From Pseudomonas sp. P8_241 (lineage in GTDB: Bacteria; Pseudomonadota; Gammaproteobacteria; Pseudomonadales; Pseudomonadaceae), in assembly GCF_034008315.1 (NCBI RefSeq), contig NZ_CP125377.1:4276501-4340500 (forward strand): a DNA stretch of 64,000 bases. The letters are read 5' to 3'. Each line of letters begins with the position of its first letter. The stretch's first letter is position 1. A model generated the notes under the pieces. That model was not told where the DNA came from and did not search any database. It saw nothing but the letters and a program-made list of their open reading frames with translations. A program made the translations under genes and the position numbers. Below, piece after piece: positions 1 to 64,000 of the stretch.

Positions 1-937
1 GCACAAACTGCCGACGCTGCACGTCGCTGGCCTGATGCCACAAGCGGCCGATATGCGCGCGTACCGTGTCCAGCGGCGCCTGCCAGTCGATGCCTTGGGC
101 GATGGCGTCCCGGCAGTGCCGACGAAGCTCGCGCATCAGCTGACGAGGTGTGCGAATGCTGTAGTCCTCAGCGAGAAAATCCTCCCATGCCGGAGGCTGG
201 CGGCGCACATGGGGCAGCAAGCCATGTCGGGAAAACACTTCAATCGGCCCGCGATGCCCGGCCTGCTCCAGCGAGACCACGGCATCGACCATGGTCAGGC
301 CGGACCCGATGATCAACACCGTCGACTGCGGATCGAGCTGCTGCATGGCCGCAACATCCCATGGATCGAGTGCGGCGGCGTTAAGGCCGCTGGATTCGGT
401 TTGTGGTGTCCGCGCGGCGGGGAACATGCCTGTGGCCAGCACGGCAAATGCTCCGCGCAAGCAACGGCCGTCACTCAAGGTCAACCGCACGGCCTCGGCA
501 TCGGTTTGCAAATCGACCACTTCGGCCTGCACGTGCTCAAGCGTCGAGCCGTTCAGAGCCCCCATCGCCTGCGCTTCTCTGAGACGTTGCTGCGCGTAAA
601 GACCGAAAATCCCCCGAGGCGGAAACAGTTCGCTGATCGGCACAGGTTGTTGATCCGACTCTGGCCAGCCGCCGTCAGCAATATAGCGAGTCAGCCATTG
701 GGTCAGGTCATCCGCATTGTCCGGGTCGACGCTCATCCGCGCGGCATTGCCGTTGAGCGTATGCCCCAATTCCACGGCACTGTAAGCTTCGCCCCGCCCC
801 AGCTCCGCCCGAGGTTCGATCACCCGTACGCGCCGCTGTCCCGGCAGACGCAGCAACTGCGCCGCCAGCATCGTGCCGCTGAGCCCGCCGCCGACAATCA
901 GGATATCCGCGTCACTGTTCAAGCCCTGCTCCATCAT
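1..937 (-). CDS. FAD/NAD(P)-binding protein (COG4529-like), 3' end cut by window
   Basis: The first 312 codons of a minus-strand gene that runs off the left edge. The N-terminus carries a dinucleotide-binding Rossmann motif (IVGGGLSGTML, about residues 13-23), followed by an acidic residue at the end of the second strand (RVIEPRAELGRG), the arrangement seen in flavin-dependent oxidoreductases. A second GxGxxG-like stretch (VLIIGSGLTMVDA) lies around residue 215, so it probably binds both FAD and NAD(P)H. It resembles the YdhS/COG4529 group of FAD/NAD(P)-binding proteins of uncertain substrate. Two adjacent ATGs are possible starts (937 and 934). Only 11 bases separate it from the XRE-cupin gene upstream, so the two are probably one operon. 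The family call is good, the reaction unknown. Confidence 0.8.
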   Translation of the reverse strand, partial: MMEQGLNSDADILIVGGGLSGTMLAAQLLRLPGQRRVRVIEPRAELGRGEAYSAVELGHTLNGNAARMSVDPDNADDLTQWLTRYIADGGWPESDQQPVPISELFPPRGIFGLYAQQRLREAQAMGALNGSTLEHVQAEVVDLQTDAEAVRLTLSDGRCLRGAFAVLATGMFPAARTPQTESSGLNAAALDPWDVAAMQQLDPQSTVLIIGSGLTMVDAVVSLEQAGHRGPIEVFSRHGLLPHVRRQPPAWEDFLAEDYSIRTPRQLMRELRRHCRDAIAQGIDWQAPLDTVRAHIGRLWHQASDVQRRQFV

Positions 938-948
938 GCACTCCCTGT

Positions 949-1524
949 TCAGATCACCACATTACGCACAAACCGCGTCGCCACCGCCCCGTCGTTGCGA
1001 TAGCAATGTGGCTGATTGCTGGCGAACATGAAGAACTCGCCTTGGGCAATGTTCTGCGCGTGTTCGCCCAGCATGACCGTCAGGCAGCCTTCGAAGACAT
1101 AGATCTGCTCGCTCCAGCCATCGGCGTCCGGTTCGGATGGATACACTTCGCCCGGTTGCAGGCACCACTCCCACTGCTCCACTTCCCGGCTCGCGGTGGC
1201 CTTGGATAGCAACACCGCTTTACTGCCTGGGAGGGTTCCGGTCCAGGCCAGTTCATTGATGCGGCTGGGATCGCGGGCGTCGGGTGCCTGAATCAAATCG
1301 CTGAAGGCAACGTCGAGGGCTTCGGCAACACGATCGAGGGTGGTCAGGCTGACATTCTTTTCACCCGCCTCGATGGCCACCAGCATGCGCCGGCTGACAC
1401 CAGACTTCTGCGCCAATGCGGTCTGGCTCAAGTCGGCGGCATGGCGCAGGCGTCGAACATTTTGACTGACATGCTGCAGGACCGAAGCCCGCGGGGGAGA
1501 ATCTTTGTGCACTATATTGCTCAC
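949..1524 (-). CDS. XRE-family regulator with C-terminal cupin domain
   Basis: A 191-residue regulator with an N-terminal lambda-repressor-type helix-turn-helix (about residues 15-70, SQTALAQKSGVSRRMLVAIE) and a C-terminal cupin (about 110-190, with PGEVYPSEPDADGWSEQIYV and a PHCYRNDG end) that probably senses a small ligand. I chose the GTG at 1524 because homologues of this architecture begin VSNIVHKD and no ATG lies between it and the HTH; an open frame continues upstream without similarity. It is divergent from an EamA transporter and precedes the FAD-binding protein, the usual layout of a local regulator controlling both sides. The perfect palindrome at 1538-1549, 14 bases upstream of the start, is a candidate operator. 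Confidence 0.85.
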   Translation of the reverse strand: MSNIVHKDSPPRASVLQHVSQNVRRLRHAADLSQTALAQKSGVSRRMLVAIEAGEKNVSLTTLDRVAEALDVAFSDLIQAPDARDPSRINELAWTGTLPGSKAVLLSKATASREVEQWEWCLQPGEVYPSEPDADGWSEQIYVFEGCLTVMLGEHAQNIAQGEFFMFASNQPHCYRNDGAVATRFVRNVVI

Positions 1525-1537
1525 TTGGTAGGGTTGG

Positions 1538-1549
1538 GCAGTATACTGC
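1538..1549. promoter_or_regulatory. candidate operator, perfect 12-bp palindrome
   Basis: GCAGTATACTGC is a perfect palindrome in the 72-base divergent region between the XRE-cupin gene and the EamA transporter. Its position suits autoregulation and control of the transporter by the XRE protein; this is inference. Confidence 0.4.
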
Positions 1550-1596
1550 GCAACATTCGACGCATTGTGCGTCCCTCTCAAGTAGCGTGCAAGGTC

Positions 1597-2535
1597 ATGA
1601 CGTCGTTGAATTCCCCCCAGGCTTCCTCCCGTTTCACCAGGTTCAGCAAGGCCGAATGCGTGCTGGTGCTGATCACCATGGTCTGGGGCGGCACGTTTCT
1701 CTTGGTGCAGCACGCAATGACCGTCAGCGGGCCGATGTTTTTCGTCGGCCTGCGCTTTGCCGCCGCGGCAAGCATCGTGGCGCTCTTCTCATGGCGTCAC
1801 CTGCGCCAACTGACCCTGTTTGAACTCAAGGCGGGGACCTTTATCGGCGTGGCGATCATGCTCGGTTACGGCTTGCAGACGGTCGGTTTACAGAGCATTC
1901 CCAGCAGCCAATCGGCCTTTATTACCGCCCTGTATGTGCCTTTCGTGCCGTTGCTGCAATGGCTGGTGCTGGGACGACGTCCGGGCTTGATGCCCAGCAT
2001 CGGCATCATGCTGGCCTTTGCCGGGTTGATGTTGGTGTCCGGCCCTGCCGGTGCTTCGTTCAACTTCAGTCCCGGGGAAATCGCCACCTTGATCAGCGCG
2101 GTGGCCATCGCCGCAGAGATCATTTTGATCAGCACCTATGCCGGTCAGGTCGATGTGCGCCGAGTGACCGTGGTGCAATTGGCGGTCACATCGGGACTGT
2201 CGTTCCTGCTGGTGGTGCCGACCAATGAGGCGATTCCTGATTTTTCGTGGCTGTTACTGTGCAGCGCACTGGGCCTGGGCGCAGCGAGTGCAGCCATTCA
2301 GGTGGCAATGAACTGGGCGCAAAAAAGTGTTTCGCCAACCCGGGCGACGCTGATCTATGCCGGTGAGCCGGTGTGGGCCGGGATTGTCGGGCGCATCGCT
2401 GGCGAACGGCTGCCAGCAATTGCCTTGCTCGGGGCCGGGTTGATTGTCGCGGCGGTGATTGTCAGTGAGTTGAAGACCAAGGGTAAGGCCGCTGCAGATG
2501 TTGGCGAATCGCTGGAGAGTGAACGCAGTCATTAA
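1597..2535 (+). CDS. EamA/DMT-family transporter
   Basis: A 312-residue protein with about ten hydrophobic segments arranged as two EamA repeats, the drug/metabolite transporter fold. The first repeat opens with a VLVLITMVWGGTFLLVQHA segment and has the LRFAAAAS arginine motif; the second contains TLIYAGEPVWAGIVG, a signature of the second repeat. The frame is open further upstream, but the ATG at 1597 gives a standard N-terminus directly before the first membrane segment, whereas upstream codons overlap the regulator's promoter. Probably an inner-membrane exporter of a metabolite or amino acid. It is divergent from the XRE-cupin regulator, which likely controls it. Substrate unknown. Confidence 0.85.
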   Translation: MTSLNSPQASSRFTRFSKAECVLVLITMVWGGTFLLVQHAMTVSGPMFFVGLRFAAAASIVALFSWRHLRQLTLFELKAGTFIGVAIMLGYGLQTVGLQSIPSSQSAFITALYVPFVPLLQWLVLGRRPGLMPSIGIMLAFAGLMLVSGPAGASFNFSPGEIATLISAVAIAAEIILISTYAGQVDVRRVTVVQLAVTSGLSFLLVVPTNEAIPDFSWLLLCSALGLGAASAAIQVAMNWAQKSVSPTRATLIYAGEPVWAGIVGRIAGERLPAIALLGAGLIVAAVIVSELKTKGKAAADVGESLESERSH

Positions 2536-2541
2536 CAGGAT

Positions 2542-2620
2542 CAAAAGAACGCAGCCTTCGGCGGCTCCTACGGATGTATGCAACCCTCTCTAGGAGCTGC
2601 CGAAGGCTGCGATCTTTTTT
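2542..2620. repeat. REP doublet (GCAGCCTTCGGC type), probable terminator
   Basis: Two inverted REP arms (GCAGCCTTCGGCGGCTCCTA and TAGGAGCTGCCGAAGGCTGC) separated by about 20 bases. The right arm is followed by GATCTTTTTT, so this copy probably also ends transcription of the EamA gene. Confidence 0.85.
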
Positions 2621-2689
2621 GACGGACAGTAAACAATGTGAAGCGGGGCTTTTCCGTCTACCTTGTAGGATTCTGCGACAGCTTGGTGT

Positions 2690-2718
2690 TTGGCGATCCG
2701 GGAGCTGGCACGTATGAT
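2690..2718 (+). promoter_or_regulatory. sigma-70 promoter of the mrp operon
   Basis: TTGGCG (2690-2695), a 17-base spacer and TATGAT (2713-2718) match the sigma-70 consensus with optimal spacing. The predicted start near 2725 leaves a short leader of about 24 bases before the mrpA ATG. Confidence 0.65.
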
Positions 2719-2748
2719 GCTTCACAAACTTCCGCAGATTAGAAGCCT

Positions 2749-5666
<2,918 letters not shown>

Positions 5667-5667
<1 letters not shown>

Positions 5668-6011
5668 TGGAAGAAGTCATCGCAATCGCCATCGGCGTAC
5701 TGGCCGCGTCCGGCGTCTGGCTGATCCTGCGACCACGGACGTTCCAGGTGGTCATGGGCCTGTGCCTGCTGTCGTATGGCGTCAATCTGTTCATCTTCAG
5801 CATGGGCAGTCTGTTTATCGGCAAAGAGCCGATCATCAAGGACGGCGTACCCCAGGACTTGTTGCACTACACCGACCCGTTGCCACAAGCGCTGGTGCTG
5901 ACCGCCATCGTCATCAGCTTCGCGATGACCGCATTGTTCCTGGTGGTGCTGCTGGCGTCCCGGGGTCTGACCGGCACAGACCATGTGGACGGCCGGGAGC
6001 CTAAGGAATGA
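5667..6011 (+). CDS. mrpC: Mrp antiporter subunit C
   Basis: A 114-residue NuoK-like protein with three membrane segments (IAIAIGVLAASGVWLIL, VVMGLCLLSYGVNLFIFS and ALVLTAIVISFAMTALFLVVLLA) and the PLPQALVLTAIVI motif typical of MrpC/MnhC/NuoK. Length is normal for the family. Overlaps mrpA by one base and mrpD by four (ATGA), so translation of the operon is coupled. It contributes to the membrane core of the antiporter next to MrpA and MrpD. Confidence 0.95.
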
Positions 6012-7693
6012 TGGCGATGAACCACCTGATCGTCGCACCGATCCTGCTGCCGCTGCTGACGGCTGCAATCATGCTGATGCTCGGCGAAAAGCACCGCCCG
6101 CTGAAGGCCAAAATCAATCTGGTCTCCAGCCTGCTCGGGCTGGGCATTGCGGTGGCGCTGCTGCAATGGACGCAAACCACCGGCGTGCCGGGCTCCATTG
6201 GTGTCTACCTGCCGAGCAACTGGCAAGTGCCCTTTGGTCTGGTGCTGGTGGTTGATCGCCTGTCGGCATTGATGCTGGTGCTGACCGGCATCATCGGCGT
6301 CAGCGCCCTGCTGTTCGCCATGGCGCGTTGGGACAGTGCCGGTTCGAGTTTCCACGCGCTGTTCCAGATCCAGCTGATGGGATTGTATGGGGCCTTCCTC
6401 ACGGCCGACCTGTTCAACCTGTTCGTGTTTTTCGAAGTGCTGCTGGCCGCATCCTACGGCCTGATGCTGCACGGCTCGGGGCGGGCGCGGGTGTCGTCAG
6501 GGCTGCATTACATCACGATCAACCTGTTGGCCTCGTCGTTGTTTCTGATTGGTGCTGCGCTGATCTACGGCGTCACCGGAACACTGAACATGGCCGACCT
6601 GGCGCAGAAAATTCCGCTGGTGGAGCAAGCCGATCGCGGGCTCCTGCATGCCGGCGCGGGGATTCTGGCGGTGGCATTCCTGGCCAAGGCCGGGATGTGG
6701 CCGCTGAATTTCTGGCTGGTACCGGCCTACTCCTCGGCGAGCGCGCCGGTCGCAGCGATGTTTGCGATCATGACCAAGGTTGGCGTCTACACCCTGCTGC
6801 GTTTGTGGACGCTGCTATTCTCCGCACAGGCCGGGGCATCGGCGTTTTTTGGCGCAGACTGGCTGATCTATGGCGGTATGGCCACCATCGTTTGCGCGGC
6901 CGTCGCAACGCTCGCCACCCAACGCCTGGAACGCATGGCCAGCTTGAGCATTCTGGTATCGGCGGGAATTCTGCTGTCGGCCGTCGGTTTCGCGCAACCG
7001 AACCTCGTGAGCTCGGCGCTGTTTTATCTGGTCAGCTCGACATTGGCGTTAAGCGCCTTGTTCCTGCTGGCCGAGCTGATCGAACGCTCGCGTTCGGCCA
7101 ATGAACTGCTGCTGGAGGACGAAACAGAACTGCTTCCGCGACCTCTGGAATCCCTGCATCCGCCTAAAGGCATCAACCTTGATGACGAACAGAAAGCCGT
7201 GGTCGGCCAGGTGATTCCCTGGACCATGGCATTTCTCGGGCTGAGCTTTATCGCGTGCGCCTTGCTGATTATCGGGATGCCGCCGCTCTCGGGATTTATC
7301 GGCAAACTCGGCCTGCTCAACGCCCTGCTCAATCCACAGGGTCTGGGCAATGGCGGCACCGAGCCGGTGTCGACCGCTGCATGGGCTTTGCTGGTGTTGT
7401 TGATTGTTTCAGGACTGGCCTCGCTCATCACCTTTTCACGCCTGGGCATCCAGCGCTTCTGGACGCCAGCGGAACGCCCCTCCCCTGTGTTGCGACGCCT
7501 CGAATGCATCCCCATCTTCGCCTTGCTGGGCTTGAGCATCCTGCTGACCTTCAAGGCCGAACCGTTGCTGCGCTACACCCAGGCAGCCGCCGACGCCCTG
7601 AACAACCCTCAGCAATACGTGACAGCCGTGCTCGACACCCGTGTTGTGCCTAACCCGCAAGGCAAGGCTGGCGTATTGGAGGTGCAACCGTGA
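6008..7693 (+). CDS. mrpD: Mrp antiporter subunit D
   Basis: A 561-residue polytopic protein of the NuoM/NuoN family, the second proton-channel-like subunit of the Mrp complex. Conserved features include the early glutamate segment (NLFVFFEVLLAASYGLMLHG), the LAKAGMWPLNFWLVPAYSSASAPVAAMFA block with its conserved lysine, and GMPPLSGFIGKLGLL. A hydrophilic loop around residues 360-400 separates the last helices, as is usual for MrpD. The ATG overlaps the mrpC stop by four bases; the adjacent ATG two codons later (6014) is an alternative start. Confidence 0.95.
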   Translation: MMAMNHLIVAPILLPLLTAAIMLMLGEKHRPLKAKINLVSSLLGLGIAVALLQWTQTTGVPGSIGVYLPSNWQVPFGLVLVVDRLSALMLVLTGIIGVSALLFAMARWDSAGSSFHALFQIQLMGLYGAFLTADLFNLFVFFEVLLAASYGLMLHGSGRARVSSGLHYITINLLASSLFLIGAALIYGVTGTLNMADLAQKIPLVEQADRGLLHAGAGILAVAFLAKAGMWPLNFWLVPAYSSASAPVAAMFAIMTKVGVYTLLRLWTLLFSAQAGASAFFGADWLIYGGMATIVCAAVATLATQRLERMASLSILVSAGILLSAVGFAQPNLVSSALFYLVSSTLALSALFLLAELIERSRSANELLLEDETELLPRPLESLHPPKGINLDDEQKAVVGQVIPWTMAFLGLSFIACALLIIGMPPLSGFIGKLGLLNALLNPQGLGNGGTEPVSTAAWALLVLLIVSGLASLITFSRLGIQRFWTPAERPSPVLRRLECIPIFALLGLSILLTFKAEPLLRYTQAAADALNNPQQYVTAVLDTRVVPNPQGKAGVLEVQP

Positions 7694-8178
7694 AGCGCCT
7701 GTTTCCTGCACCGTGGCTATCGCTGGCCTTATGGTTGTTATGGTTGCTGCTGAATCTGTCGATGACACCCGGCAACTTGCTGCTGGGTGGTGTGCTGGGG
7801 TTCTGCGCACCGCTGATGATGCGCAGATTGCGACCGTTGCCTGTTCGCATTCGTCGGCCCGGAGTCATCCTGCGTCTGATCCTGATCGTCGGTCGTGACG
7901 TGCTGGCGTCCAATCTTGCTGTCGCCTGGGCCGTGCTTCACGCGGGTCGCCGCCCACCGCGCTCGCGGTTCATCAAGGTGCCGCTGGACCTGCGCGACGC
8001 CAATGGCCTCGCGGCACTGTCGATGATCACCACAGTCGTGCCCGGTACTGTCTGGTCTGAACTGGCTCTGGATCGCAGCATCCTGCTGCTGCACGTGTTC
8101 GATCTGGACGACGAGGCGCGCTTCATCGAGCATTTCAAACAGACCTACGAACGCCCGTTGATGGAGATCTTCGAATGA
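7690..8178 (+). CDS. mrpE: Mrp antiporter subunit E
   Basis: A 162-residue MrpE/MnhE protein: two or three N-terminal membrane segments (ALWLLWLLLNLSMTPGNLLLGGVLGF) followed by a cytoplasmic alpha/beta domain with FIKVPLDLRDANGLAALSMITTVVPGTVWSEL-like core, of which the T-V-x-PGT stretch is diagnostic. The start is GTG, overlapping the mrpD stop by four bases (GTGA). MrpE is required for assembly or full activity of the complex in studied species. Confidence 0.93.
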   Translation: MKRLFPAPWLSLALWLLWLLLNLSMTPGNLLLGGVLGFCAPLMMRRLRPLPVRIRRPGVILRLILIVGRDVLASNLAVAWAVLHAGRRPPRSRFIKVPLDLRDANGLAALSMITTVVPGTVWSELALDRSILLLHVFDLDDEARFIEHFKQTYERPLMEIFE

Positions 8179-8453
8179 GCCCATTACTGTCGAACGCGAT
8201 TCTGTTGAGCCTGTTCCTGCTTTCCCTGTCGATGATTCTGACCCTGGTCCGACTGTTCAGGGGGCCGTCGGCCCAGGACCGGGTCCTCGCCCTGGATTAT
8301 CTGTACATCGTCGCAATGCTGATGATGCTGGCACTGGGCATTCGTTATGCCAGCGACACCTACTTCGAGGCGGCGCTGCTGATCGCCCTGTTCGGCTTCG
8401 TTGGCTCGTTTGCCCTGGCGAAATTCCTTCTGCGTGGCGAGGTCATCGAATGA
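8175..8453 (+). CDS. mrpF: Mrp antiporter subunit F
   Basis: A 92-residue protein with three membrane helices and the MrpF signature RLFRGPSAQDRVLALD between helices 1 and 2. The start overlaps the mrpE stop by four bases (ATGA) and its stop overlaps mrpG in the same way. MrpF is a small membrane subunit of the antiporter. Confidence 0.93.
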   Translation: MSPLLSNAILLSLFLLSLSMILTLVRLFRGPSAQDRVLALDYLYIVAMLMMLALGIRYASDTYFEAALLIALFGFVGSFALAKFLLRGEVIE

Positions 8454-8812
8454 ATATGGAATTGTCGTTGTGGGTGGAAATTCCGGTGGCGATCCTGCTG
8501 GTCCTTTGCGGCCTATTCACGTTGATCGGTGCGATCGGGCTGTTGCGCATGAAGGACTACTTCCAGCGCATGCATCCGCCGGCGCTGGCCTCGACATTGG
8601 GTGCCTGGTGCGTGGCATTGGCTTCGATCATTTACTTTTCGGCACTCAAGTCCGGGCCGGTATTGCATGCCTGGCTGATTCCGATCCTGCTGTCAGTCAC
8701 CGTGCCCGTGACCACTTTGCTGCTGGCACGTGCAGCGCTGTTTCGCAAGCGCATGGCCGGTGACGATGTGCCGGCCGAGGTGAGCAGCCGCAGGACCGAA
8801 AGCGGTGGCTGA
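8450..8812 (+). CDS. mrpG: Mrp antiporter subunit G
   Basis: A 120-residue MrpG/PhaG protein with three membrane helices and the conserved IGLLRMKDYFQRMHPPALASTLG-type segment (LRMKDYFQRMHPP seen at about residues 31-43). Last gene of the operon; the next gene lies convergent 12 bases away. With mrpACDEF it completes the six-gene Mrp antiporter. Confidence 0.94.
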   Translation: MNMELSLWVEIPVAILLVLCGLFTLIGAIGLLRMKDYFQRMHPPALASTLGAWCVALASIIYFSALKSGPVLHAWLIPILLSVTVPVTTLLLARAALFRKRMAGDDVPAEVSSRRTESGG

Positions 8813-8824
8813 TCCCGCCTTTGC

Positions 8825-9262
8825 TCAGGCCCAGGCAACCGCCAGCAAACCCGAACCCAACAACACACACAGCGGTGAGTAAACCCAGGTATCGAGCTGG
8901 GCAAATTTCGAATTTTTGACTTCCTTGAAAAAACCCACCAGTTCCGAATCACCAATGGCCCTGGCGAACAACATCACGGCAATCGCACTGATCAACCATT
9001 GCAGTGCCGGATGATGTACCTGCGGCAACCACCAACCAACGCGCAAACACACAACCATCGCAATCAGCAGCAAACCCACCGCCACACCCAGCGTGATCCA
9101 GCCTCGCGGCTTGAAAGCGGGCCGCAATCGCACCTCGCCCTCGACCGGCACTTGCGGCACCACAGCGACTGCCGCCCATTCGCCACCCACCGCCCAGTAC
9201 ACATGCATCAGGCTGATTGTGGCAAACGTCGTCACCAGCCATTGAGCCAACACCAAGGTCAT
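8825..9262 (-). CDS. DUF3995-family membrane protein
   Basis: A 145-residue protein with four predicted membrane helices: an N-terminal one containing LMHVYWAVGG, then GWITLGVAVGLLLIAMVVCL, ALQWLISAIAVMLFARAIGD and VYSPLCVLLGSGLLAVAWA. The H-x-YWAxGG start and the RAIGDxxLVGFFK loop are features I associate with DUF3995. Function unknown. It stands alone on the minus strand, convergent with mrpG, and is not obviously linked to the antiporter. Confidence 0.8.
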   Translation of the reverse strand: MTLVLAQWLVTTFATISLMHVYWAVGGEWAAVAVVPQVPVEGEVRLRPAFKPRGWITLGVAVGLLLIAMVVCLRVGWWLPQVHHPALQWLISAIAVMLFARAIGDSELVGFFKEVKNSKFAQLDTWVYSPLCVLLGSGLLAVAWA

Positions 9263-9443
9263 GTTCAGGCATCCTTGAAAGGGATCTGAACAAACATCCT
9301 AGTCGGCATTTGATGAAGCGCACGACCGATTGGCGGCGGCATCAGTCGGGCTGACCATTGGTAGTTCCATGTCACCGCCGACACTTGCGGGCGATGTGAA
9401 CACCCGTGTCGCACCATGCAAAACGAGCCTCAGGTTCACGGTA

Positions 9444-10460
9444 TCACTTCATCCCCGCAGCGACCTTGTCCGCTACATCCCTGGGCAGCCAGGCCTGCCA
9501 GACGTCGGGATGCTGCTTCATGAATTGCTCGGCAGCCTGACGTGGCGACGTGTGTTTTTCACTCATCTGGGCCAACGCCTTGTTCAACGGATCAATAGGG
9601 AAATCGACCTTGCTGAAGAACTCGGCAATCTGCGGATACTGCTTCTGGAATGGCGTGGATACGCCGATAGATAACTTCGATGCCAGCGAGCGGGTCGGTC
9701 GGGGATCGGGATGATCGGCGTCGGTCAAGGTCTTCCAGGCTTCGGCGTCGAAGGGTGGTTCTTCCAGCTGGATCAGTTTGAAGCGACCGAGCAACGGCGT
9801 GGGTGACCAGTAGTAGAACAGCACGGGCTTGCCACGACGGATAGACGAAGTGATCTCCGCGTCCAGCGCCGCGCCTGAACCACTGCGGAAATTCACATAA
9901 CTGTCGTCCAGCTTGTAGGCCTTGAGTTTCTGCTTGTTGACCACTTCCGAGGTCCAGCCGATGGGACTGTTGAGAAAGCGCCCTTTGTTCGGCGCCTCAG
10001 GATCTTTGAACACGTCCTTGTAACGCGGCAGATCGCTGACACTTCGCAAATCCGGCGCCATGGGTTTGATGCCCTTGGCCGGGTCGCCTTTGATCACATA
10101 CTCCGGTACCCACCAGCCTTCGGTGGCACCCTTGACTGTGTCGCCCAGACTCACCACTTTGCCTTCGGCTTCTGCCTTGACCCAGACCGGGCTGCGACCG
10201 GCCCACTCTTCGCCAATGACCTGAATGTCATTGTTGGCCAGCGCGGTTTCCAGGGTAATGGTGGTGCCCGGCAAGGTGTCGGTGGGCAGGCCGTAGCCTT
10301 TCTCGACGATGATGCGCAAGACATCGGTGATCAGGCTGCCGCTTTCCCAGTTCAAATCGGCGAAGTGGATCGGTGCCTGGGCGGCGAACACCTGGGCGGG
10401 CGTTGCCAGCAACGCGAAGGTGGCCGTGACAGCAACCAGCAACCGTCGAAATCCGTTCAT
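9444..10460 (-). CDS. periplasmic glycine betaine/choline-type substrate-binding protein (OpuAC)
   Basis: A 338-residue exported binding protein: signal peptide (MNGFRRLLVAVTATFALLATPAQVFAA) followed by an OpuAC-like domain beginning IHFADLNWESGSLITDVLRIIVEKGYG, the typical start of ProX/OpuAC quaternary-amine binding proteins. The aromatic-rich stretch GATEGWWVPEYVI and FYYWSPTPLLG are probable ligand-cage regions. I chose the ATG at 10460 rather than 10484 because it starts directly at the basic part of the signal peptide. No permease or ATPase gene lies beside it, so it must share transport partners encoded elsewhere. Ligand is probably a quaternary ammonium compound, not proven. Confidence 0.85.
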   Translation of the reverse strand: MNGFRRLLVAVTATFALLATPAQVFAAQAPIHFADLNWESGSLITDVLRIIVEKGYGLPTDTLPGTTITLETALANNDIQVIGEEWAGRSPVWVKAEAEGKVVSLGDTVKGATEGWWVPEYVIKGDPAKGIKPMAPDLRSVSDLPRYKDVFKDPEAPNKGRFLNSPIGWTSEVVNKQKLKAYKLDDSYVNFRSGSGAALDAEITSSIRRGKPVLFYYWSPTPLLGRFKLIQLEEPPFDAEAWKTLTDADHPDPRPTRSLASKLSIGVSTPFQKQYPQIAEFFSKVDFPIDPLNKALAQMSEKHTSPRQAAEQFMKQHPDVWQAWLPRDVADKVAAGMK

Positions 10461-10520
10461 GCTTTTGCACCTCGTGCTGTTCACAGCAATAGCAGGATGG
10501 CCTGGCAGAAGACCGCAAAG

Positions 10521-10555
10521 CCTCTGAATACTCAGTCAACTGACTGTAGTAGAGG
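10521..10555. promoter_or_regulatory. inverted repeat in the leader of the OpuAC gene
   Basis: A core of CAGTCA-AC-TGACTG (10533-10546) is extended outward by TACT/AGTA and CCTC/GAGG pairings with small bulges. It lies 60-95 bases upstream of the binding-protein start. It could be an operator or an mRNA hairpin; there is no T-run to mark a terminator. Confidence 0.35.
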
Positions 10556-10578
10556 TTCCTGCTTTCGAGGGGCATGGA

Positions 10579-10782
10579 TCATTTTCCGGAAATTTCCTGC
10601 AAGCGGGTCAGCTCTCTTCTGACCATGCTGGCGTACTCCGCCGGCCGCAGCAGGTAAATCTGTGAGGCCACCCAGTTCAGCCAGGCGCCCTGCAGAACAG
10701 CCCTCTGCTCGAACAACTTCTGCGCCAGGGCTTGAGCGCTGACCAGGTTCTGTTCGTGGAAGTCGGCGCGGTTCAAAGTCAT
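10579..10782 (-). CDS. small hypothetical protein, coupled to the upstream gene
   Basis: A 67-residue hydrophilic, mostly helical protein (MTLNRADFHEQNLVSAQ..LTRLQEISGK) that I do not recognise. The ATG at 10782 overlaps the stop of the gene upstream as TAATG, a classic coupling arrangement, and supports this start over an upstream one. Leucine and alanine spacing (ALAQKLFEQRAVLQGAWLNWVASQIYLL) suggests amphipathic helices that may pair with a partner. Presumably works with the 156-residue protein before it. Confidence 0.65.
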   Translation of the reverse strand: MTLNRADFHEQNLVSAQALAQKLFEQRAVLQGAWLNWVASQIYLLRPAEYASMVRRELTRLQEISGK

Positions 10783-11252
10783 TACTCGCTGGCCTTGAAT
10801 GTCACCAGTTCGCCCTTGCGCCACTTGGCTGCCTTGCCGGTTACCGCCTTCAGGGTTTTCGTCAGGCCTTCCTGCAATTGCTCGTGGGCGGCGAAAACCG
10901 TCACTACGCTGTGCCCTTCCCTGAACAAAATGGCATGACCGGCGGCAGTGGTGACGAAGGCGTAATCGCCCAGCCCATAAACAGTCAGCTTGATGTCACG
11001 GAACTTGATGTCCAGTTTTCCGCCCTCGCGGCTGGGCAAGACGGATGCACTGAAATGATCGCCGACCTTGAGTTTGAGTCCGGGTTTGTCGTCCACCACC
11101 AAGGCTGATTCGGTGTCGAGTTCGGCAATGTAAATGCCTTCAGCACTCTGCTCGGTGACGTAGACGAAACGCGACTGAAACAGCTTGACCAGCTTTGCGC
11201 GCAAATCACCCAACACAAACAAAGCATGCATATCGAGATTACTTACTGCCAA
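10782..11252 (-). CDS. conserved hypothetical protein, TTG start
   Basis: A 156-residue soluble protein without signal peptide. I place the start at the TTG at 11252 (LAVSNLDMHALFVLGD) because a GGGGA ribosome binding site lies seven bases before it; the ATG at 11231 has no such site. The sequence alternates short beta-rich segments (RFVYVTEQSAEGIYIAELDTES, GLGDYAFVTTAAGHAILFREG) and ends in a basic tail. I do not recognise the family. It is followed by the coupled 67-residue gene and then by the OpuAC binding protein, possibly one transcription unit. Confidence 0.65.
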   Translation of the reverse strand: MAVSNLDMHALFVLGDLRAKLVKLFQSRFVYVTEQSAEGIYIAELDTESALVVDDKPGLKLKVGDHFSASVLPSREGGKLDIKFRDIKLTVYGLGDYAFVTTAAGHAILFREGHSVVTVFAAHEQLQEGLTKTLKAVTGKAAKWRKGELVTFKASE

Positions 11253-11663
11253 GGAAACATCCCCACGTCTGAAAAGAATGCCGCACGCAGGAAAAGCGCA
11301 CGGCCAAAAATAGCGGCAATGCCGAAGGTGAAACCAGATGACCCACGTTGAAATCCCTAATGAGCAGTGCACTCATTCAGCACGAAGCGTCGCAAGAATA
11401 CTGGAACGACAGGCGTATCGTCCTGCATGGCGTTCGTCATAGGCTGAAGGAAAACGCCCTTCCTGCGGCCAGAAATTATGGACTATCAACTTCAGGGAAA
11501 AAACCGATCAAGAAAAACACTTTTCCTACATATCACACGCGAAAAATTGCTTTAGATAAACGTGGCTCACCCACCAGTGAGGGTGATTCTAGAGCAGCGA
11601 TGCGCTTCCAGACTACCCGTAAACGACGTACATACGTCGGTAAACTCATGAAAAGGACTTCAT
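11253..11663. other. 411-base intergenic region with a 16-base palindrome
   Basis: No convincing gene. The stretch is AT-richer than its surroundings. It contains CGACGTA-CA-TACGTCG (11625-11640), a perfect inverted repeat 23 bases before the next start, and TCACCC-N8-GGGTGA near 11567-11586. An open frame from 11348 has no ribosome binding site or protein-like composition. Confidence 0.5.
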
Positions 11664-11909
11664 ATGTGTACGTTGACACACTTCGCCCATCCACTTGCAC
11701 CTGCCACTGGAGAACATTCGACGCTGCATTCCGTGCTGCTGTCCTTCCATCAGCCACCGTTTGAAGAACCGCACCAGCCCCGTTTTCAGGTGATATTGGC
11801 GGGCAAGGCCTTTTTCCATATCAAGGAAATTTCCACGGGCTGCGTCAGAGGTTTCCGGGCCAGCCATAACGAAGCCTGTGCCCTTGCCCGGTTTCTTGAG
11901 TCACATTAA
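11664..11909 (+). CDS. small hypothetical protein
   Basis: An 81-residue protein starting at an ATG preceded by AAAAGGA at good spacing. The second half (RFQVILAGKAFFHIKEISTGCVRGFRASHNEACALARFLESH) reads like a small folded beta-beta-alpha domain; I believe similar short proteins occur in other Pseudomonas but cannot name a family. The first half is His/Pro-rich and less protein-like. A palindrome just upstream could be its operator. Confidence 0.55.
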   Translation: MCTLTHFAHPLAPATGEHSTLHSVLLSFHQPPFEEPHQPRFQVILAGKAFFHIKEISTGCVRGFRASHNEACALARFLESH

Positions 11910-12007
11910 TGACTCACCCGCGCCGAATGTGCCAAGAGCTGTTTTCACCTGCCCGACGACTTAACAACCGCCGACAGGCAACTACTGCCATACTGCCCGC
12001 CCAATAA

Positions 12008-12035
12008 AACGCGGCCCACCAGGCCGGGCCGCGTT
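12008..12035. terminator. GC-rich hairpin, terminator-like towards the left
   Basis: A 10-bp perfect stem (AACGCGGCCC / GGGCCGCGTT) with an 8-base loop. On the minus strand it is followed by TTTATT, so it would act best on leftward transcripts; on the plus strand no T-run follows. It sits between two plus-strand small genes. Confidence 0.5.
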
Positions 12036-12071
12036 GAAGACAACAATATATTTACAAGGGAAGGCTGTTAC

Positions 12072-12302
12072 GTGACGGAATTTGATATCGGCGAGTTTTT
12101 TATCCGGGGCGAAGCCAGAGTAATCGATGGCGAGTTCCAAGCGGTCATTGTCATGCGCGCCAAACCACCACTAAAGACCGTTACTTACCATCAGGTCGAA
12201 AAAGATCGCTGGTTCAAAACCTCGGACATAGCGGCCCTTGCCGCACAGGCATCGGCCATTGAATTGAAAGCTGCCGTGGATGCCGGGGCGTTGAAAGCCT
12301 GA
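12072..12302 (+). CDS. small hypothetical protein
   Basis: A 76-residue protein with a GTG start, preceded by a purine-rich AAGGGAAGG about 8-16 bases upstream. N-terminal half alternates in a beta pattern (FFIRGEARVIDGEFQAVIVMRAKPP), C-terminal half is helical and Ala-rich (DIAALAAQASAIELKAAVDAGAL). Not recognised. Codon use is like the neighbouring genes, which supports it being real. Confidence 0.6.
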   Translation: MTEFDIGEFFIRGEARVIDGEFQAVIVMRAKPPLKTVTYHQVEKDRWFKTSDIAALAAQASAIELKAAVDAGALKA

Positions 12303-12435
12303 GGTCTGGTTTGCGGTCTATGCTCATTGCTGCGTTTGAACATCGCGATCGAACTCCTCAAGCGCGGCCTCCTCAGATGCAATGAAGCCGCGCTTTCGTA
12401 TCCCGACGCGACCGATCACTTGCAAGGAGATGAAG

Positions 12436-12669
12436 ATGGAATCACCGACCCACGACTTGAAAGGCTTGTTCGACCAGCTCGGCCTGGACTCCAATGACAA
12501 TGCTATCGACGATTTCATTGCCAGCCATTCCCCTCTGCCCGACGCCAAAAAACTCATTGATGCCGAGTTCTGGTCGCCGCAACAGGCGGCCTTCCTGAAA
12601 GAGCAACTGCGCGAAGACGCTGACTGGGCAAAGGCAGTCGATGATTTGAATCTGCGAATGCACCAGTAA
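12436..12669 (+). CDS. DUF2789 domain-containing protein
   Basis: A 77-residue soluble protein beginning MESPTHDLKGLFDQLGLDS and ending in LREDADWAKAVDDLNLRMHQ, the pattern of the DUF2789 family common in gamma-proteobacteria. The ATG at 12436 lies seven bases after AAGGAG; the ATG at 12430 is too close to that site. Function unknown; length is normal for the family. Confidence 0.85.
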   Translation: MESPTHDLKGLFDQLGLDSNDNAIDDFIASHSPLPDAKKLIDAEFWSPQQAAFLKEQLREDADWAKAVDDLNLRMHQ

Positions 12670-12683
12670 TCCCGACTACGGAC

Positions 12684-12887
12684 TCAATGCAGGCTGTCAG
12701 GGGCACGGGCATTCAATTGCGCCATCCAGGCAGCCTTGCACTCCTCGGCTTCAGTACGGCTGGAGAATGCCGTGCCGCGACGCTCGCCGTTGAGCAACAC
12801 CACCCAACACACAGTGCGTCCCAAAGCACGTAGCGTGGCGGGCACACCGCTGCCAATCATGACCGCGACATCGACTTTGCTTTGCAT
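12684..12887 (-). CDS. small conserved hypothetical protein
   Basis: A 67-residue protein (MQSKVDVAVMIGSGVPATLRALGRT..) with a good ribosome binding site (GAGAGG, five bases before the ATG). A beta-type segment TVCWVVLLNGERRGTAFSS is followed by an acidic helix TEAEECKAAWMAQLN. No recognised domain. Convergent with the DUF2789 gene. The region upstream is AT-rich and contains TTAGCAACCTAA, a possible regulator site. Confidence 0.65.
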   Translation of the reverse strand: MQSKVDVAVMIGSGVPATLRALGRTVCWVVLLNGERRGTAFSSRTEAEECKAAWMAQLNARAPDSLH

Positions 12888-13047
12888 GTTGACCTCTCAA
12901 CTTCATTAGCAACCTAACTAGTAGATATGTTAATTAGTTTTCCAAAGAGGAAAAAGCGATCACTCTGCACAGCTTTGTTGCTCAACCCGTAACAATTGTT
13001 GAGCGCCTACTCCGTCACACTCAATTTTTACAGGCGCGCAAAAGCAA

Positions 13048-13105
13048 GATCGCAGCCTCGGCAGCACCCCAATAGCCAGGCGCTGCCGAAAGCTGCGATC
13101 TTTTC
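13048..13105. repeat. REP doublet (GATCGCAGCC type)
   Basis: Inverted arms AGATCGCAGCCTCGGCAGC and GCTGCCGAAAGCTGCGATCT around a short loop, ending in TTTTCC. Lies downstream of the DksA-like gene and may terminate it on the minus strand. Confidence 0.8.
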
Positions 13106-13142
13106 CAAAGGCAGCCCTGTTCGAAGGGCTACCTCACCGTCA

Positions 13143-13547
13143 TCAAGCCTGACGCTGGTGCTTGTCGATTTGCTCGTGGCGTTCTTGAGCTTCGATGCAG
13201 TACTTGGTGGTCGGGCTGATCAACAGGCGTTTGAGGCCGATCGCTTCACCGCTGTCGTCGCACCAGCCGAAGCTGTCTTCCTTGATCCGCTCCAGTGCTT
13301 GTTCCAACTGCGGCAGCATGCGCTGGTCGCGGTCGATCGCGTTCACCAGCCAGGTGCGCTCTTCTTCCACGGAAGCCGCGTCTGCCGGATCGGCCGGGGT
13401 ATCCAGGCTTTCGATGGCGATGCGGTTCTGTTCGATGCGCTCATGAGTTTCGACTTTCATGTTCTGCAACAGCTCAGAGAAAAAAGCATGTTGCTCGGCA
13501 TTCATGTAGTCATCCGCCGGCATGGCCAGCAACTTGTCCTTTGTCAT
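13143..13547 (-). CDS. DksA/TraR-family protein with an incomplete zinc finger
   Basis: A 134-residue protein with an N-terminal coiled-coil (FFSELLQNMKVETHERIEQNRIAIES..) and a C-terminal DksA/TraR globular part. The zinc-binding site is degenerate: the positions of the four cysteines read C-D-D-S and C-I-E-A, so only the first and third cysteines remain. This resembles the zinc-independent DksA2 type of P. aeruginosa, which binds RNA polymerase with ppGpp and can replace DksA. I see no Zur-box-like palindrome upstream, so a link to zinc starvation is not supported here. The acidic DPAD tip of the coiled coil is present. Confidence 0.85.
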   Translation of the reverse strand: MTKDKLLAMPADDYMNAEQHAFFSELLQNMKVETHERIEQNRIAIESLDTPADPADAASVEEERTWLVNAIDRDQRMLPQLEQALERIKEDSFGWCDDSGEAIGLKRLLISPTTKYCIEAQERHEQIDKHQRQA

Positions 13548-13897
13548 TGATATCTCTATAAAAAAACGTGCATTAAGGCGAATAAGGGAGCGTTCCGGCA
13601 GACCGGAGCAGGTCAGCGCAAAGGCGCCGTTTGTTCAAAGCGCCACCCGGCACTCAATTTACGAGGGGCGGCAGTCTACGGCCGACTTGAGGCATCAGCA
13701 ACCGAAAAGACAGTGAATTTGTCCGACAAAGACCTGAAAATGCTCTGCGACAGGCTTTTGGGCGTTTATCGGAGTGCGTTTATAGCAAGAAATTCAATCG
13801 AGCGGCTTTATATAGAGGACAAACGGCTGCATTTGCAGCGCCCAGAACGTCAGCTAAGGTTGTCCCTCCCGAAACGGCCATATAAAGGAAAGGAACC
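13548..13897. other. 350-base divergent intergenic region
   Basis: Promoter region between the DksA-like gene and the GST gene. A GTG-started frame at 13713-13901 overlaps the GST start by four bases, but it lacks a ribosome binding site and protein-like composition; I do not call it a gene. No clear operator seen. Confidence 0.5.
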
Positions 13898-14509
13898 ATG
13901 AAGCTGATCGGCATGCTGGATTCACCTTACGTACGACGCGTCGCCATCTCGGCCAAATGCCTCGCCATCGCACTCGAGCATGACTCGGTATCGGTTTTCC
14001 GCCACTTTGAGCGATTCCAGCAGATCAACCCCGTGGTCAAGGCGCCGACGCTGGTACTGGACGATGGTGAAGTGTTGATGGATTCAACGCTGATCATCGA
14101 TTACCTCGAGACGTTGGCCAAACCCGCCAACACCTTGATGCCCAGCGAAGCGATCCCGCGCCTTCGCGCACTGCGCCTGATTGGCCTGGCCTTGGCAGCC
14201 AGCGAAAAATCCGTTCAGCTTTATTACGAGCGTAACTTGCGACCAGAGGACATTCAGTTCGAGCCCTGGGTGCAAAGGGTCGAAGGGCAACTGGCTGCAG
14301 CCTATGCGGAACTCGAGCGTGAACTGGAAAAGTATCCGTTGAAAACGGACGGTTCAATTGATCAGGATGGCATCACCCTCGCCGTGGCATGGAGCTTTAC
14401 CAATCTAGTGGTGCCGGACCAGGTGGATGCGGCGCAATTTCCGCGGATCGTGGCCTTTACCGCTTATGCCGAGGGGTTGGAAGTGTTTGTCAGCACGCCG
14501 ATCGACTGA
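13898..14509 (+). CDS. glutathione S-transferase family protein
   Basis: A 203-residue GST-like protein. The thioredoxin-fold domain (residues 1-80) opens with MLDSPYVRRVAISAKCLAI and has the glutathione-binding segment KAPTLVLDDGEVLMDSTLIIDYLE, where the cis-proline before T and the D-S pair are recognisable. An all-helical C-terminal domain follows. A good site AAGGAA precedes the ATG. Length and layout fit the family; the acceptor substrate is unknown. Monocistronic, followed by a REP element. Confidence 0.88.
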   Translation: MKLIGMLDSPYVRRVAISAKCLAIALEHDSVSVFRHFERFQQINPVVKAPTLVLDDGEVLMDSTLIIDYLETLAKPANTLMPSEAIPRLRALRLIGLALAASEKSVQLYYERNLRPEDIQFEPWVQRVEGQLAAAYAELERELEKYPLKTDGSIDQDGITLAVAWSFTNLVVPDQVDAAQFPRIVAFTAYAEGLEVFVSTPID

Positions 14510-14536
14510 TGATTCCTTTCGCCTGATCTGGCGTAA

Positions 14537-14600
14537 TCGCGAGCAAGCTCGCTCCTACAGGGGGATTGGAGTCTCCCGTAGGAGCGAGCCTGCTCGCGAA
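14537..14600. repeat. REP doublet (GCTCGCTCCTAC type)
   Basis: TCGCGAGCAAGCTCGCTCC followed, after about 20 bases, by GGAGCGAGCCTGCTCGCGA in inverted orientation, between the convergent GST gene and the 24-residue peptide gene. Confidence 0.9.
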
Positions 14601-14638
14601 AATTGCCGCCTCACCCAAAGCTTGAAGCGGCGGTGGAC

Positions 14639-14713
14639 TCAATGCACAAACAACGCAATCAGAATAATGATCGGGATTGGTACACCGAGAAAAAACAGCA
14701 GTAATGAGCGCAT
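14639..14713 (-). CDS. 24-residue hydrophobic membrane peptide
   Basis: A complete minus-strand frame encodes MRSLLLFFLGVPIP and then a run of aliphatic residues ending in ALFVH: a single membrane helix with one N-terminal arginine. A strong AGGAG site lies eight bases before the ATG. Small proteins of this pattern occur widely in proteobacteria next to envelope-stress genes, though I cannot name a family with certainty. It lies 15 bases after the stop of the PhnA-like membrane protein gene, so it is probably its operon partner. It is too short for routine gene calling. Confidence 0.75.
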   Translation of the reverse strand: MRSLLLFFLGVPIPIIILIALFVH

Positions 14714-14728
14714 GGTGATTCTCCTGGG

Positions 14729-15661
14729 TTAGCGAACAGGTGGGGTGGTCACGTAAGTGTCGGTTTCCAGATACACCACGGCATCCCGACGACGACCGCC
14801 GAAAATCGCGGCGAGGCTGGCGAAGAACGCGCCGGCCAGCAGTGCAACGAACATCCACAACGTGCTCATGGCAGCCACTTTGGCGGCAGTGTCCGCCGCC
14901 TGTTGCGCGGCAAGTTTGGCGTCGGCCACAGCTTTCTGGGTGCGGGCATAGACTTCATCGACCCGACGTTCAGCATCCTCCTGGGTCAGGTTGGTCCGTT
15001 GTGCCACCAGTTGTGCCAGGTAGGTGCGGTCTTCAGCGGCCAATTGCCCGCCATTGTTTAGCGAACGTACAAAAATGCGAGTGACCGTCCCACGCGCGGC
15101 ATCATCGCTGACGGCTTCCGGACGATCATCGCGAAACAGGCTGTCGATGAAGTAACCGTACTGATCGCTATCGGTTTTGCCAGCCGCCGTGCCCGCGACT
15201 TGAGTCACTGCACTGGCAGCGCCTCCTGCAACCTGCGCCCCGGCCTGCACACCGCCGCTGACGAGACTGCTCACCGACCCGGCCACCAGCGTTGCGGTGA
15301 CCAGGGTCGCCACGCACCAGGCGAGAAAACCATGGGCCGTGTCGCGGAAATACACTTCATCGCCGTGCATATTCGCCCACTTCACCCGCAGACGTCCGGC
15401 GATGTAACCGCCCAACCCGGATGCAATGATTTGTGTGAACGCCAGCCAGACAATCGTTGAAATGCCCAGACTTTTGGCGCTCACGCCTTCATGAGCCCAG
15501 GGCGAAACCGCCGAGAACCCCAGACCGAAGCCGAGCAGGACCAAAATCAGCGATAGCGCCGCCGCCGCAGCGGCCCCGGCGAAGATCGCCCCCCAGGACA
15601 CGCCCGAGACCGTGCTCGACTCTTCCACGGCAGGATAGAAACCATCAGAGGATCTATTCAT
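14729..15661 (-). CDS. membrane protein with long helical periplasmic/cytosolic insert (PhnA-like)
   Basis: A 310-residue protein. Three or four membrane segments in the first half (VSWGAIFAGAAAAAALSLILVLLGFGLGF; IVWLAFTQIIASGLGGYIAG; GFLAWCVATLVTATLVAG), a long Ala-rich helical, probably coiled-coil region (residues about 200-265, with repeated A/Q/K patterns), then a final hydrophobic hairpin near residues 265-288. Proteins of this shape are annotated PhnA-like or hypothetical in Pseudomonas and rhizobia. Function unknown. It precedes the 24-residue peptide on the same strand and is divergent from the response regulator, which may control it. Confidence 0.75.
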   Translation of the reverse strand: MNRSSDGFYPAVEESSTVSGVSWGAIFAGAAAAAALSLILVLLGFGLGFSAVSPWAHEGVSAKSLGISTIVWLAFTQIIASGLGGYIAGRLRVKWANMHGDEVYFRDTAHGFLAWCVATLVTATLVAGSVSSLVSGGVQAGAQVAGGAASAVTQVAGTAAGKTDSDQYGYFIDSLFRDDRPEAVSDDAARGTVTRIFVRSLNNGGQLAAEDRTYLAQLVAQRTNLTQEDAERRVDEVYARTQKAVADAKLAAQQAADTAAKVAAMSTLWMFVALLAGAFFASLAAIFGGRRRDAVVYLETDTYVTTPPVR

Positions 15662-15903
15662 TGTTGTATCGCTCCAGGCAGAAAAATGGTGTTACAACTC
15701 TCACTCGAGTGATTGCAGTCGCCGTGCCAGTCGCGGACTTTGAATAAATCGCTATATTTTAATCATTTATAAAGTTTGAACTTCCAGTGTTCATGCAATA
15801 TGCAACGAACCGCTCAAGACAGCGGGTTTTCTGCATTGACCCCTTCGTGGTTGTCCATGAACTTTTATTTAGAAAACCTGCGGTCATTTCTTGGCAAAAT
15901 GCC

Positions 15904-15917
15904 TCACAACGTTGTGA
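15904..15917. promoter_or_regulatory. candidate operator, perfect 14-bp palindrome
   Basis: TCACAACGTTGTGA is a perfect palindrome ending 21 bases before the ATG of the response regulator. It is well placed to be an operator for this gene, but response regulators of the OmpR family usually bind direct repeats, so the binding protein may be another one. Confidence 0.45.
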
Positions 15918-15938
15918 ACACTTGAATCAGGCCCGCCT

Positions 15939-16622
15939 ATGACCCGCATCTTGACCATCGAAGACGACGCCGTGACCGCGAGGGAAATCGTCGCCGAACT
16001 GAGCAGCCACGGCCTGGAAGTCGATTGGGTCGACAATGGCCGCGAAGGCCTGGAGCGCGCCGTCAGCGGCCACTATGACCTGATCACCCTCGATCGCATG
16101 CTGCCCGAACTGGATGGCCTGGCGATCGTGACCACTTTGCGGACCATGGGCGTGGCGACGCCGATCCTGATGATCAGCGCCCTCTCCGACGTCGATGAGC
16201 GAGTGCGCGGCTTGCGTGCCGGCGGCGACGATTACCTGACCAAACCCTTCGCCACCGATGAGATGGCCGCGCGGGTCGAAGTACTGCTACGTCGACAAAA
16301 TACCGTGACCGCCCAGGCCACCACGCTGCGGGTGGCAGATCTCGAGTTGAACCTGATCAGCCACGAAGCCAGCCGTGACGGCCAGCTGCTGACGCTGCTG
16401 CCCACCGAATACAAACTGCTGGAATTTTTGATGCGCAACACCGGACAGATCCTTTCGCGCATGATGATTTTCGAAGAGGTCTGGGGCTATCACTTCGACC
16501 CCGGCACCAACCTGATCGATGTACATATCGGCCGTCTGCGCAAAAAGATCGACCCGCCCGGCAATGTCCCACTGATTCGGACCGTGCGAGGCTCCGGTTA
16601 TGTCATTGCCGAACCCGTCTAA
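15939..16622 (+). CDS. OmpR-family response regulator
   Basis: A 227-residue DNA-binding response regulator. The receiver domain has the acidic pair at residues 9-10, phosphorylatable Asp52 (ITLDRMLPELDG) and Lys102 (YLTKPF). A winged-helix domain occupies about residues 130-225 (LLPTEYKLLEFLMRNTGQILSR..IDVHIGRLRKKID..IRTVRGSGYVI). It overlaps the sensor kinase gene by 23 bases, so the two form a two-component pair. The stimulus is not evident; the divergent membrane protein gene is a plausible target. Confidence 0.93.
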   Translation: MTRILTIEDDAVTAREIVAELSSHGLEVDWVDNGREGLERAVSGHYDLITLDRMLPELDGLAIVTTLRTMGVATPILMISALSDVDERVRGLRAGGDDYLTKPFATDEMAARVEVLLRRQNTVTAQATTLRVADLELNLISHEASRDGQLLTLLPTEYKLLEFLMRNTGQILSRMMIFEEVWGYHFDPGTNLIDVHIGRLRKKIDPPGNVPLIRTVRGSGYVIAEPV

Positions 16623-17994
16623 GGGCTGGCGCTCTTCCAGCAGCCGCTTGCTGGCGCTCTACAGTTCGCTGTTCGTGATCTGGAGCGGGATTCTCATGGG
16701 TGTCATGTACTACGAGGTCTCCGCGTACCTGGATAACCTGGCCAAACACTCGCTGATGCAACGCCAGCACCTGTTCTCGCGATTTTCCGGTGAACAACTG
16801 GAAGACGTTCTTGCCGTCAGCATGACCTTCGACATTCGCGGCATCGATGCCTATGGCCTGTTCGATGCCCAACACCAATACCTCCACGGCGCGCTGCGTC
16901 ACATCCCCAAAGGCCTGCCGCTGGACGGCAAGATCCACATGCTCGGCGACTGCGCCGAATCCGACGACCCAACCCTGCCCGCCGACAGCTGCGACGCCGT
17001 GGCGACCCAGACCCGGGATGGCCGCTGGCTGGTTCTGATGCGGGACAACGGCTCGCTGTTCGCCGTGACCCGGATCATCCTGCACGCGTTGCTATGGGGC
17101 ATGACCCTGACCATCGTGCCGGGCATCATCGGTTGGCATCTGCTGCGACGGCGTCCGTTGCGGCGCATTCGCGCCATTCAGGCCAGCGCTGAAGCCATCG
17201 TCGCCGGCGATCTGACCCGACGTCTGCCGCTGTCGGATCGTCGAGATGAACTGGACATGCTCGCTGCGATCGTCAATGTCATGCTCGAACGCATCGAGCG
17301 TCTGATGCATGAGGTCAAGGGCGTGTGCGACAACATTGCCCATGACTTGCGAACGCCTCTGACCCGCCTGCGTGCGCAGCTGTATCGCATGCAGCAACAG
17401 GCGGGGGAAGGCTCATCGCAAGCCGCGCAACTGGACCTGGTACTTGGCGAAGCCGATACCTTGATGGCGCGTTTTCGCGGGTTGTTGCGGATCTCCGAAC
17501 TGGAGGATCGCCAGCGGCGTTCCGGCTTCGTTGAACTGGACCCGGTGCCGTTGCTGCGAGAACTGCACGAGTTCTACCTGCCCTTGGCAGAAGACGACAA
17601 CCTGGTGTTTCAACTGCACCTGCCAGCGTCGTTGCCAGCAATGCATGGCGACCGGGCGTTGCTGTTCGAGGCCGTGGCGAATCTGTTGAGCAACTCGATC
17701 AAATTCACCCCTCCCGGGGGTGCCGTGATTTTGCGTGGGGTCAATCAGGGCGGACATACTCGAATCGAAGTCCTCGACTCCGGCCCCGGCATCCCCGAGG
17801 CCGAACGCGAAGCCGTGTTCCAGCGTTTTTATCGCGCCGAAGCAGGCAATCAACAAAGTGGCTTCGGGCTGGGGCTGTCGATCGTCGCCGCGATCGTCAG
17901 CCTGCACGGGTTTACGCTGGACGTTGGCAGCAGCGAACTGGGCGGTGCACGTCTGGTGCTCGACTGTCGGGAGAGTCTGATTCCTCAAGCCTGA
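16600..17994 (+). CDS. sensor histidine kinase
   Basis: A 464-residue inner-membrane sensor kinase. Two membrane helices (about residues 17-38 and 158-178) flank a periplasmic domain of some 115 residues with two cysteines (GDCAES and ADSCDAV) that may form a disulfide. HAMP follows, then the HisKA box with the phospho-acceptor His248 (CDNIAHDLRTPLTR), and a HATPase domain with the N-box NLLSNSIKFT, DSGPGI and GFGLGLSI. The ATG at 16600 lies inside the regulator gene, giving translational coupling. Ligand unknown. Confidence 0.93.
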   Translation: MSLPNPSKGWRSSSSRLLALYSSLFVIWSGILMGVMYYEVSAYLDNLAKHSLMQRQHLFSRFSGEQLEDVLAVSMTFDIRGIDAYGLFDAQHQYLHGALRHIPKGLPLDGKIHMLGDCAESDDPTLPADSCDAVATQTRDGRWLVLMRDNGSLFAVTRIILHALLWGMTLTIVPGIIGWHLLRRRPLRRIRAIQASAEAIVAGDLTRRLPLSDRRDELDMLAAIVNVMLERIERLMHEVKGVCDNIAHDLRTPLTRLRAQLYRMQQQAGEGSSQAAQLDLVLGEADTLMARFRGLLRISELEDRQRRSGFVELDPVPLLRELHEFYLPLAEDDNLVFQLHLPASLPAMHGDRALLFEAVANLLSNSIKFTPPGGAVILRGVNQGGHTRIEVLDSGPGIPEAEREAVFQRFYRAEAGNQQSGFGLGLSIVAAIVSLHGFTLDVGSSELGGARLVLDCRESLIPQA

Positions 17995-18010
17995 ACACCG
18001 CTGTCCCTCT

Positions 18011-18101
18011 GTAGGAGCTGGCTTGCTAGCGAAGGCGGTTTCTCATTCAACAAACTGGTTGGCTGACACGCCGCCTTCGCGGGCAAGCCCGCTCCCACAG
18101 G
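18011..18101. repeat. REP doublet (GTAGGAGCTGGCTTGC type)
   Basis: GTAGGAGCTGGCTTGCTAGC and the inverted GGGCAAGCCCGCTCCCAC arm, separated by about 50 bases, in the convergent gap after the sensor kinase gene. Confidence 0.88.
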
Positions 18102-18120
18102 GTGATTGGTGTTTTGACGG

Positions 18121-18531
18121 TCAGACCGGGTAATTGGCCTGCAATGCCTCGAGCCCGCCCTGATAGATGCCGGTAAACAACGCCTCCACTTCCTCGTTGC
18201 TCACTCCCACCGGTTCAAACCTCCCAGACCAGGTCACCCGTGCGCCCTCGCCCAGTGCTTCGACCTTGATTGTCGCCAGATAATCGGTGGCCGGAAACGG
18301 CGCCTGCAAAATCGAATAGCTGTAGGTTTTCGCCGCGTTGTCGAACACTTGCAGGCGCTCGACCACCACCGCGCCATCGGAGGTTTGCAGATGACGTACG
18401 CGCCCGCCTTCGCTCAGTTCACTTTGGGGAATGAACGGAATCCAGTCCGGCAGCGAATTGAAACCGCCAATCAATTGCCAGACCTGATCGGCCGAAGCCG
18501 GGATGTCGATGGTTGCTGATGCCGTTGCCAT
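18121..18531 (-). CDS. SRPBCC-family (polyketide cyclase-like) protein
   Basis: A 136-residue START/Bet v1-type protein: starts MATASATIDIPASADQVWQLIGGFNSLPDWIP, the common beta-helix-helix opening of bacterial SRPBCC proteins, and ends with ARVTWSGRFEP and a long C-terminal helix. These fold around a hydrophobic ligand pocket. The second ATG (18531) has a GAGAGAG site at proper spacing. It lies 27 bases downstream of the SDR gene on the same strand and is probably cotranscribed with it. Confidence 0.85.
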   Translation of the reverse strand: MATASATIDIPASADQVWQLIGGFNSLPDWIPFIPQSELSEGGRVRHLQTSDGAVVVERLQVFDNAAKTYSYSILQAPFPATDYLATIKVEALGEGARVTWSGRFEPVGVSNEEVEALFTGIYQGGLEALQANYPV

Positions 18532-18558
18532 GTAATGCACTCTCTCGATGAATAAGGT

Positions 18559-19356
18559 TCAGATCGCCAGACTGTCGACGACACCGCCGTCGACCCGCAA
18601 GGCGGCGCCGGTGGTGGCCGAGGATAACGGAGAAGCAATGTAGGCCACCAGATTGGCGACTTCCGCGACATCGGCCACCCGCTGGATGATCGAAGTCGGC
18701 CGGGCCTTGCGAACAAAGGCGTCGGCTTCGTCCCGGGCACTGCGCCCGGATTCAGCGATGGCGTCCTTGAGCATGTCTTCCAGGCCATCGGTAAAGGTCG
18801 GCCCGGGAAGGATCGAGTTGACCGTCACGCCAGTGCCGGCCAGGCGTTTGGCCAAGCCATGGGACACCGCCAGGTTGGCGCTTTTGGTCACGCCATAATT
18901 GATCATGTCGGCCGGCGTTGCCACACCGGATTCCGAGGACAGGAAAATCACCCGCCCCCAGCCCTGCTTGACCATTTGCGGCGTGTAATGACGGGACAAT
19001 CGCACACCGGAGATCACGTTGACCTCATAGAAGCGCGTCCACTCGCTGTCCGGCGCATCGAAGAAATCCACCGTATTGAAGATCCCGAGGTTGTTCACCA
19101 GGATATCCGCACGCGGCTCGGCGACGAACAATTGTGCGGCGCCTTCGGCCGTACCCAGGTCCGCGGTCACACCCCGCAACTGCGCATCGGGCACGCTCAG
19201 GCGAATACTCGCCAATGCCTGATCGACCTTGGCCGTATCACGACCGATCACCACCACCGTGGCACCACACGCGGCCAGCGCCTTGCTGATACCCAGGCCG
19301 ATACCCGCGGTGCTGCCGCTGACGATCGCCAGCTTTCCACTCAGATCGATTTTCAT
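18559..19356 (-). CDS. short-chain dehydrogenase/reductase
   Basis: A 265-residue SDR of the classical type: cofactor motif GSTAGIGLG (residues about 13-21), NNLGIF for the NNAG motif, catalytic serine in FLSSESG, and the catalytic YGVTKS (YxxxK). The arginine in VIGRDTAKV after strand 2 suggests NADP(H). Start chosen at 19356 with GGAG seven bases before; an in-frame TTG two codons upstream is less likely. It precedes the SRPBCC gene in an apparent two-gene operon. Substrate unknown. Confidence 0.9.
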   Translation of the reverse strand: MKIDLSGKLAIVSGSTAGIGLGISKALAACGATVVVIGRDTAKVDQALASIRLSVPDAQLRGVTADLGTAEGAAQLFVAEPRADILVNNLGIFNTVDFFDAPDSEWTRFYEVNVISGVRLSRHYTPQMVKQGWGRVIFLSSESGVATPADMINYGVTKSANLAVSHGLAKRLAGTGVTVNSILPGPTFTDGLEDMLKDAIAESGRSARDEADAFVRKARPTSIIQRVADVAEVANLVAYIASPLSSATTGAALRVDGGVVDSLAI

Positions 19357-19529
19357 GCTCAAACTCCAGTGATGAGTTAACCGCGCCCTGACATTGGACT
19401 GTTGGGTCTTGGAGGAATTATTTGCCGGGAAATGGGTACCGCGTTCAATCCGATATCAATGATAGGCCACGTTTTCATCAGCGCAGCGCAGGTCGACGCA
19501 GTCGGGACTGTCGATGGTCGCAAACGCAC

Positions 19530-20126
19530 TCAACGATAACGATCCGGCAGAACGCTGGTTGCGTTCGAATACTGCACAGCACAGGGGGCCGTCACTGTCG
19601 GTACCTGCAGCGTGCTCAGCAGGACCGGTTCGGATTCGCGCAGGTACACCGGCATGTCGGTCACCGGTGGCATGGCCGGGATCTCGAAGTACATCTGCAC
19701 TACCCAGCCACGGTGGTAGCTGGCGTGGTTGACCACATGCATCAGCATCGCGCCCGCACTCATGGTGCCGCTCTCACCCGAGACAAAGTTGAATTCGATG
19801 GGTTTGTCCAGCGACGCATCGGTTTGCCGTGCGCTCCAGTCGCAATACCAGTGATCGAGCTCTTTTTGCGCCATGCGCAATTCGATCAGGTCCGAATGCA
19901 GCAGATCGTGTGAAGTCTTGAAATCATGCCCACGACCTTCGAGATGAGCCTGCCAGATGCAGTCCACCACATACACGTGATTGAGGGTGCCGATCATGTT
20001 CTTGAACACCGATACCCGCTTTTTATTGACCTCCCCCGGCGGCAACGCCACGAGGCTGTCAAAGAGCCGCTGGTTTGCCCAGCGTTTGTAATCGGCCAGC
20101 AGGCAGGCAGTGCGTGCAGTAATCAT
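19530..20126 (-). CDS. DinB-family protein
   Basis: A 198-residue DinB/YfiT-like four-helix bundle protein. The start (LLADYKRWANQRLFDSLVALP) and three metal-binding histidines are visible: LNHVYVVDCIW, then MHVVNHASYHRGWVVQM near residue 130-145. Such proteins bind a divalent metal and are often thiol-dependent transferases. The ATG at 20126 was chosen over the longer frame because homology begins there. Divergent from the DUF2388 gene. Specific role unknown. Confidence 0.88.
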   Translation of the reverse strand: MITARTACLLADYKRWANQRLFDSLVALPPGEVNKKRVSVFKNMIGTLNHVYVVDCIWQAHLEGRGHDFKTSHDLLHSDLIELRMAQKELDHWYCDWSARQTDASLDKPIEFNFVSGESGTMSAGAMLMHVVNHASYHRGWVVQMYFEIPAMPPVTDMPVYLRESEPVLLSTLQVPTVTAPCAVQYSNATSVLPDRYR

Positions 20127-20323
20127 CAGAATGCTCCGATGGCGGTGTGCGCACTCTTTAGCATAGACCTGATAGCGAAAAAGCATCCGCTACCCTGATC
20201 ATCGGTACAAAAGGCTTTCTGTCCCACACCGACCTGACCCCGCCAGGGAACTCCTTACCGTTCCCGCGTATCCTAGAAGATGTGGTACTTCCCTTATGCT
20301 TCATGCTGTCGGAGGACACCGTC

Positions 20324-20644
20324 ATGCGCCGTCTCTTTATCCTTTCTTCCCTGGTACTTTGTTTGCCGTTCGGTTCGGCTATGGCCAAAGTCGATGCCGA
20401 GGATGTTGCCACCTCGGCCGGGGTTTCCGCTTCGCTGTACTCGACCTTCAAGGATGACAAAATGGTCATTCCCGCCCGGGATGACGCCTCCAGTTTCGTG
20501 GCCAGTGGCGGTGCGATTCGCGGTGTCTATCTGGAGCAGGTGTTGCAGCGGATCCGGCAAAACCATCCCGACCTCAACAACGCAAGCGACGAAGACCTGG
20601 CTCGTGCCATTCTGGTTCAGGATGGCGTTGCAGCCGATCACTGA
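20324..20644 (+). CDS. DUF2388 exported protein
   Basis: A 106-residue secreted or periplasmic protein: signal peptide MRRLFILSSLVLCLPFGSAMA, then a small domain with PARDDASSFVASGGAIRGVYLEQVLQ, the signature of Pseudomonas DUF2388 proteins. A GGAGG site precedes the ATG at 20324; the frame is open upstream but without signal. Function unknown. Paralogues often occur in tandem in Pseudomonas, but only one copy is seen here. Confidence 0.85.
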   Translation: MRRLFILSSLVLCLPFGSAMAKVDAEDVATSAGVSASLYSTFKDDKMVIPARDDASSFVASGGAIRGVYLEQVLQRIRQNHPDLNNASDEDLARAILVQDGVAADH

Positions 20645-20719
20645 AGATTTTCGCCAGCGGTGGGGCTTGTGATAGCTGGATAGCCTTTGCGGCCCTGCCT
20701 TGCGTGCGTCCACCCAGCG

Positions 20720-21379
20720 ATGAAAATCTCTGTGACGCTGGCGTTTTTCGCCGTTGTCGGTACCCTCGCCTATCTCGCTCTGGCGATATGGGCACTGGGC
20801 GGCGTTGCGGCATTTTTCGCCCACCAGGCTCTGGTTGTTGTAGCAATTGCCACCTTGCTCATGGCGGCTGCCTCTGTGTTCACCGAGGGCAATTTGAGCT
20901 CAGGCGAGCGTGAAGACAGATCCAACCGCTGGGTGCTCCCGGCCTTTGGCATCATCGGCATCCTCAGCGGTTTCTTGCCCGCCTATACCGATCGTATTGA
21001 TGTCTGGACCTTCGGTGGCGAGGGCATTCGGTGGTTGGGTGCCCTGCTGTTCATCATCGGCGGCGCCCTGCGCTTGTGGCCGGTGTTTGTGCTGGGCAAT
21101 CGGTTCAGCGCATTGGTGGCGATTCAACCGGGGCACAGGCTGGTGACCGACGGGATTTACCGAAACCTGCGCAACCCCAGCTATCTGGGGATGTTGATCC
21201 TCGGCGTGGGCTGGGCACTGGCGTTTCGTTCGGGGACTGGATTGATACTGGCGGCAATGACGGTGATCCCCTTGATTGCCCGGATTCACGCCGAAGAAGC
21301 CTTGCTGAAAGCGCAGTTCGGCAGCGAATACGAAGCCTACTGCGCCCGAAGTCGGCGGCTGATTCCGGGCATCTACTGA
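20720..21379 (+). CDS. isoprenylcysteine carboxyl methyltransferase-like membrane protein
   Basis: A 219-residue integral membrane protein with five or six helices and the ICMT/PEMT-type C-terminal motif: GHRLVTDGIYRNLRNPSYLG followed by IHAEEALLKAQFGSEYEAYCARSRRLIPGIY. The arginine-asparagine-proline-tyrosine segment and the E-E/Y-x-x-Y region bind S-adenosylmethionine in this superfamily. Bacterial members have unknown acceptors, perhaps lipids. Start at 20720 chosen because the hydrophobic segment begins there. Followed by a REP element. Confidence 0.85.
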   Translation: MKISVTLAFFAVVGTLAYLALAIWALGGVAAFFAHQALVVVAIATLLMAAASVFTEGNLSSGEREDRSNRWVLPAFGIIGILSGFLPAYTDRIDVWTFGGEGIRWLGALLFIIGGALRLWPVFVLGNRFSALVAIQPGHRLVTDGIYRNLRNPSYLGMLILGVGWALAFRSGTGLILAAMTVIPLIARIHAEEALLKAQFGSEYEAYCARSRRLIPGIY

Positions 21380-21396
21380 AAAAACAGCGCCCCCCT

Positions 21397-21479
21397 GTAG
21401 GAGCGAGCCTGCTCGCGATGATCGATCAGTCGATATCAACGTATCTGACACACCATCGCAAGCAAGCTCGCGCCTACAA
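21397..21479. repeat. REP doublet, overlapping the 3' end of the HAD gene
   Basis: GTAGGAGCGAGCCTGCTCGCG and the inverted arm CGCAAGCAAGCTCGCGCCTAC. The right arm lies within the end of the HAD-family coding sequence. Confidence 0.9.
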
Positions 21480-22116
21480 CGGAATCCAATTGAACACTGA
21501 TCAGGTCATAGCTGCTCAACGTTGCATGTCGCGTCTGAATCGGCTGCTCATGCGTCGCCGTGACAATCATTAAATCAGCCCCTGCCGCCTCGGCTGCCAG
21601 AATCCCCACCGTTGCGTCTTCGAAAATCAGGCAGTGCTCTGGCTCGACCCCCAAGCGCCGTGCAGCGAGGCGGTAACCGCTCGGATCAGGTTTTCCGGCA
21701 GTGACATCCTCGGCGGTGATCATCACCTCCGGCTCTGGAATCCCTGCCGCCGCCATCCGCCGCACAGCCAGCGCCCGGGGCGCGGACGTGACAATGCCCC
21801 ACTGATGAGTCGGCAAGGCGCGCAGAAAAGCTGCCGCGCCGGGCACTTCGGCTACACCTTCAACGTCCTCGATTTCCGCCTCGGTGATCCACTCCGCTTC
21901 GGCTTCGGCATCCACTCCCGGCAGCCCGAGGCGAGTGATGGTGTCGATGGCGCGGGCGCCATGGATCGTCGGCAAAAAGGTGTCGACATCCACCCCGTGG
22001 CGCATGGCCCAGGTAGCCCAGACCCGTTCGGCGGCGGCGATAGACGTCAAGACGGTGCCGTCCATGTCGAACAGAAACGCACGGTAAGGCGTATTGAAAA
22101 CTCGGTGATCAGACAA
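21436..22116 (-). CDS. HAD-family phosphatase with REP-encoded C-terminal tail
   Basis: A 226-residue HAD hydrolase (GS1/YfbT-like sugar phosphatase group): motif I FLFDMDGTVL, a helical cap, motif II VTSAPRA, motif III GKPDPSGY and motif IV FEDATVG. I place the start at the TTG at 22116 (LSDHRVFN), with GAGG eight bases before; there is no ATG close to the domain. The last residues (VVGASLLAMVCQIR) are not protein-derived: they are the translation of a REP element in which the stop codon now lies, so the original stop has been lost. Confidence 0.85.
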   Translation of the reverse strand: MSDHRVFNTPYRAFLFDMDGTVLTSIAAAERVWATWAMRHGVDVDTFLPTIHGARAIDTITRLGLPGVDAEAEAEWITEAEIEDVEGVAEVPGAAAFLRALPTHQWGIVTSAPRALAVRRMAAAGIPEPEVMITAEDVTAGKPDPSGYRLAARRLGVEPEHCLIFEDATVGILAAEAAGADLMIVTATHEQPIQTRHATLSSYDLISVQLDSVVGASLLAMVCQIR

Positions 22117-22178
22117 AGAAAAGAACCTCGCAGGGTGCCGGGCGAATGTGTCCGGCAATGTAGCATCTGCGAGCGAGG

Positions 22179-22586
22179 TCAGTGGAGCGGCCTGGACTTG
22201 AATGCCTCTTCGACACAATCGAGCAGAGAACCGATTGCCCAGGGCTTCTTGATGAACGCCACGTGATGCCGGACCCCGGAACTGGCCGGAGTTTCGAAGC
22301 CGGACATGATCATGATCGGCTTGTCCGGCCAGCGATCGCCGAACTGGTTGGCCAGGTCAGCGCCATTGAGCGTGCCCGGCATGGTGATGTCAGTCAGCAA
22401 CAATCCCACTTCGCACGCATGCTGCTCAAGATAGATCGATGCGGCATCCGCACTGATCTGTGGCTCGACCACAAAACCTTCCTCCTGAAGAATTTCACAG
22501 AGAAATTCCAGGATCAGCGGATCATCCTCAACCACCAGAATCAACCCGCCAGGAAGATATTCGCCCCTCGTCGACACTCGACTCAT
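22179..22586 (-). CDS. receiver-domain-only response regulator
   Basis: A 135-residue stand-alone receiver domain: acidic cluster ILVVEDDPLILE (residues 17-28), phospho-acceptor Asp66 in LLLTDITMPG, threonine/serine in IMIMSGFE and the lysine in FIKKPW. No output domain, like CheY or FixJ-type single-domain regulators. The M-S-R start at 22586 fits the domain boundary; the longer frame upstream has no similarity. No kinase gene is adjacent, so the partner is encoded elsewhere. Confidence 0.85.
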   Translation of the reverse strand: MSRVSTRGEYLPGGLILVVEDDPLILEFLCEILQEEGFVVEPQISADAASIYLEQHACEVGLLLTDITMPGTLNGADLANQFGDRWPDKPIMIMSGFETPASSGVRHHVAFIKKPWAIGSLLDCVEEAFKSRPLH

Positions 22587-22749
22587 GACCTTGCCGCTCC
22601 CTGATTGCCTCAATGATTTCGCGGGCTCTAGTCCGCCACTTACAAGGTATGAGCAGCGGACCGGACGGAAATTCATTTTTGATACGACAAATCGAAAAAC
22701 ATAAGCGGCGGGTGCCAGAGACTCGAGAAATTCGCCGACGCAAAAAACT

Positions 22750-22840
22750 GTAGGAGCAAGCTTGCTCACGATGGTGGCGGGTCAGTCAACATTGATATCG
22801 ACTGACACTAAGTCATCGCGAGCAAGCTTGCTCCTACAGA
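22750..22840. repeat. REP doublet (GTAGGAGCAAGCTTGCTC type)
   Basis: Arms GTAGGAGCAAGCTTGCTCAC and GCGAGCAAGCTTGCTCCTAC in inverted orientation, separated by about 45 bases, between the MXKDX gene and the receiver gene. Confidence 0.9.
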
Positions 22841-22856
22841 CAGTGGGCGCTTGCAG

Positions 22857-23111
22857 TTACTGCGACATTTCGCTTTTTTTCATCGCATCCTTGGACATGG
22901 CGTCTTTTTTCATCTCGTCTTTCTTCATGCTGTCTTTGGACATGGCGTCCTTGGACATCGAATCGCTCTTCTTCATCGCATCCTTGTGCATTGCATCCTT
23001 GGACATCGAATCCTTGTTCATGCTGTCGTTGCTCATGGTGTCAGCCGCGAACACGGAAGCGGCGCCAACAGCCAGGCACATGGACAACACAACGGTGGTC
23101 AACTTTTTCAT
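22857..23111 (-). CDS. pentapeptide MXKDX repeat protein, exported
   Basis: An 84-residue protein: Sec signal peptide (MKKLTTVVLSMCLAVGAASVFA), then about twelve degenerate five-residue units of the form D-x-M-x-K (SMNKD, SMSKD, AMHKD, AMKKS and so on) to the C-terminus. The mature part is extremely rich in Met, Lys, Asp and Ser, with no hydrophobic core, so it is likely disordered; methionine-rich periplasmic proteins of this kind could bind copper or act as an oxidant sink. It follows the molybdopterin oxidoreductase gene by 53 bases on the same strand. Confidence 0.9.
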   Translation of the reverse strand: MKKLTTVVLSMCLAVGAASVFAADTMSNDSMNKDSMSKDAMHKDAMKKSDSMSKDAMSKDSMKKDEMKKDAMSKDAMKKSEMSQ

Positions 23112-23164
23112 GATGAAACTCCTTGAAGCTCAGGTTTATGGACGGTGTGATGTTCAGGCGCCTC

Positions 23165-23950
23165 TCAGCTGCCACCGAACCAGTTGTAGCCCTGGTCTTC
23201 CCAGTAGCCGCCGGTGTAGGTGTTGCTGACGAAAATCGCCTGAATGTGTTTGGGGTTCTTGTAGCCAAGCTTGGTGGGCATGCGCAGCTTCATCGGGAAG
23301 CCGTATTCTCGCGGCAGCACCACGCCGTCATAAGTCAGCGCCAACAGCGTCTGCGCATGCAGCGCTGTGGCCATGTCGATGCTGGTGTAGTAGTCGTCGG
23401 CGCATTTGAAACCGACGTATCTGGCATCCATATCGGCGCCGATGCGCTTGAGCAAATCACTGAAGCGCACGCCGCCCCAGCGGCCGATTGCGCTCCAGCC
23501 TTCAACGCAGATGTGCCGGGTGATCTGCTCGGTCTGGGCCATGGCCCGCAATTCTTCGAGGCGCCAGCTGCGCTTGTCGGCGACCAGGCCAGTGACTTCC
23601 AGGCGATAGCTCTGCTCCTCCACCGTCGGCGCTTCGTCGATGCCGTAGAAGGCATTGAACGGAAACGGCCGGGTGATCATTGAGGCCGGATAGGTCGGCG
23701 CCATGGCATTGGGGTTGAACAGCCAGCCCTGGACCCGATCGTTCAAGCGCGACATGGATGACAGCGCGGTTTCGACGCTGTCGTTGTCGGTGATGTTGCA
23801 ACCGGACAACATCGCCACGCCGCCGAGGGTCAGGCCACGCAGCAGGAACGAACGACGCGAGCGGTCTTCGATCTGTGGTGCGAGGATCTTGCGCGCGTCG
23901 GTAAGGATTGATTGCTCGTCCAGCCCCGTGCCTTCGATGCGCTTTTTCAT
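23165..23950 (-). CDS. Tat-exported molybdopterin oxidoreductase (sulfite oxidase/MsrP fold)
   Basis: A 261-residue protein with a twin-arginine signal (DRSRRSFLLRGLTLGG) and possibly a lipobox-like LSGC. The mature part has the sulfite-oxidase Mo domain: the Mo-ligand cysteine in TRHICVEGWSAIGRWGG, and the end GYKNPKHIQAIFVSN..YWEDQGYNWFGGS. Related to YedY/MsrP, which repairs oxidised methionine in periplasmic proteins. Its ATG overlaps the stop of the cytochrome b gene (ATGA), so a membrane haem b protein is the likely electron donor. The methionine-rich MXKDX protein gene follows, an attractive substrate candidate (inference). Confidence 0.9.
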   Translation of the reverse strand: MKKRIEGTGLDEQSILTDARKILAPQIEDRSRRSFLLRGLTLGGVAMLSGCNITDNDSVETALSSMSRLNDRVQGWLFNPNAMAPTYPASMITRPFPFNAFYGIDEAPTVEEQSYRLEVTGLVADKRSWRLEELRAMAQTEQITRHICVEGWSAIGRWGGVRFSDLLKRIGADMDARYVGFKCADDYYTSIDMATALHAQTLLALTYDGVVLPREYGFPMKLRMPTKLGYKNPKHIQAIFVSNTYTGGYWEDQGYNWFGGS

Positions 23951-24564
23951 ACCTGCTCCTTGCGGCCGACGAGCATGGCCAACAGCGTTTTCGGCACCAG
24001 CGCCACCATCACCAGATGCACCGCCACAAAGGCCACCAACAGCGCCATGGTGAAAAAGTGCACGCGACGTGCGCCTTCGTATCCCCACAGCAATTCACGC
24101 AACAGGGGGAACTGCACTGACTTCCATAGCACCAGTCCGGAGAGCACCAGAAAGAGGAGGTCGACCATCACAAACAGGTACGCGAATCGCTGCACCTGGT
24201 TGTAGTGACGAAGATCGGCGTGGCCCAGTTTTCCGCGCAAGGCGGCCCACAGGTCATGCAACACGCCTTTGGGCGAAACCGGGAAGAAGCGGCGTTTCAA
24301 ACGGCCGCTGAGCAGGTTGATGAGCAGATAGAGAACGCCGTTGATCGCCAGCAACCACATTGCCGCAAAGTGCCATTGCAATGCGCCGCCGAGCCAACCG
24401 CCGAGGGTGATCGACTTGGGAAAGCTGAAATCGTAGATCGGCGAGGCGTTGTAGATGCGCCAACCGCTGGTGACCATCACCAGCACCGCCAGAGCGTTGA
24501 GCCAATGGGTCAGTCGCAGCCAGCGTGGATGACTGGCCTTGGATAAAGCCGTTGCCTGCGTCAT
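23947..24564 (-). CDS. cytochrome b561/b6-type membrane protein
   Basis: A 205-residue membrane protein with four helices. Haem-ligand histidines are visible in the first helix (LRLTHWLNALAVLVMVTSGWRIY), the second (ALQWHFAAMWLLAING) and the last (GARRVHFFTMALLVAFVAVHLVMVAL). The pattern is that of NiFe-hydrogenase/thiosulfate-reductase-type cytochrome b subunits. The start at 24564 was chosen because upstream residues are non-homologous. It overlaps the molybdoenzyme gene and probably passes quinol electrons to it. Confidence 0.88.
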   Translation of the reverse strand: MTQATALSKASHPRWLRLTHWLNALAVLVMVTSGWRIYNASPIYDFSFPKSITLGGWLGGALQWHFAAMWLLAINGVLYLLINLLSGRLKRRFFPVSPKGVLHDLWAALRGKLGHADLRHYNQVQRFAYLFVMVDLLFLVLSGLVLWKSVQFPLLRELLWGYEGARRVHFFTMALLVAFVAVHLVMVALVPKTLLAMLVGRKEQV

Positions 24565-24668
24565 GTCCGGCTCCCGGTTGTTGTTCGTTGAAGCCGAGTA
24601 TGGGAGCCGCGAGATCGCCAAATCCTCACGTAAAGTTAAATTAAACGTGATAACTGGCGCTGAACCTG

Positions 24669-24750
24669 TGAGAGCGAGCCTGCTCGCGATGGTGTGTCAG
24701 TCGACACAACGGTGCCTGATACACCATCGCGAGCAGGCTCGCTCCTACAG
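24669..24750. repeat. REP doublet (GCGAGCCTGCTCGCGATGG type)
   Basis: Inverted arms AGCGAGCCTGCTCGCGATGG and CCATCGCGAGCAGGCTCGCT, separated by about 35 bases, in the divergent region before the methyltransferase gene. Confidence 0.9.
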
Positions 24751-24820
24751 TGTTTTGTGTAACCCGGAAAAGACTCGGTTATGTTTAAATGCCGCCCCCA
24801 CAAACGACCGACCCGACCCG

Positions 24821-25765
24821 ATGAACCCTGAAGCCCTCGCCACCCTCTACGAACACCTGCTGACCGCCCTCGCGGCCGCCCCCACCGAAACCCGTCGCCT
24901 GTTCCACGGTCGCGGGCGCTGCTGGCCGGGGCTGGAGCAGGTAACCGTGGACTGGTTGCAGGGCTTGGTGCTGGTGGCGCTGTTCAAGGAACCTGAAGCG
25001 GCGCAACTGGAAGACTTGAAGCAGGTGCTGATGGCGATCACCCGGTCAGCGCAGTGGACGCAATCCGGTGCCCATACGCTGTTGCTGCAACATCGCTACC
25101 TGCTGCAAAGCACCACCGAATGGCTGCTTGGGGAAGAGATCGAGGAACTGACGATCCTTGAGGGTGGCCTGAAGTACCGCCTCGACCTGGGCCTCAAGCA
25201 AAACACCGGGCTGTTCCTCGACATGCGCTACGGTCGCGACTGGGTACGGGCCAATGCCGAAGGCAAGCGGGTGCTGAACCTGTTCGCCTACACCTGCGGT
25301 TTCTCGGTGGCGGCCATCGAAGGTGGCGCCACGCATGTGGTCAACCTCGACATGTCCAGCCCGGCCCTGAGCCGTGGCCGCGACAACCATCGGCTCAATG
25401 GCCACGACCTCGGCAAGGTGACCTTTCTGGGCCACGACCTGTTCAAGTCCTGGGGCAAGGTCATCGGCAAGGGCCCGTACGACCTGGTGATCATCGACCC
25501 ACCGTCGTTTCAGAAAGGCAGTTTTTTGCTGACCAAGGATTACCAGCGCGTCCTGCGCCGCTTGCCGGAGTTGCTCAGTCCTGAAGGCACCGTGTTGGCC
25601 TGCATGAACGACCCGGCCTTCGGTGCCGACTTCCTGATTGACGGCGTGACTCGCGAGGCCCCGAGCCTGCGGTTTGAGCAGCGGCTGGAGAATCCACCGG
25701 AGTTTCCGGATGCGGATGTCGAGTGTGGGTTGAAGGCGTTGGTGTTCAAACTCGGGGAAAGCTAG
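24821..25765 (+). CDS. RlmI/RlmK-like class I SAM-dependent methyltransferase
   Basis: A 314-residue methyltransferase of the COG1092 type. SAM-binding motif I is RVLNLFAYTCGFSVAAIEGG, acidic motif II NLDMSSPALSRGRDN, and motif IV VIIDPPSFQKGS, as in 23S rRNA m5C enzymes RlmI/RlmK, although the usual N-terminal PUA domain is absent. The preceding QNTGLFLDMRYGR block is also conserved in this group. Starts at the ATG at 24821; the open frame upstream crosses a REP element. Likely an RNA methyltransferase, substrate not determined. Confidence 0.87.
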   Translation: MNPEALATLYEHLLTALAAAPTETRRLFHGRGRCWPGLEQVTVDWLQGLVLVALFKEPEAAQLEDLKQVLMAITRSAQWTQSGAHTLLLQHRYLLQSTTEWLLGEEIEELTILEGGLKYRLDLGLKQNTGLFLDMRYGRDWVRANAEGKRVLNLFAYTCGFSVAAIEGGATHVVNLDMSSPALSRGRDNHRLNGHDLGKVTFLGHDLFKSWGKVIGKGPYDLVIIDPPSFQKGSFLLTKDYQRVLRRLPELLSPEGTVLACMNDPAFGADFLIDGVTREAPSLRFEQRLENPPEFPDADVECGLKALVFKLGES

Positions 25766-25766
25766 A

Positions 25767-26019
25767 AGATCGCAGCCTTCGGCAGCTCCTGCGAACAGCC
25801 CGAGCGGCATGATTCCCTGTAGGAGCCGGCTTGCTGGCGAAGGCGGCCTCCAACATTGCGCCAATCCCAACGCCCTCTTCGCTGGCAAGCCAGCTCCTGC
25901 GAAGAGCACGGATTTGCGTGGCGCATGATTTCGCGTAGAGCCGACTTGCGCAGGAGGTTCAAGACGAAATCTACGAGTGAATGCAAAATCCCGGAGCTGG
26001 CGAAGGCTGCGATCTTTTG
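25767..26019. repeat. cluster of REP arms, two types nested
   Basis: A GATCGCAGCCTTCGGCAGCTCC arm at 25767 and its inverse near 25993-26019 enclose a second, inverted REP pair of the GTAGGAGCCGGCTTGCTGGC type (about 25817-25905). This nesting suggests successive insertions. Confidence 0.8.
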
Positions 26020-26028
26020 ACCCCACTC

Positions 26029-26231
26029 TCAACGCCGCTGCAACACCAACGCAAACAGTTCCCCATGCCCGTTTACATTGAGCTTGTGATACAGATTGCG
26101 CCGATGCACCTTCACCGTTTCCGGTGAAATCCCCATCTGCCGGGCAATGGCTTTGCTGGAGAAGCCTTGAAGGATCAGCCGTGCTGTCTCGATTTCATGC
26201 ACCGTGAGTCGGGCGTCGAAGCGGTCGAACA
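26029..26231 (-). pseudogene. LuxR-type regulator remnant (C-terminal HTH only)
   Basis: The last 65 or so codons of a LuxR-family regulator: LTVHEIETARLILQGFSSKAIARQMGISPETVKVHRRNLYHKLNV, the complete GerE-type helix-turn-helix, ending LFALVLQRR. The sequence upstream, where the sensor domain should be, is a REP element and then the peptidase gene, so the N-terminal part is gone. The open frame continues into the REP but lacks a plausible start. In other Pseudomonas such regulators lie beside P1 peptidase genes, which agrees with the decayed peptidase next door. Confidence 0.75.
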
Positions 26232-26233
26232 AG

Positions 26234-26331
26234 GTCGAAGGCTGCGATCTTTTGATCCTGCTCTTCCACGGTAAAAAATCAAAAGATCGCAGCCTTCGGC
26301 GGCTCCTACACAGGCTCCGCGATCTTTTACT
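26234..26331. repeat. REP doublet replacing the 5' part of the LuxR gene
   Basis: Inverted arms GAAGGCTGCGATCTTTTGATC and AAAAGATCGCAGCCTTCGGC between the LuxR remnant and the peptidase pseudogene. Its left end adjoins the break in the regulator. Confidence 0.85.
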
Positions 26332-26356
26332 GCCCAACATTCAAATGAGATATCCC

Positions 26357-27038
26357 ATGAAACCACGTGCCCGCGACCTGAATATCCAGTTCGGCCAACT
26401 GCAACCCGGCCCACTCAACGCCATCACCGACGTTCCCGGCGTCCGCGTTGGCCACAGCAATGTGCGAGGACGCACTGCCAACGGTCGCGACATCCTCACC
26501 GGCGTCACTGTGATAGAACCCCGCGCCGGCAGAAAGCGGCATGATCTGCCATGAGTTCAAGGGTGGCATCGGTACAGCTTCGCGACGCTTGAACGCAGCC
26601 CAAGGGGGATGGACGGTCGGTGCCATCGTTCAGGCCAACCATGGCATCCGCCATGAACTGCGCGTCGATGGCTACCCGGTCGGGCGTTTCATGGACCCGG
26701 TCGATTCGCCGTTCCTCAAGGCTTCGTTGCCGCATCCGGGCATGGGCTCGATTGTGGTTTGCCTGGCCACCGACGCGCCGTTGCTGTCGCACCAGTGCAC
26801 GCGTCTGGCCCAACGCGCCAGCCTCGGCCTGGCGCGCACCGGTGGCGGCAATGAAGAGCACATCAGCGAGTTGTTTCTGGCCGCCACCGAAGCGGTGGAA
26901 GAAGCGATCATCAACGCCTTGTTGGCCGCCGACGGCGCCGAAGGCAACGGCCACGCGGTGCCAGGGCTGGATACCGAAACGTTGCTCACGGCGCTGCGCC
27001 GCGCCGGGTGGCCGGGGGATACGACTAGTGGTACTTGA
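26357..27038 (+). pseudogene. P1 family peptidase (DmpA-like), two internal deletions
   Basis: The N-terminus of a DmpA/S58 aminopeptidase (MKPRARDLNIQFGQLQPGPLNAITDVPGVRVGHSN) reads well to about 26528, where the frame breaks after VIEPRAG; the middle part of about 100 residues is missing. The protein resumes in another frame at MICHEFKGGIGTASRRLNAAQGGWTVG (26541) and continues to the C-terminal GLDTETLLTALRRAGWPG. A second, in-frame loss follows RTGGGNE near 26855: the usual segment with GDLFIAFATGN is absent. The nucleophile region GMGSIVV survives, but with the core lost this is not a working enzyme. The family normally self-cleaves before that serine. Confidence 0.85.
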
Positions 27039-27212
27039 GTGAAACACTCGGTCTTTCTAGGATGGAGTTACGCAGCCGCTTGTTTGCTCAACAAGCTGTT
27101 GCGTAAGCGGTGGGTGCACTGAACCCCTATAAGCTCACCGCTTGCTTCGTGCGCATCTTGAGCCTCAACGGCTCTACTTCCTCCCCATCAAAGAGCTCTG
27201 AGGCTCTTTTTT
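27037..27212 (+). ncRNA. candidate structured RNA ending in an intrinsic terminator
   Basis: Immediately after the peptidase remnant is a 175-base stretch without a reading frame but full of helices: GAGTG-AAA-CACTC (27037-27049); a long hairpin TTACGCA..CTTGTT-TGCTC-AACAAG..TGCGTAA (27068-27106); an alternative pairing AAGCGGTG (27105-27112) with CACCGCTT (27136-27143); GAGCC-TCAAC-GGCTC (27160-27174); and a terminator with T6. The composition differs from REP elements. I know of no named RNA matching it. It could be an sRNA or the end of a lost mobile element. Confidence 0.45.
27190..27212 (+). terminator. Rho-independent terminator
   Basis: AAAGAGC-TCTGAG-GCTCTTTTTT: a 7-bp stem followed by a T-run, on the plus strand at the end of the candidate RNA. 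Confidence 0.7.
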
Positions 27213-27238
27213 AACCTTCTGAAAACCAACACATACCC

Positions 27239-27268
27239 CTGTGGGAGCGGGCTTGCCCGCTCCCACAG
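27239..27268. repeat. single perfect REP-like palindrome (30 bases)
   Basis: A 14-bp perfect stem (CTGTGGGAGCGGGC and its complement) with a TT centre, just downstream of the GNAT gene. Its sequence is the GTGGGAGCGGGCTTGC variant of the Pseudomonas REP family. Confidence 0.85.
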
Positions 27269-27295
27269 AGTTCTGCAGTGTCTGGTCGAGTGCGA

Positions 27296-27985
27296 TCAGA
27301 AGTTTTCGCCCAATCGCTCACGCACAAACTCAGTGGCCTTGCGCGTCAGCTGATCCAAATGCCGATCCCGCTGTTTCTCCGCATCGACCATGGACCGCTT
27401 GCCGTGCTTTTGCAGCAGGTAGGTATGAATCTGCCGCACTTCCAGCGAACTGTAGATCGGCGCCACATCCAGCAACGGCATAAGCCCGTCGCTGCCGTGA
27501 TCGCGGGTGTTCATCAGCACCTGGGTCGATCGCACGCCCACCACCTGGAAACCCATCGACTCGAAGTACGGCACCTTCGCCACTGCGCAGGACAGTTCGG
27601 CATGGGGATAACGACCGACCATTTCGCGCACCATCCGTCGCGCCACTCCCAGGCCCCGATGCTCGGCGCGAACCGCCATGTAGGCCACGCCGCAGGCATC
27701 CGGATCGCCCTTGACTGGCAGGTACAGCAGAAAACCGATGACGGTGTCAGGGTCGTCCGGATCGGTGGCGACGATCAACTCCACGTCGATTCCTTTCGCC
27801 CTGCTCAACGCCTCCAGATACAGATGCACTTCGTAGCCGATCGCATACTGGTACACGTTGTACAGCAGGTTGCTCGGGGGGATCGCAACCGCACTGATCT
27901 CGGTCAGGTTATCGACCACCATCTGCAAAATCTGGCTGTTGATGTGCTCGGGGCACGGGGTTTTGAAGTGGCTGATCGGCGGCAT
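27296..27985 (-). CDS. GNAT-family N-acetyltransferase
   Basis: A 229-residue acetyltransferase. The acetyl-CoA binding motif A is visible as VAYMAVRAEHRGLGVARRMVREMVGRYP (R/Q-x-x-G-x-G/A), preceded by VIGFLLYLPV. A C-terminal helical extension (residues about 170-229, charged: HGKRSMVDAEKQRDRHLDQLTRK) is additional to the core fold. The ATG at 27985 was chosen as the first Met close to the domain. Divergent from the paoABC-type operon. Acceptor unknown. Confidence 0.85.
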   Translation of the reverse strand: MPPISHFKTPCPEHINSQILQMVVDNLTEISAVAIPPSNLLYNVYQYAIGYEVHLYLEALSRAKGIDVELIVATDPDDPDTVIGFLLYLPVKGDPDACGVAYMAVRAEHRGLGVARRMVREMVGRYPHAELSCAVAKVPYFESMGFQVVGVRSTQVLMNTRDHGSDGLMPLLDVAPIYSSLEVRQIHTYLLQKHGKRSMVDAEKQRDRHLDQLTRKATEFVRERLGENF

Positions 27986-28196
27986 TGCGGGGGCTGACTC
28001 CGGAGGAAGCGTTCTTTGCGAGCGGCCTATCATAACGTGTGCCGCAAGCATTTCCTCATTCATGAGCCACACGCATAACGCCATACACGAAATTCAAGAA
28101 AACTTTCCGCCGCCGCCGTGGGTCACTCAATGGATGAGGGCCGCAAAAGCGTCGACCGAACGCTGCAATCGTAAACACTCCACAGGAATCGAATCG

Positions 28197-28841
28197 ATGG
28201 AAAACCGTGACCTGATGACGATTTCCCGCCGCTACTTCCTGATCGTGGGCGCGGTGACCGCCGCGACCGTGGCATTGCCGCCGTTCATCTCGGCGCAGGC
28301 ATCCGCCGCCAATGCCGCGGCGCGCCCGATCAAGGCCAAAGTGACAATCTGGGTAAACGACGAACAGCATGACCTGGACCTGGATACCCGCACCACCCTG
28401 CTCGATGCTCTGCGTGAACACCTGCAACTGACCGGCACCAAGAAAGGCTGCGATCACGGCCAGTGCGGGGCCTGCACGGTGATTGCCAATGGCCGGCGGA
28501 TCAATTCCTGCCTGACCCTGGCGGTGATGCACCAAGGCTCGAAAATCACCACTATCGAAGGCCTTGGCACGCCTCAAAAACTGCATCCCATGCAGGCAGC
28601 GTTCATCAAGCACGACGGCTATCAATGCGGATACTGCACACCGGGTCAGATTTGCTCCGCCGTCGCCATGCTGAAGGAAATCCGCGATGGCATTCCCAGC
28701 CACGCCAGCCCCAGCCTGACCGAACCGCCGCAACTGATCGCCGGTGAAATCCAGGAACGCATGAGCGGCAACATCTGCCGCTGCGGGGCGTACTCCAACA
28801 TCATCGAGGCGATCAGCGAAGTCGCGGAGGCCAACGCATGA
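28197..28841 (+). CDS. paoA: aldehyde oxidoreductase, [2Fe-2S] subunit, Tat-exported
   Basis: A 214-residue iron-sulfur subunit of a xanthine-oxidase-family enzyme. Twin-arginine signal ([23 protein letters not shown]), then a plant-type ferredoxin domain with [21 protein letters not shown] and a second [2Fe-2S] domain with [15 protein letters not shown] and [10 protein letters not shown]. This matches PaoA (YagT) of the E. coli periplasmic aldehyde oxidoreductase PaoABC. First gene of a coupled operon; the stop overlaps paoB by four bases (ATGA). It carries electrons from the Mo site towards FAD, and its Tat signal exports the whole complex. Confidence 0.9.
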
Positions 28842-29794
28842 GACCTTTCACCTACTTGCGCGCCCAGTCCCCGGCCGAGGCTGCGACCCTGGCGGCACAG
28901 GCCAAGGGATCGCGATTCATCGCCGGCGGCACCAACCTGCTGGACCTGATGAAACTGGAGATCGAGACGCCGACCTACCTGATCGACGTCAACGATGTGG
29001 GGCTGGACCGGATCGAAGCGTCGCAGGACGGCGGCGTGCGCATCGGCGCCCTGGTGCGCAACACCGACCTCGCCGCCCACCCGCGCATCCGCAAGGACTA
29101 CGGCTTGCTCGCGCGTGCCCTGCTCGCCGGGGCTTCCGGGCAATTGCGCAATGCCGCCACCACCGCCGGCAACCTGCTGCAACGCACCCGCTGTCCATAC
29201 TTCTACGATACCCATCAAGCCTGCAACAAACGCCAACCCGGCAGCGGCTGCGCGGCCATCGACGGGGTCAACCGGCAACTTGGCATCATCGGCGTCAGCT
29301 CGGCCTGCATCGCCACGCACCCCAGCGATATGGCCGTGGCGATGCGCGCCCTCGACGCTCAAGTCGAAACGGTCAAACCCGACGGCACCACACGCGTCAT
29401 TCCCATCGCGGACCTGCATCGATTGCCGGGCACCACGCCGAATATCGAAAACTCGCTGACGGAAAACGAATTCATCACGGCGGTTACGTTGCCAGCGCCG
29501 ATCGGCGGTACGCACATTTACCAAAAGGTCCGGGATCGGTCTTCTTACGCCTTCGCGCTGGTTTCCGTCGCCGCGATACTTCAGAAAGACGGCAGCGGTC
29601 GAGTGGCTTTCGGTGGGATCGCGCCCAAGCCCTGGCGCGTCGAATCAGCAGAAACCGCCCTGCCCAGCGGCGCAAAAACGTTCACCGATCAGTTGCTTAC
29701 CGGCGCGACACCCACCCATGAAAACGCCTTCAAACTGACCCTGGTCGAGCGCACGCTCGCTTCAGTGATGGCTCAGGCGAGGGAGCACGCATGA
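28838..29794 (+). CDS. paoB: aldehyde oxidoreductase, FAD subunit
   Basis: A 318-residue FAD-binding subunit of the CO-dehydrogenase/xanthine-dehydrogenase medium-chain type: [23 protein letters not shown] near the start and [30 protein letters not shown] in the middle. The latter insert with three cysteines matches the extra [4Fe-4S] cluster seen in PaoB (YagS). Overlaps both neighbours by four bases. Oxidises the enzyme with a quinone-side or other acceptor. Confidence 0.9.
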
Positions 29795-31989
29795 AATTCG
29801 AAACCCCGGCCACCACCAACCCCATCGACCAGTTGAAGGTCGTCGGCAAGGCCACCACGCGCATCGAAGGACCGCTGAAAACCACCGGGCAAGCGACCTA
29901 CGCCTACGAACATCACAGCGCCGTGCCAAATCAGGCTTATGGTGTGGTCGTGGGGTCGGGCATCGCCAAAGGCCGCGTCGTTTCGATGGACCTTGAGGCG
30001 GCCCGCGCCGCGCCCGGGGTGATCGCCATCGTCACGGCGGCCAACGCTGGCAAGCTCGGCAAAGGCAAGTACAACACGGCGAAACTGCTCGCAGGACCGG
30101 ACATTCAGCACTACCACCAGGCCGTCGCCCTGGTCGTTGCCGAGACCTTTGAACAGGCGCAAGCCGCCGCGCAACTGCTGGGCATCCGTTACGAACGCGC
30201 CGAAGGTGTGTTCGACCTCGCCAGCGTTCGCGATTGCGGCGTGGAAGCCAAGGAGCAAATGGCCGACACCCTGCACGGCGATTTCGAGGGCGCCTTTGCC
30301 GCCGCGCCGGTGCAACTGGACGCGACCTACACCACGCCCGATCAGGCCCACGCCATGATGGAGCCGATGGCCTCGATGGCGGCGTGGGACGGTGACAAGC
30401 TGACCCTGTGGACCTCCAATCAAATGATTGACTGGTCGGTTACCGACCTGGCGACCACCCTTGGCGTGCCGAAGAAAAACGTGCACTTGATCTCGCCTTA
30501 CATCGGCGGTGGTTTCGGCGGCAAGCTGTTTATCCGCTCGGATGCCCTGTTGGCGGCACTCGGTGCGCGGATGGCGAAACGGCCGGTGAAAGTCATGCTC
30601 GCCCGGCCTTTGATGTTCAACAACACCACGCACCGCCCGGCCACCATTCAACGCATCCGCATCGGCGCGACGGCTGATGGCAAAATCACGGCCATCGCCC
30701 ATGAGGGATGGTCCGGCGACTTGCCCGGCGGCAAAGTCGAACTGGCCGCGCAACCGAGCAAATTGCTATACGCGGGAGAAAACCGTCGGGTCACCATGCG
30801 CCTGTCGACCCTCGACCTGCCCGAAGGCAACGCCATGCGTGCGCCGGGTGAAACGCCGGGGATGATGGCGCTGGAAATTGCCATGGATGAAATGGCCGAC
30901 AAGCTCAAACTCGACCCGATCGAATTGCGCATTCTCAACGACACCCAGGTCGATCCGGTGAACCCGCAACGTCCCTTCTCCCAGCGCCGCCTGGTGGAAT
31001 GCCTGCGCACCGGCGCCGAGCGTTTTGGCTGGAACAAACGTTCCGCACAACCAGGCACGCAACGCGAAGGCCGCTGGTTGATCGGCATGGGCATGGGCGT
31101 GGCGTTTCGCAATAACCTGCTGATGAAATCCGGCGCACGGGTGCGGCTGAACGATCAAGGCATCGTGACCGTGGAAACCGACATGACCGATATCGGCACC
31201 GGCAGCTACACGATCATCGCCCAGACCGCCGCGGAGATGCTCGGCGTTACCCTCGAAGAGGTGGTGGTGCACCTGGGTGATTCGAGCTTTCCGGTCTCGG
31301 CGGGGTCCGGTGGCCAGTTCGGCGGCAACTGCTCGACGGCCGGAGTGTATGCCGCGTGCGTCAAGCTTCGCGAGGCGGTTGCTCAACGACTGGGCATGAC
31401 GATAGACGAGGCAACTTTCGTCGACGGTCAAGTGCGCTCCGGCGAAAAACGTGTGCCGCTGCGTGATGCCGCTCAAGCGGGTGAGCTGGTGGCCGAGGAC
31501 ACCATCGAGTTTGCCGGGCTGAGCAAGAAATACCAGCAATCGACCTTCGGCGCGCACTTCGTCGAAGTCGCCGTGGACAGCGCCACCGGCGAAACCCGCG
31601 TGCGCCGAATGCTGGCCGTGTGCGCCGCGGGGCGCATCCTCAACCCGACCTCGGCACGCAGCCAGGTGATCGGAGCAATGACCATGGGCGTCGGCGCGGC
31701 GTTGATGGAAGAACTGGCCGTGGACAAGCGCCTGGGCTTTTTCGTCAACCATGACCTGGCGGGTTACGAGGTTCCGGTGCATGCCGATATCCCCCATCAG
31801 GAAGTGATCTTCCTCGACGAAACCGACCCGATTTCATCACCGATGAAAGCCAAGGGCGTCGGGGAACTGGGCATATGCGGCGTCAGCGCGGCAATTGCAA
31901 ATGCGATCTACAACGCGACGGGGATTCGTGTGCGGGACTACCCGATTACCCTGGACAAGATGCTGGATCAATTGCCGCAGATGATTTGA
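29791..31989 (+). CDS. paoC: aldehyde oxidoreductase, molybdopterin (MCD) catalytic subunit
   Basis: A 732-residue catalytic subunit of the xanthine oxidase family. Contains the substrate/Mo regions [63 protein letters not shown] and the catalytic-glutamate motif [19 protein letters not shown] near the C-terminus. No signal peptide: it is expected to travel with PaoA through the Tat system. Likely converts aromatic or other aldehydes to acids in the periplasm. The molybdenum cofactor chaperone gene paoD, which follows in E. coli, is not seen downstream. Confidence 0.9.
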
Positions 31990-32001
31990 TCGATCGAGGG
32001 T

Positions 32002-32161
32002 TGTAGGAGCTGGCTTGCCGGCGATGGCGGTGTGTCAGGCGACAACGAGGCCGGATGTGCCGGCCCCTTCGCTGGCAAGCCAGCTCCTACAGGTTTTGGG
32101 GTGAGTCTGGTATTTGCGGACGACCCAATCCCCTGTAGGAGCTGGCTTGCCGGCGATGGCG
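32002..32161. repeat. REP cluster of three arms
   Basis: GTAGGAGCTGGCTTGCCGGCGATGGCG (two direct copies, about 32003 and 32133) and one inverted copy ending near 32092, in the convergent gap between paoC and the TonB receptor. Arm sequence spans are given rather than repeated. Confidence 0.88.
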
Positions 32162-32190
32162 TCAGTGATCGCACCGCATAATCACAAGAC

Positions 32191-34680
32191 TTACCAGTCG
32201 TACGTCATCTCAACCGATGCCACCCGCTCCTGCCCGTAATAACAGCCAAACGAATAGTTGCAGTCCGACACGTATTCACGATCGAAGATGTTCTGCACAT
32301 TCAGTCGGGTCTGCAAGCCGCGCAGGCTCGGGTCCAGTTTGCCCATGTCGTAGCTGACGGTGGTGTCGTAGACAACCCACGACGGCACGTCGAACGAATT
32401 GGCGGCATCACCCGGCTTGCGCCCGGTGTAGCGCGCACCGGCACCGAAGGTCAGGCCGTTGAGGTTGGCCTGGGTGAAGTGGTAGTCCACCCACATCGAC
32501 GCGGACACCGGCGACTGGGCTTCGTTACGGTTGTCCTCGTTGCCCCAGGTGTCCTTGGTGTAGAACGAGTCCATGTAGCTGGCGGCGGCCATTACGTCGA
32601 TATTATCCAGGCTCGATTTGACTTCCAGTTCGACACCACGGGAGCGCATTTCACCGCTCTGGGACATGTACTCCGGATAGTCGTCATCACCGGTCAGCAC
32701 GTTCTTCTGCTTGATCTGATAGACCGACGCGGTGATCAGCGTCTTCTCGAACGGCTGATACTTCACACCCACTTCGTATTGCTCGCCCTCGGTCGGTTCG
32801 AAGGCGCTGCCTCCGCGTTGAGGCGCCGCCGTGCCCAGGGTCGGCAGGAAGGATTCGGAATAGCTGACATACGGCGCCAGGCCGAATTCGGTGACGTAGG
32901 TCAGGCCCACACGGCCGGTGAATTTGTTGTCGCGCTTGGCTTCGTGGGTAGACGCAAGCAAGTCCTTGTTGTCGATTTCAGCCCAATCCTGACGTCCACC
33001 AATGGTCAGGATCCACTGGTCCAGTTTGATCTGGTCCTGCACGTACACGCCGGTCTGGCGCAGGGTATTGTCCCACTGGGTGGTCAGCGTCGGCGTCACG
33101 CTGCTGGTGTCGTAGTTGTTCTTGCCGTAGAGGTCGACCGGCAACACGTTGTTGGCATTGTAGCCATCGTATTTGCGCGTGAAATGGCGGTAGTCCACGC
33201 CCACCAGCGTGGTGTGTTCCAGCGCACCGGTATTGAATGTGTATTCCAGGTTGTTATCGATGGTGTAGGCGATGTTGTGCTGATGCCAATCGACCTTGGC
33301 ACGATTGGCCCGGGTGTAATCGGTCACGCCATCGGCATCGGTGACGAAGCTGCGCAGGTAGAAACCTTTGTAGCGGTCGCGCACGTCGGTGTAGCGGGCA
33401 CTGGAGCGGTACTTCAGGTCTTCGCTGAAATCGTGGGTGAAGTCATAGCCGAAAACATACTGGTCACGCTTGTAGTCGTTGAAATTGGTATCGCCAGAGA
33501 AAAAGTGGCGGTTGATCTTCTCGCCGTTGGGGGCACGGTCGAGCGAACCGATTCTTGGCAGCGACTGATAGTCAGGCACGCCGTCATCGCGCTGCGCCTG
33601 CGCCAACAGCGTCAGGGCCGTCGCATCGTTGATTGCCCAGGTCAGGCTCGGCGCCAGCAGCATGCGCTGGCTGTTGTTGTGGTCGACCTGTTCGTTGCCC
33701 TTGTCAGCGACACCGATCAGGCGGTAACTGAACTCCTTTTGCTCGTCGAGCGGACCGCTGGTGTCGAACGCGCCGTTCACCCGGTTGTAGCTGCCCGCCC
33801 CGAGCTTGACCTGGCTGCGCTGCTCGGTGGTCGGACGCTTGGACACCATGTTGATCAGGCCGCCCGGCTGGTTCTGCCCGTACAGCACCGACGACGGGCC
33901 TTTGAGCACTTCGATGCGCTCCAGGGTGTAGGGATCGATTTGCGGGGCGCCGCCGAGGCTGCCGGCGTAGGGGATGTAGGCGCCGTCCAGATACAACGGC
34001 GTCGGTGCGAAACCACGGCTGGTGATCTCATCGGCAATCGAGTTGCGGTCGGTGAAGCCCCCGGTGTTCAGCCCCGGCGTGTAGCGCAGGGCCTGGGTCA
34101 GGTTGCGTGCGCCCTGGGTTTCCACCTGGGCGGCGGTGACCACGTTGATGGTCTGCGGGATTTCCAGGATCGGTGTGTCGGTCTTGGTGGCGGTGGCGCT
34201 GCGGGTCGCGACGTAACCCTCTACCGGGCCGTAGGCCGATTCGGTGACGACACCCGAAATGCTCGTGGCGCCTAGCTGCAGCGCGGCACCACTGACCTGG
34301 ATCGGCAGCAGCGAGTAGCTACCGTTGTCGTGGCGCACCGCTTCCAGTTTGCTCCCCGCCAGCAATTGTCGCAGACCCGCGTCTGTCGTATAGCGACCCT
34401 GCAAACCCGCGGTTTTCTGACCGTTGGCATAGGCCGGATCGAACGAAACGGTTACGCCAGCGATGGATGCAAATTCAGTCAGCGCCGAACCCAACGGGCC
34501 GGCCGGAATATTGAATTGCGCCTCGTCCCTGGTTTGCGCCCAGGCCGGCTGTGCCACCATCGTCATCGCCAATGGAGCGGCCAGCGCCATACCCAGCAGT
34601 GCCGCGTGCACCGCACGGTTCAAGGGTTTGATGGATGGCTGGGAAGAAGCAATGCGGTGTTGGGGATTGCGAGGGGTCAT
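32191..34680 (-). CDS. TonB-dependent siderophore receptor with signalling (STN) domain
   Basis: An 829-residue outer membrane receptor. Signal peptide about residues 20-48, then a secretin/TonB short N-terminal domain (FNIPAGPLGSALTEFASIAGVTVSF) used for transmembrane signalling to FecR, a TonB-box/plug region (IPQTINVVTAAQVETQGARNLTQALRYTPG; LERIEVLKGPSSVLYGQNQPGGLINM) and a beta-barrel ending in a terminal aromatic (VEMTYDW). The pattern fits ferrichrome/ferrioxamine or pyoverdine-type uptake receptors. It lies after the FecR and sigma genes, forming the usual cell-surface signalling triplet. The siderophore cannot be named from sequence. Confidence 0.92.
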   Translation of the reverse strand: MTPRNPQHRIASSQPSIKPLNRAVHAALLGMALAAPLAMTMVAQPAWAQTRDEAQFNIPAGPLGSALTEFASIAGVTVSFDPAYANGQKTAGLQGRYTTDAGLRQLLAGSKLEAVRHDNGSYSLLPIQVSGAALQLGATSISGVVTESAYGPVEGYVATRSATATKTDTPILEIPQTINVVTAAQVETQGARNLTQALRYTPGLNTGGFTDRNSIADEITSRGFAPTPLYLDGAYIPYAGSLGGAPQIDPYTLERIEVLKGPSSVLYGQNQPGGLINMVSKRPTTEQRSQVKLGAGSYNRVNGAFDTSGPLDEQKEFSYRLIGVADKGNEQVDHNNSQRMLLAPSLTWAINDATALTLLAQAQRDDGVPDYQSLPRIGSLDRAPNGEKINRHFFSGDTNFNDYKRDQYVFGYDFTHDFSEDLKYRSSARYTDVRDRYKGFYLRSFVTDADGVTDYTRANRAKVDWHQHNIAYTIDNNLEYTFNTGALEHTTLVGVDYRHFTRKYDGYNANNVLPVDLYGKNNYDTSSVTPTLTTQWDNTLRQTGVYVQDQIKLDQWILTIGGRQDWAEIDNKDLLASTHEAKRDNKFTGRVGLTYVTEFGLAPYVSYSESFLPTLGTAAPQRGGSAFEPTEGEQYEVGVKYQPFEKTLITASVYQIKQKNVLTGDDDYPEYMSQSGEMRSRGVELEVKSSLDNIDVMAAASYMDSFYTKDTWGNEDNRNEAQSPVSASMWVDYHFTQANLNGLTFGAGARYTGRKPGDAANSFDVPSWVVYDTTVSYDMGKLDPSLRGLQTRLNVQNIFDREYVSDCNYSFGCYYGQERVASVEMTYDW

Positions 34681-34795
34681 GCAGTTTCCTTTCGCCCGTT
34701 GGCAGTCAAATGGCGGCGTCTGTTGCGCCTCTATCTACCAAGTCGAACGAGAATCAAAATCAATAACCCCTGCTGCGATTTTTTTGCAACCGTCC

Positions 34796-35749
34796 TCAAA
34801 CCGCTTCCACCGTGGTCCAGTAACGGCTGAAACGACGGATACGCACAGGCAGAGTGGACGTCAGGTTGTCCAGCACCGTGTCGGTGTCGCCGAGATGAAA
34901 CGCCCCGGAAATTCGCAGCGCACCCACAGCCGGATCACAGCCCAAGTGTCCGGGACGGTAGCGCTGCAACTCGGTAATGAAATCCGCCAGACGCCAATCG
35001 TTGGCGACCAGCATGTCGCGGGTCCAGGCATCGGCCTGTGGATTTGCAGGCAGTAAAGAGTCGATGCGGTCTTCACGCAAACTCACTTGCTGCCCGGCAT
35101 CGACCCGCACGGCGCAATTCGGCAGTTCGGCGCTGCGCACCTCCACCGCATGCTCCTGAACACTGACCTGCGTACGCCCCGCTTCACTGCGCACGATGAA
35201 CCGGGTGCCCAACGCACGGATACTGCCTTCGGCGGTGTGAACAATGAATGGCCGGGCGTGAGTGTCGCGGGCCGTTTCTATCTGAATTTCCCCTGCCAGT
35301 AAACGCACCTCGCGCAGGCTGGCGCTGTAGCGCACGTCCACTGCCGTGGCGGTGTTGAGTTGCAAGTTCGTGCCGTCGTCCAGACGTACGCGGCGGCGTT
35401 CCCCGGTGCCGGTGCGCTGGTCCGCCATCAACGTTGGCAGTGGAGTCGTGTTCCAGGCCAGCGTGCCCGCCCCGCTCGCCACCAGCAAAAGCGACAACAC
35501 CTTGAGCACATCCCGGCGCTTGGCCCGGGCGCTGGCGAGGGTTGGCCGTGCGACACCGGGGCAAACCTGGCCGAGCTTGTCCTGCAAGCGCCCGAGGCGT
35601 TCCCAGGCCTGCATATGCCGCGGATCACGCTCCAGCCAGCGACGATGCGCCTCACGAACCTCCTCATCCGGCACGTCGTCGCGCAGGTCGACATACCAGC
35701 GCGCCGCCGCTTCCAGCGTGGCGTAATCCAGCGACTTTGAACTCGCCAC
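34796..35749 (-). CDS. FecR-family anti-sigma regulator
   Basis: A 317-residue inner-membrane regulator. The N-terminal cytoplasmic domain (WYVDLRDDVPDEEVREAHRRWLERDPRHMQAWERL) is the sigma-binding DUF4880-type region, followed by one membrane helix (about residues 80-100, VLKVLSLLLVASGAGTLAW) and a periplasmic FecR domain (TGTGERRRVRLDDGTNLQLNTATAVDVRYS..). It relays the receptor signal to the ECF sigma factor. Three bases separate it from the sigma gene; the receptor gene follows after 115 bases, so the receptor may have its own sigma-dependent promoter. Confidence 0.92.
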   Translation of the reverse strand: MASSKSLDYATLEAAARWYVDLRDDVPDEEVREAHRRWLERDPRHMQAWERLGRLQDKLGQVCPGVARPTLASARAKRRDVLKVLSLLLVASGAGTLAWNTTPLPTLMADQRTGTGERRRVRLDDGTNLQLNTATAVDVRYSASLREVRLLAGEIQIETARDTHARPFIVHTAEGSIRALGTRFIVRSEAGRTQVSVQEHAVEVRSAELPNCAVRVDAGQQVSLREDRIDSLLPANPQADAWTRDMLVANDWRLADFITELQRYRPGHLGCDPAVGALRISGAFHLGDTDTVLDNLTSTLPVRIRRFSRYWTTVEAV

Positions 35750-35752
35750 GGC

Positions 35753-36262
35753 TCAGTCCTCGATCAACAACAGGCAGTGCGTCAGGGCGCGCACCGCGTG
35801 CTTCTTCACGGTGGTGACCGAGACGTTCATGCGCCGGCCGATCTCGACGTAGCTCAACCCATCGAGCTGCGCCAAAAGGAAAATCTCCCGGGTACGCTCA
35901 CCGAGGCCATCGAGCAGACGGTCGATTTCCATCAGGGTTTCGATCACCAGCTCACGGGTTTCCGGCGACACCGCAACCGGTTCGGGAATGGCCGCCAGGG
36001 TTTCCAGCCACGCCTGCTCCAGCGCCCGGCGGCGAAACATGTCGATCATCAGGCTGCAGGCAATGGTGCTCAGGTAGGCCCGCGGTTCGCGCAGTTCGAG
36101 GGTTTTACGCTGGGTCAGCACGCGGATGAAGGTGTCCTGGGCCAGGTCCGCCGCATGCTCGACACAGCCAAGACGTTTGCGCAGCCAGCCGCAGAGCCAA
36201 CTGTGATGGTCCTCGTAAAGCGTATGCACGGCGTGTTGCAGGGAGAGATCAGCGGAGGACAT
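35753..36262 (-). CDS. iron-starvation ECF sigma factor (FecI-like)
   Basis: A 169-residue sigma-70 family factor of the FecI type: region 2 with LYEDHHSWLCGWLRKRLGCVEHAADLAQDTFIRVL and RAYLSTIACSLMIDMFRRRALE, and region 4 with LPEREI-like ERTREIFLLAQLDGLSYVEIGRRMNVSVTTVKKHAVRAL. I use the ATG at 36262; an in-frame GTG at 36277 is possible. A Fur box lies 28-46 bases upstream, so expression is expected under iron limitation. It should direct transcription of the neighbouring receptor gene. Confidence 0.92.
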   Translation of the reverse strand: MSSADLSLQHAVHTLYEDHHSWLCGWLRKRLGCVEHAADLAQDTFIRVLTQRKTLELREPRAYLSTIACSLMIDMFRRRALEQAWLETLAAIPEPVAVSPETRELVIETLMEIDRLLDGLGERTREIFLLAQLDGLSYVEIGRRMNVSVTTVKKHAVRALTHCLLLIED

Positions 36263-36289
36263 GGAAAGACCCGACACAAAACGTTATTT

Positions 36290-36308
36290 GATAATGACTC
36301 TCATTTTC
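36290..36308. promoter_or_regulatory. Fur box
   Basis: GATAATGACTCTCATTTTC matches the 19-bp Fur consensus at 15 positions. It sits directly upstream of the ECF sigma gene and could also influence the divergent multicopper oxidase gene. Confidence 0.75.
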
Positions 36309-36526
36309 GTCGAGACCGAGGGGTTTTGGCAAGCCCGGGAAAAACGGGGGGGAAATGGGTATAAGCCTGCCGTTCTTTTCCCCGTATCTGCGGAAAATTC
36401 CCCACCTGACAACGGGTTAGACGTCTCAACAAATTGATACAAATGGGCTTTTTGTTTTGGCTCGGGTTTTGCTGATATCGAATTGCTAGCGCCAGCCCTG
36501 CACCGGCGAGCCCCGAGAGAACCATC

Positions 36527-39940
<3,414 letters not shown>

Positions 39941-39954
39941 AACGGCCTTGATGA

Positions 39955-39985
39955 ACACCCGGTCCATGCAATGTGGACCGGGTGT
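39955..39985 (+). terminator. strong hairpin after the multicopper oxidase gene
   Basis: A perfect 12-bp stem (ACACCCGGTCCA / TGGACCGGGTGT) with a 7-base loop, 15 bases after the stop codon. No clear T-run, so it may act with Rho or stabilise the mRNA. Confidence 0.6.
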
Positions 39986-40109
39986 CTGTCGGCAAGCCTT
40001 GAAACCTCGTGCACATCATCTACCGTTTTGTGACGCGCCATTGCAGGTGCCTGCGCGCCAGCAATGGCCATCACTGAACCCGCGACTGCCGAGTTTCCAA
40101 GGAGCCACG

Positions 40110-42185
40110 ATGGCCACCTCACCTCGCAAGGCTGCACCCGCCCGCGCCAGCACCCCAAAACCCCAACCCAAATCCAAACAGCGCACCAGCCGCGCAAAAG
40201 CCAGCGCCGAACACCTTGCCCGGCGTCGCCCGGTCTGCCCCGATCAACTGGATCTGCGTGACCGCCTCTACCAGCCACCTGTCGGCCTGCAACCGGCCAA
40301 GTCGCTGTTGCCGGCGCACTGGATGAGTATCAAGAACCAAATGCAGACCAATGCCTGCACCGGTTTCGCCTTGTCGACGGTCATCGAATTTCTGCTGAGC
40401 AAAGGCCAGCGCGAAGACAAGCCGGGCATTTCGCCGTTCATGCTCTACAGCATGGCGCGGCGCTACGACGAAATTCCCGAAGCACCGAACCCCGACCCCA
40501 AGCTGTCCGACAGCGGCTCGACCCTGCGCGGCGCACTTAAAGGCTGGTACAAGCAAGGTGCCTGCGCCTCCTATCTGTGGCCGAACCTTGACATGCCCGC
40601 CGCCACCAACCGACCCGACACCGATTGGTGGATCGACTCGGTGCAACGCCCGCTCGGTGCGTATTATCGGGTCGACCCGTTGTCGATCAGCGACATGCAC
40701 GTCGCCCTCAATGACCTCGGCGTGTTGTACGCCAGCGCCGCTTGCCACTCAGGCTGGACCATCGCCGCCAGCGAGGCTGCGCAACTCGCCGCACCGCCTG
40801 CCACGTGGGACGACTATTGGCGCATCCCCTGCCAGAAAGCCGAACTCGACGACGGCGGACATGCCTTCGTGATCGTCGGCTACAACCAGGACGGCTTTCT
40901 GATTCATAACTCGTGGGGCAGCGGTTGGGGCAGCGCCGGCTACGCGATCCTCACGTACTCCGACTGGCAGCTCAACGCCATGGACTGCTGGGTGCCACAA
41001 CTGGGCGTGGTCACCGCCGAACACATGGCGATTTCCCAAGCCTCGACGCTACGCGAAACCCCGGCGGGCAACGTGGTGGTCGCCACCTCGGATGTGCTGG
41101 CCAACCGTGAAATCAACCCGTTCATCATCGACCTGGGCAACAACGGCGAACTGAGCCAGACCGGTGATTTTCGCACGCGCCCCGAAGACGTCGAGGACCT
41201 GGTCGACTTTCACCTCGGCGAAGCCCGCAAACGCTGGGGGCTGGCGGCCAACCAGGCGATCGACATCGCGCTCTATGCCCATGGTGGGCTCAATGACGAA
41301 AAAACCGCGGCCGCCGCCGCCAAACAATGGGTGCCGCTGCTCTACGAAGCGAAAATTTTCCCGATCTTCCTGATGTGGGAAACCGGCGCCATGCAGACCA
41401 TTCTCAACCTGATCGTCGATGCCTACCGGCAAGTACCGCGCAGTACCGGCGGGGTCTTTTCGGAACTGGGCGATGCGGTCAAACAGTTTTATGACAAACG
41501 CCTGGAACGTGCCCTCGCCACGCCCGGCACACTGTTATGGGGCGAGATGAAGCAAAACGCCGATGCCTTGAGCGGCAACCCGCGCAGCGGTTTGCAAATT
41601 TTGCAAAAGGCGTTCCTTACCTCCGGCAAGATCGGCAAGTTTCGCCTGCACCTGATCGGCCACTCGGCAGGTTCCATCGTCCACAGTTTCATCATTGATC
41701 GCCTGGCGAGCGCCGGGCTGCGATTTGCCTCCCTGAACCTGATGGCACCCGCCGTGCGCGTCGACACCTTCGAGCGTTTGGTTATGCCGCACCTGATCAG
41801 CAAAACCGTGGACAACTGCCTGCAATTTTCCCTGACCGACATGGCGGAAAACCAGGACCCGACCTGCCGCCCTTACCTGCGGTCGTTGCTGTACCTGGTG
41901 TCCGAGTCGTTCGAGGCCGGCGTGCGCACGCCGATTCTGGGCATGGACAAATACATCCACGCTTCGCCGGTGTTCAACCTGCCCAACTTCACCTACATCA
42001 CCACACCGTCGAATGCGTCAATCAACGCAAGCCACGGCGGGTTCGACAACGACCGACCGACGCAACGGCGCATTGTTGAACAAGTGCACAAAAGCCTGGC
42101 GAACATCAATGGTTCGGCGGGACAGACGCCGGTCGGGGCGAAGGCACCGGCGGCCAAACCAAAAAAAGCAGCGGCGCGCAAATGA
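40110..42185 (+). CDS. papain-like C1 peptidase fused to a serine alpha/beta hydrolase
   Basis: A 691-residue soluble protein with no signal peptide. The first 45 residues and the last 20 are Lys/Ala/Pro-rich and basic. Residues about 45-290 form a papain-type cysteine peptidase: Cys83 in NQMQTNACTGFAL, His251 in GGHAFVIVGYN and Asn267 in HNSWGSGWGSAGYAIL. Residues about 370-660 form an alpha/beta hydrolase: an oxyanion-type segment ALYAHGGLNDE and the nucleophile elbow LIGHSAGS with Ser519. Both active sites look intact. The ATG at 40110 has AAGGAG before it. I know of no described family with this fusion. Flanked by the multicopper oxidase terminator and the convergent yceI-like gene, so it is probably transcribed alone. 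Confidence 0.85.
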   Translation: MATSPRKAAPARASTPKPQPKSKQRTSRAKASAEHLARRRPVCPDQLDLRDRLYQPPVGLQPAKSLLPAHWMSIKNQMQTNACTGFALSTVIEFLLSKGQREDKPGISPFMLYSMARRYDEIPEAPNPDPKLSDSGSTLRGALKGWYKQGACASYLWPNLDMPAATNRPDTDWWIDSVQRPLGAYYRVDPLSISDMHVALNDLGVLYASAACHSGWTIAASEAAQLAAPPATWDDYWRIPCQKAELDDGGHAFVIVGYNQDGFLIHNSWGSGWGSAGYAILTYSDWQLNAMDCWVPQLGVVTAEHMAISQASTLRETPAGNVVVATSDVLANREINPFIIDLGNNGELSQTGDFRTRPEDVEDLVDFHLGEARKRWGLAANQAIDIALYAHGGLNDEKTAAAAAKQWVPLLYEAKIFPIFLMWETGAMQTILNLIVDAYRQVPRSTGGVFSELGDAVKQFYDKRLERALATPGTLLWGEMKQNADALSGNPRSGLQILQKAFLTSGKIGKFRLHLIGHSAGSIVHSFIIDRLASAGLRFASLNLMAPAVRVDTFERLVMPHLISKTVDNCLQFSLTDMAENQDPTCRPYLRSLLYLVSESFEAGVRTPILGMDKYIHASPVFNLPNFTYITTPSNASINASHGGFDNDRPTQRRIVEQVHKSLANINGSAGQTPVGAKAPAAKPKKAAARK

Positions 42186-42198
42186 CGGGGGGATCGCT

Positions 42199-42768
42199 TC
42201 ACCGCTGCGGCGCCACCATGCGAAAACGAATGTTGATGTCGTTGGACACCATGCTGTCCGCCCACTCCCCCTCGCCCATCTTGAAATCGTCGCGCTTGAG
42301 GATCAGTTCGCCATCGAAAATGCCAATGGCGTTCTCTGATTTGAGCACCACCGGCACAATCACCTGCCGCGTCTGACCTCTGAGGGTGAGGTTGCCAGTG
42401 AAGGTGTAGCGGTCGTTCCCGAGGTCCTGAATGGCCGTCGACTCGAAAACGGCCTTGGGAAAGTTTTGTGTGTCGAACCACGCCGGTTTTTGCAGTTCGG
42501 TCTTGGCGTCGCTGCTGTCGATATCAATGCTCGCCAGGTCAATCGTCAGCGCGGCATGGGCGACGGCGGGGTTTTGCGTATCAAATTCGATTTGCCCTTC
42601 GAACTTGCCGAAGGTGCCATAAACCTTCGAACCCATCTGCTGATAGGTGAAACTGATGGTGCTGGCCGTGTTGTTCACGGCGGTGTATTCGACGGCGTCG
42701 GCACGCGGCACAACGCCAAGCGTGGCAACGCCGGCCAACGCGACGAAACGCAGTATTCGAGGGTTCAT
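42199..42768 (-). CDS. YceI-family periplasmic lipid-binding protein
   Basis: A 189-residue exported protein: signal peptide (MNPRILRFVALAGVATLGVVPRADA), then a YceI lipocalin-like barrel with YTAVNNTASTISFTYQQMG, VYGTFGKFEGQIEFD, LTIDLASIDID, FPKAVFESTAIQDLG and FTGNLTLRGQTRQVIVPV. YceI proteins bind polyprenoid or similar lipids in the periplasm and respond to stress or acid in some species. Start at 42768 with GGAGAG before it. Convergent with the peptidase-hydrolase gene. Confidence 0.92.
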   Translation of the reverse strand: MNPRILRFVALAGVATLGVVPRADAVEYTAVNNTASTISFTYQQMGSKVYGTFGKFEGQIEFDTQNPAVAHAALTIDLASIDIDSSDAKTELQKPAWFDTQNFPKAVFESTAIQDLGNDRYTFTGNLTLRGQTRQVIVPVVLKSENAIGIFDGELILKRDDFKMGEGEWADSMVSNDINIRFRMVAPQR

Positions 42769-42897
42769 CGGACTCTCCGGGCGGGCTCCCGTCATGAGTT
42801 GCAGCGCTGTACACCGATCGGCATCAAAAGGACTTAAGCAAACAATCGACGTTTATTCCACTTCGAGCGCCGATTGACGACCACCCTTCAATCCACC

Positions 42898-43575
42898 TCA
42901 ATCTGTCCTGTCTGCCTCCCGTTGCCACGCCCGCTGCAACAACGCGATCACCTCGGCATCGCTGGTCTGGGTAAAGTCCATGTACCAATGGCCAATCGAG
43001 GTAAACCATTCGGGCATCAACGGGCAGATCAGCTCATCCACCTCACGGCGCAGCGCCTCTGCCGTCTCGATCGGCGCCACGGGCACGGCCACCACGATGC
43101 GCGAGGGTGCCTGCGAGCGCAGCGCATGGATCGCTGCCTTCATCGACGCGCCGGTCGCCAGACCGTCGTCGATCAGGATCACCACCTGGTCCTTGAGCTG
43201 CACCGGTGCCCGGTTTCCCCGATAAACCTGTTCCCGGCGCAGCAACTCGCGGGTTTCCCTTTCGACCACGGCCTCGAACGCGGCCGGGGCCATCGGGTAA
43301 CTGCGCAATGCTTCTTCGTTGCGGATCTGAATGCCGCCACTGGCAATCGCGCCCATGGCGTACTCCGGACGCGACGGCACGCCGAGCTTGCGCACCAGCA
43401 TCAGGTCAAGGCGCAGGCCCAGCGCCGTGGACACTTCATAGGCCACCGGCACACCGCCACGGGGCAAGGCCAGAACGATGACGTCAGAGCGATGCGCGTA
43501 AGGCTGCAGCGGCTCAATCAAACGCCGCCCGGCCGCTGGCCGGTCTTGCAGGATGGAATGGGACAAGGGGCTCAT
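42898..43575 (-). CDS. phosphoribosyltransferase-domain protein
   Basis: A 225-residue type I phosphoribosyltransferase-like protein. The PRPP-binding loop VVILIDDGLATGAS spans residues 131-144, and an N-terminal segment VIVLALPRGGVPVAYEVSTAL is typical of the COG1926 group (predicted phosphoribosyltransferases of unknown base). The start at 43575 fits the domain; the longer frame upstream is not homologous. Function beyond the fold is unknown. Confidence 0.87.
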   Translation of the reverse strand: MSPLSHSILQDRPAAGRRLIEPLQPYAHRSDVIVLALPRGGVPVAYEVSTALGLRLDLMLVRKLGVPSRPEYAMGAIASGGIQIRNEEALRSYPMAPAAFEAVVERETRELLRREQVYRGNRAPVQLKDQVVILIDDGLATGASMKAAIHALRSQAPSRIVVAVPVAPIETAEALRREVDELICPLMPEWFTSIGHWYMDFTQTSDAEVIALLQRAWQREADRTD

Positions 43576-43694
43576 GGAAAACCTCCCCAGGCGATCACGC
43601 CTGTCGGTGACTCCCCCACCAATGGATTGTCGGTTCGACAATGGTTGCCATCAAGCCCCGCGAACATCAAAGCCACCTGAGGGAGCCACCCTGC

Positions 43695-45053
43695 CTACAC
43701 CAAACGCTCAATCTTCTGATGCTGCCACACCAGTTTGTAGTACAGCGTCTGCAACGCCAGCATCCCCAGATACGCCACCGGAAATGCCATCCACACCCCT
43801 TGCAGCCCGAACTTCGCATCCAGCAAATAAGCCGCCGGCAACTGCACACCGACCACGCAGACAATGGAAATCGCCACCGGCACCATCACCGTGCCGCTGG
43901 CGCGCATGATGCCGCCGATGATCGCCTGGAAGCCAAACACCAACAGGCTCCAGAGCATGATGTGCAGCAGATGCTCAGCCATGTTGAGCGTCGCCTCCTC
44001 AGTGAGGAATGACGCCAGCAACCAGCTCGACAACAAGTAACCCAACACCACCAGACCACCGGTCAAACACACATTGATCATCAGCCCGGTCTTCAGGATC
44101 GGCCCAATGCGCTCGATGCGCCCGGCCCCAATCGCCTGCGCCCCGAGGATCGACGCGGTGATCGCAATCGACAGCGCCGGGAATTGCACGTAATTGACGA
44201 TCTGCGTCACCGCGCCATACGCCGCTGTCGCCTGGGACCCATGCTGGTTCACCAGCGCCAGAATCACCAGTTCCGACAACGACAACACCACCATCTGCAA
44301 CCCTGTGGGCAAGCCGATGCGCAGCACCTTGCCGAGGATCGTCATGTCCAGGCGCATTGCGGCAAAGAACTCACGGTCCGGTGCCAGCGGATGCCCTTTG
44401 CGGAGCAAGCGCCACGCCAACAACGCCATCGCCACCAGATTCCCCGCCAGCCCGGCAAACGCTGCGCTCTGAATCCCCATCGGAGGAAAACCCAACCAGC
44501 CACGGATCAGCGCCGGTGTCAGCGCCAGCCCGACAATGGTCGACACCACCAGCGCCAACAGCGGCGACAACGTATCGCTGACCCCGCGCAGCAACTGCGT
44601 GAACAGTACAAACACCAACAGCGACGGCATGATCCACAACATCACATGGGCGTACGCCACCGCATCGTCCAGCACGTCCGCCGGCGTACCCAACCCCACT
44701 AAAGCCGAGCGCGCAAACACACTCCCGACCACCGCCGCCACCAACCCGATCAGCACCCCCAGCAACAATGTCGCCCCGGCAATCGCCTTCACCAGATGCG
44801 TCTCCCGCGCCCCCCACGCTTGCCCGATCAACACCCCCGCACCCGCGCCGAGGCCGATCACCAGGGCGATGAAGAAAAACACGATGGGGAACATGCCGGA
44901 CACCGCCGCCAACGCTTGCGTGCCGAGCATCTGGCCGATGTAGATGCTGTTGACCGTGCCGGACATCGATTGCAGGAAGTTCGACAACACCATCGGGGCG
45001 AGGAAAAACAGGTAGGTTTTCCAGAGGGGGCGTTGGGGGTTCGGGTTTTGCAT
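43695..45053 (-). CDS. MATE-family efflux transporter
   Basis: A 452-residue polytopic protein with twelve predicted helices in two homologous halves, the MATE (NorM-like) arrangement: LAPMVLSNFLQSMSGTVNSIYIGQMLGTQALAAVS at the start and a corresponding GLPTGLQMVVLSLSELVILALVNQHGSQATAAYGAV beginning the second half. Expected to export cationic drugs or metabolites using a Na+ or H+ gradient. No regulator is adjacent. Confidence 0.93.
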   Translation of the reverse strand: MQNPNPQRPLWKTYLFFLAPMVLSNFLQSMSGTVNSIYIGQMLGTQALAAVSGMFPIVFFFIALVIGLGAGAGVLIGQAWGARETHLVKAIAGATLLLGVLIGLVAAVVGSVFARSALVGLGTPADVLDDAVAYAHVMLWIMPSLLVFVLFTQLLRGVSDTLSPLLALVVSTIVGLALTPALIRGWLGFPPMGIQSAAFAGLAGNLVAMALLAWRLLRKGHPLAPDREFFAAMRLDMTILGKVLRIGLPTGLQMVVLSLSELVILALVNQHGSQATAAYGAVTQIVNYVQFPALSIAITASILGAQAIGAGRIERIGPILKTGLMINVCLTGGLVVLGYLLSSWLLASFLTEEATLNMAEHLLHIMLWSLLVFGFQAIIGGIMRASGTVMVPVAISIVCVVGVQLPAAYLLDAKFGLQGVWMAFPVAYLGMLALQTLYYKLVWQHQKIERLV

Positions 45054-45350
45054 GGGGGGAAAGATCCATCTTGACGGCGGGAGCGATGATTAAGGATAGC
45101 GTGGGTGGCTGAATCCAAGGGGCGAAGACCATCTCAGGTCTGTGGTTATATTTCCAGTGACGATATGTGAAAGGTCTGAAGTTTTATCAGTGCAAGTCCT
45201 ACACGAAGCTCAGAATCCCTCACCTTCCCGCGCTGATCCCGTGCGGCTTATAGTCGGCGCCGTCGCCCAAATGGCGATTCGGGTTTGGCGACCTGACTTC
45301 AGAGAATGCGAAGGCTATCCGCTTTATTGCAGGTATCATCGCACCCGCAA
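45054..45350. other. intergenic region upstream of a structured leader
   Basis: Promoter region between the divergent MATE gene and the small orphan gene. No convincing gene; a 107-codon frame here and across the leader is discussed as rejected. Confidence 0.5.
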
Positions 45351-45437
45351 AGCCGCTGTTATGGCGGCTGTGCGCGGGAGACTTTCGGGTCTGCCGGTTT
45401 TCTCTGTTGCCGGTTCGCCAACCTGCGCACAGCTGCC
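45351..45437 (+). ncRNA. candidate structured mRNA leader with alternative pairing
   Basis: A 16-bp stem pairs 45363-45378 (GGCGGCTGTGCGCGGG) with 45422-45437 (CCTGCGCACAGCTGCC), with two G-U wobbles; inside it AGAC/GTCT closes a small hairpin and GCCGGTT occurs twice. An upstream AGCCGC (45351-45356) can instead pair with GCGGCT (45364-45369), which would break the long stem. This looks like a regulatory leader for the small gene at 45499. I recall similar leaders before small Pseudomonas genes, but no named motif. Confidence 0.5.
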
Positions 45438-45498
45438 ACCCAATCGTTTGGCGACGACTGCGTGACGGCCTTGAGCCAATCAAACAGAGATCTTCAAA

Positions 45499-45771
45499 AT
45501 GAATCGATACATGCCCCTCACCGGAATCGACCTGGTTCCGGCCTCCCTGCTCATCGACACCCAAGCCCCCCTCGACGTCCTGCAAGCCATGGCGGATTAC
45601 CGCATTCGTACAGTCACGCAGGTGCTGGAAAACATCGCCTATCGATCCGAACTCGGATGCGACACGGTGGTGCTGGAGGACTTTTCCAGGCTTCTGGTGA
45701 TTGCGTTGCGCGATGGCTGTGATTTGATGGATGTGATTGGTCGGCGGTTGCGGGCGCAGGCTGCGGGGTAA
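45499..45771 (+). CDS. small hypothetical protein (DUF3077/DUF6124-like size and context)
   Basis: A 90-residue soluble helical protein: MNRYMPLTGIDLVPASLLIDTQAPLD then amphipathic helices (VLQAMADYRIRTVTQVLENIAYRSELG and FSRLLVIALRDGCDLMDVIGRRL). Its size, helical content and position after the structured leader recall the small DUF3077/DUF6124 proteins that are numerous in fluorescent pseudomonads, but the match is weak. Function unknown; those families are often induced in stationary phase or in hosts. Confidence 0.65.
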   Translation: MNRYMPLTGIDLVPASLLIDTQAPLDVLQAMADYRIRTVTQVLENIAYRSELGCDTVVLEDFSRLLVIALRDGCDLMDVIGRRLRAQAAG

Positions 45772-45859
45772 AGAAAAACGGCGAACGTCTCACTGGTGAT
45801 TCTCGATGGGAATTTTCCGTCGGTCGAACCAACTTGATCTACAGATTCAGATTAACTAT

Positions 45860-45886
45860 CTTTGAATCTACGGAATCAAAGTAGAT
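45860..45886. promoter_or_regulatory. candidate operator of the RES/Xre toxin-antitoxin operon
   Basis: Two overlapping inverted repeats just before the antitoxin ATG: CTTTGAATC-TACG-GAATCAAAG (one mismatch) and ATCTAC-N9-GTAGAT (perfect). Position fits autorepression by the Xre antitoxin. Confidence 0.5.
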
Positions 45887-45893
45887 ATTGATT

Positions 45894-46298
45894 ATGGCCG
45901 TTCCTCTGCAACTCCAATCCTTCACCAAAAACCAATGCGTCACCGGCCTGCGCGCTGCCGTCGGCATTCTGGAAAAGTGGAAAGCCAGCGGCGATCAAGC
46001 CTGCCGCATCCTGCGCATCTCGCGCAGCACTTACACCCGCGCACGACAGCATGATCCCGAGTGGGCGGTGGCGCTGGATGCGGATCAGATGCAGCGCATC
46101 AGTTTTGTGCTGAACATTCACGGGACGTTGCGCCTGGTGTTCGATAACCCGGACAACGTCTACGGCTTTGCGTCGATGGCCAATGACAATGATTTTTTCA
46201 ATGGCCGCAGTCCGCTGGAGATCATGGCGCAGGGCGACATGGTTTCGTTGTATGAAACCTTCCGCCGCATCGACATGCTGCGGGGCGCGCAATGGTGA
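45894..46298 (+). CDS. Xre/MbcA/ParS-family antitoxin
   Basis: A 134-residue antitoxin of the RES-Xre (MbcA/ParS) group. N-terminal part contains the helix-turn-helix (ASGDQACRILRISRSTYTRARQHD) and the C-terminal DUF2384 toxin-binding part has the typical WAVALDADQMQRISFVLNIHGTLRLVFDN and the ending NDNDFFNGRSPLEIMAQGDMVSLYETFRRIDMLRG. The ATG at 45894 follows the operator repeats closely. Its end overlaps the toxin start by seven bases. It should neutralise the toxin and repress the operon. Confidence 0.9.
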   Translation: MAVPLQLQSFTKNQCVTGLRAAVGILEKWKASGDQACRILRISRSTYTRARQHDPEWAVALDADQMQRISFVLNIHGTLRLVFDNPDNVYGFASMANDNDFFNGRSPLEIMAQGDMVSLYETFRRIDMLRGAQW

Positions 46299-46984
46299 CC
46301 GTGGGTAAGTTGCCGACGTTTGCCGGGCAGGCGTTGCAGGCTTATCGGCTGGTCAATTCGAAGTTTCCCCCCATTGCCCTGTTCGATGACGTGGCGGATG
46401 CGGATGAATTCGAGATGTTGTTCGAGATTCAGGCGCTGACCAATCCGCGCTTGAAGAATGAAGTGGGTCAACTGGAGTTGATTCCACGGCGCGAGATTCC
46501 GTTCGGGATCACGGGTTGCTCCTATGCGACGGCGCCGTTTACCCACGTGAACCCGGCGGGCTCGCGGTTCAGTGATGGCAGTTTCGGGGTGTTGTACCTG
46601 GCGGACTCGATGGAAGCGGCGCTGGCCGAGGTGCGGCATCACCAGAGCCTGTACTGGTCGAAGGTGCCGAGCCTGAACTACGAGCGCTTTGTGTTCCGGG
46701 GATTGTCTTGTGCCTTTGTCGATGCCGGGATGAATGACGCTACGGCACTGCCGATGACGGACCCGGTGTATGCGCCGGATGATTACAGCGTTTCCCGGCG
46801 CCTCGGCCGGGAGGTCAGGAAGGCCGCTTGCCCCGGTTTGCGCTATCGCTCGGTGCGTTTGCCGGGCAGTGATTGCTGGGCGCTGATGACGCCGCGACCG
46901 GTGACATCGATTGTGCAAACCGCGCATTACGAAATGGTGTGGAACGGGCAGATCACCAGTGTCAGTCAGATCAGCGAGGCTTGA
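46292..46984 (+). CDS. RES-domain toxin (NAD+-degrading)
   Basis: A 230-residue RES-domain protein. The conserved arginine near the start (AYRLV, Arg19), the block GSRFSDGSFGVLYLADSMEAALAEVRHH, and a C-terminal serine region match RES toxins, which destroy cellular NAD+ when the antitoxin is lost. Length is the family norm. It overlaps the antitoxin gene, consistent with a type II toxin-antitoxin module. Probably functional, as no frame breaks are seen. Confidence 0.9.
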   Translation: MVTVGKLPTFAGQALQAYRLVNSKFPPIALFDDVADADEFEMLFEIQALTNPRLKNEVGQLELIPRREIPFGITGCSYATAPFTHVNPAGSRFSDGSFGVLYLADSMEAALAEVRHHQSLYWSKVPSLNYERFVFRGLSCAFVDAGMNDATALPMTDPVYAPDDYSVSRRLGREVRKAACPGLRYRSVRLPGSDCWALMTPRPVTSIVQTAHYEMVWNGQITSVSQISEA

Positions 46985-47143
46985 ACTCTTGCGAAAGTGC
47001 TGTGGCGAGGGGTGCTTACGCCCAGAGATTTCGATCCATCGCTGGCATCGATAGTCACCATCATCTCAATGAAGTTCTCATAAAAAATCCGCGGCGTAAC
47101 ATCGGCTCCATACCCACCCATAAGCACCCCGGAGCACACCCTC

Positions 47144-47467
47144 ATGAAACGCCAAACCCTTCTCGGTATCGCATTCTCGGTTTTTGCAGTCAACGCTTTC
47201 GCCGCTAACTCTGCTCACCCGGTTGTCGCTGAAGGCGGCTCGGATCGTCTGATTGAAAGCCGTGTGGCTGAGGGTGGTTCGGATCGCTTGATCGAGCATC
47301 GTGTGGCGGCTGATGGCTCCGACAAACTGATCGAAAACCGCGTCGCTGCTGACGGCTCCGACAAGCTGATCGAAAACCGCGTCGCCGCTGACGGCTCCGA
47401 CAAACTCATGCAAAACCGCGTCGCCGAAGGTGGTTCGGATCGCCTGATCGAAAACCGCACCGCCTGA
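47144..47467 (+). CDS. exported tandem-repeat protein (annotated 'phage infection protein' in Pseudomonas)
   Basis: A 107-residue protein: Sec signal peptide MKRQTLLGIAFSVFAVNAFA, then six copies of a 13-residue unit (RVAADGSDKLIEN / RVAEGGSDRLIEH) with very few changes, and RTA at the end. The mature part is thus a regular hydrophilic repeat, perhaps a beta-roll or disordered stalk. Related short exported proteins are called phage infection protein in Pseudomonas genomes; I do not know of experimental proof. Monocistronic, followed by a strong terminator. Confidence 0.8.
   Translation: MKRQTLLGIAFSVFAVNAFAANSAHPVVAEGGSDRLIESRVAEGGSDRLIEHRVAADGSDKLIENRVAADGSDKLIENRVAADGSDKLMQNRVAEGGSDRLIENRTA
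47222..47455 (+). repeat. six tandem 39-bp coding repeats
   Basis: Six direct 39-bp units, each encoding 13 residues, fill the mature part of the exported protein. Units 3, 4 and 5 are nearly identical in DNA sequence, pointing to recent copy-number change. Confidence 0.9.
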
Positions 47468-47495
47468 ATGCTGTGCTCTAACGCAGGACTCAACG

Positions 47496-47526
47496 AAAAA
47501 GCCCGGCCTTATCAGCCGGGCTTTTT
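47496..47526 (+). terminator. Rho-independent terminator
   Basis: AAAAAGCCCGGC-CTTATCA-GCCGGGCTTTTT: a perfect 12-bp stem with T-run, 28 bases after the repeat-protein stop; it can act in both directions. Confidence 0.92.
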
Positions 47527-47578
47527 CTTGGGCGACTGGTCTATCCTGTGCCTCCCCGAATTCAAGCCGGAGACACCC

Positions 47579-47869
47579 GTGCCCCCCCTCACCGCCCGCG
47601 AGGTTTATCAGCAACTGCGTGATGCCGCCCAAGGCATTCGCGCTTTCGAGCGTGTCGATCAATCGCCGGAATCGACTCATGTACAGGTCGACATCGATGG
47701 CTGGCGCCTGATACTCGAGGTCGACGGCAAACACCTGCGCCACTGTTTACAGGGGCGAAGCCCGGATGGCCGCGAGTATGCGTTCGACAATGGGCAACGC
47801 TTCGGCACCGATCCGGTGAGTCTGCTCAGTACCTGGGAATTGGCGCAGATCGAGCGGTTGCTGGGCTGA
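47579..47869 (+). CDS. small hypothetical protein
   Basis: A 96-residue protein with a GTG start preceded by GGAG at seven bases. It begins PPLTAREVYQQLRDAAQGIRAFERV and contains a beta-rich middle (HVQVDIDGWRLILEVDGKHLRHCLQGRSPDGREYAF) ending in WELAQIERLLG. The fold looks like a small alpha-beta domain; similar short proteins occur in Pseudomonas, with no function known to me. Follows the terminator and precedes chorismate mutase. Confidence 0.7.
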   Translation: MPPLTAREVYQQLRDAAQGIRAFERVDQSPESTHVQVDIDGWRLILEVDGKHLRHCLQGRSPDGREYAFDNGQRFGTDPVSLLSTWELAQIERLLG

Positions 47870-47949
47870 ATGCTTCGCAGCCTATCGTTCGTCGGTTGCC
47901 TTGTGTTACACAGGCGCAAGTGAATTCAGCGTCCAAGGAGGTTCTGTCC

Positions 47950-48525
47950 ATGCCCCGCTCCCCATGCCTGCCGCACCTGCTGACGAGTGCCTTTCTTGTC
48001 TGCCTCGCCCATGGCGCCCAGGCGAGTGCACCGCCTCCCGCGCCCGATGCCTTGCAACCGCTGTTGGCGACGATGAACGAGCGCTTGCAGATCAGTGAGC
48101 AAGTGGCGCTGACCAAATGGGACAGCGGCAAGCCGATTCAGGACAGCGCCCGGGAAGCGCAAGTGATTGCCAACGCCCGCAAGCAGGCCGCCCAGCGCAA
48201 ACTCGACCCGGACGATGTCGCCGACCTGATCGCCGCGCAGATCGAAGCCAGCAAACTGGTGCAGTACGGTCGCATCGCCCAGTGGCAAGCTGCGCACAAG
48301 GCGCCGGATACGCCCCGGCCAAACCTCGAGACCGAGATCCGACCAAAGCTCGACAAACTGCAAATCACTTTGCTCAAGCAATACGCCGCGTTCCTGCCCT
48401 ACCGCAACGACCCGAATTGCCCGCAGTGGCTGGCCAAAGGGCGTTCTGCGTTGATCAAGGATTACCTGCACGGACAGGCGATGATTCGGGCGACGGGTGA
48501 GTTGTGTGTGGTGGACAAGCATTGA
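47950..48525 (+). CDS. periplasmic chorismate mutase (AroQ gamma type)
   Basis: A 191-residue exported chorismate mutase. Signal peptide (MPRSPCLPHLLTSAFLVCLAHGAQA), then a helical AroQ-type domain with LLATMNERLQISEQVALTKWDSGKPIQDSAREAQVI and DDVADLIAAQIEASKLVQYGRIAQWQ, carrying the Arg/Lys/Asp/Gln positions that hold chorismate and prephenate. Two cysteines near the C-terminus (NDPNCPQWL and GELCVV) may form a disulfide, as in exported gamma-type enzymes. Role of a periplasmic enzyme is unclear; perhaps scavenging or phenylalanine synthesis outside the cytosol. Start at 47950, with AAGGAGG before it. Confidence 0.88.
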   Translation: MPRSPCLPHLLTSAFLVCLAHGAQASAPPPAPDALQPLLATMNERLQISEQVALTKWDSGKPIQDSAREAQVIANARKQAAQRKLDPDDVADLIAAQIEASKLVQYGRIAQWQAAHKAPDTPRPNLETEIRPKLDKLQITLLKQYAAFLPYRNDPNCPQWLAKGRSALIKDYLHGQAMIRATGELCVVDKH

Positions 48526-48552
48526 ATTCTCAGCGGATCTAGTTCCGAACCA

Positions 48553-48667
48553 GTGTAGGGGTGAGCATGCTCCGGGCGGCGTTCCGACGAAGGAGGCTAA
48601 CGATAACGCGTGTGACCGCTTACACGCGGCGCTCTCAAGTCCATCGCGAGCGTGCTCGCTCCTACAG
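48553..48667. repeat. diverged REP doublet
   Basis: GTAGGGGTGAGCATGCTCCGGG and the inverse CGCGAGCGTGCTCGCTCCTAC, with several substitutions relative to the other copies, just upstream of the twin operator region. Confidence 0.8.
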
Positions 48668-48675
48668 CTGTCGTA

Positions 48676-48693
48676 TGTAAAACACCCTTTACA
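48676..48693. promoter_or_regulatory. operator 1, TGTAAA-N6-TTTACA
   Basis: A perfect 6-6-6 palindrome. Its form equals the TyrR-box consensus known from E. coli. Its twin lies 40 bases (centre to centre) downstream. Confidence 0.65.
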
Positions 48694-48715
48694 TCCGGAA
48701 AAACTCCGGCGAACA

Positions 48716-48733
48716 TGTAAAGGGTCTTTTACA
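48716..48733. promoter_or_regulatory. operator 2, TGTAAA-N6-TTTACA
   Basis: The second perfect copy, ending 13 bases before the membrane-protein ATG and just before the AGGAGG ribosome site, where bound protein would block transcription. Confidence 0.65.
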
Positions 48734-48746
48734 TCAGGAGGATGCA

Positions 48747-49121
48747 ATGAAACGCTTTTATATGGAAATGGGCGCGGCGATGGCGCTGTACACGATACTT
48801 TTGATCACTTCGCTGATCTTGCTCAAAGACCAGCAGGACATGGCGATTGCGCTGAAGATCATCATCACCCTGCTACCGATGATCCCCGCGGGGCTGATGT
48901 GCTGGGCGGTGGTGCGCAACATGCGCACGCTGGACGAAATGCACCTGCGCATCCAGTACGAAGCCCTGGGTTTCGCCTTTGCCGCGTCGGCGCTGCTGAC
49001 GTTCACCTACGGTTTTCTGGAAAACGTCGGCTTTCCCCACGTGTCATGGGTCTGTGTATGGCCGGTGATGGGCTTGATGTGGATGGTCGGGCTCAGGCTG
49101 GCCAAGCGACGTTATCAATGA
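48747..49121 (+). CDS. four-helix membrane protein of unknown function
   Basis: A 124-residue membrane protein with four helices (AAMALYTILLITSLILL; MAIALKIIITLLPMIPAGLMCWAV; ALGFAFAASALLTFTYGFL; VSWVCVWPVMGLMWMVGL). A charged loop RNMRTLDEMHLRIQYEA connects helices 2 and 3. Such proteins are commonly paired with a small XRE-type regulator, as here. An ideal AGGAGG site and twin operators precede it. Its stop overlaps the HTH gene start by four bases. Function not known. Confidence 0.8.
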   Translation: MKRFYMEMGAAMALYTILLITSLILLKDQQDMAIALKIIITLLPMIPAGLMCWAVVRNMRTLDEMHLRIQYEALGFAFAASALLTFTYGFLENVGFPHVSWVCVWPVMGLMWMVGLRLAKRRYQ

Positions 49122-49318
49122 ACAACTGCCTCAAGGAACTGCGCGCCGAACGCAAGTGGTCGCAGGTTGATCTGGCGGCGCTGCTGAAGGTTTCGCGGCA
49201 GACGATCAATGCCATCGAAAACGGTCGTTACGATCCCAGCCTGCCGCTGGCTTTCCAGATCGCCCGGGTCTTTGCGTTGCCGATCGAAAGCATTTTCGAC
49301 GATGAGTTCTCCGGATAA
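49118..49318 (+). CDS. small XRE-type HTH regulator (YozG-like)
   Basis: A 66-residue single-domain helix-turn-helix protein: LKELRAERKWSQVDLAALLKVSRQTINAIENGRYDPSLPLAFQIARVFALPIESIF, the pattern of YozG/HTH_3 mini-regulators. Overlaps the membrane protein gene (ATGA). The twin TGTAAA-N6-TTTACA sites upstream of the pair are the likely operators, giving an autoregulated two-gene operon. Confidence 0.9.
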   Translation: MNNCLKELRAERKWSQVDLAALLKVSRQTINAIENGRYDPSLPLAFQIARVFALPIESIFDDEFSG

Positions 49319-49325
49319 TCCCCTC

Positions 49326-50048
49326 ATGAGCCACGTTGAAACCCTGGCCAAAATTATCCTCGGCCCGCTGCTGTTGGCCCAAGGGCTGTATACCCGCCGG
49401 GTGACGCCCAGGTTGCCGGAGGCTGCGGGCGAGCGTCAGGGTGTGGCGGGCATCGGCGATGCCCTGCGCCTGTTGATCGTCGGCGACAGTGCGGCGGCGG
49501 GCGTTGGTGCTTTGACTCAGTGTGACGCCCTCAGCGGCCGGTTGGTCGGGCGTTTGGCGGCTGACTTTCGTGTGTCGTGGAAACTCTGGGCGCAGTCGGG
49601 TCTGGATTCACAAGCATTACTCGACTTGCTTCAACAGCACGCGCCAGAGCCGTTCGATGTGGTGCTGCTGTCGATTGGTGTCAACGATGTCACCAGCGCG
49701 CTCTCACTGGATCAGTGGTTGATCCGGCAGCGACAACTGATGGCGCTGTTGTGCGAAAAATTCGCTGTGCAGCAGATTGTCGTCTCCCCGCTTCCACCGA
49801 TGCACCTGTTTCCCGCATTGCCACAGCCGCTGCGCTGGTACCTGGGTTTTCGAGCCCGTCGTTTCAACGCGCATCTGGCGCAACTGGCAGCCAACGTGGA
49901 TCAATGTACGATGCTCAGCACCCCGCTCGCACCCGAGGCGGGGTTGATGGCCAGCGATGGTTTTCATCCGGGACCAATGATTTACAGTCAATGGGCGGAC
50001 GACGCAGCCCAGGTCATCCACCAGCGTTTTCGAAGCAAACAACAATAA
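49326..50048 (+). CDS. SGNH/GDSL-family hydrolase
   Basis: A 240-residue esterase-like protein. SGNH blocks: GDSAAAGVG with Ser55 (residues 53-61), the glycine of block II in WAQSGLDSQ, GVND at 118-121 and DGFHPG with Asp211 and His214. A hydrophobic N-terminal segment (ILGPLLLAQGLY) may anchor it to the membrane. I chose the ATG at 49326; an alternative ATG at 49302 overlaps the HTH gene. Probably a lysophospholipase or arylesterase; substrate unknown. Confidence 0.85.
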   Translation: MSHVETLAKIILGPLLLAQGLYTRRVTPRLPEAAGERQGVAGIGDALRLLIVGDSAAAGVGALTQCDALSGRLVGRLAADFRVSWKLWAQSGLDSQALLDLLQQHAPEPFDVVLLSIGVNDVTSALSLDQWLIRQRQLMALLCEKFAVQQIVVSPLPPMHLFPALPQPLRWYLGFRARRFNAHLAQLAANVDQCTMLSTPLAPEAGLMASDGFHPGPMIYSQWADDAAQVIHQRFRSKQQ

Positions 50049-50064
50049 AAAACAGGAGTTGAAC

Positions 50065-50493
50065 ATGGCCGAACTGAACTTGAACGCCAACGTTGCCGTC
50101 ACGCTCGAGCAGTGGCACGAAATGATCAGCCGCAAGGACCTGAGCGCCCTGCCCGAGCTGCTCGACCCGCAAGCGGTGTTCCGCTCGCCGATGGCGCACA
50201 CGCCGTATCCGGGTGCGCCCGTGGTATCGATGATTCTCAATACGGTGATGAACGTGTTCGAAGACTTTGCCTATCACCGCGAGCTGGCAACCGGGGATGG
50301 CTTGAACGTGATTCTCGAATTCAGCGCCAGGGTAGGTGAAAAGGAGCTGAAGGGCATCGACATGATTCGCTTCAATGACCAGGGCAAGATTGTCGAGTTT
50401 GAGGTGATGGTGCGGCCGTTGAGTGGCTTGCAGGCACTGGGTGAGCAGATGGGGCAACGGTTGGGGGCTTATCTGAAAGCCAGTAAAGCCTGA
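50065..50493 (+). CDS. NTF2-like (SnoaL-type) protein
   Basis: A 142-residue protein with the cone-like NTF2 fold pattern: an N-terminal helix pair (EQWHEMISRKDLSALPELLDPQAVFRSP), strands with FEDFAYHRELATGDGLNVILEFSARVG and a final IDMIRFNDQGKIVEFEVMVRPLSGL. A good AGGAG site precedes the ATG. Probably cotranscribed with the SGNH gene 16 bases upstream. Ligand unknown. Confidence 0.8.
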   Translation: MAELNLNANVAVTLEQWHEMISRKDLSALPELLDPQAVFRSPMAHTPYPGAPVVSMILNTVMNVFEDFAYHRELATGDGLNVILEFSARVGEKELKGIDMIRFNDQGKIVEFEVMVRPLSGLQALGEQMGQRLGAYLKASKA

Positions 50494-50508
50494 CCCACCA
50501 AAGCCCCC

Positions 50509-50598
50509 TGTAGGAGCAAGCTTGCTCGCGATGACGGGGGGTCAGTTTGCATCTTTATGGACTGATCCACCGCTATCGCGAGCAAGCTTGCTCCTACG
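50509..50598. repeat. REP doublet (GCAAGCTTGCTCGCGATG type)
   Basis: Inverted arms of the GTAGGAGCAAGCTTGCTCGC form, separated by about 45 bases, in the convergent gap before the agmatine deiminase remnant. Confidence 0.9.
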
Positions 50599-50632
50599 GT
50601 TTTGTGTGGTGCCGGAAATTGAGGGCAACCGA

Positions 50633-50745
50633 TCAGGCCAGCGGCTGATGACTGGTCACACAGTGGATGCCGCCCCCGCCCGCCGAATATTGAGCTGCAC
50701 CACTTCACGGTCCGGGTAGAGCTCGGACAGTAGATCGTAGGCCTT
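50633..50745 (-). pseudogene. C-terminal remnant of an agmatine deiminase gene
   Basis: Read leftwards, about 37 codons match the end of agmatine deiminase (AguA): AYDLLSELYPDREVVQLNIR, then, after a short deletion that shifts the frame near 50690, AGGGGIHCVTSHQPLA and a stop. The GGGGIHCVT segment carries the catalytic cysteine of that family. The rest of the gene is missing; the upstream neighbour is a cytochrome c gene. Degraded and non-functional. Confidence 0.75.
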
Positions 50746-51121
50746 GGGCCGGGAAGGTTTGCAGGTAGGCCAGCAGGTCTTCGATTTTTTCCGGATCGCT
50801 GAGGCCCCAGAAAATCATGCGGGTGCCGGGCACGACTTTCTTCGGCGCCTCGAGGTAGGCGATCAGGGTTTCGCGGTCCCAGACCAGGTTGGCGGACTTC
50901 ATCGCATCGGAATACACGTAGTCCGTGGTGACGGCGGATTGGCGACCGATCACGCCATTGAGCTGCGGGCCGAAGAAGGCGCGAGCCGATTCGCCGATCT
51001 GGTGGCAGCCGCTGCAGAGGCGCTTGTAGACTTTCTCCCCGGCCTGTACATCGCCGGCAGCAAGGGCGGGAGTGCTGAGCACGAGCGCTGAGTAGAGGAT
51101 CAATGCGGCGATGTTCTTCAT
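50705..51121 (-). CDS. exported c-type cytochrome
   Basis: A 138-residue mono-haem cytochrome c: signal peptide MKNIAALILYSALVLSTPALA, haem motif CSGCH (YKRLCSGCHQIG), and a distal methionine in PGTRMIFWGLSDPEKIEDLLAYLQTF, the usual class I layout. Periplasmic electron carrier. The last dozen residues (GLRSTVRALPGP) are the agmatine deiminase remnant read in another frame, so the natural end was probably at the LQTFPA segment and the stop has been displaced. Confidence 0.88.
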   Translation of the reverse strand: MKNIAALILYSALVLSTPALAAGDVQAGEKVYKRLCSGCHQIGESARAFFGPQLNGVIGRQSAVTTDYVYSDAMKSANLVWDRETLIAYLEAPKKVVPGTRMIFWGLSDPEKIEDLLAYLQTFPAQGLRSTVRALPGP

Positions 51122-51201
51122 GTTCCGGTTCCGGACTGCGATTGCTGGCTATTGGAACATGACGGCTACGGATATCCAAAACGGTCAGGTGAACGCCAAA
51201 C

Positions 51202-51293
51202 CTGTAGGAGCAAGCTTGCTCGCGATGAGGGCGTATCAGACAACGGATTATTCATTGACCCACTGCTATCGCGAGCAAGCTCGCTCCTACAGG
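51202..51293. repeat. REP doublet (GCAAGCTTGCTCGCGATG type)
   Basis: Inverted arms at 51203 and 51269-51293 between the cytochrome gene's upstream region and the DUF1801 remnant. Confidence 0.9.
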
Positions 51294-51295
51294 GG

Positions 51296-51418
51296 TTACC
51301 TTTTGGTTCGGGAGGCAATGAGTTCGATCGCTTCCTGAATCAATGGTGCGGACACGGGCCTGGGTTTCCCCGCGTCAGCCTCCCAGTTCCTTGATGCGCT
51401 CGTCGATCAGCCCCGAGG
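51296..51418 (-). pseudogene. DUF1801 (YdhG-like) remnant with in-frame stop and deletion
   Basis: On the minus strand the sequence reads SGLIDERIKELGG, a stop (TGA where the family has tryptophan TGG), then RGETQARVRT; after an internal deletion and frame change the C-terminus LIQEAIELIASRTKR follows with a stop at 51296. LIDERIKELG-W-RGETLARVR is the standard N-terminus of DUF1801 proteins. Roughly 80 or more residues between are missing. It overlaps the last codons of the Ppx/GppA gene. Confidence 0.7.
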
Positions 51419-52345
51419 TTTGCTCATCAACCCATGCAGCACGCCGAACCGCAGACCCGGCTCAGACGCCGTCATATGCGTGATCCCCAACACTTTGAAC
51501 GCCGCCAGCATCACCACCAGACCACCGGGCAACATGCTCATGCGATGGGTGGGCAGGCCTGCCAACTTGAGGTGCTTGACGTGTTTGACTTCCAGCAGGC
51601 GCAGGGACAGGCGCAACAGTCCGCCGTAAGTGATGCCGCTTTGTCCCTCGTCATTCAAGCCGTTGGCCTTGAGCACCTTGGCCAGCATCCGCGCGGTGCC
51701 TGACGAACCAATCGCTTGCTGCCAGCCCATGACGCGGTAACGGCGGGCGACTTGCTCGAACTGCAACGTGGCCACGCGCTCGGCCTCCTGCAGCGCTTGA
51801 GCCATGATCCGCCCGCCGTAAAAGTAACGGGCGCCAAAAGTCCCGCTGCCGATGGCGATACTCTCGGTGCTGAGCACCCGGTCGCCACGGCCGATGATCA
51901 TTTCCGTCGAACCGCCGCCGATGTCCACCACCAGCCGCGTGCTTTGCGCATCCGGCAGCGTGTGGGCCACACCGGCGTAAACCAGTTGTGCTTCTTCATG
52001 CCCGGAAATAACGTCAATGCGAAACCCCAGGTGACGCTCGGCGGTGGCCAGGAACAGCGGTGCATTGTCCGCCTCGCGCACTGCGCTGGTCGCCACGGCC
52101 CGCACGCGAACCGCCTCGAAACCGCGCAGTTTCTTGCCGAATCGCGCCAGCGCCTGCCAACCGCGATCCAGCGCCAGTTCATCCAGCGCCCCACCCTGGA
52201 AACCCTCCGCCAACCGCACCGGTTCACGCAGGGTTCTGACTTCCAGGATAACCATCTGCTGGTTGCGCCGTACCGACTGGCCAATCATCATGCGAAACGC
52301 ATTGGAGCCCAGGTCGATGGCGGCAAACAGGGGGACGTCTTTCAT
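51407..52345 (-). CDS. Ppx/GppA-family phosphatase
   Basis: A 312-residue ASKHA-fold phosphatase. The first phosphate-binding motif AAIDLGSNAFRMMIG lies at the N-terminus and the second, VVDIGGGSTEMIIG, near residue 140; GHEEAQLVYAG and GSSGTARML are also conserved. Length corresponds to the two-domain core without the C-terminal HD domain of long Ppx or GppA enzymes. Likely an exopolyphosphatase or (p)ppGpp-5'-phosphatase. Start at 52345. An upstream Pho-box on the same strand suggests induction under phosphate limitation, which fits polyphosphate use. Its end overlaps the DUF1801 remnant. Confidence 0.9.
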   Translation of the reverse strand: MKDVPLFAAIDLGSNAFRMMIGQSVRRNQQMVILEVRTLREPVRLAEGFQGGALDELALDRGWQALARFGKKLRGFEAVRVRAVATSAVREADNAPLFLATAERHLGFRIDVISGHEEAQLVYAGVAHTLPDAQSTRLVVDIGGGSTEMIIGRGDRVLSTESIAIGSGTFGARYFYGGRIMAQALQEAERVATLQFEQVARRYRVMGWQQAIGSSGTARMLAKVLKANGLNDEGQSGITYGGLLRLSLRLLEVKHVKHLKLAGLPTHRMSMLPGGLVVMLAAFKVLGITHMTASEPGLRFGVLHGLMSKPRG

Positions 52346-52430
52346 AAGGGTTCCTTGCAAGTTCGTCTGCCGGCCGATTTCTGGTCGCCGGGCACTCAGG
52401 ACGGTTTGCGAGGATCTTGCACCCTCTTCG

Positions 52431-52448
52431 ATGACATCCAGATGACAG
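52431..52448 (-). promoter_or_regulatory. Pho box in front of the Ppx/GppA gene
   Basis: On the minus strand: CTGTCAT-CTGG-ATGTCAT, two PhoB half-sites 11 bases apart (7/7 and 6/7 matches to CTGTCAT). A CAAGAT -10-like hexamer starts exactly 11 bases after the box, the spacing of PhoB-activated promoters. The transcript would lead into the phosphatase gene about 75 bases on. Confidence 0.65.
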
Positions 52449-52474
52449 CACCGGCCATCCGCTCAATTGTTCAT

Positions 52475-52509
52475 CCGTCATCGAATTGTCATGTACCGGG
52501 CGCCATACT
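52475..52509 (+). promoter_or_regulatory. second Pho box with -10, divergent orientation
   Basis: CCGTCAT-CGAA-TTGTCAT (52475-52492), each half-site 6/7 to CTGTCAT, followed 11 bases later by CATACT (52504-52509). Predicted transcription start near 52516 on the plus strand. Confidence 0.6.
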
Positions 52510-52538
52510 CGGCCTATCAAATGCGTGCTTTATCTTCC

Positions 52539-52564
52539 GCTGCCACTTAAGGCAGCTTTTTTTT
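52539..52564 (+). terminator. orphan Rho-independent terminator
   Basis: GCTGCC-ACTTAA-GGCAGC followed by eight Ts. No plus-strand gene ends here; it would stop the transcript from the Pho-box promoter after about 50 bases. Confidence 0.85.
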
Positions 52565-52590
52565 GCCCGCAATTTCTTCAAATCGCCCCC

Positions 52591-52692
52591 CTGTAGGAGC
52601 GAGCCTGCTCGCGATGGACTCAGATGCGCCACGGCTAGCCAGATAGCACGCGTAATCGTTGGCGACCATCGCGAGCAAGCTCGCTCCTACAA
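52591..52692. repeat. REP doublet (GAGCCTGCTCGCGATGG type)
   Basis: Inverted arms GTAGGAGCGAGCCTGCTCGC and GCGAGCAAGCTCGCTCCTAC separated by about 55 bases. Confidence 0.9.
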
Positions 52693-52783
52693 GGGATCGC
52701 CGGGTATTCACTAACATTTGTCGATTGCGCGCTGCGTTGATTACAGTGGCGACTGCCCACACAACGTGACAAGGAACGAAGCA

Positions 52784-53101
52784 ATGGTGACCTGCTACCT
52801 GAAGTACGTGCTTGACCCTTACCAGCTCGAAGCGTTCGAGCATTACGGCAAGTTGTGGATTCCCCTGGTGGAAAAATTCGGCGGCCAGCACCACGGCTAT
52901 TTTCTGCCGTCGGAGGGCGCCAACAACATCGCCCTGGCGCTGTTCACCTTCCCGAGCCTGGCGACGTATGAACATTACCGCCAGCAGTCGATGGACGATC
53001 CAGACTGCATCGCCGCCTTCAAGTACGCCGAGGACAGGAAGTTCATCCTCAGCTACGAGCGTTCATTCATGCGGCCGGTGTTCGGCGATCAGGCACGCTG
53101 A
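52784..53101 (+). CDS. NIPSNAP-family protein
   Basis: A 105-residue ferredoxin-like-fold protein: VTCYLKYVLDPYQLEAFEHYGKLWIPLVEKFGGQHHGYFLPSEG then LFTFPSLATYEHYRQQSMDDPDCIAAFKYAED and ILSYERSFMRPV, the NIPSNAP pattern. A site AAGGAA precedes the ATG at 52784. Function unknown; members form dimeric beta-barrels. Convergent with the GNAT gene. Confidence 0.85.
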   Translation: MVTCYLKYVLDPYQLEAFEHYGKLWIPLVEKFGGQHHGYFLPSEGANNIALALFTFPSLATYEHYRQQSMDDPDCIAAFKYAEDRKFILSYERSFMRPVFGDQAR

Positions 53102-53102
53102 T

Positions 53103-53561
53103 TCAGGCTTTCCTCAAATCCAGCCCATAGGTGTAGTAACCGGGATCGCGCACCCAGCCCAGTGATTCATACAGTCGCTGGGCGGTGAAGTTGTCGGTGG
53201 CGGTTTCCAGAGTCATGCCTTTGCCACCGGCCAGCTTCACAAAGTCGCGAGCGGTGTTCATCAGCAGCGTGCCGACGCCTTTGCCCCGGGCGGCAGGTGT
53301 GGTGAACAGATCACCGAGCAGCCAGGTGCGATGGGCGTCGATGGAGGAAAAGGTCGGGAACAACTGGACGAAGCCGAGGTTTTCACCGTCAGCGTCCTGG
53401 GCAAGAAAAATCACCGATTCATCCCGGGCGATACGCTCGGCGATGAAGGCGCGGGATTGCGCAAGGTTCGACGGCTGCTCGTAGAACATCCGGTAAGCGT
53501 CAAACAAAGGGGCGATTTGATCGATGTGCGATGCGTCGGCGCGCAGGGCCTGAATAGCCAT
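53103..53561 (-). CDS. GNAT-family N-acetyltransferase
   Basis: A 152-residue acetyltransferase with the CoA-binding motif LGDLFTTPAARGKGVGTLLMNTARDFVK and the C-terminal LETATDNFTAQRLYESLGWVRDPGYYTYGLDL. The opening IQALRADASHIDQIAPLFDAYRMFYEQPSN is typical of a Pseudomonas group of small GNATs. Start at 53561; the frame upstream is not homologous. Substrate unknown. Confidence 0.9.
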   Translation of the reverse strand: MAIQALRADASHIDQIAPLFDAYRMFYEQPSNLAQSRAFIAERIARDESVIFLAQDADGENLGFVQLFPTFSSIDAHRTWLLGDLFTTPAARGKGVGTLLMNTARDFVKLAGGKGMTLETATDNFTAQRLYESLGWVRDPGYYTYGLDLRKA

Positions 53562-53646
53562 GAGGTTGCTCCATTGCGGTCTCAAGGAATTACAGACTAG
53601 CAATGGCAACGGAACAACGACGTAATATTTTCCGACGAAGATCACC

Positions 53647-53727
53647 CGTAGGAGCCGGCTTGCTGGCGAACCAGGCGACTCGGTGTGTCAGGCCGGCCGC
53701 CATCGCCGGCAAGCCAGCTCCTACAAG
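53647..53727. repeat. REP doublet (GGAGCCGGCTTGCTGGCGA type)
   Basis: Arms GTAGGAGCCGGCTTGCTGGC and GCCGGCAAGCCAGCTCCTAC in inverted orientation, between the GNAT and GMC genes. Confidence 0.88.
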
Positions 53728-53729
53728 GG

Positions 53730-55448
53730 TTACACGCGCACGTTACGCCCCGGCAACGAAGTGCGCTGACTGCTTTCCCAGCCTTCGACCAGACCCACCG
53801 GCACATCCGCAGACGGCAACATCTGTGCACCACGCACCAGATCGGAGGCACGCTCGGCAAGCATGATGGTCGGCGCATTGAGGTTGCCGTTCGGCTCGGT
53901 CGGGAACACTGACGAATCGATCACCCGTAGCCCGGCGATGCCGCGCACGCGCAACTCGGAATCGACCACCGCCATATCGTCCTCGCCCATGCGGCACGAA
54001 CCGCACGGATGGTAGGTGCTTTCCAGGTTGTCGCGCACGAAGGCGTCCAGGTCTTCATCACTGGTCACCTGGGCGCCCGGGGCGATCTCACCATCACGGA
54101 AGCGGTCCATGGCTTTCTGGCCGATGATCTCGCGGGTCAGGCGAATGCAACGACGGAAGCCTTCACGGTCCTCTTCCCGCTCCAGGTAGTTGAAACGGAT
54201 TTCCGGATGCTCGTACGGATCGGCCGAGCGTACGCGCACATAGCCGCGACTTTTCGGCTTGTTGGGACCTGTGAGCACCATGAAGCCATGGCCCTTGATC
54301 GGCTTGTTGCCGTCGTAGCGCATCGCTGCCGGCAGAAAGTGAAACTGGATGTCCGGCCAGCGCAGGCCTTTCTCGGAGCGGATGAAACCACCGGCCTCGA
54401 AGTGGTTGGTGGCGCCCAGGCCGTCCTTGAACAGCAACCAGCGCAGGCCGATCATCAGCTTGCTCAGCGGGTCCATCTTGTTGTTGAGGGTCACCGGTTC
54501 CTTGCAGCCGAACTGGATGTACACCTCGGCATGGTCCTGCAGGTTCTCCCCTACGCCCGGCAGGTCATGCCGCACGCCGATCCCGGCCTTGCGCAGGACG
54601 GCCGCCGGGCCGATGCCCGAGCGTTGCAGCAGGTGCGGCGAGCCGATCGGCCCGGACGAGATCAGCACTTCGCGGTTGCAGTACACCTGGTGGGTCTGCC
54701 CCCCGTGGTCATACATGACCCCTACCGCACGCTTGCCTTCGAGGATGACCTGACGGGTCATCGCATGGGTGACCACCGTCAGATTCGGACGGCCCATGGC
54801 CGGGCGCAGATAGGCGTTGGCGGTGGAGCAGCGCACACCGTTTTTCACGGTCATGTGCATCGCGCCAAACCCTTCCTGCATGTAGCCGTTGCAGTCTTCG
54901 GTCTTGATGTAGCCCGCCTCCGCCCCAGCTTCCACCCAGGCCCCGTACAGCGGGTTTTTCATGTGATTGCCGTTGGTGGTGTGCAGCGGCCCGGTCTGCC
55001 CGCGATAGCTGTCGCCACCCGATTCATAACTTTCTGCGCGCTTGAAGTACGGCAGGCAGTTGCGATAGCCCCAGCCTTCGGCACCCAGGGATTCCCACTC
55101 GTCAAAATCCAGTGCGTGCCCACGGATGTACACCAGCCCGTTGATCGACGACGAACCGCCCAGCACCTTGCCCCGGGGGCAGTGAATGCGTCGGCCGTTG
55201 AGGTGCGTTTCCGGCTCGGTTTCGTAGCGCCAGTTGTACTTCTTGGTGTTCATCGGGATCGAGAATGCGCTCGGCATCTGGATCACTACGCTCTTGTCAC
55301 TGCCGCCGAACTCCAGGACCAGCACCGAGGTCGCCGGGTCTTCGCTCAGGCGGTTGGCCAACACACAACCTGCCGAGCCTGCGCCAATGATGATGTAGTC
55401 GTATTTTTGCGTAGCCATTTTTTGCGTGGTCATTCTTTGCGTGGTCAT
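53730..55448 (-). CDS. GMC-family alcohol (choline dehydrogenase-like) oxidoreductase
   Basis: A 572-residue FAD enzyme. FAD motif [20 protein letters not shown] (residues about 18-37), GMC signature [18 protein letters not shown], and the C-terminal catalytic pair His480 ([11 protein letters not shown]) and Asn524 (GNLNAPT). Closest to BetA/AlkJ-type alcohol dehydrogenases. The N-terminus is a triple near-repeat [15 protein letters not shown] before the fold; the GGGAG site fits the first ATG (55448). It is three bases from the NCS1 permease gene and acts with the aldehyde dehydrogenase further upstream. Probably oxidises an alcohol taken up by the permease to an aldehyde. Confidence 0.9.
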
Positions 55449-55450
55449 AG

Positions 55451-57025
55451 TTATCTCCCGACCGTCGATTCAGTGAATACCGGCAGTGGCTGCTGTTTGT
55501 GGGTCAGCGTGTCGCCAGTGGTGTATTGAGGAGAGGTTTTCTCGATCTGCTGGATCACCACTTCTTCGTGTTTGAGATCGATCGAGCGGCTCAGCCAGTA
55601 ATACGCCACGCCCGAGACGATCAACCCGACCAGCCAGGCGATGTCGATGCTGCCCAGCGCTTTGGCGAGAGGGCCGACATACACCTCGCGTTGTTCAACG
55701 CCGTCGAAGATGTAGAAGAACGGGATCATCGAGATAAAACCGATGGCATAGGCGGCGATTCCGCGCAGGCCCCAGCTGCCGTAGATGTTGCCGTGGGGCA
55801 TGAAGAAGTGCGGGATGGCGTAGCGGCCCTTGCGCACGAAGAAGTAGTCGGTAAGGTTGACCGAGGTCCAGGGCACCAGGAAGTACAGCATCACCACCAG
55901 GTAGATGCCGAGAACCGACAGGCCTTTGCCCGTGCTCTGGATGCTCAGGGCCACGCCCAGTTGCAGCAGGATCACGAAGCCGATGGCCAGGATGCGGGCC
56001 TTGCGGGTGGGTTCGATGTGTTTGATAGAGTCGACGCAGGTCAGCGTGGTCAGCTTGGCGCTGTAGATGTTCATCGCGATCACCGGCAGGAACGCCAGGA
56101 TGGTGACCACCACCACCGCCGTACCCACCAGCGGCGACACGGTGTTGCCGACTTGCCCGAGGGCTACCAGCACGTCAGTGGAGTGCAGGTGATCGGCCAG
56201 CCAGCCACCCACGGAAATCATCCACGCACCGGACAGCGATGCCCCGAGGAACACCACGGCGATCAGCTTGCCGCTGGAGGTGTTCTTCGGCAGGTAGCGC
56301 GAGTAGTCCGACACATAAGGCGCATAGGCGATGTTGTAGCTGGCGGCCGCCGCAAACTGCGCAATGAAACCGGTCCAGTTGAAACCCAGCGGCTCACGGG
56401 CCACTTCGCCTTCTGCGAGTGCCGGCAGCACCGCATCCGGCACCCAGCCCATCACCACCGCCACGGTCACCAGGCCATACAGCGGCAATGACAGAAACAG
56501 CGCCCATTTGAAGCTGCGGTGCATCCAGTCATGGCCGAGAATCGCCAGCACCGCCGCCGGAATGGTCACCGCCACCGCGATCACCGCCGGGTTGAACCCG
56601 AACAGCGTGTGCAGCCCCTGCATCATCAGCACCAGGTTGACAATGTTGAAGCCGGCGAACACGAACAGCGTCGCCAGCAGCACCAGGATCACCCCGCGAT
56701 AACCGAACTGCGCCCGTGACTGGATCATCTGCGGCAAGCCAAGGTGCGGGCCTTGCGAACCGTGAAACGCCATGAACAGCGTGCCGAACATGATGCCCAG
56801 CGTACCGGCGAGCGTGGTCCACAGCGCGGTCAAGCCGACGCTTGGGCCGACGAAGCCGATGGTCATGGTGAAGAAGGTGAAGTTGCCGAGGAACCAGAAC
56901 GGGCCTTGGCTGGCCAGTTTGTCGGTGCGCTCGTTTTCGGGGATAAAGTCAATCGAATGCCCCTCGACGACAGACTTTTCGTCGAGGGCAGGCACGCTCG
57001 TGGCGGACTTGGCGTTAGTGTTCAT
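55451..57025 (-). CDS. NCS1-family (purine/cytosine-type) permease
   Basis: A 524-residue polytopic protein of the nucleobase:cation-symport-1 family with about twelve helices: [47 protein letters not shown], a central [22 protein letters not shown] signature and [21 protein letters not shown]. Members carry nucleobases, hydantoins, thiamine and other small N-compounds. In this operon, with a GMC oxidase and a ureohydrolase, it may import a guanidino or related compound. Gene order suggests cotranscription with the GMC gene. Confidence 0.92.
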
Positions 57026-57131
57026 GATGGACTCTTATTGTTGGAAGATCATGACGAGATAACCGCGTTGTTTCGGGTGAACGACGCCCGTTGGGCCTCC
57101 ATGCCGTTCCTGATGTTCAATGGTGTAAAAC

Positions 57132-57233
57132 CTGTAGGAGCGAGCCTGCTCGCGATGGTCGCCAACGATAATGCTGGCAACCTGACACCCCGTGGTGTAC
57201 TGGGGTTCATCGCGAGCAGGCTCGCTCCTACAA
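57132..57233. repeat. REP doublet inside the catabolic gene cluster
   Basis: Arms GTAGGAGCGAGCCTGCTCGC and GCGAGCAGGCTCGCTCCTAC separated by about 60 bases, between the permease gene and the aldehyde dehydrogenase gene. It may weaken read-through between the two halves of the cluster. Confidence 0.9.
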
Positions 57234-57243
57234 GGGGCTGGTG

Positions 57244-58755
57244 TCAGCTTGGCAGCGTGATCCACACCGCCTTGGTTTCGAGCAGGTAGTCGAGCTGCTC
57301 GGCGCCCAGGTCTTTGCCAAACCCGGACTGCTTGTAGCCACCGAACGGCATCGATGGATCAAGGGTGCCGTGGGCGTTGACGTAGACCGAGCCTGCCTTC
57401 AAGCGTGGAATCAGGCTGTGCACTTTGCCCAGGTCGTTGGAGTACAGTGCCGCCGCCAGGCCGTAGGGGGAGTCGTTGGCCAGGTCCAGCGCGTCTTCCT
57501 CGTCGTCGAACGGTGCGGTGACCAGCACCGGCCCGAAAATCTCTTCCTGGACGATGCGCATGTCATTGCGGCAGTTGGCAAAAATGGTCGGCTCGACGAA
57601 GAAGCCAGGGCCATCGACCGGTTGACCGCCGTAGACCAGTTCGGCGCCTTCGGCCTTGCCGGTTTCGATGTACTCGGTCACACGCTGCTTTTGCAGGGCC
57701 GAGACCAGCGGGCCGATGAAGCAATCAGGATCCAGGCCCGGAGCCATTTTCAGGGTGCGCGTGTAGGCGATCAGTTCGCGCAGGAATTCGTCGTAGACAC
57801 TGCTATGAATATAGGCCCGTGTACCGGCGTCGCATACCTGCCCAGAGTTGAAAAACACGCCGTTGGCGACTGCCTGGGCAGCGGCCGGGATGTCGGCGTC
57901 GGCGCAGACGATGACCGGTGATTTACCGCCGAGTTCGAGGGTCAGGCGCTTCATGTCATCCAGCGCTGCGCGACCAACCGTCTGGCCGACCGGAGTCGAG
58001 CCGGTGAAGGTCAGTTTGTCGATGCCCGGGTGAGTAGCCATGGCGGCACCGACCACGCTGCCGCGCCCGGTGACGATGTTGATCACGCCGTCGGGGATGC
58101 CCGCTTCCTGCACCAGTTCAGCAAAACGCAGGGCCGACAACGAGGTCAGTTCAGCAGGCTTGACCACTACGGTGCAACCGGTCGCCAGCGCCGCGCCGAG
58201 CTTCCAGGCCATGGTTTGCAGCGGGAAGTTCCACGGCACGATGGCGCCGACCACACCGACCGCTTCCTTGCGGGTATAGGCCAGGTAATTGCCCGGCAGC
58301 GACGGCTCGACGGTGCGCCCGTGAAGCTTGGTGGCCCAGCCGGCGAAGTAACGCAAGGTATCGACGGTGCCCTGGATGTCCACGTCCTTGGCGAAGGCAA
58401 CCGATTTCCCCATGTCGATGGATTCGATTTCCGCCAGCTCGGCAGCGTTCTGTTCGATCAGGTCAGCCAGGCGCTGCATCATGCGCTCGCGTTCGGCCGG
58501 TTTGGCCTGACGCCAGGCGCCACCGTCGAACTGCGCACGGGCAGCCTGCACAGCGCGGTCCAGGTCGTCGGTGGTGCCCATGGGAATGCGGGTGATCAGG
58601 CCTTCGGTCGAAGGTTCGATCACATCGGACGTCTGGCCGTCGCTGGCTTCGACCCAGGCACCGCCGATGAACATTTTCTGGACCTTGCTGAGGAAGGTCT
58701 GGGTGGCTTCGCTGACGCCGAATTTTTGCAGGTAACTCTTGACGATCGTATCCAT
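57244..58755 (-). CDS. NAD(P)-dependent aldehyde dehydrogenase
   Basis: A 503-residue ALDH: GAIVPWNFPLQTMAWKLGAALATGCTVVVKPAE, LTFTGSTPVGQ, catalytic glutamate in LELGGKSPVIV and catalytic cysteine near residue 308 in FFNSGQVCDAGTR; ends QSGFGKDLGAEQLDYLLETKAVWI. Most like phenylacetaldehyde/betaine-aldehyde type enzymes. Upstream of it is the ureohydrolase gene. In pathway terms it would oxidise the aldehyde made by the GMC enzyme. The exact substrate cannot be read from sequence. Confidence 0.92.
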   Translation of the reverse strand: MDTIVKSYLQKFGVSEATQTFLSKVQKMFIGGAWVEASDGQTSDVIEPSTEGLITRIPMGTTDDLDRAVQAARAQFDGGAWRQAKPAERERMMQRLADLIEQNAAELAEIESIDMGKSVAFAKDVDIQGTVDTLRYFAGWATKLHGRTVEPSLPGNYLAYTRKEAVGVVGAIVPWNFPLQTMAWKLGAALATGCTVVVKPAELTSLSALRFAELVQEAGIPDGVINIVTGRGSVVGAAMATHPGIDKLTFTGSTPVGQTVGRAALDDMKRLTLELGGKSPVIVCADADIPAAAQAVANGVFFNSGQVCDAGTRAYIHSSVYDEFLRELIAYTRTLKMAPGLDPDCFIGPLVSALQKQRVTEYIETGKAEGAELVYGGQPVDGPGFFVEPTIFANCRNDMRIVQEEIFGPVLVTAPFDDEEDALDLANDSPYGLAAALYSNDLGKVHSLIPRLKAGSVYVNAHGTLDPSMPFGGYKQSGFGKDLGAEQLDYLLETKAVWITLPS

Positions 58756-58808
58756 TTTTATTCTCTCTGCCCGGCAGTCAGAGCCTGCCGGGTCTCTGGT
58801 TTCGATGT

Positions 58809-59810
58809 TCAGGCTGGAGTCGATTCGCTCTCGGCGGCGGCCCGCACCTTGCCCCGCTCGTGGAAGATGAAACCGATGCTGTTGAGCAGCAGTTGCGCGG
58901 CGAGGATCGAGGTCATGCCGGTCGGGTCGTAGACCGGTGCCACTTCCACCAGGTCCATGCCGACGATGTTGCCTTTGCTGCGCTTGGCCAGGGCCTGGAT
59001 GATTTCCAGCACTTCGTAGTAGAGGAAACCGCCGTGGCTCGGGGTGCCGGTGCCGGGGGCGATGGACGGGTCGAAACCGTCGATGTCGATGGTGATGTAG
59101 TAGTTGATGTTCTGCGGGATCAGCGCCAGCACACCTTCGACCCCGAGACGGCGAACGTCGCGTACCGAGAGGATTTTCGAACCTGCTTCATGAGCCGCTT
59201 CGTAGTCGTCGCGGTTGGACGACGAGACGTTGCGGATGCCCATCTGGGTCATGCCGACGATGTGATTCATTTCCGAAGCGCGGCGCAGCGGGTTGCCGTG
59301 GCCGTAGCGAACACCGTGGCGTTCGTCGACGAAATCCAGGTGCGCATCGAAGTGAATGATGTGGATCGGACCGCGGCCTTCGAAGGCCTTGATCACTGGC
59401 GCGTGCACCGAGTGGTCGCCGCCGAGTACCACCGGCATCACGCCGGCATCGAGGATCTTGCGCACGGCGTATTCGGTGTTCTTGTTGCTGGTGACCATGT
59501 CGGTGTGGACGATGTCGGCATCACCGACGTCGACCATGCGCACGTCCGATGCGGTGAGGTACATCACGTCATCTTCGTGATCGTAGGCGCCAGCGTGGCC
59601 GAAGGAAAACAGCGTCGATGCTTCACGAATCCCGCGTGGTCCGAAGCGTGCACCGGAGCGCCACTGGGTACCCATGTCATTGGGTACGCCAAGCACCGCG
59701 ACGTCGGCATCCAGTGCATCCCAATCGGTGCACACCGGGGATTTGCCAAAGGTGCAATGACCCACGAATGGCAGGTTCAGACGACCGGATTCATAACCGT
59801 TGTTCGACAT
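58809..59810 (-). CDS. agmatinase-family ureohydrolase
   Basis: A 333-residue binuclear-manganese ureohydrolase. Metal ligands: GGDHS with His133, DAHLD (Asp155, His157, Asp159) and DIDGFDP with Asp242 and Asp244. Substrate could be agmatine, guanidinobutyrate or another guanidino acid; the divergent LysR gene and the neighbouring aldehyde dehydrogenase resemble guanidinobutyrase (gbuA-gbuR) settings of P. aeruginosa. It would release urea from the guanidino group. Start at 59810 with GAGAGG before it. First gene of the leftward cluster. Confidence 0.9.
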   Translation of the reverse strand: MSNNGYESGRLNLPFVGHCTFGKSPVCTDWDALDADVAVLGVPNDMGTQWRSGARFGPRGIREASTLFSFGHAGAYDHEDDVMYLTASDVRMVDVGDADIVHTDMVTSNKNTEYAVRKILDAGVMPVVLGGDHSVHAPVIKAFEGRGPIHIIHFDAHLDFVDERHGVRYGHGNPLRRASEMNHIVGMTQMGIRNVSSSNRDDYEAAHEAGSKILSVRDVRRLGVEGVLALIPQNINYYITIDIDGFDPSIAPGTGTPSHGGFLYYEVLEIIQALAKRSKGNIVGMDLVEVAPVYDPTGMTSILAAQLLLNSIGFIFHERGKVRAAAESESTPA

Positions 59811-59923
59811 TTCTAGCCTCTCCACTTCTTGTTATCGGCTTGGCGGAACTGCAAGGCGACCGCCGTTGGAAAGACTATGGGCGCAGGTTTTCGTGGAAAA
59901 AATGCTAAACATCAGATACTCAT

Positions 59924-59938
59924 ATCGGCATTACCGAT
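59924..59938. promoter_or_regulatory. LysR-type operator (T-N11-A) between ureohydrolase and regulator
   Basis: ATCGG-CATTA-CCGAT contains T-N11-A, the LysR-family motif, and is a perfect inverted repeat. It lies 25 bases from the LysR start and about 115 bases from the ureohydrolase start, typical of autoregulated divergent LysR pairs. Confidence 0.6.
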
Positions 59939-59962
59939 GCATCCACAGGCGGGAGGTTCCAG

Positions 59963-60877
59963 GTGATTCAACTGCACGATGTCGATCTGAAGTTGCTCAG
60001 GGTGTTTGCCACGATTGTCCGTTGCGGCGGGTTTTCCGCCGCACAAGCCGCGTTGAACGCCGGGCAGTCCACCATCAGCGAACAGATGACCCATCTGGAA
60101 ACCCGCCTTGGGGTCAAGCTCTGCCAGCGCGGGCGCAGCGGCTTTCGCCTGACCGAACAAGGGGTGGCGATCCATGAAGCCACCCAGCGCCTGCTGTCGG
60201 CGGTGGAAAATTTCTGCATGGACGCCGACGTGCTCAAGCAGCACATCAGCGGCAAGCTCAACCTGGGAATCATCGACACCACGATCACCGACCCCGACTC
60301 GCCGATCCCGCGCACCACCCAGCGCTTCGTTTCACGGGGCCATGACGTGCACCTGAACGTGTACGTCGGCACCCCGGCGGAACTGGAAGAACGGGTACTC
60401 GACGGCCGCTTGCACCTGGCCATCGGGCACTTCCCGATCCATGTGCCGGGGTTGTTGCAATCACCGCTGTACCAGGAAGCTTTGGGCTTGTATTGCGGAC
60501 GGCGCCACCCGTTGTATGGCAGTCAGGCTGAAGGTGAGGAGTTGCTCGAAGAAGTCGCTGCGGGGCGGATTGTCGTGCGCGGCTACATGCAGCAACACGA
60601 CCTCGAACACCTGGGCGTGAGCAAGGCGGCCGCCACCGTGGACAACATCGAGGCCACCGCGATCCTGATCATTTCCGGCGCCTACCTGGGTTTTCTGCCC
60701 GAGCACTTCGCCGCCCAGTGGGTCAAGAACGGCGAGATGCACCAGTTGGCCCCGACGAGCCTGCTCCTGAAATCGCCGTTCGATGTGATCACCCGGCGCG
60801 GCACGGCACCGCCGCCGATCCTGCAAGCGTTCCTTGAGGATCTGGCCACCAGCGCCCGTAAAACCGGCCAGCCGTGA
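59963..60877 (+). CDS. LysR-family transcriptional regulator
   Basis: A 304-residue LysR regulator with GTG start and GGAGG site. The N-terminal winged HTH is LKLLRVFATIVRCGGFSAAQAALNAGQSTISEQMTHLETRLGVKLCQRGRSGFRLTEQG, followed by the periplasmic-binding-like effector domain. Divergent from the ureohydrolase and separated by a T-N11-A operator, so it probably activates the ureohydrolase-ALDH-permease-GMC cluster in response to its substrate. Comparable to GbuR, but the identity is inferred. Confidence 0.9.
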   Translation: MIQLHDVDLKLLRVFATIVRCGGFSAAQAALNAGQSTISEQMTHLETRLGVKLCQRGRSGFRLTEQGVAIHEATQRLLSAVENFCMDADVLKQHISGKLNLGIIDTTITDPDSPIPRTTQRFVSRGHDVHLNVYVGTPAELEERVLDGRLHLAIGHFPIHVPGLLQSPLYQEALGLYCGRRHPLYGSQAEGEELLEEVAAGRIVVRGYMQQHDLEHLGVSKAAATVDNIEATAILIISGAYLGFLPEHFAAQWVKNGEMHQLAPTSLLLKSPFDVITRRGTAPPPILQAFLEDLATSARKTGQP

Positions 60878-60946
60878 TGTGACACTCGCCAAATTCAAAT
60901 TTTGCCGGGCATACTGATTTTAGTTCGCCAACCTTGCAGGCCCCCC

Positions 60947-62455
60947 ATGCGCATCCACGTCACCTTCATCGACCGCGTCGGCATCACCCAGGAAGTGCTG
61001 GCCCTGCTCGGCGGGCGCAGCTTCAACCTGGACGCCGTGGAAATGGTGCCGCCGAACGTCTACATCGATGCGCCAACCCTTGGCGCCGAGGTGCTGGAGG
61101 AGTTGCGCGAAGCACTGTTTGGTGTGCATGGCGTGCAAGCGGTGACCATGGTCGACATCCTTCCGGGGCAACGGCGCCGCCTGCAACTGGACGCGTTGCT
61201 GGCCGCCAGTTCCGACCCGGTGCTGGCGGTGGATGACCGCGGCCATGTGCTGCTGGCGAACCCGGCACTGATTGCCCTCTGCGGGCGTGAACCGGCCGGT
61301 GAGTCGTTGACCGCCCTGTTTGACGATGCCGATTTGCAACGCACTTTGATCGCTCACCATTTCCGCCTGCCGATGCACGAGGTCAGTCTCGGTGGCCAGA
61401 CTTTGCTGCTCGACGCGATGCCGATCACTGATGCCGGCGCCCTGCTCACCCTGTATCAACCCAATCGCATCGGTGAGCGACTGTCGGCGTTGCACCACGA
61501 CCATGCCGAAGGTTTCGATGCGTTGCTCGGCGAATCGCCGCCAATCCGTGCGCTCAAGGCCCGTGCGCAACGGGTGGCGGCCCTGGATGCGCCGCTGCTG
61601 ATTCAAGGCGAAACCGGCACCGGCAAGGAACTGGTGGCCCGCGCCTGCCATGCGATCAGTGCCCGCCACGACTCTCCGTTCCTGGCGCTGAACTGCGCGG
61701 CATTGCCTGAAAGCCTGGCCGAAAGCGAGCTGTTCGGCTACGCCCCTGGCGCCTTCACCGGCGCGCAACGGGGCGGCAAACTCGGTCTGCTGGAACTGGC
61801 CGATCAGGGCACGGTGTTCCTTGATGAAGTGGGGGAAATGTCGCCCTACCTGCAAGCCAAATTGCTGCGCTTCCTGAGCGATGGCTGCTTCAGGCGGGTC
61901 GGTGGCGACAAGGAGGTCCGGGTCAATGTGCGGGTGCTCAGCGCGACCCACCGCGACCTGGAAAAAATGGTCGCCGAAGGGCGGTTTCGCGAAGACCTGT
62001 TCTACCGCCTCAATGTGCTCAACCTGCAAGTGCCGCCACTGCGCGAGCGCGGTCACGACATCCTGCTGATGGCCAATCACTTCATGCAACAGGCGTGCGC
62101 GCAGATCCAGCGACCGGTGTGTCGCCTGGCGCCGAGCACCTTCAGCGCCCTGCTCGGCAACCGCTGGCCGGGCAATGTGCGACAACTGCAAAACGTGATT
62201 TTCCGCGCGGCGGCGATTTGCGAAAACCCGCTGGTGGACATCGACGACCTGGACATCGCCCGCACAGCGGTGGAGCGGCAGAACGACGGCGAAGTCGGCA
62301 GCCTGGAAGAAGCGGTTGGCGACTTTGAGAAGAACCTGCTGGAGCAGCTTTATCGCAGCTATCCGTCGAGCCGGTTATTGGCTGCACGGTTGCAGACATC
62401 CCATAGCGCAATTGCGATTCGCTTGCGCAAGTACGGCATTCCAGCCAAGCCCTGA
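60947..62455 (+). CDS. gcsR: GcsR, TyrR-like sigma-54 enhancer-binding activator
   Basis: A 502-residue activator. An ACT-like domain (residues about 1-70, [37 protein letters not shown]), a PAS-like domain (about 80-150), an AAA+ domain with Walker A GETGTGKE (near 221), the sigma-54-contact loop GAFTGA (near 268) and Walker [10 protein letters not shown], and a C-terminal Fis-like HTH ([24 protein letters not shown]). This is the TyrR-like layout of GcsR, which activates the glycine cleavage operon in P. aeruginosa. The next genes, gcvH and glyA, with a sigma-54 promoter, are the expected targets. Confidence 0.85.
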
Positions 62456-62478
62456 GTGATCTGCCGGATCACATTCCC

Positions 62479-62571
62479 CTGTAGGAGCGAGCCTGCTCGC
62501 GATAGCGGCCTGACAGTCAACCTACATTTCAACTGACACGCCCTCATCGCGAGCAGGCTCGCTCCTACAGG
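62479..62571. repeat. REP doublet after gcsR
   Basis: Arms GTAGGAGCGAGCCTGCTCGC and GCGAGCAGGCTCGCTCCTAC, separated by about 45 bases. Confidence 0.9.
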
Positions 62572-62595
62572 AGACTGTGTTGCTTCTGCACTTCT

Positions 62596-62613
62596 CGTAT
62601 GAAAATCGATACA
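62596..62613. promoter_or_regulatory. candidate GcsR site 1
   Basis: CGTATGA-AAAT-CGATACA: an 18-base partial inverted repeat of 7-4-7 form, the size of the GcsR site described for P. aeruginosa (TGTAACG-N4-CGTTCCG). Confidence 0.4.
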
Positions 62614-62683
62614 GCGTAGCGAAATCAAGACAATCTCCTTCCCAGCCGCCTTTACGGTGTCTGCGCTCACATCCCTGCTTGGC

Positions 62684-62701
62684 TGTATTGATTTCAATAC
62701 A
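62684..62701. promoter_or_regulatory. candidate GcsR site 2
   Basis: TGTATTG-ATTT-CAATACA: a perfect 18-base inverted repeat of 7-4-7 form, about 75 bases upstream of the sigma-54 promoter, in the range of an enhancer site. Confidence 0.5.
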
Positions 62702-62766
62702 AATGAAATGGTGCGCACTTAACGAGATAACATCAAGCCATTGATTTAAAACAACTAATCAACCTT

Positions 62767-62782
62767 GGCACCGCCCTTGCTA
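62767..62782 (+). promoter_or_regulatory. sigma-54 promoter of the gcvH operon
   Basis: TGGCAC-N5-TTGCT matches the -24/-12 consensus with the invariant GG and GC correctly spaced. The transcription start should lie near 62793, some 60 bases before gcvH. Confidence 0.85.
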
Positions 62783-62852
62783 ACTCAACCTCAGCTCCGC
62801 TCGTTGCCCTGCCACGAGCCCTGAATGCGTCCAAAAATAATAAGGAACTGAG

Positions 62853-63236
62853 ATGAGCCAATTGCGTTTTACAGTCGATCACGAATGGCTGCGGCTTGAC
62901 GCCGATGGCCTGGTCACCGTCGGCATCACCGCATTTGCCCAGCAGGCGCTGGGGGATGTGGTGTTCGTTCAGGTGCCTGAACTGGGCGCCTTCGATGCAG
63001 GCGCTGAAGTGTCGGTGCTCGAATCGGTGAAAGCCGCCAGCAGCATCGGCATGCCGCTGGACGGTGAAGTGGTCGAGATCAACACGACGCTGGAAAGCAC
63101 CCCGGAACGGGTTAACGAAGACCCCTTGGGCGAAGGCTGGTTCTTTCGCTTCAAACCCGCAGACCCTGAAGCTTTGAGCGAACTGCTGGATCAGGACGCC
63201 TACGAGCAATTGACCGCAGAACACGCCGACGCCTGA
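62853..63236 (+). CDS. gcvH: glycine cleavage system H protein
   Basis: A 127-residue H protein: RFTVDHEWLRLDADGLVTVGITAFAQQALGDVVFVQVPELG, with the lipoylated lysine Lys60 in VLESVKAASS. It carries the aminomethyl group between P and T proteins. A site AAGGA precedes the ATG. It is preceded by the sigma-54 promoter and candidate GcsR sites, and followed by glyA after 35 bases. In P. aeruginosa the order is gcvH2-gcvP2-glyA2; here gcvP does not lie between. Confidence 0.95.
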   Translation: MSQLRFTVDHEWLRLDADGLVTVGITAFAQQALGDVVFVQVPELGAFDAGAEVSVLESVKAASSIGMPLDGEVVEINTTLESTPERVNEDPLGEGWFFRFKPADPEALSELLDQDAYEQLTAEHADA

Positions 63237-63271
63237 AGCCCCCTCCCTGAATTCCGAATAAGGACCACACC

Positions 63272-64000
63272 ATGTTCAGCAAGCACGACCAGATCAAAGG
63301 CTACGACGACGAACTGCTGGCGGCGATGAACGCCGAGGATGCGCGGCAGGAACACCACATCGAACTGATTGCCTCGGAGAACTACACCAGCCAACGGGTG
63401 ATGGAAGCGCAAGGCAGCGGCCTGACCAACAAGTACGCCGAAGGGTATCCGGGCAAGCGTTACTACGGCGGCTGCGAGCACGTCGATGTGGTCGAGCAAC
63501 TGGCCATCGACCGCGCCAAACAATTGTTCGGCGCCGACTACGCCAACGTCCAGCCGCACTCTGGCAGCCAGGCCAATGCCGCGGTTTATCTGGCCCTGCT
63601 GCAAGCCGGCGACACCGTGCTAGGCATGAGCCTGGCCCATGGCGGTCACCTGACCCACGGCGCCAAGGTGAGTTTTTCCGGCAAGCTCTACAACGCGGTG
63701 CAGTACGGTATCGACACCAAGACCGGTCTGATCGATTACGACGAAGTCGAGCGCCTGGCCGTTGAGCACAAACCGAAAATGATCATCGCCGGGTTCTCGG
63801 CCTATTCGAAGACCCTGGACTTCCCGCGCTTCCGTCAGATTGCGGACAAGGTCGGCGCGTACTTTTTCGTCGACATGGCCCACGTTGCCGGGTTGGTGGC
63901 GACCGGTCTGTACCCCAATCCCCTGCCCTACGCCGACGTGGTTACCACCACCACCCACAAGACCCTGCGCGGCCCGCGTGGTGGTCTGATTCTGGCGAAG
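63272..64000 (+). CDS. glyA: serine hydroxymethyltransferase, 3' end cut by window
   Basis: The first 243 codons of Gly[24 protein letters not shown], the folate/PLP regions [40 protein letters not shown] and [22 protein letters not shown], and the PLP-binding lysine Lys230 in [14 protein letters not shown]. It converts glycine plus methylene-THF to serine, which links the glycine cleavage system to serine and one-carbon metabolism. The ribosome site AAGGA lies before the ATG. The gene continues beyond the window. Confidence 0.95.

Follow-up and report, generated by a model that had tools for sequence, protein, structure and literature searches.

A papain-like peptidase fused to a predicted serine alpha/beta-hydrolase in Pseudomonas: a widespread protein family with a possible role in cell-envelope breakdown

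The window analysed here, a stretch of 64,000 nucleotides from Pseudomonas sp. P8_241, carries a single 691-residue frame at 40110-42185 of the forward strand, as an earlier note on this DNA had read it, and the residues which that note had assigned as catalytic (Cys83, His251, Asn267 and Ser519) lie at those positions and are all conserved across our alignments. Conservation was counted in a 69-row alignment, with rows picked by hand from 63 loci, one further genome-search locus and 120 listed proteins, and in wider sets of 93 rows for the C1 half and 103 rows for the hydrolase half. These counts exclude L116 and L156, which duplicate L007 and L054; L058 and L068, truncated at contig ends; L060-L063, whose frames are split; and L164, which has C1 only. 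L120, a 672-aa row whose domain cut took in the C1 half, was kept in a tree of 104 hydrolase domains and excluded from the 103-row counts; it also spoils a comparison of the 104-domain set with C1. The features of the locus are as follows.

36527..39940, + strand: neighbour outside the fusion protein, a gene for a 1137-aa multicopper oxidase with an Ig-like C-terminus, ending 169 nt upstream of the fusion gene
40099..40104, + strand: ribosome-binding-site-like AAGGAG 5' of the ATG, by sequence inspection
40110..42185, + strand: C1-hydrolase fusion gene, 691 aa plus stop, ATG start, with homologues elsewhere
40110..40238, + strand: N-terminal basic Lys/Ala/Pro tail, residues 1-43 (28% K+R, 2% D+E)
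40233..41009, + strand: papain-like C1 half of xylellain type, residues 42-300, from Pfam and PDB profile matches and alignment
40338..40340, + strand: Gln77, expected C1 oxyanion-hole residue (69/69 and 93/93)
40356..40358, + strand: Cys83, C1 nucleophile (69/69 and 93/93)
40860..40862, + strand: His251, C1 base (69/69 and 93/93)
40908..40910, + strand: Asn267 of the NSWG motif (69/69 and 93/93)
41085..42089, + strand: predicted alpha/beta-hydrolase half, residues 326-660, from alignment and profile comparison
41280..41288, + strand: HGG391-393, probable oxyanion-hole motif (69, 68 and 69 of 69; 102, 103 and 102 of 103)
41664..41666, + strand: Ser519 of GHSAG, predicted nucleophile (69/69 and 103/103)
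41847..41858, + strand: Glu580 and Asp583, candidate triad acids (both 69/69; Glu 103/103, Asp 100/103)
42033..42035, + strand: His642 of the HGGFD motif, predicted base (69/69; 101/103, the remaining two being gaps)
42090..42182, + strand: C-terminal basic Lys/Ala-rich tail, residues 661-691, where most aligned homologues are shorter

Neither a signal peptide, already noted as missing, nor a membrane helix was found in the fusion protein by simple hydropathy, and its basic N-terminus has counterparts among relatives, 57 of 58 homologous tails of 15-80 aa being clearly net basic. A hairpin (-26 kcal/mol) lies 3' of the multicopper oxidase gene; the oxidase itself was considered as a functional partner and set aside, there being too few cases (the window, L007 and L054, with a different 501-aa one in Edaphobacter at L034).

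By homology the N-terminal half is a papain-like C1 peptidase, and peptidase activity is predicted for it. A profile search matched PDB entry 3ois to the entire C1 half (E 1.7e-23), and the Cys-His-Asn triad and the Gln appear in C1 order, so that both the motif and the structural homology expected of family C1 are present. In Pfam, PF00112 was borderline for the window protein (20.4 bits, just under the cut-off of 20.7; 23.5 when the genome was searched) and, besides C1 and a sub-threshold C10 match, nothing else was reported, caspase and wall-hydrolase domains being absent. The xylellain-type C1A peptidase of Xylella fastidiosa in 3ois aligns with the full C1 half including its N-terminal stretch, but is a 291-aa chain, whereas the window family adds a hydrolase behind C1 and sometimes a wall hydrolase in front. 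The phage peptidase family phrog_16701 also matches this half (E 9.7e-11).

The assignment of the second half as an alpha/beta-hydrolase is weaker than that of the C1 half, and is predicted from its motifs and a profile match. The former comprise the GxSxG nucleophile elbow, in which His518, Ala520 and Gly521 are also invariant in the 69-row alignment, the HGG oxyanion motif and a late catalytic His; the latter is a profile-profile comparison (hhalign) giving 78% against HSL-type hydrolases versus 0.1% against C1. Pfam returned no family for the window's hydrolase half at E 0.1, and the PDB no match below E 0.66; hydrolase halves of other family members gave weak Pfam matches (best E 1.6e-4), and one protein, the hydrolase-only relative L004, exceeds the DUF900 cut-off. 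A lipid is our guess for the substrate.

The C1-hydrolase layout is a widespread family and not a one-genome curiosity. Its recurrence is more than chance, because 1886 homologues were found at E <= 1e-3 among 8000 scored and the species-genome collection holds 63 loci with the family. Other Pseudomonas have the fusion at 83-85% identity and bacteria outside the genus mostly at 43-55%; most of the named holders are environmental bacteria, and the database labels read 'C1 family peptidase' or 'hypothetical protein'. Hydrolase-only genes occur among the relatives, and 15 of 398 genomes sampled evenly across the phylum have the hydrolase. Conservation of the fusion in several genomes had been set beforehand as a test, and it was seen in many. 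A join of two genes by assembly or annotation, to which the split frames at 4 of the 63 loci (L060-L063, three of them metagenome bins) might point, is rejected and has a negligible probability, given that the window genome is one contig with the frame open and that the fusion is conserved across many independent assemblies; nor are the halves always separate genes, as the earlier note had allowed for. Neither a phage origin nor an origin in a PADLOC-listed system is supported for the window protein, which had no PADLOC match and, by tblastn, none in 50,697 phage records.

Across relatives the constant part is the hydrolase. In some of them a caspase replaces the papain-like half around this same domain, and some have an N-terminal wall hydrolase (muramidase, GH19-like or amidase). 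Such a wall hydrolase is present in 5 of the 15 holders of the even sample: one muramidase with C1, two GH19-like domains with C1, of which one is above the Pfam cut-off and one just under while both match PHROG endolysins, and two amidases with hydrolase and caspase. The hydrolase profile matches the amidase-hydrolase-caspase proteins of genomes G097 and G182 with E 6e-52 and 2e-57. Of the 120 relatives listed for a Lysobacter member, 116 have PF11860, and of the 120 listed for the amidase form, 101 have PF01510 together with PF00656. Four GH19-like fusions from Pseudomonas, with frames cut by locus ends, are assigned from PHROG endolysin matches and lack Pfam GH19 support (the best reaches 16.8 bits where 25.5 are required, and three have no match); the GH19-like neighbour at L010 is likewise assigned from a PHROG endolysin match, without Pfam GH19 support. 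In the 104-domain tree, some deep nodes of which are weak, the GH19-like fusions occupy two separate positions, and those with a muramidase or an amidase a single position each.

Among the 63 loci, some with flanks cut by contig ends, a wall hydrolase is fused at 4 and lies nearby at 8, and at 51 neither was found. Near the C1-hydrolase gene there are a muramidase gene (L007) and a GH108 gene (L037), each with a holin-like gene whose products are homologous to each other, GH19 genes (L022 and L045, with a more distant GH19-like one in L010), PG-binding or CHAP-like genes (L011, L047, L062 and L205) and an amidase gene (L202), while a lysozyme seed and two general amidase seeds found no homologue among the neighbouring genes of the flanks retrieved. 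Genes of contractile systems appear at a few loci: eCIS genes adjoin a family member at L143/L212, sheath and tube genes lie at L045/L211 and a sheath gene at L021, and a T6SS tssM-tagF-kinase set is present at L012, its gene order being repeated, by sequence, in L015 (which also has tssM) and L051. Hosts with such neighbourhoods include P. vancouverensis, which has the holin-muramidase pair, and a Rhizobacter isolate, which has the T6SS genes. The window was searched with the seeds separately from this survey of relatives' loci, and within its 64 kb nothing matched those for muramidase, GH19, GH108, CHAP/PG-binding, amidase, holin, sheath, tube, TssM, TagF, caspase or CHAT; its genome has no match to PF11860, PF00182, PF05838 or PF00959. 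Clustering of neighbours retrieved mostly lineage synteny, with no gene recurring across lineages and no universal operon partner, and a DUF1353 neighbour from R. etli and a peroxidase neighbour from L152, used as seeds, gave matches confined to their own loci. In a test set of 43 genomes with the family, three Pfam families chosen after the neighbourhoods had been seen (PF11860, PF00182 and PF05838) occupy 19 places. Judged by position, 4 of these lie inside the fused protein and another 4 no more than two genes away; PF00959 (11 places) and PF01510 (60 places) show no link to the family in the same genomes. The GH19 place in G841 is a separate 749-aa protein beside a frame read as VgrG-like.

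The explanation we favour, to which we give an even chance, is that of a multi-enzyme effector for cell-envelope breakdown, made in the cytosol and provided with cationic tails. Cleavage of protein or peptide links would fall to the papain-like half, and that of lipid or other ester bonds to the serine hydrolase half; the wall itself would be cut by a partner peptidoglycan hydrolase, which some relatives have in the same chain and others encode by an adjacent gene, and which would be supplied from elsewhere or be absent in the remaining strains, that of the window included. The protein would act after leaving the cytosol, upon lysis of the producer or, in the few lineages whose adjoining genes would provide for it, by way of a holin or a contractile system (eCIS or T6SS). 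We infer both activities, their substrates, the exit route and the target, which may be a rival or the producer itself. A toxin or a linked peptidase-lipase had been a fair guess in the earlier note; the comparative evidence adds direction to it, with wall-hydrolase fusion or co-location in part of the family and contractile systems at a few loci.

Several known systems resemble parts of this arrangement. Amidase_2-caspase proteins, e.g. that of Polaromonas naphthalenivorans (PMC3501461), have the hydrolase domain in common with the window family and likewise combine wall hydrolase, peptidase and hydrolase, but their peptidase is a caspase and not papain-like; the passages of that paper on these proteins do not name the shared hydrolase, and its authors in 2012 described an amidase-caspase-GDSL-lipase protein as a highly destructive weapon (PMC3501461). 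The fused or adjacent lysins of relatives match PHROG families of phage endolysins (PF11860, GH19, GH108), although phage lysis proteins occur in phages and the window protein is without a counterpart in the phage records searched. With eCIS and T6SS toxins (PMC8213781, PMC11297309) the likeness lies in the adjacency of some family members to eCIS, sheath/tube or T6SS genes, which is seen in L012, L021, L045 and L143 but not at the window; a PGAP1-type alpha/beta-hydrolase is listed in those sources among eCIS-associated toxins active on yeast, and no papain-like plus hydrolase protein is named in the passages retrieved from them. Our literature search found no paper on the C1 plus alpha/beta-hydrolase layout.

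The same pairing of activities could serve inside the producer, as a suicide or damage response in which a papain-like half replaces the caspase of intracellular conflict systems, an alternative that we consider rather unlikely. VMAP/GTPase conflict pairs also join a hydrolase and a cysteine peptidase, VMAP-system caspases being described as always having an alpha/beta-hydrolase neighbour in the relevant section of PMC7159879, and membrane-lipid hydrolysis is named for the alpha/beta-hydrolases of such systems in a passage of PMC8195603. In our data, a caspase gene and a third gene of ~535 aa lie near hydrolase-only relatives at four loci (within about 150 nt at L158, L160 and L161 and about 1.4 kb at L157, gaps being measured between stop-to-stop frames and not start codons), a pairing akin to that of VMAP/GTPase systems. 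Moreover, L131, L151, L154 and L201 carry a caspase in one chain with the same hydrolase, a caspase gene precedes the C1 fusion in L046, a CHAT-peptidase gene lies downstream at six Achromobacter loci (by Pfam on one, the rest by similarity), and the R. leguminosarum copy is flanked by trypsin-like, YEATS-associated and caspase genes. Nonetheless, the cytosol would offer wall hydrolases nothing to act on, the family adjoins just 1 of the 45 caspase places in the 43 genomes, PADLOC matches neither the window protein nor the muramidase fusion, and no MoxR-vWA-VMAP, GTPase, STAND or EAD partner was present among the seven scanned neighbours of the fusion gene or seen in the window's gene list.

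An ordinary degradative pair of protease and esterase for nutrition or turnover, with neighbours gathered by chance, would suit the many solitary and patchy copies without a conserved partner and the environmental origin of most named holders; we judge it unlikely in view of the missing signal peptide, the separate joins to wall hydrolases and the strict conservation of both active sites. Alternatively, the papain-like half could mature or restrain the hydrolase as the built-in switch of a self-processing zymogen, a notion to which the accompaniment of the same hydrolase by peptidases of unrelated folds (C1 N-terminal, caspase C-terminal or nearby) and the xylellain-like N-terminal PDxxDxRDxxY stretch aligning with 3ois lend some credit; we hold it to be quite improbable, and the existence of hydrolase-only genes speaks against it.

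Returning to the envelope-directed effector, it is tempting to speculate, tentatively and below an even chance, that a widespread and undescribed class of modular 'all-layer' lysis proteins is built around the hydrolase as its constant core, with one slot for a peptidase (papain-like or caspase) and another for a wall hydrolase (muramidase, GH19-like or amidase, with CHAP-like and GH108 as neighbours), deployed by contractile tails, T6SS or holins, the window protein being the two-enzyme form. If so, a family labelled 'C1 family peptidase' would act as a lytic effector with interchangeable parts, like those of endolysins and of the effectors of conflict systems, and the bacterial caspase-hydrolase proteins, discussed as cell-death proteins, would be tied to wall hydrolysis and contractile injection. 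Hydrolysis of membrane or envelope components would then be a testable role for the hydrolase in those chains that already have a wall hydrolase of their own.

The gene under study is a single 691-codon open frame that starts at ATG, preceded by AAGGAG, in a genome of 6.39 Mb assembled as one contig; the features of the window mentioned here are:

40110-42185, + strand: gene of the C1-hydrolase fusion protein
36527-39940, + strand: multicopper oxidase of 1137 aa with a Big_9/cadherin-like C-terminus
47273-47458, + strand: tandem 39-base repeat within a small frame, encoding a repeated VAADGSDKLIENR-like peptide

The multicopper oxidase stops 169 nt 5' of the fusion gene, with a strong hairpin (-26 kcal/mol) behind it, and the YceI gene downstream is convergent; therefore, the fusion gene probably forms its own transcription unit. 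The same oxidase lies directly 5' of the fusion in the homologous loci L007 and L054, and a shorter one occupies the equivalent upstream position in Edaphobacter (L034).

The papain-like C1 domain comprises residues 42-300 and has xylellain (3ois) as its closest solved structure (profile E 1.7e-23), the alignment spanning this half from the N-terminal PDxxDxRDxxY stretch through to its end. Gln77, Cys83, His251 and Asn267 are invariant in 69/69 alignment rows and in 93/93 of a wider set. Residues 326-660 bear the marks of a serine alpha/beta-hydrolase, a fold that their sequence makes likely; these include an oxyanion-type motif (HGG391-393), the GHSAG serine Ser519, kept in 103/103 hydrolase domains, a late His642 found in 101 of the 103 (the remaining two being gaps), and Glu580 and Asp583 as candidate acids of the predicted triad. 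In profile-profile comparison this half scored 78% with a set of 25 HSL-type hydrolases encoded in related genomes, the match lying around the nucleophile elbow, and 0.1% with the C1 half. The hydrolase family is remote from described ones: the window's hydrolase half had no Pfam match at E 0.1, any single Pfam hydrolase family was touched by at most 6 of 29 members (best E 1.6e-4), and the top PDB match reached only E 0.66. No signal peptide or membrane helix was found in the fusion protein by simple hydropathy; its N-terminal tail is basic (28% K+R, 2% D+E), as it is in 57 of the 58 homologues whose tails measure 15-80 residues.

Homologues at E 1e-3 numbered 1886 among 8000 proteins scored. 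The species-genome collection yielded 63 loci, most with the full fusion, in hosts that include several orders of proteobacteria as well as Acidobacteria and candidate phyla; identity to the window protein is 83-85% in Pseudomonas and mostly 43-55% elsewhere (minimum 31%). The hydrolase occurs in 35/398 genomes of a genus sample, as C1-hydrolase (25), GH19-like-C1-hydrolase (4), amidase-hydrolase-caspase (1) or hydrolase without C1 (5, two of them weak matches, E 5.5e-9 and 7.4e-7), and in 15/398 of a phylum sample, as C1-hydrolase (8), muramidase-C1-hydrolase (1), GH19-like-C1-hydrolase (2), amidase-hydrolase-caspase (2) or hydrolase only (2). The window protein matched 21 plasmid records and no phage record.

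Several wall hydrolases are fused to this core. In proteins of the Lysobacter group the N-terminal domain is an N-acetylmuramidase (PF11860, E 1e-53 to 1e-62), shared by 116 of the 120 relatives listed for one such protein. A GH19-like domain is N-terminal in six loci (L140-143, L145 and L149, read as L112-115, L072 and L076), all matched by the PHROG endolysin family phrog_181 (E 1e-57 to 3e-24); PF00182 exceeds its Pfam cut-off solely in L072 and falls just below in L076, and among the four Pseudomonas fusions, whose frames are truncated by locus ends, one scores 16.8 bits (cut-off 25.5) and three have no match. Amidase_2-hydrolase-caspase proteins share the hydrolase of the C1 fusion (E 2e-57 and 6e-52 with the profile of residues 326-660) and are widespread, PF01510 and PF00656 co-occurring in 101 of 120 listed relatives; one is encoded on a cyanobacterial plasmid. 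A tree of 104 hydrolase domains, midpoint-rooted, with some weak deep nodes and one over-long row, places GH19-like fusions at two positions, muramidase at one and amidase plus caspase at one. A Paracoccus plasmid protein (L197, 4071-6602) joins trypsin-like and C1 domains to a degenerate hydrolase-like part in which no GHSxG or HGG motif was seen; a Roseivivax match is annotated similarly.

Searching all frames of the fetched loci with seeds from fused and adjacent genes placed a wall-hydrolase gene close to the C1-hydrolase gene in ten loci (L007, L010, L011, L022, L037, L045, L047, L062, L202 and L205), of which L011, L022, L037 and L202 were seed sources and thus not independent finds. The two frames are 15-792 nt apart in nine loci and 1455 nt apart in L010, with apparent regulator and transporter genes in between; seven pairs share a strand, L007 and L062 (the latter with a split C1-hydrolase frame) are convergent and L205 is divergent. 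Pfam cut-offs were passed by muramidase (L007), GH108 (L037), GH19 (L022, L045), amidase (L202), PG_binding_1 (L011, L047, L062, L205) and CHAP (L047 only), and the L010 neighbour, with no Pfam match, matches the PHROG endolysin (E 1e-60). Beside the lysins of P. vancouverensis (L007) and Ferrigenium (L037) lie mutually homologous holin-like genes (E 4.5e-18), so labelled from PHROG matches and, in L037, also a sub-cut-off Pfam score. L011 (8088-8411) and L047 (8319-8636), from two phyla, share a homologous gene of about 107 aa, belonging to no known family, that separates the C1-hydrolase gene from the CHAP-like/PG-binding gene.

Across the 63 loci, four are muramidase-fused, eight have a wall hydrolase near and 51 showed neither, some flanks being cut short. 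The 43 genomes holding the family contain 7 PF11860, 10 PF00182 and 2 PF05838 places, four inside the fused protein and four at most two genes away by position, these families having been picked after neighbourhoods had been viewed; the check families PF00959 and PF01510 have 11 and 60 places. Against the fetched flanks, a lysozyme seed and one amidase seed had no match, a second amidase seed matched fused amidase-caspase proteins only, and a third, taken from R. etli, recovered its source gene and gave weak matches to the L007 and L205 genes included above; therefore, the association covers some lysin families, not all. A GH19 protein adjoining an apparent VgrG-like frame (genome G841, L169, 2309-4558) is unrelated to the fusion.

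Contractile systems also adjoin the family in a few loci. In Rhizobacter L012 the fusion gene lies about 25 nt downstream of a tssM-tagF-kinase series (Pfam E 5e-96, 4e-42 and 9e-27); L015, with tssM by Pfam, and L051 have the same gene order by sequence, and the other two Rhizobacter loci (L016, L056) lack it. The GH19-like form of Pseudomonas G617 (L143/L212) adjoins a gene cluster encoding sheath, tube, eCIS_core, spike-OB and gp25 proteins; no sheath homologue occurs in the flanks of the three other GH19-like Pseudomonas loci. Sheath genes lie downstream in two Nitrosomonadales bins: those of L045 come behind GH19 and are accompanied by a gp19 tube, and those of L021 follow directly.

The simplest account would be a multi-enzyme envelope-lysis effector, to which we give an even chance, because the protein is signal-less, cationic and more than once joined to wall hydrolases, and because holin-like and contractile-tail genes adjoin it in unrelated lineages. 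For the window protein this putative assignment rests on homology, no such neighbour occurring at its own locus: lysin, holin, sheath, tube, TssM, TagF, caspase and CHAT seeds found no homologue in the 64 kb. Across its whole genome PF11860, PF00182, PF05838 and PF00959 are without a match, and PF01510 has three, all distant. The layout is absent from the examined parts of surveys of papain-like enzymes (PMC10380794, PMC10318531) and eCIS toxins (PMC8213781, PMC11297309), and no description of the fusion was recognised in the literature searched, mostly without subscription papers.

Such an effector might act either on rivals or on the producer itself. Caspase relatives, together with the producer death that Streptomyces CIS are described, in the part consulted, as mediating (PMC10066040), point to the latter, whereas T6SS neighbours favour delivery. 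The C1 branch has less caspase company than the hydrolase-only and amidase branches, since only 1/45 caspase places in the 43 genomes is adjacent. Hydrolase-only L157, L158, L160 and L161 have a caspase and a third gene of about 535 aa nearby, whose product has no match in Pfam (L158) or PADLOC (L160, L161); in L046 a caspase gene lies upstream of the fusion, and in R. leguminosarum trypsin-like, YEATS-associated and caspase genes adjoin a family member. The portions consulted of earlier work describe four amidase-caspase proteins, among them one that also has a GDSL lipase and was dubbed a highly destructive weapon (PMC3501461), and conflict systems that contain caspase-hydrolase pairs and whose effectors include lipid-hydrolysing, lysozyme and papain-like ones (PMC7159879, PMC8195603). 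A CHAT-peptidase gene lies downstream of the fusion in six Achromobacter loci; the third gene there had no match in Pfam, PADLOC or PHROGs in L013 (Pfam on L013 only), and the series after the C1-hydrolase gene in L013, L017, L026, L027, L028 and L067 encodes PAS-GAF, CHAT-peptidase and ~440-aa proteins.
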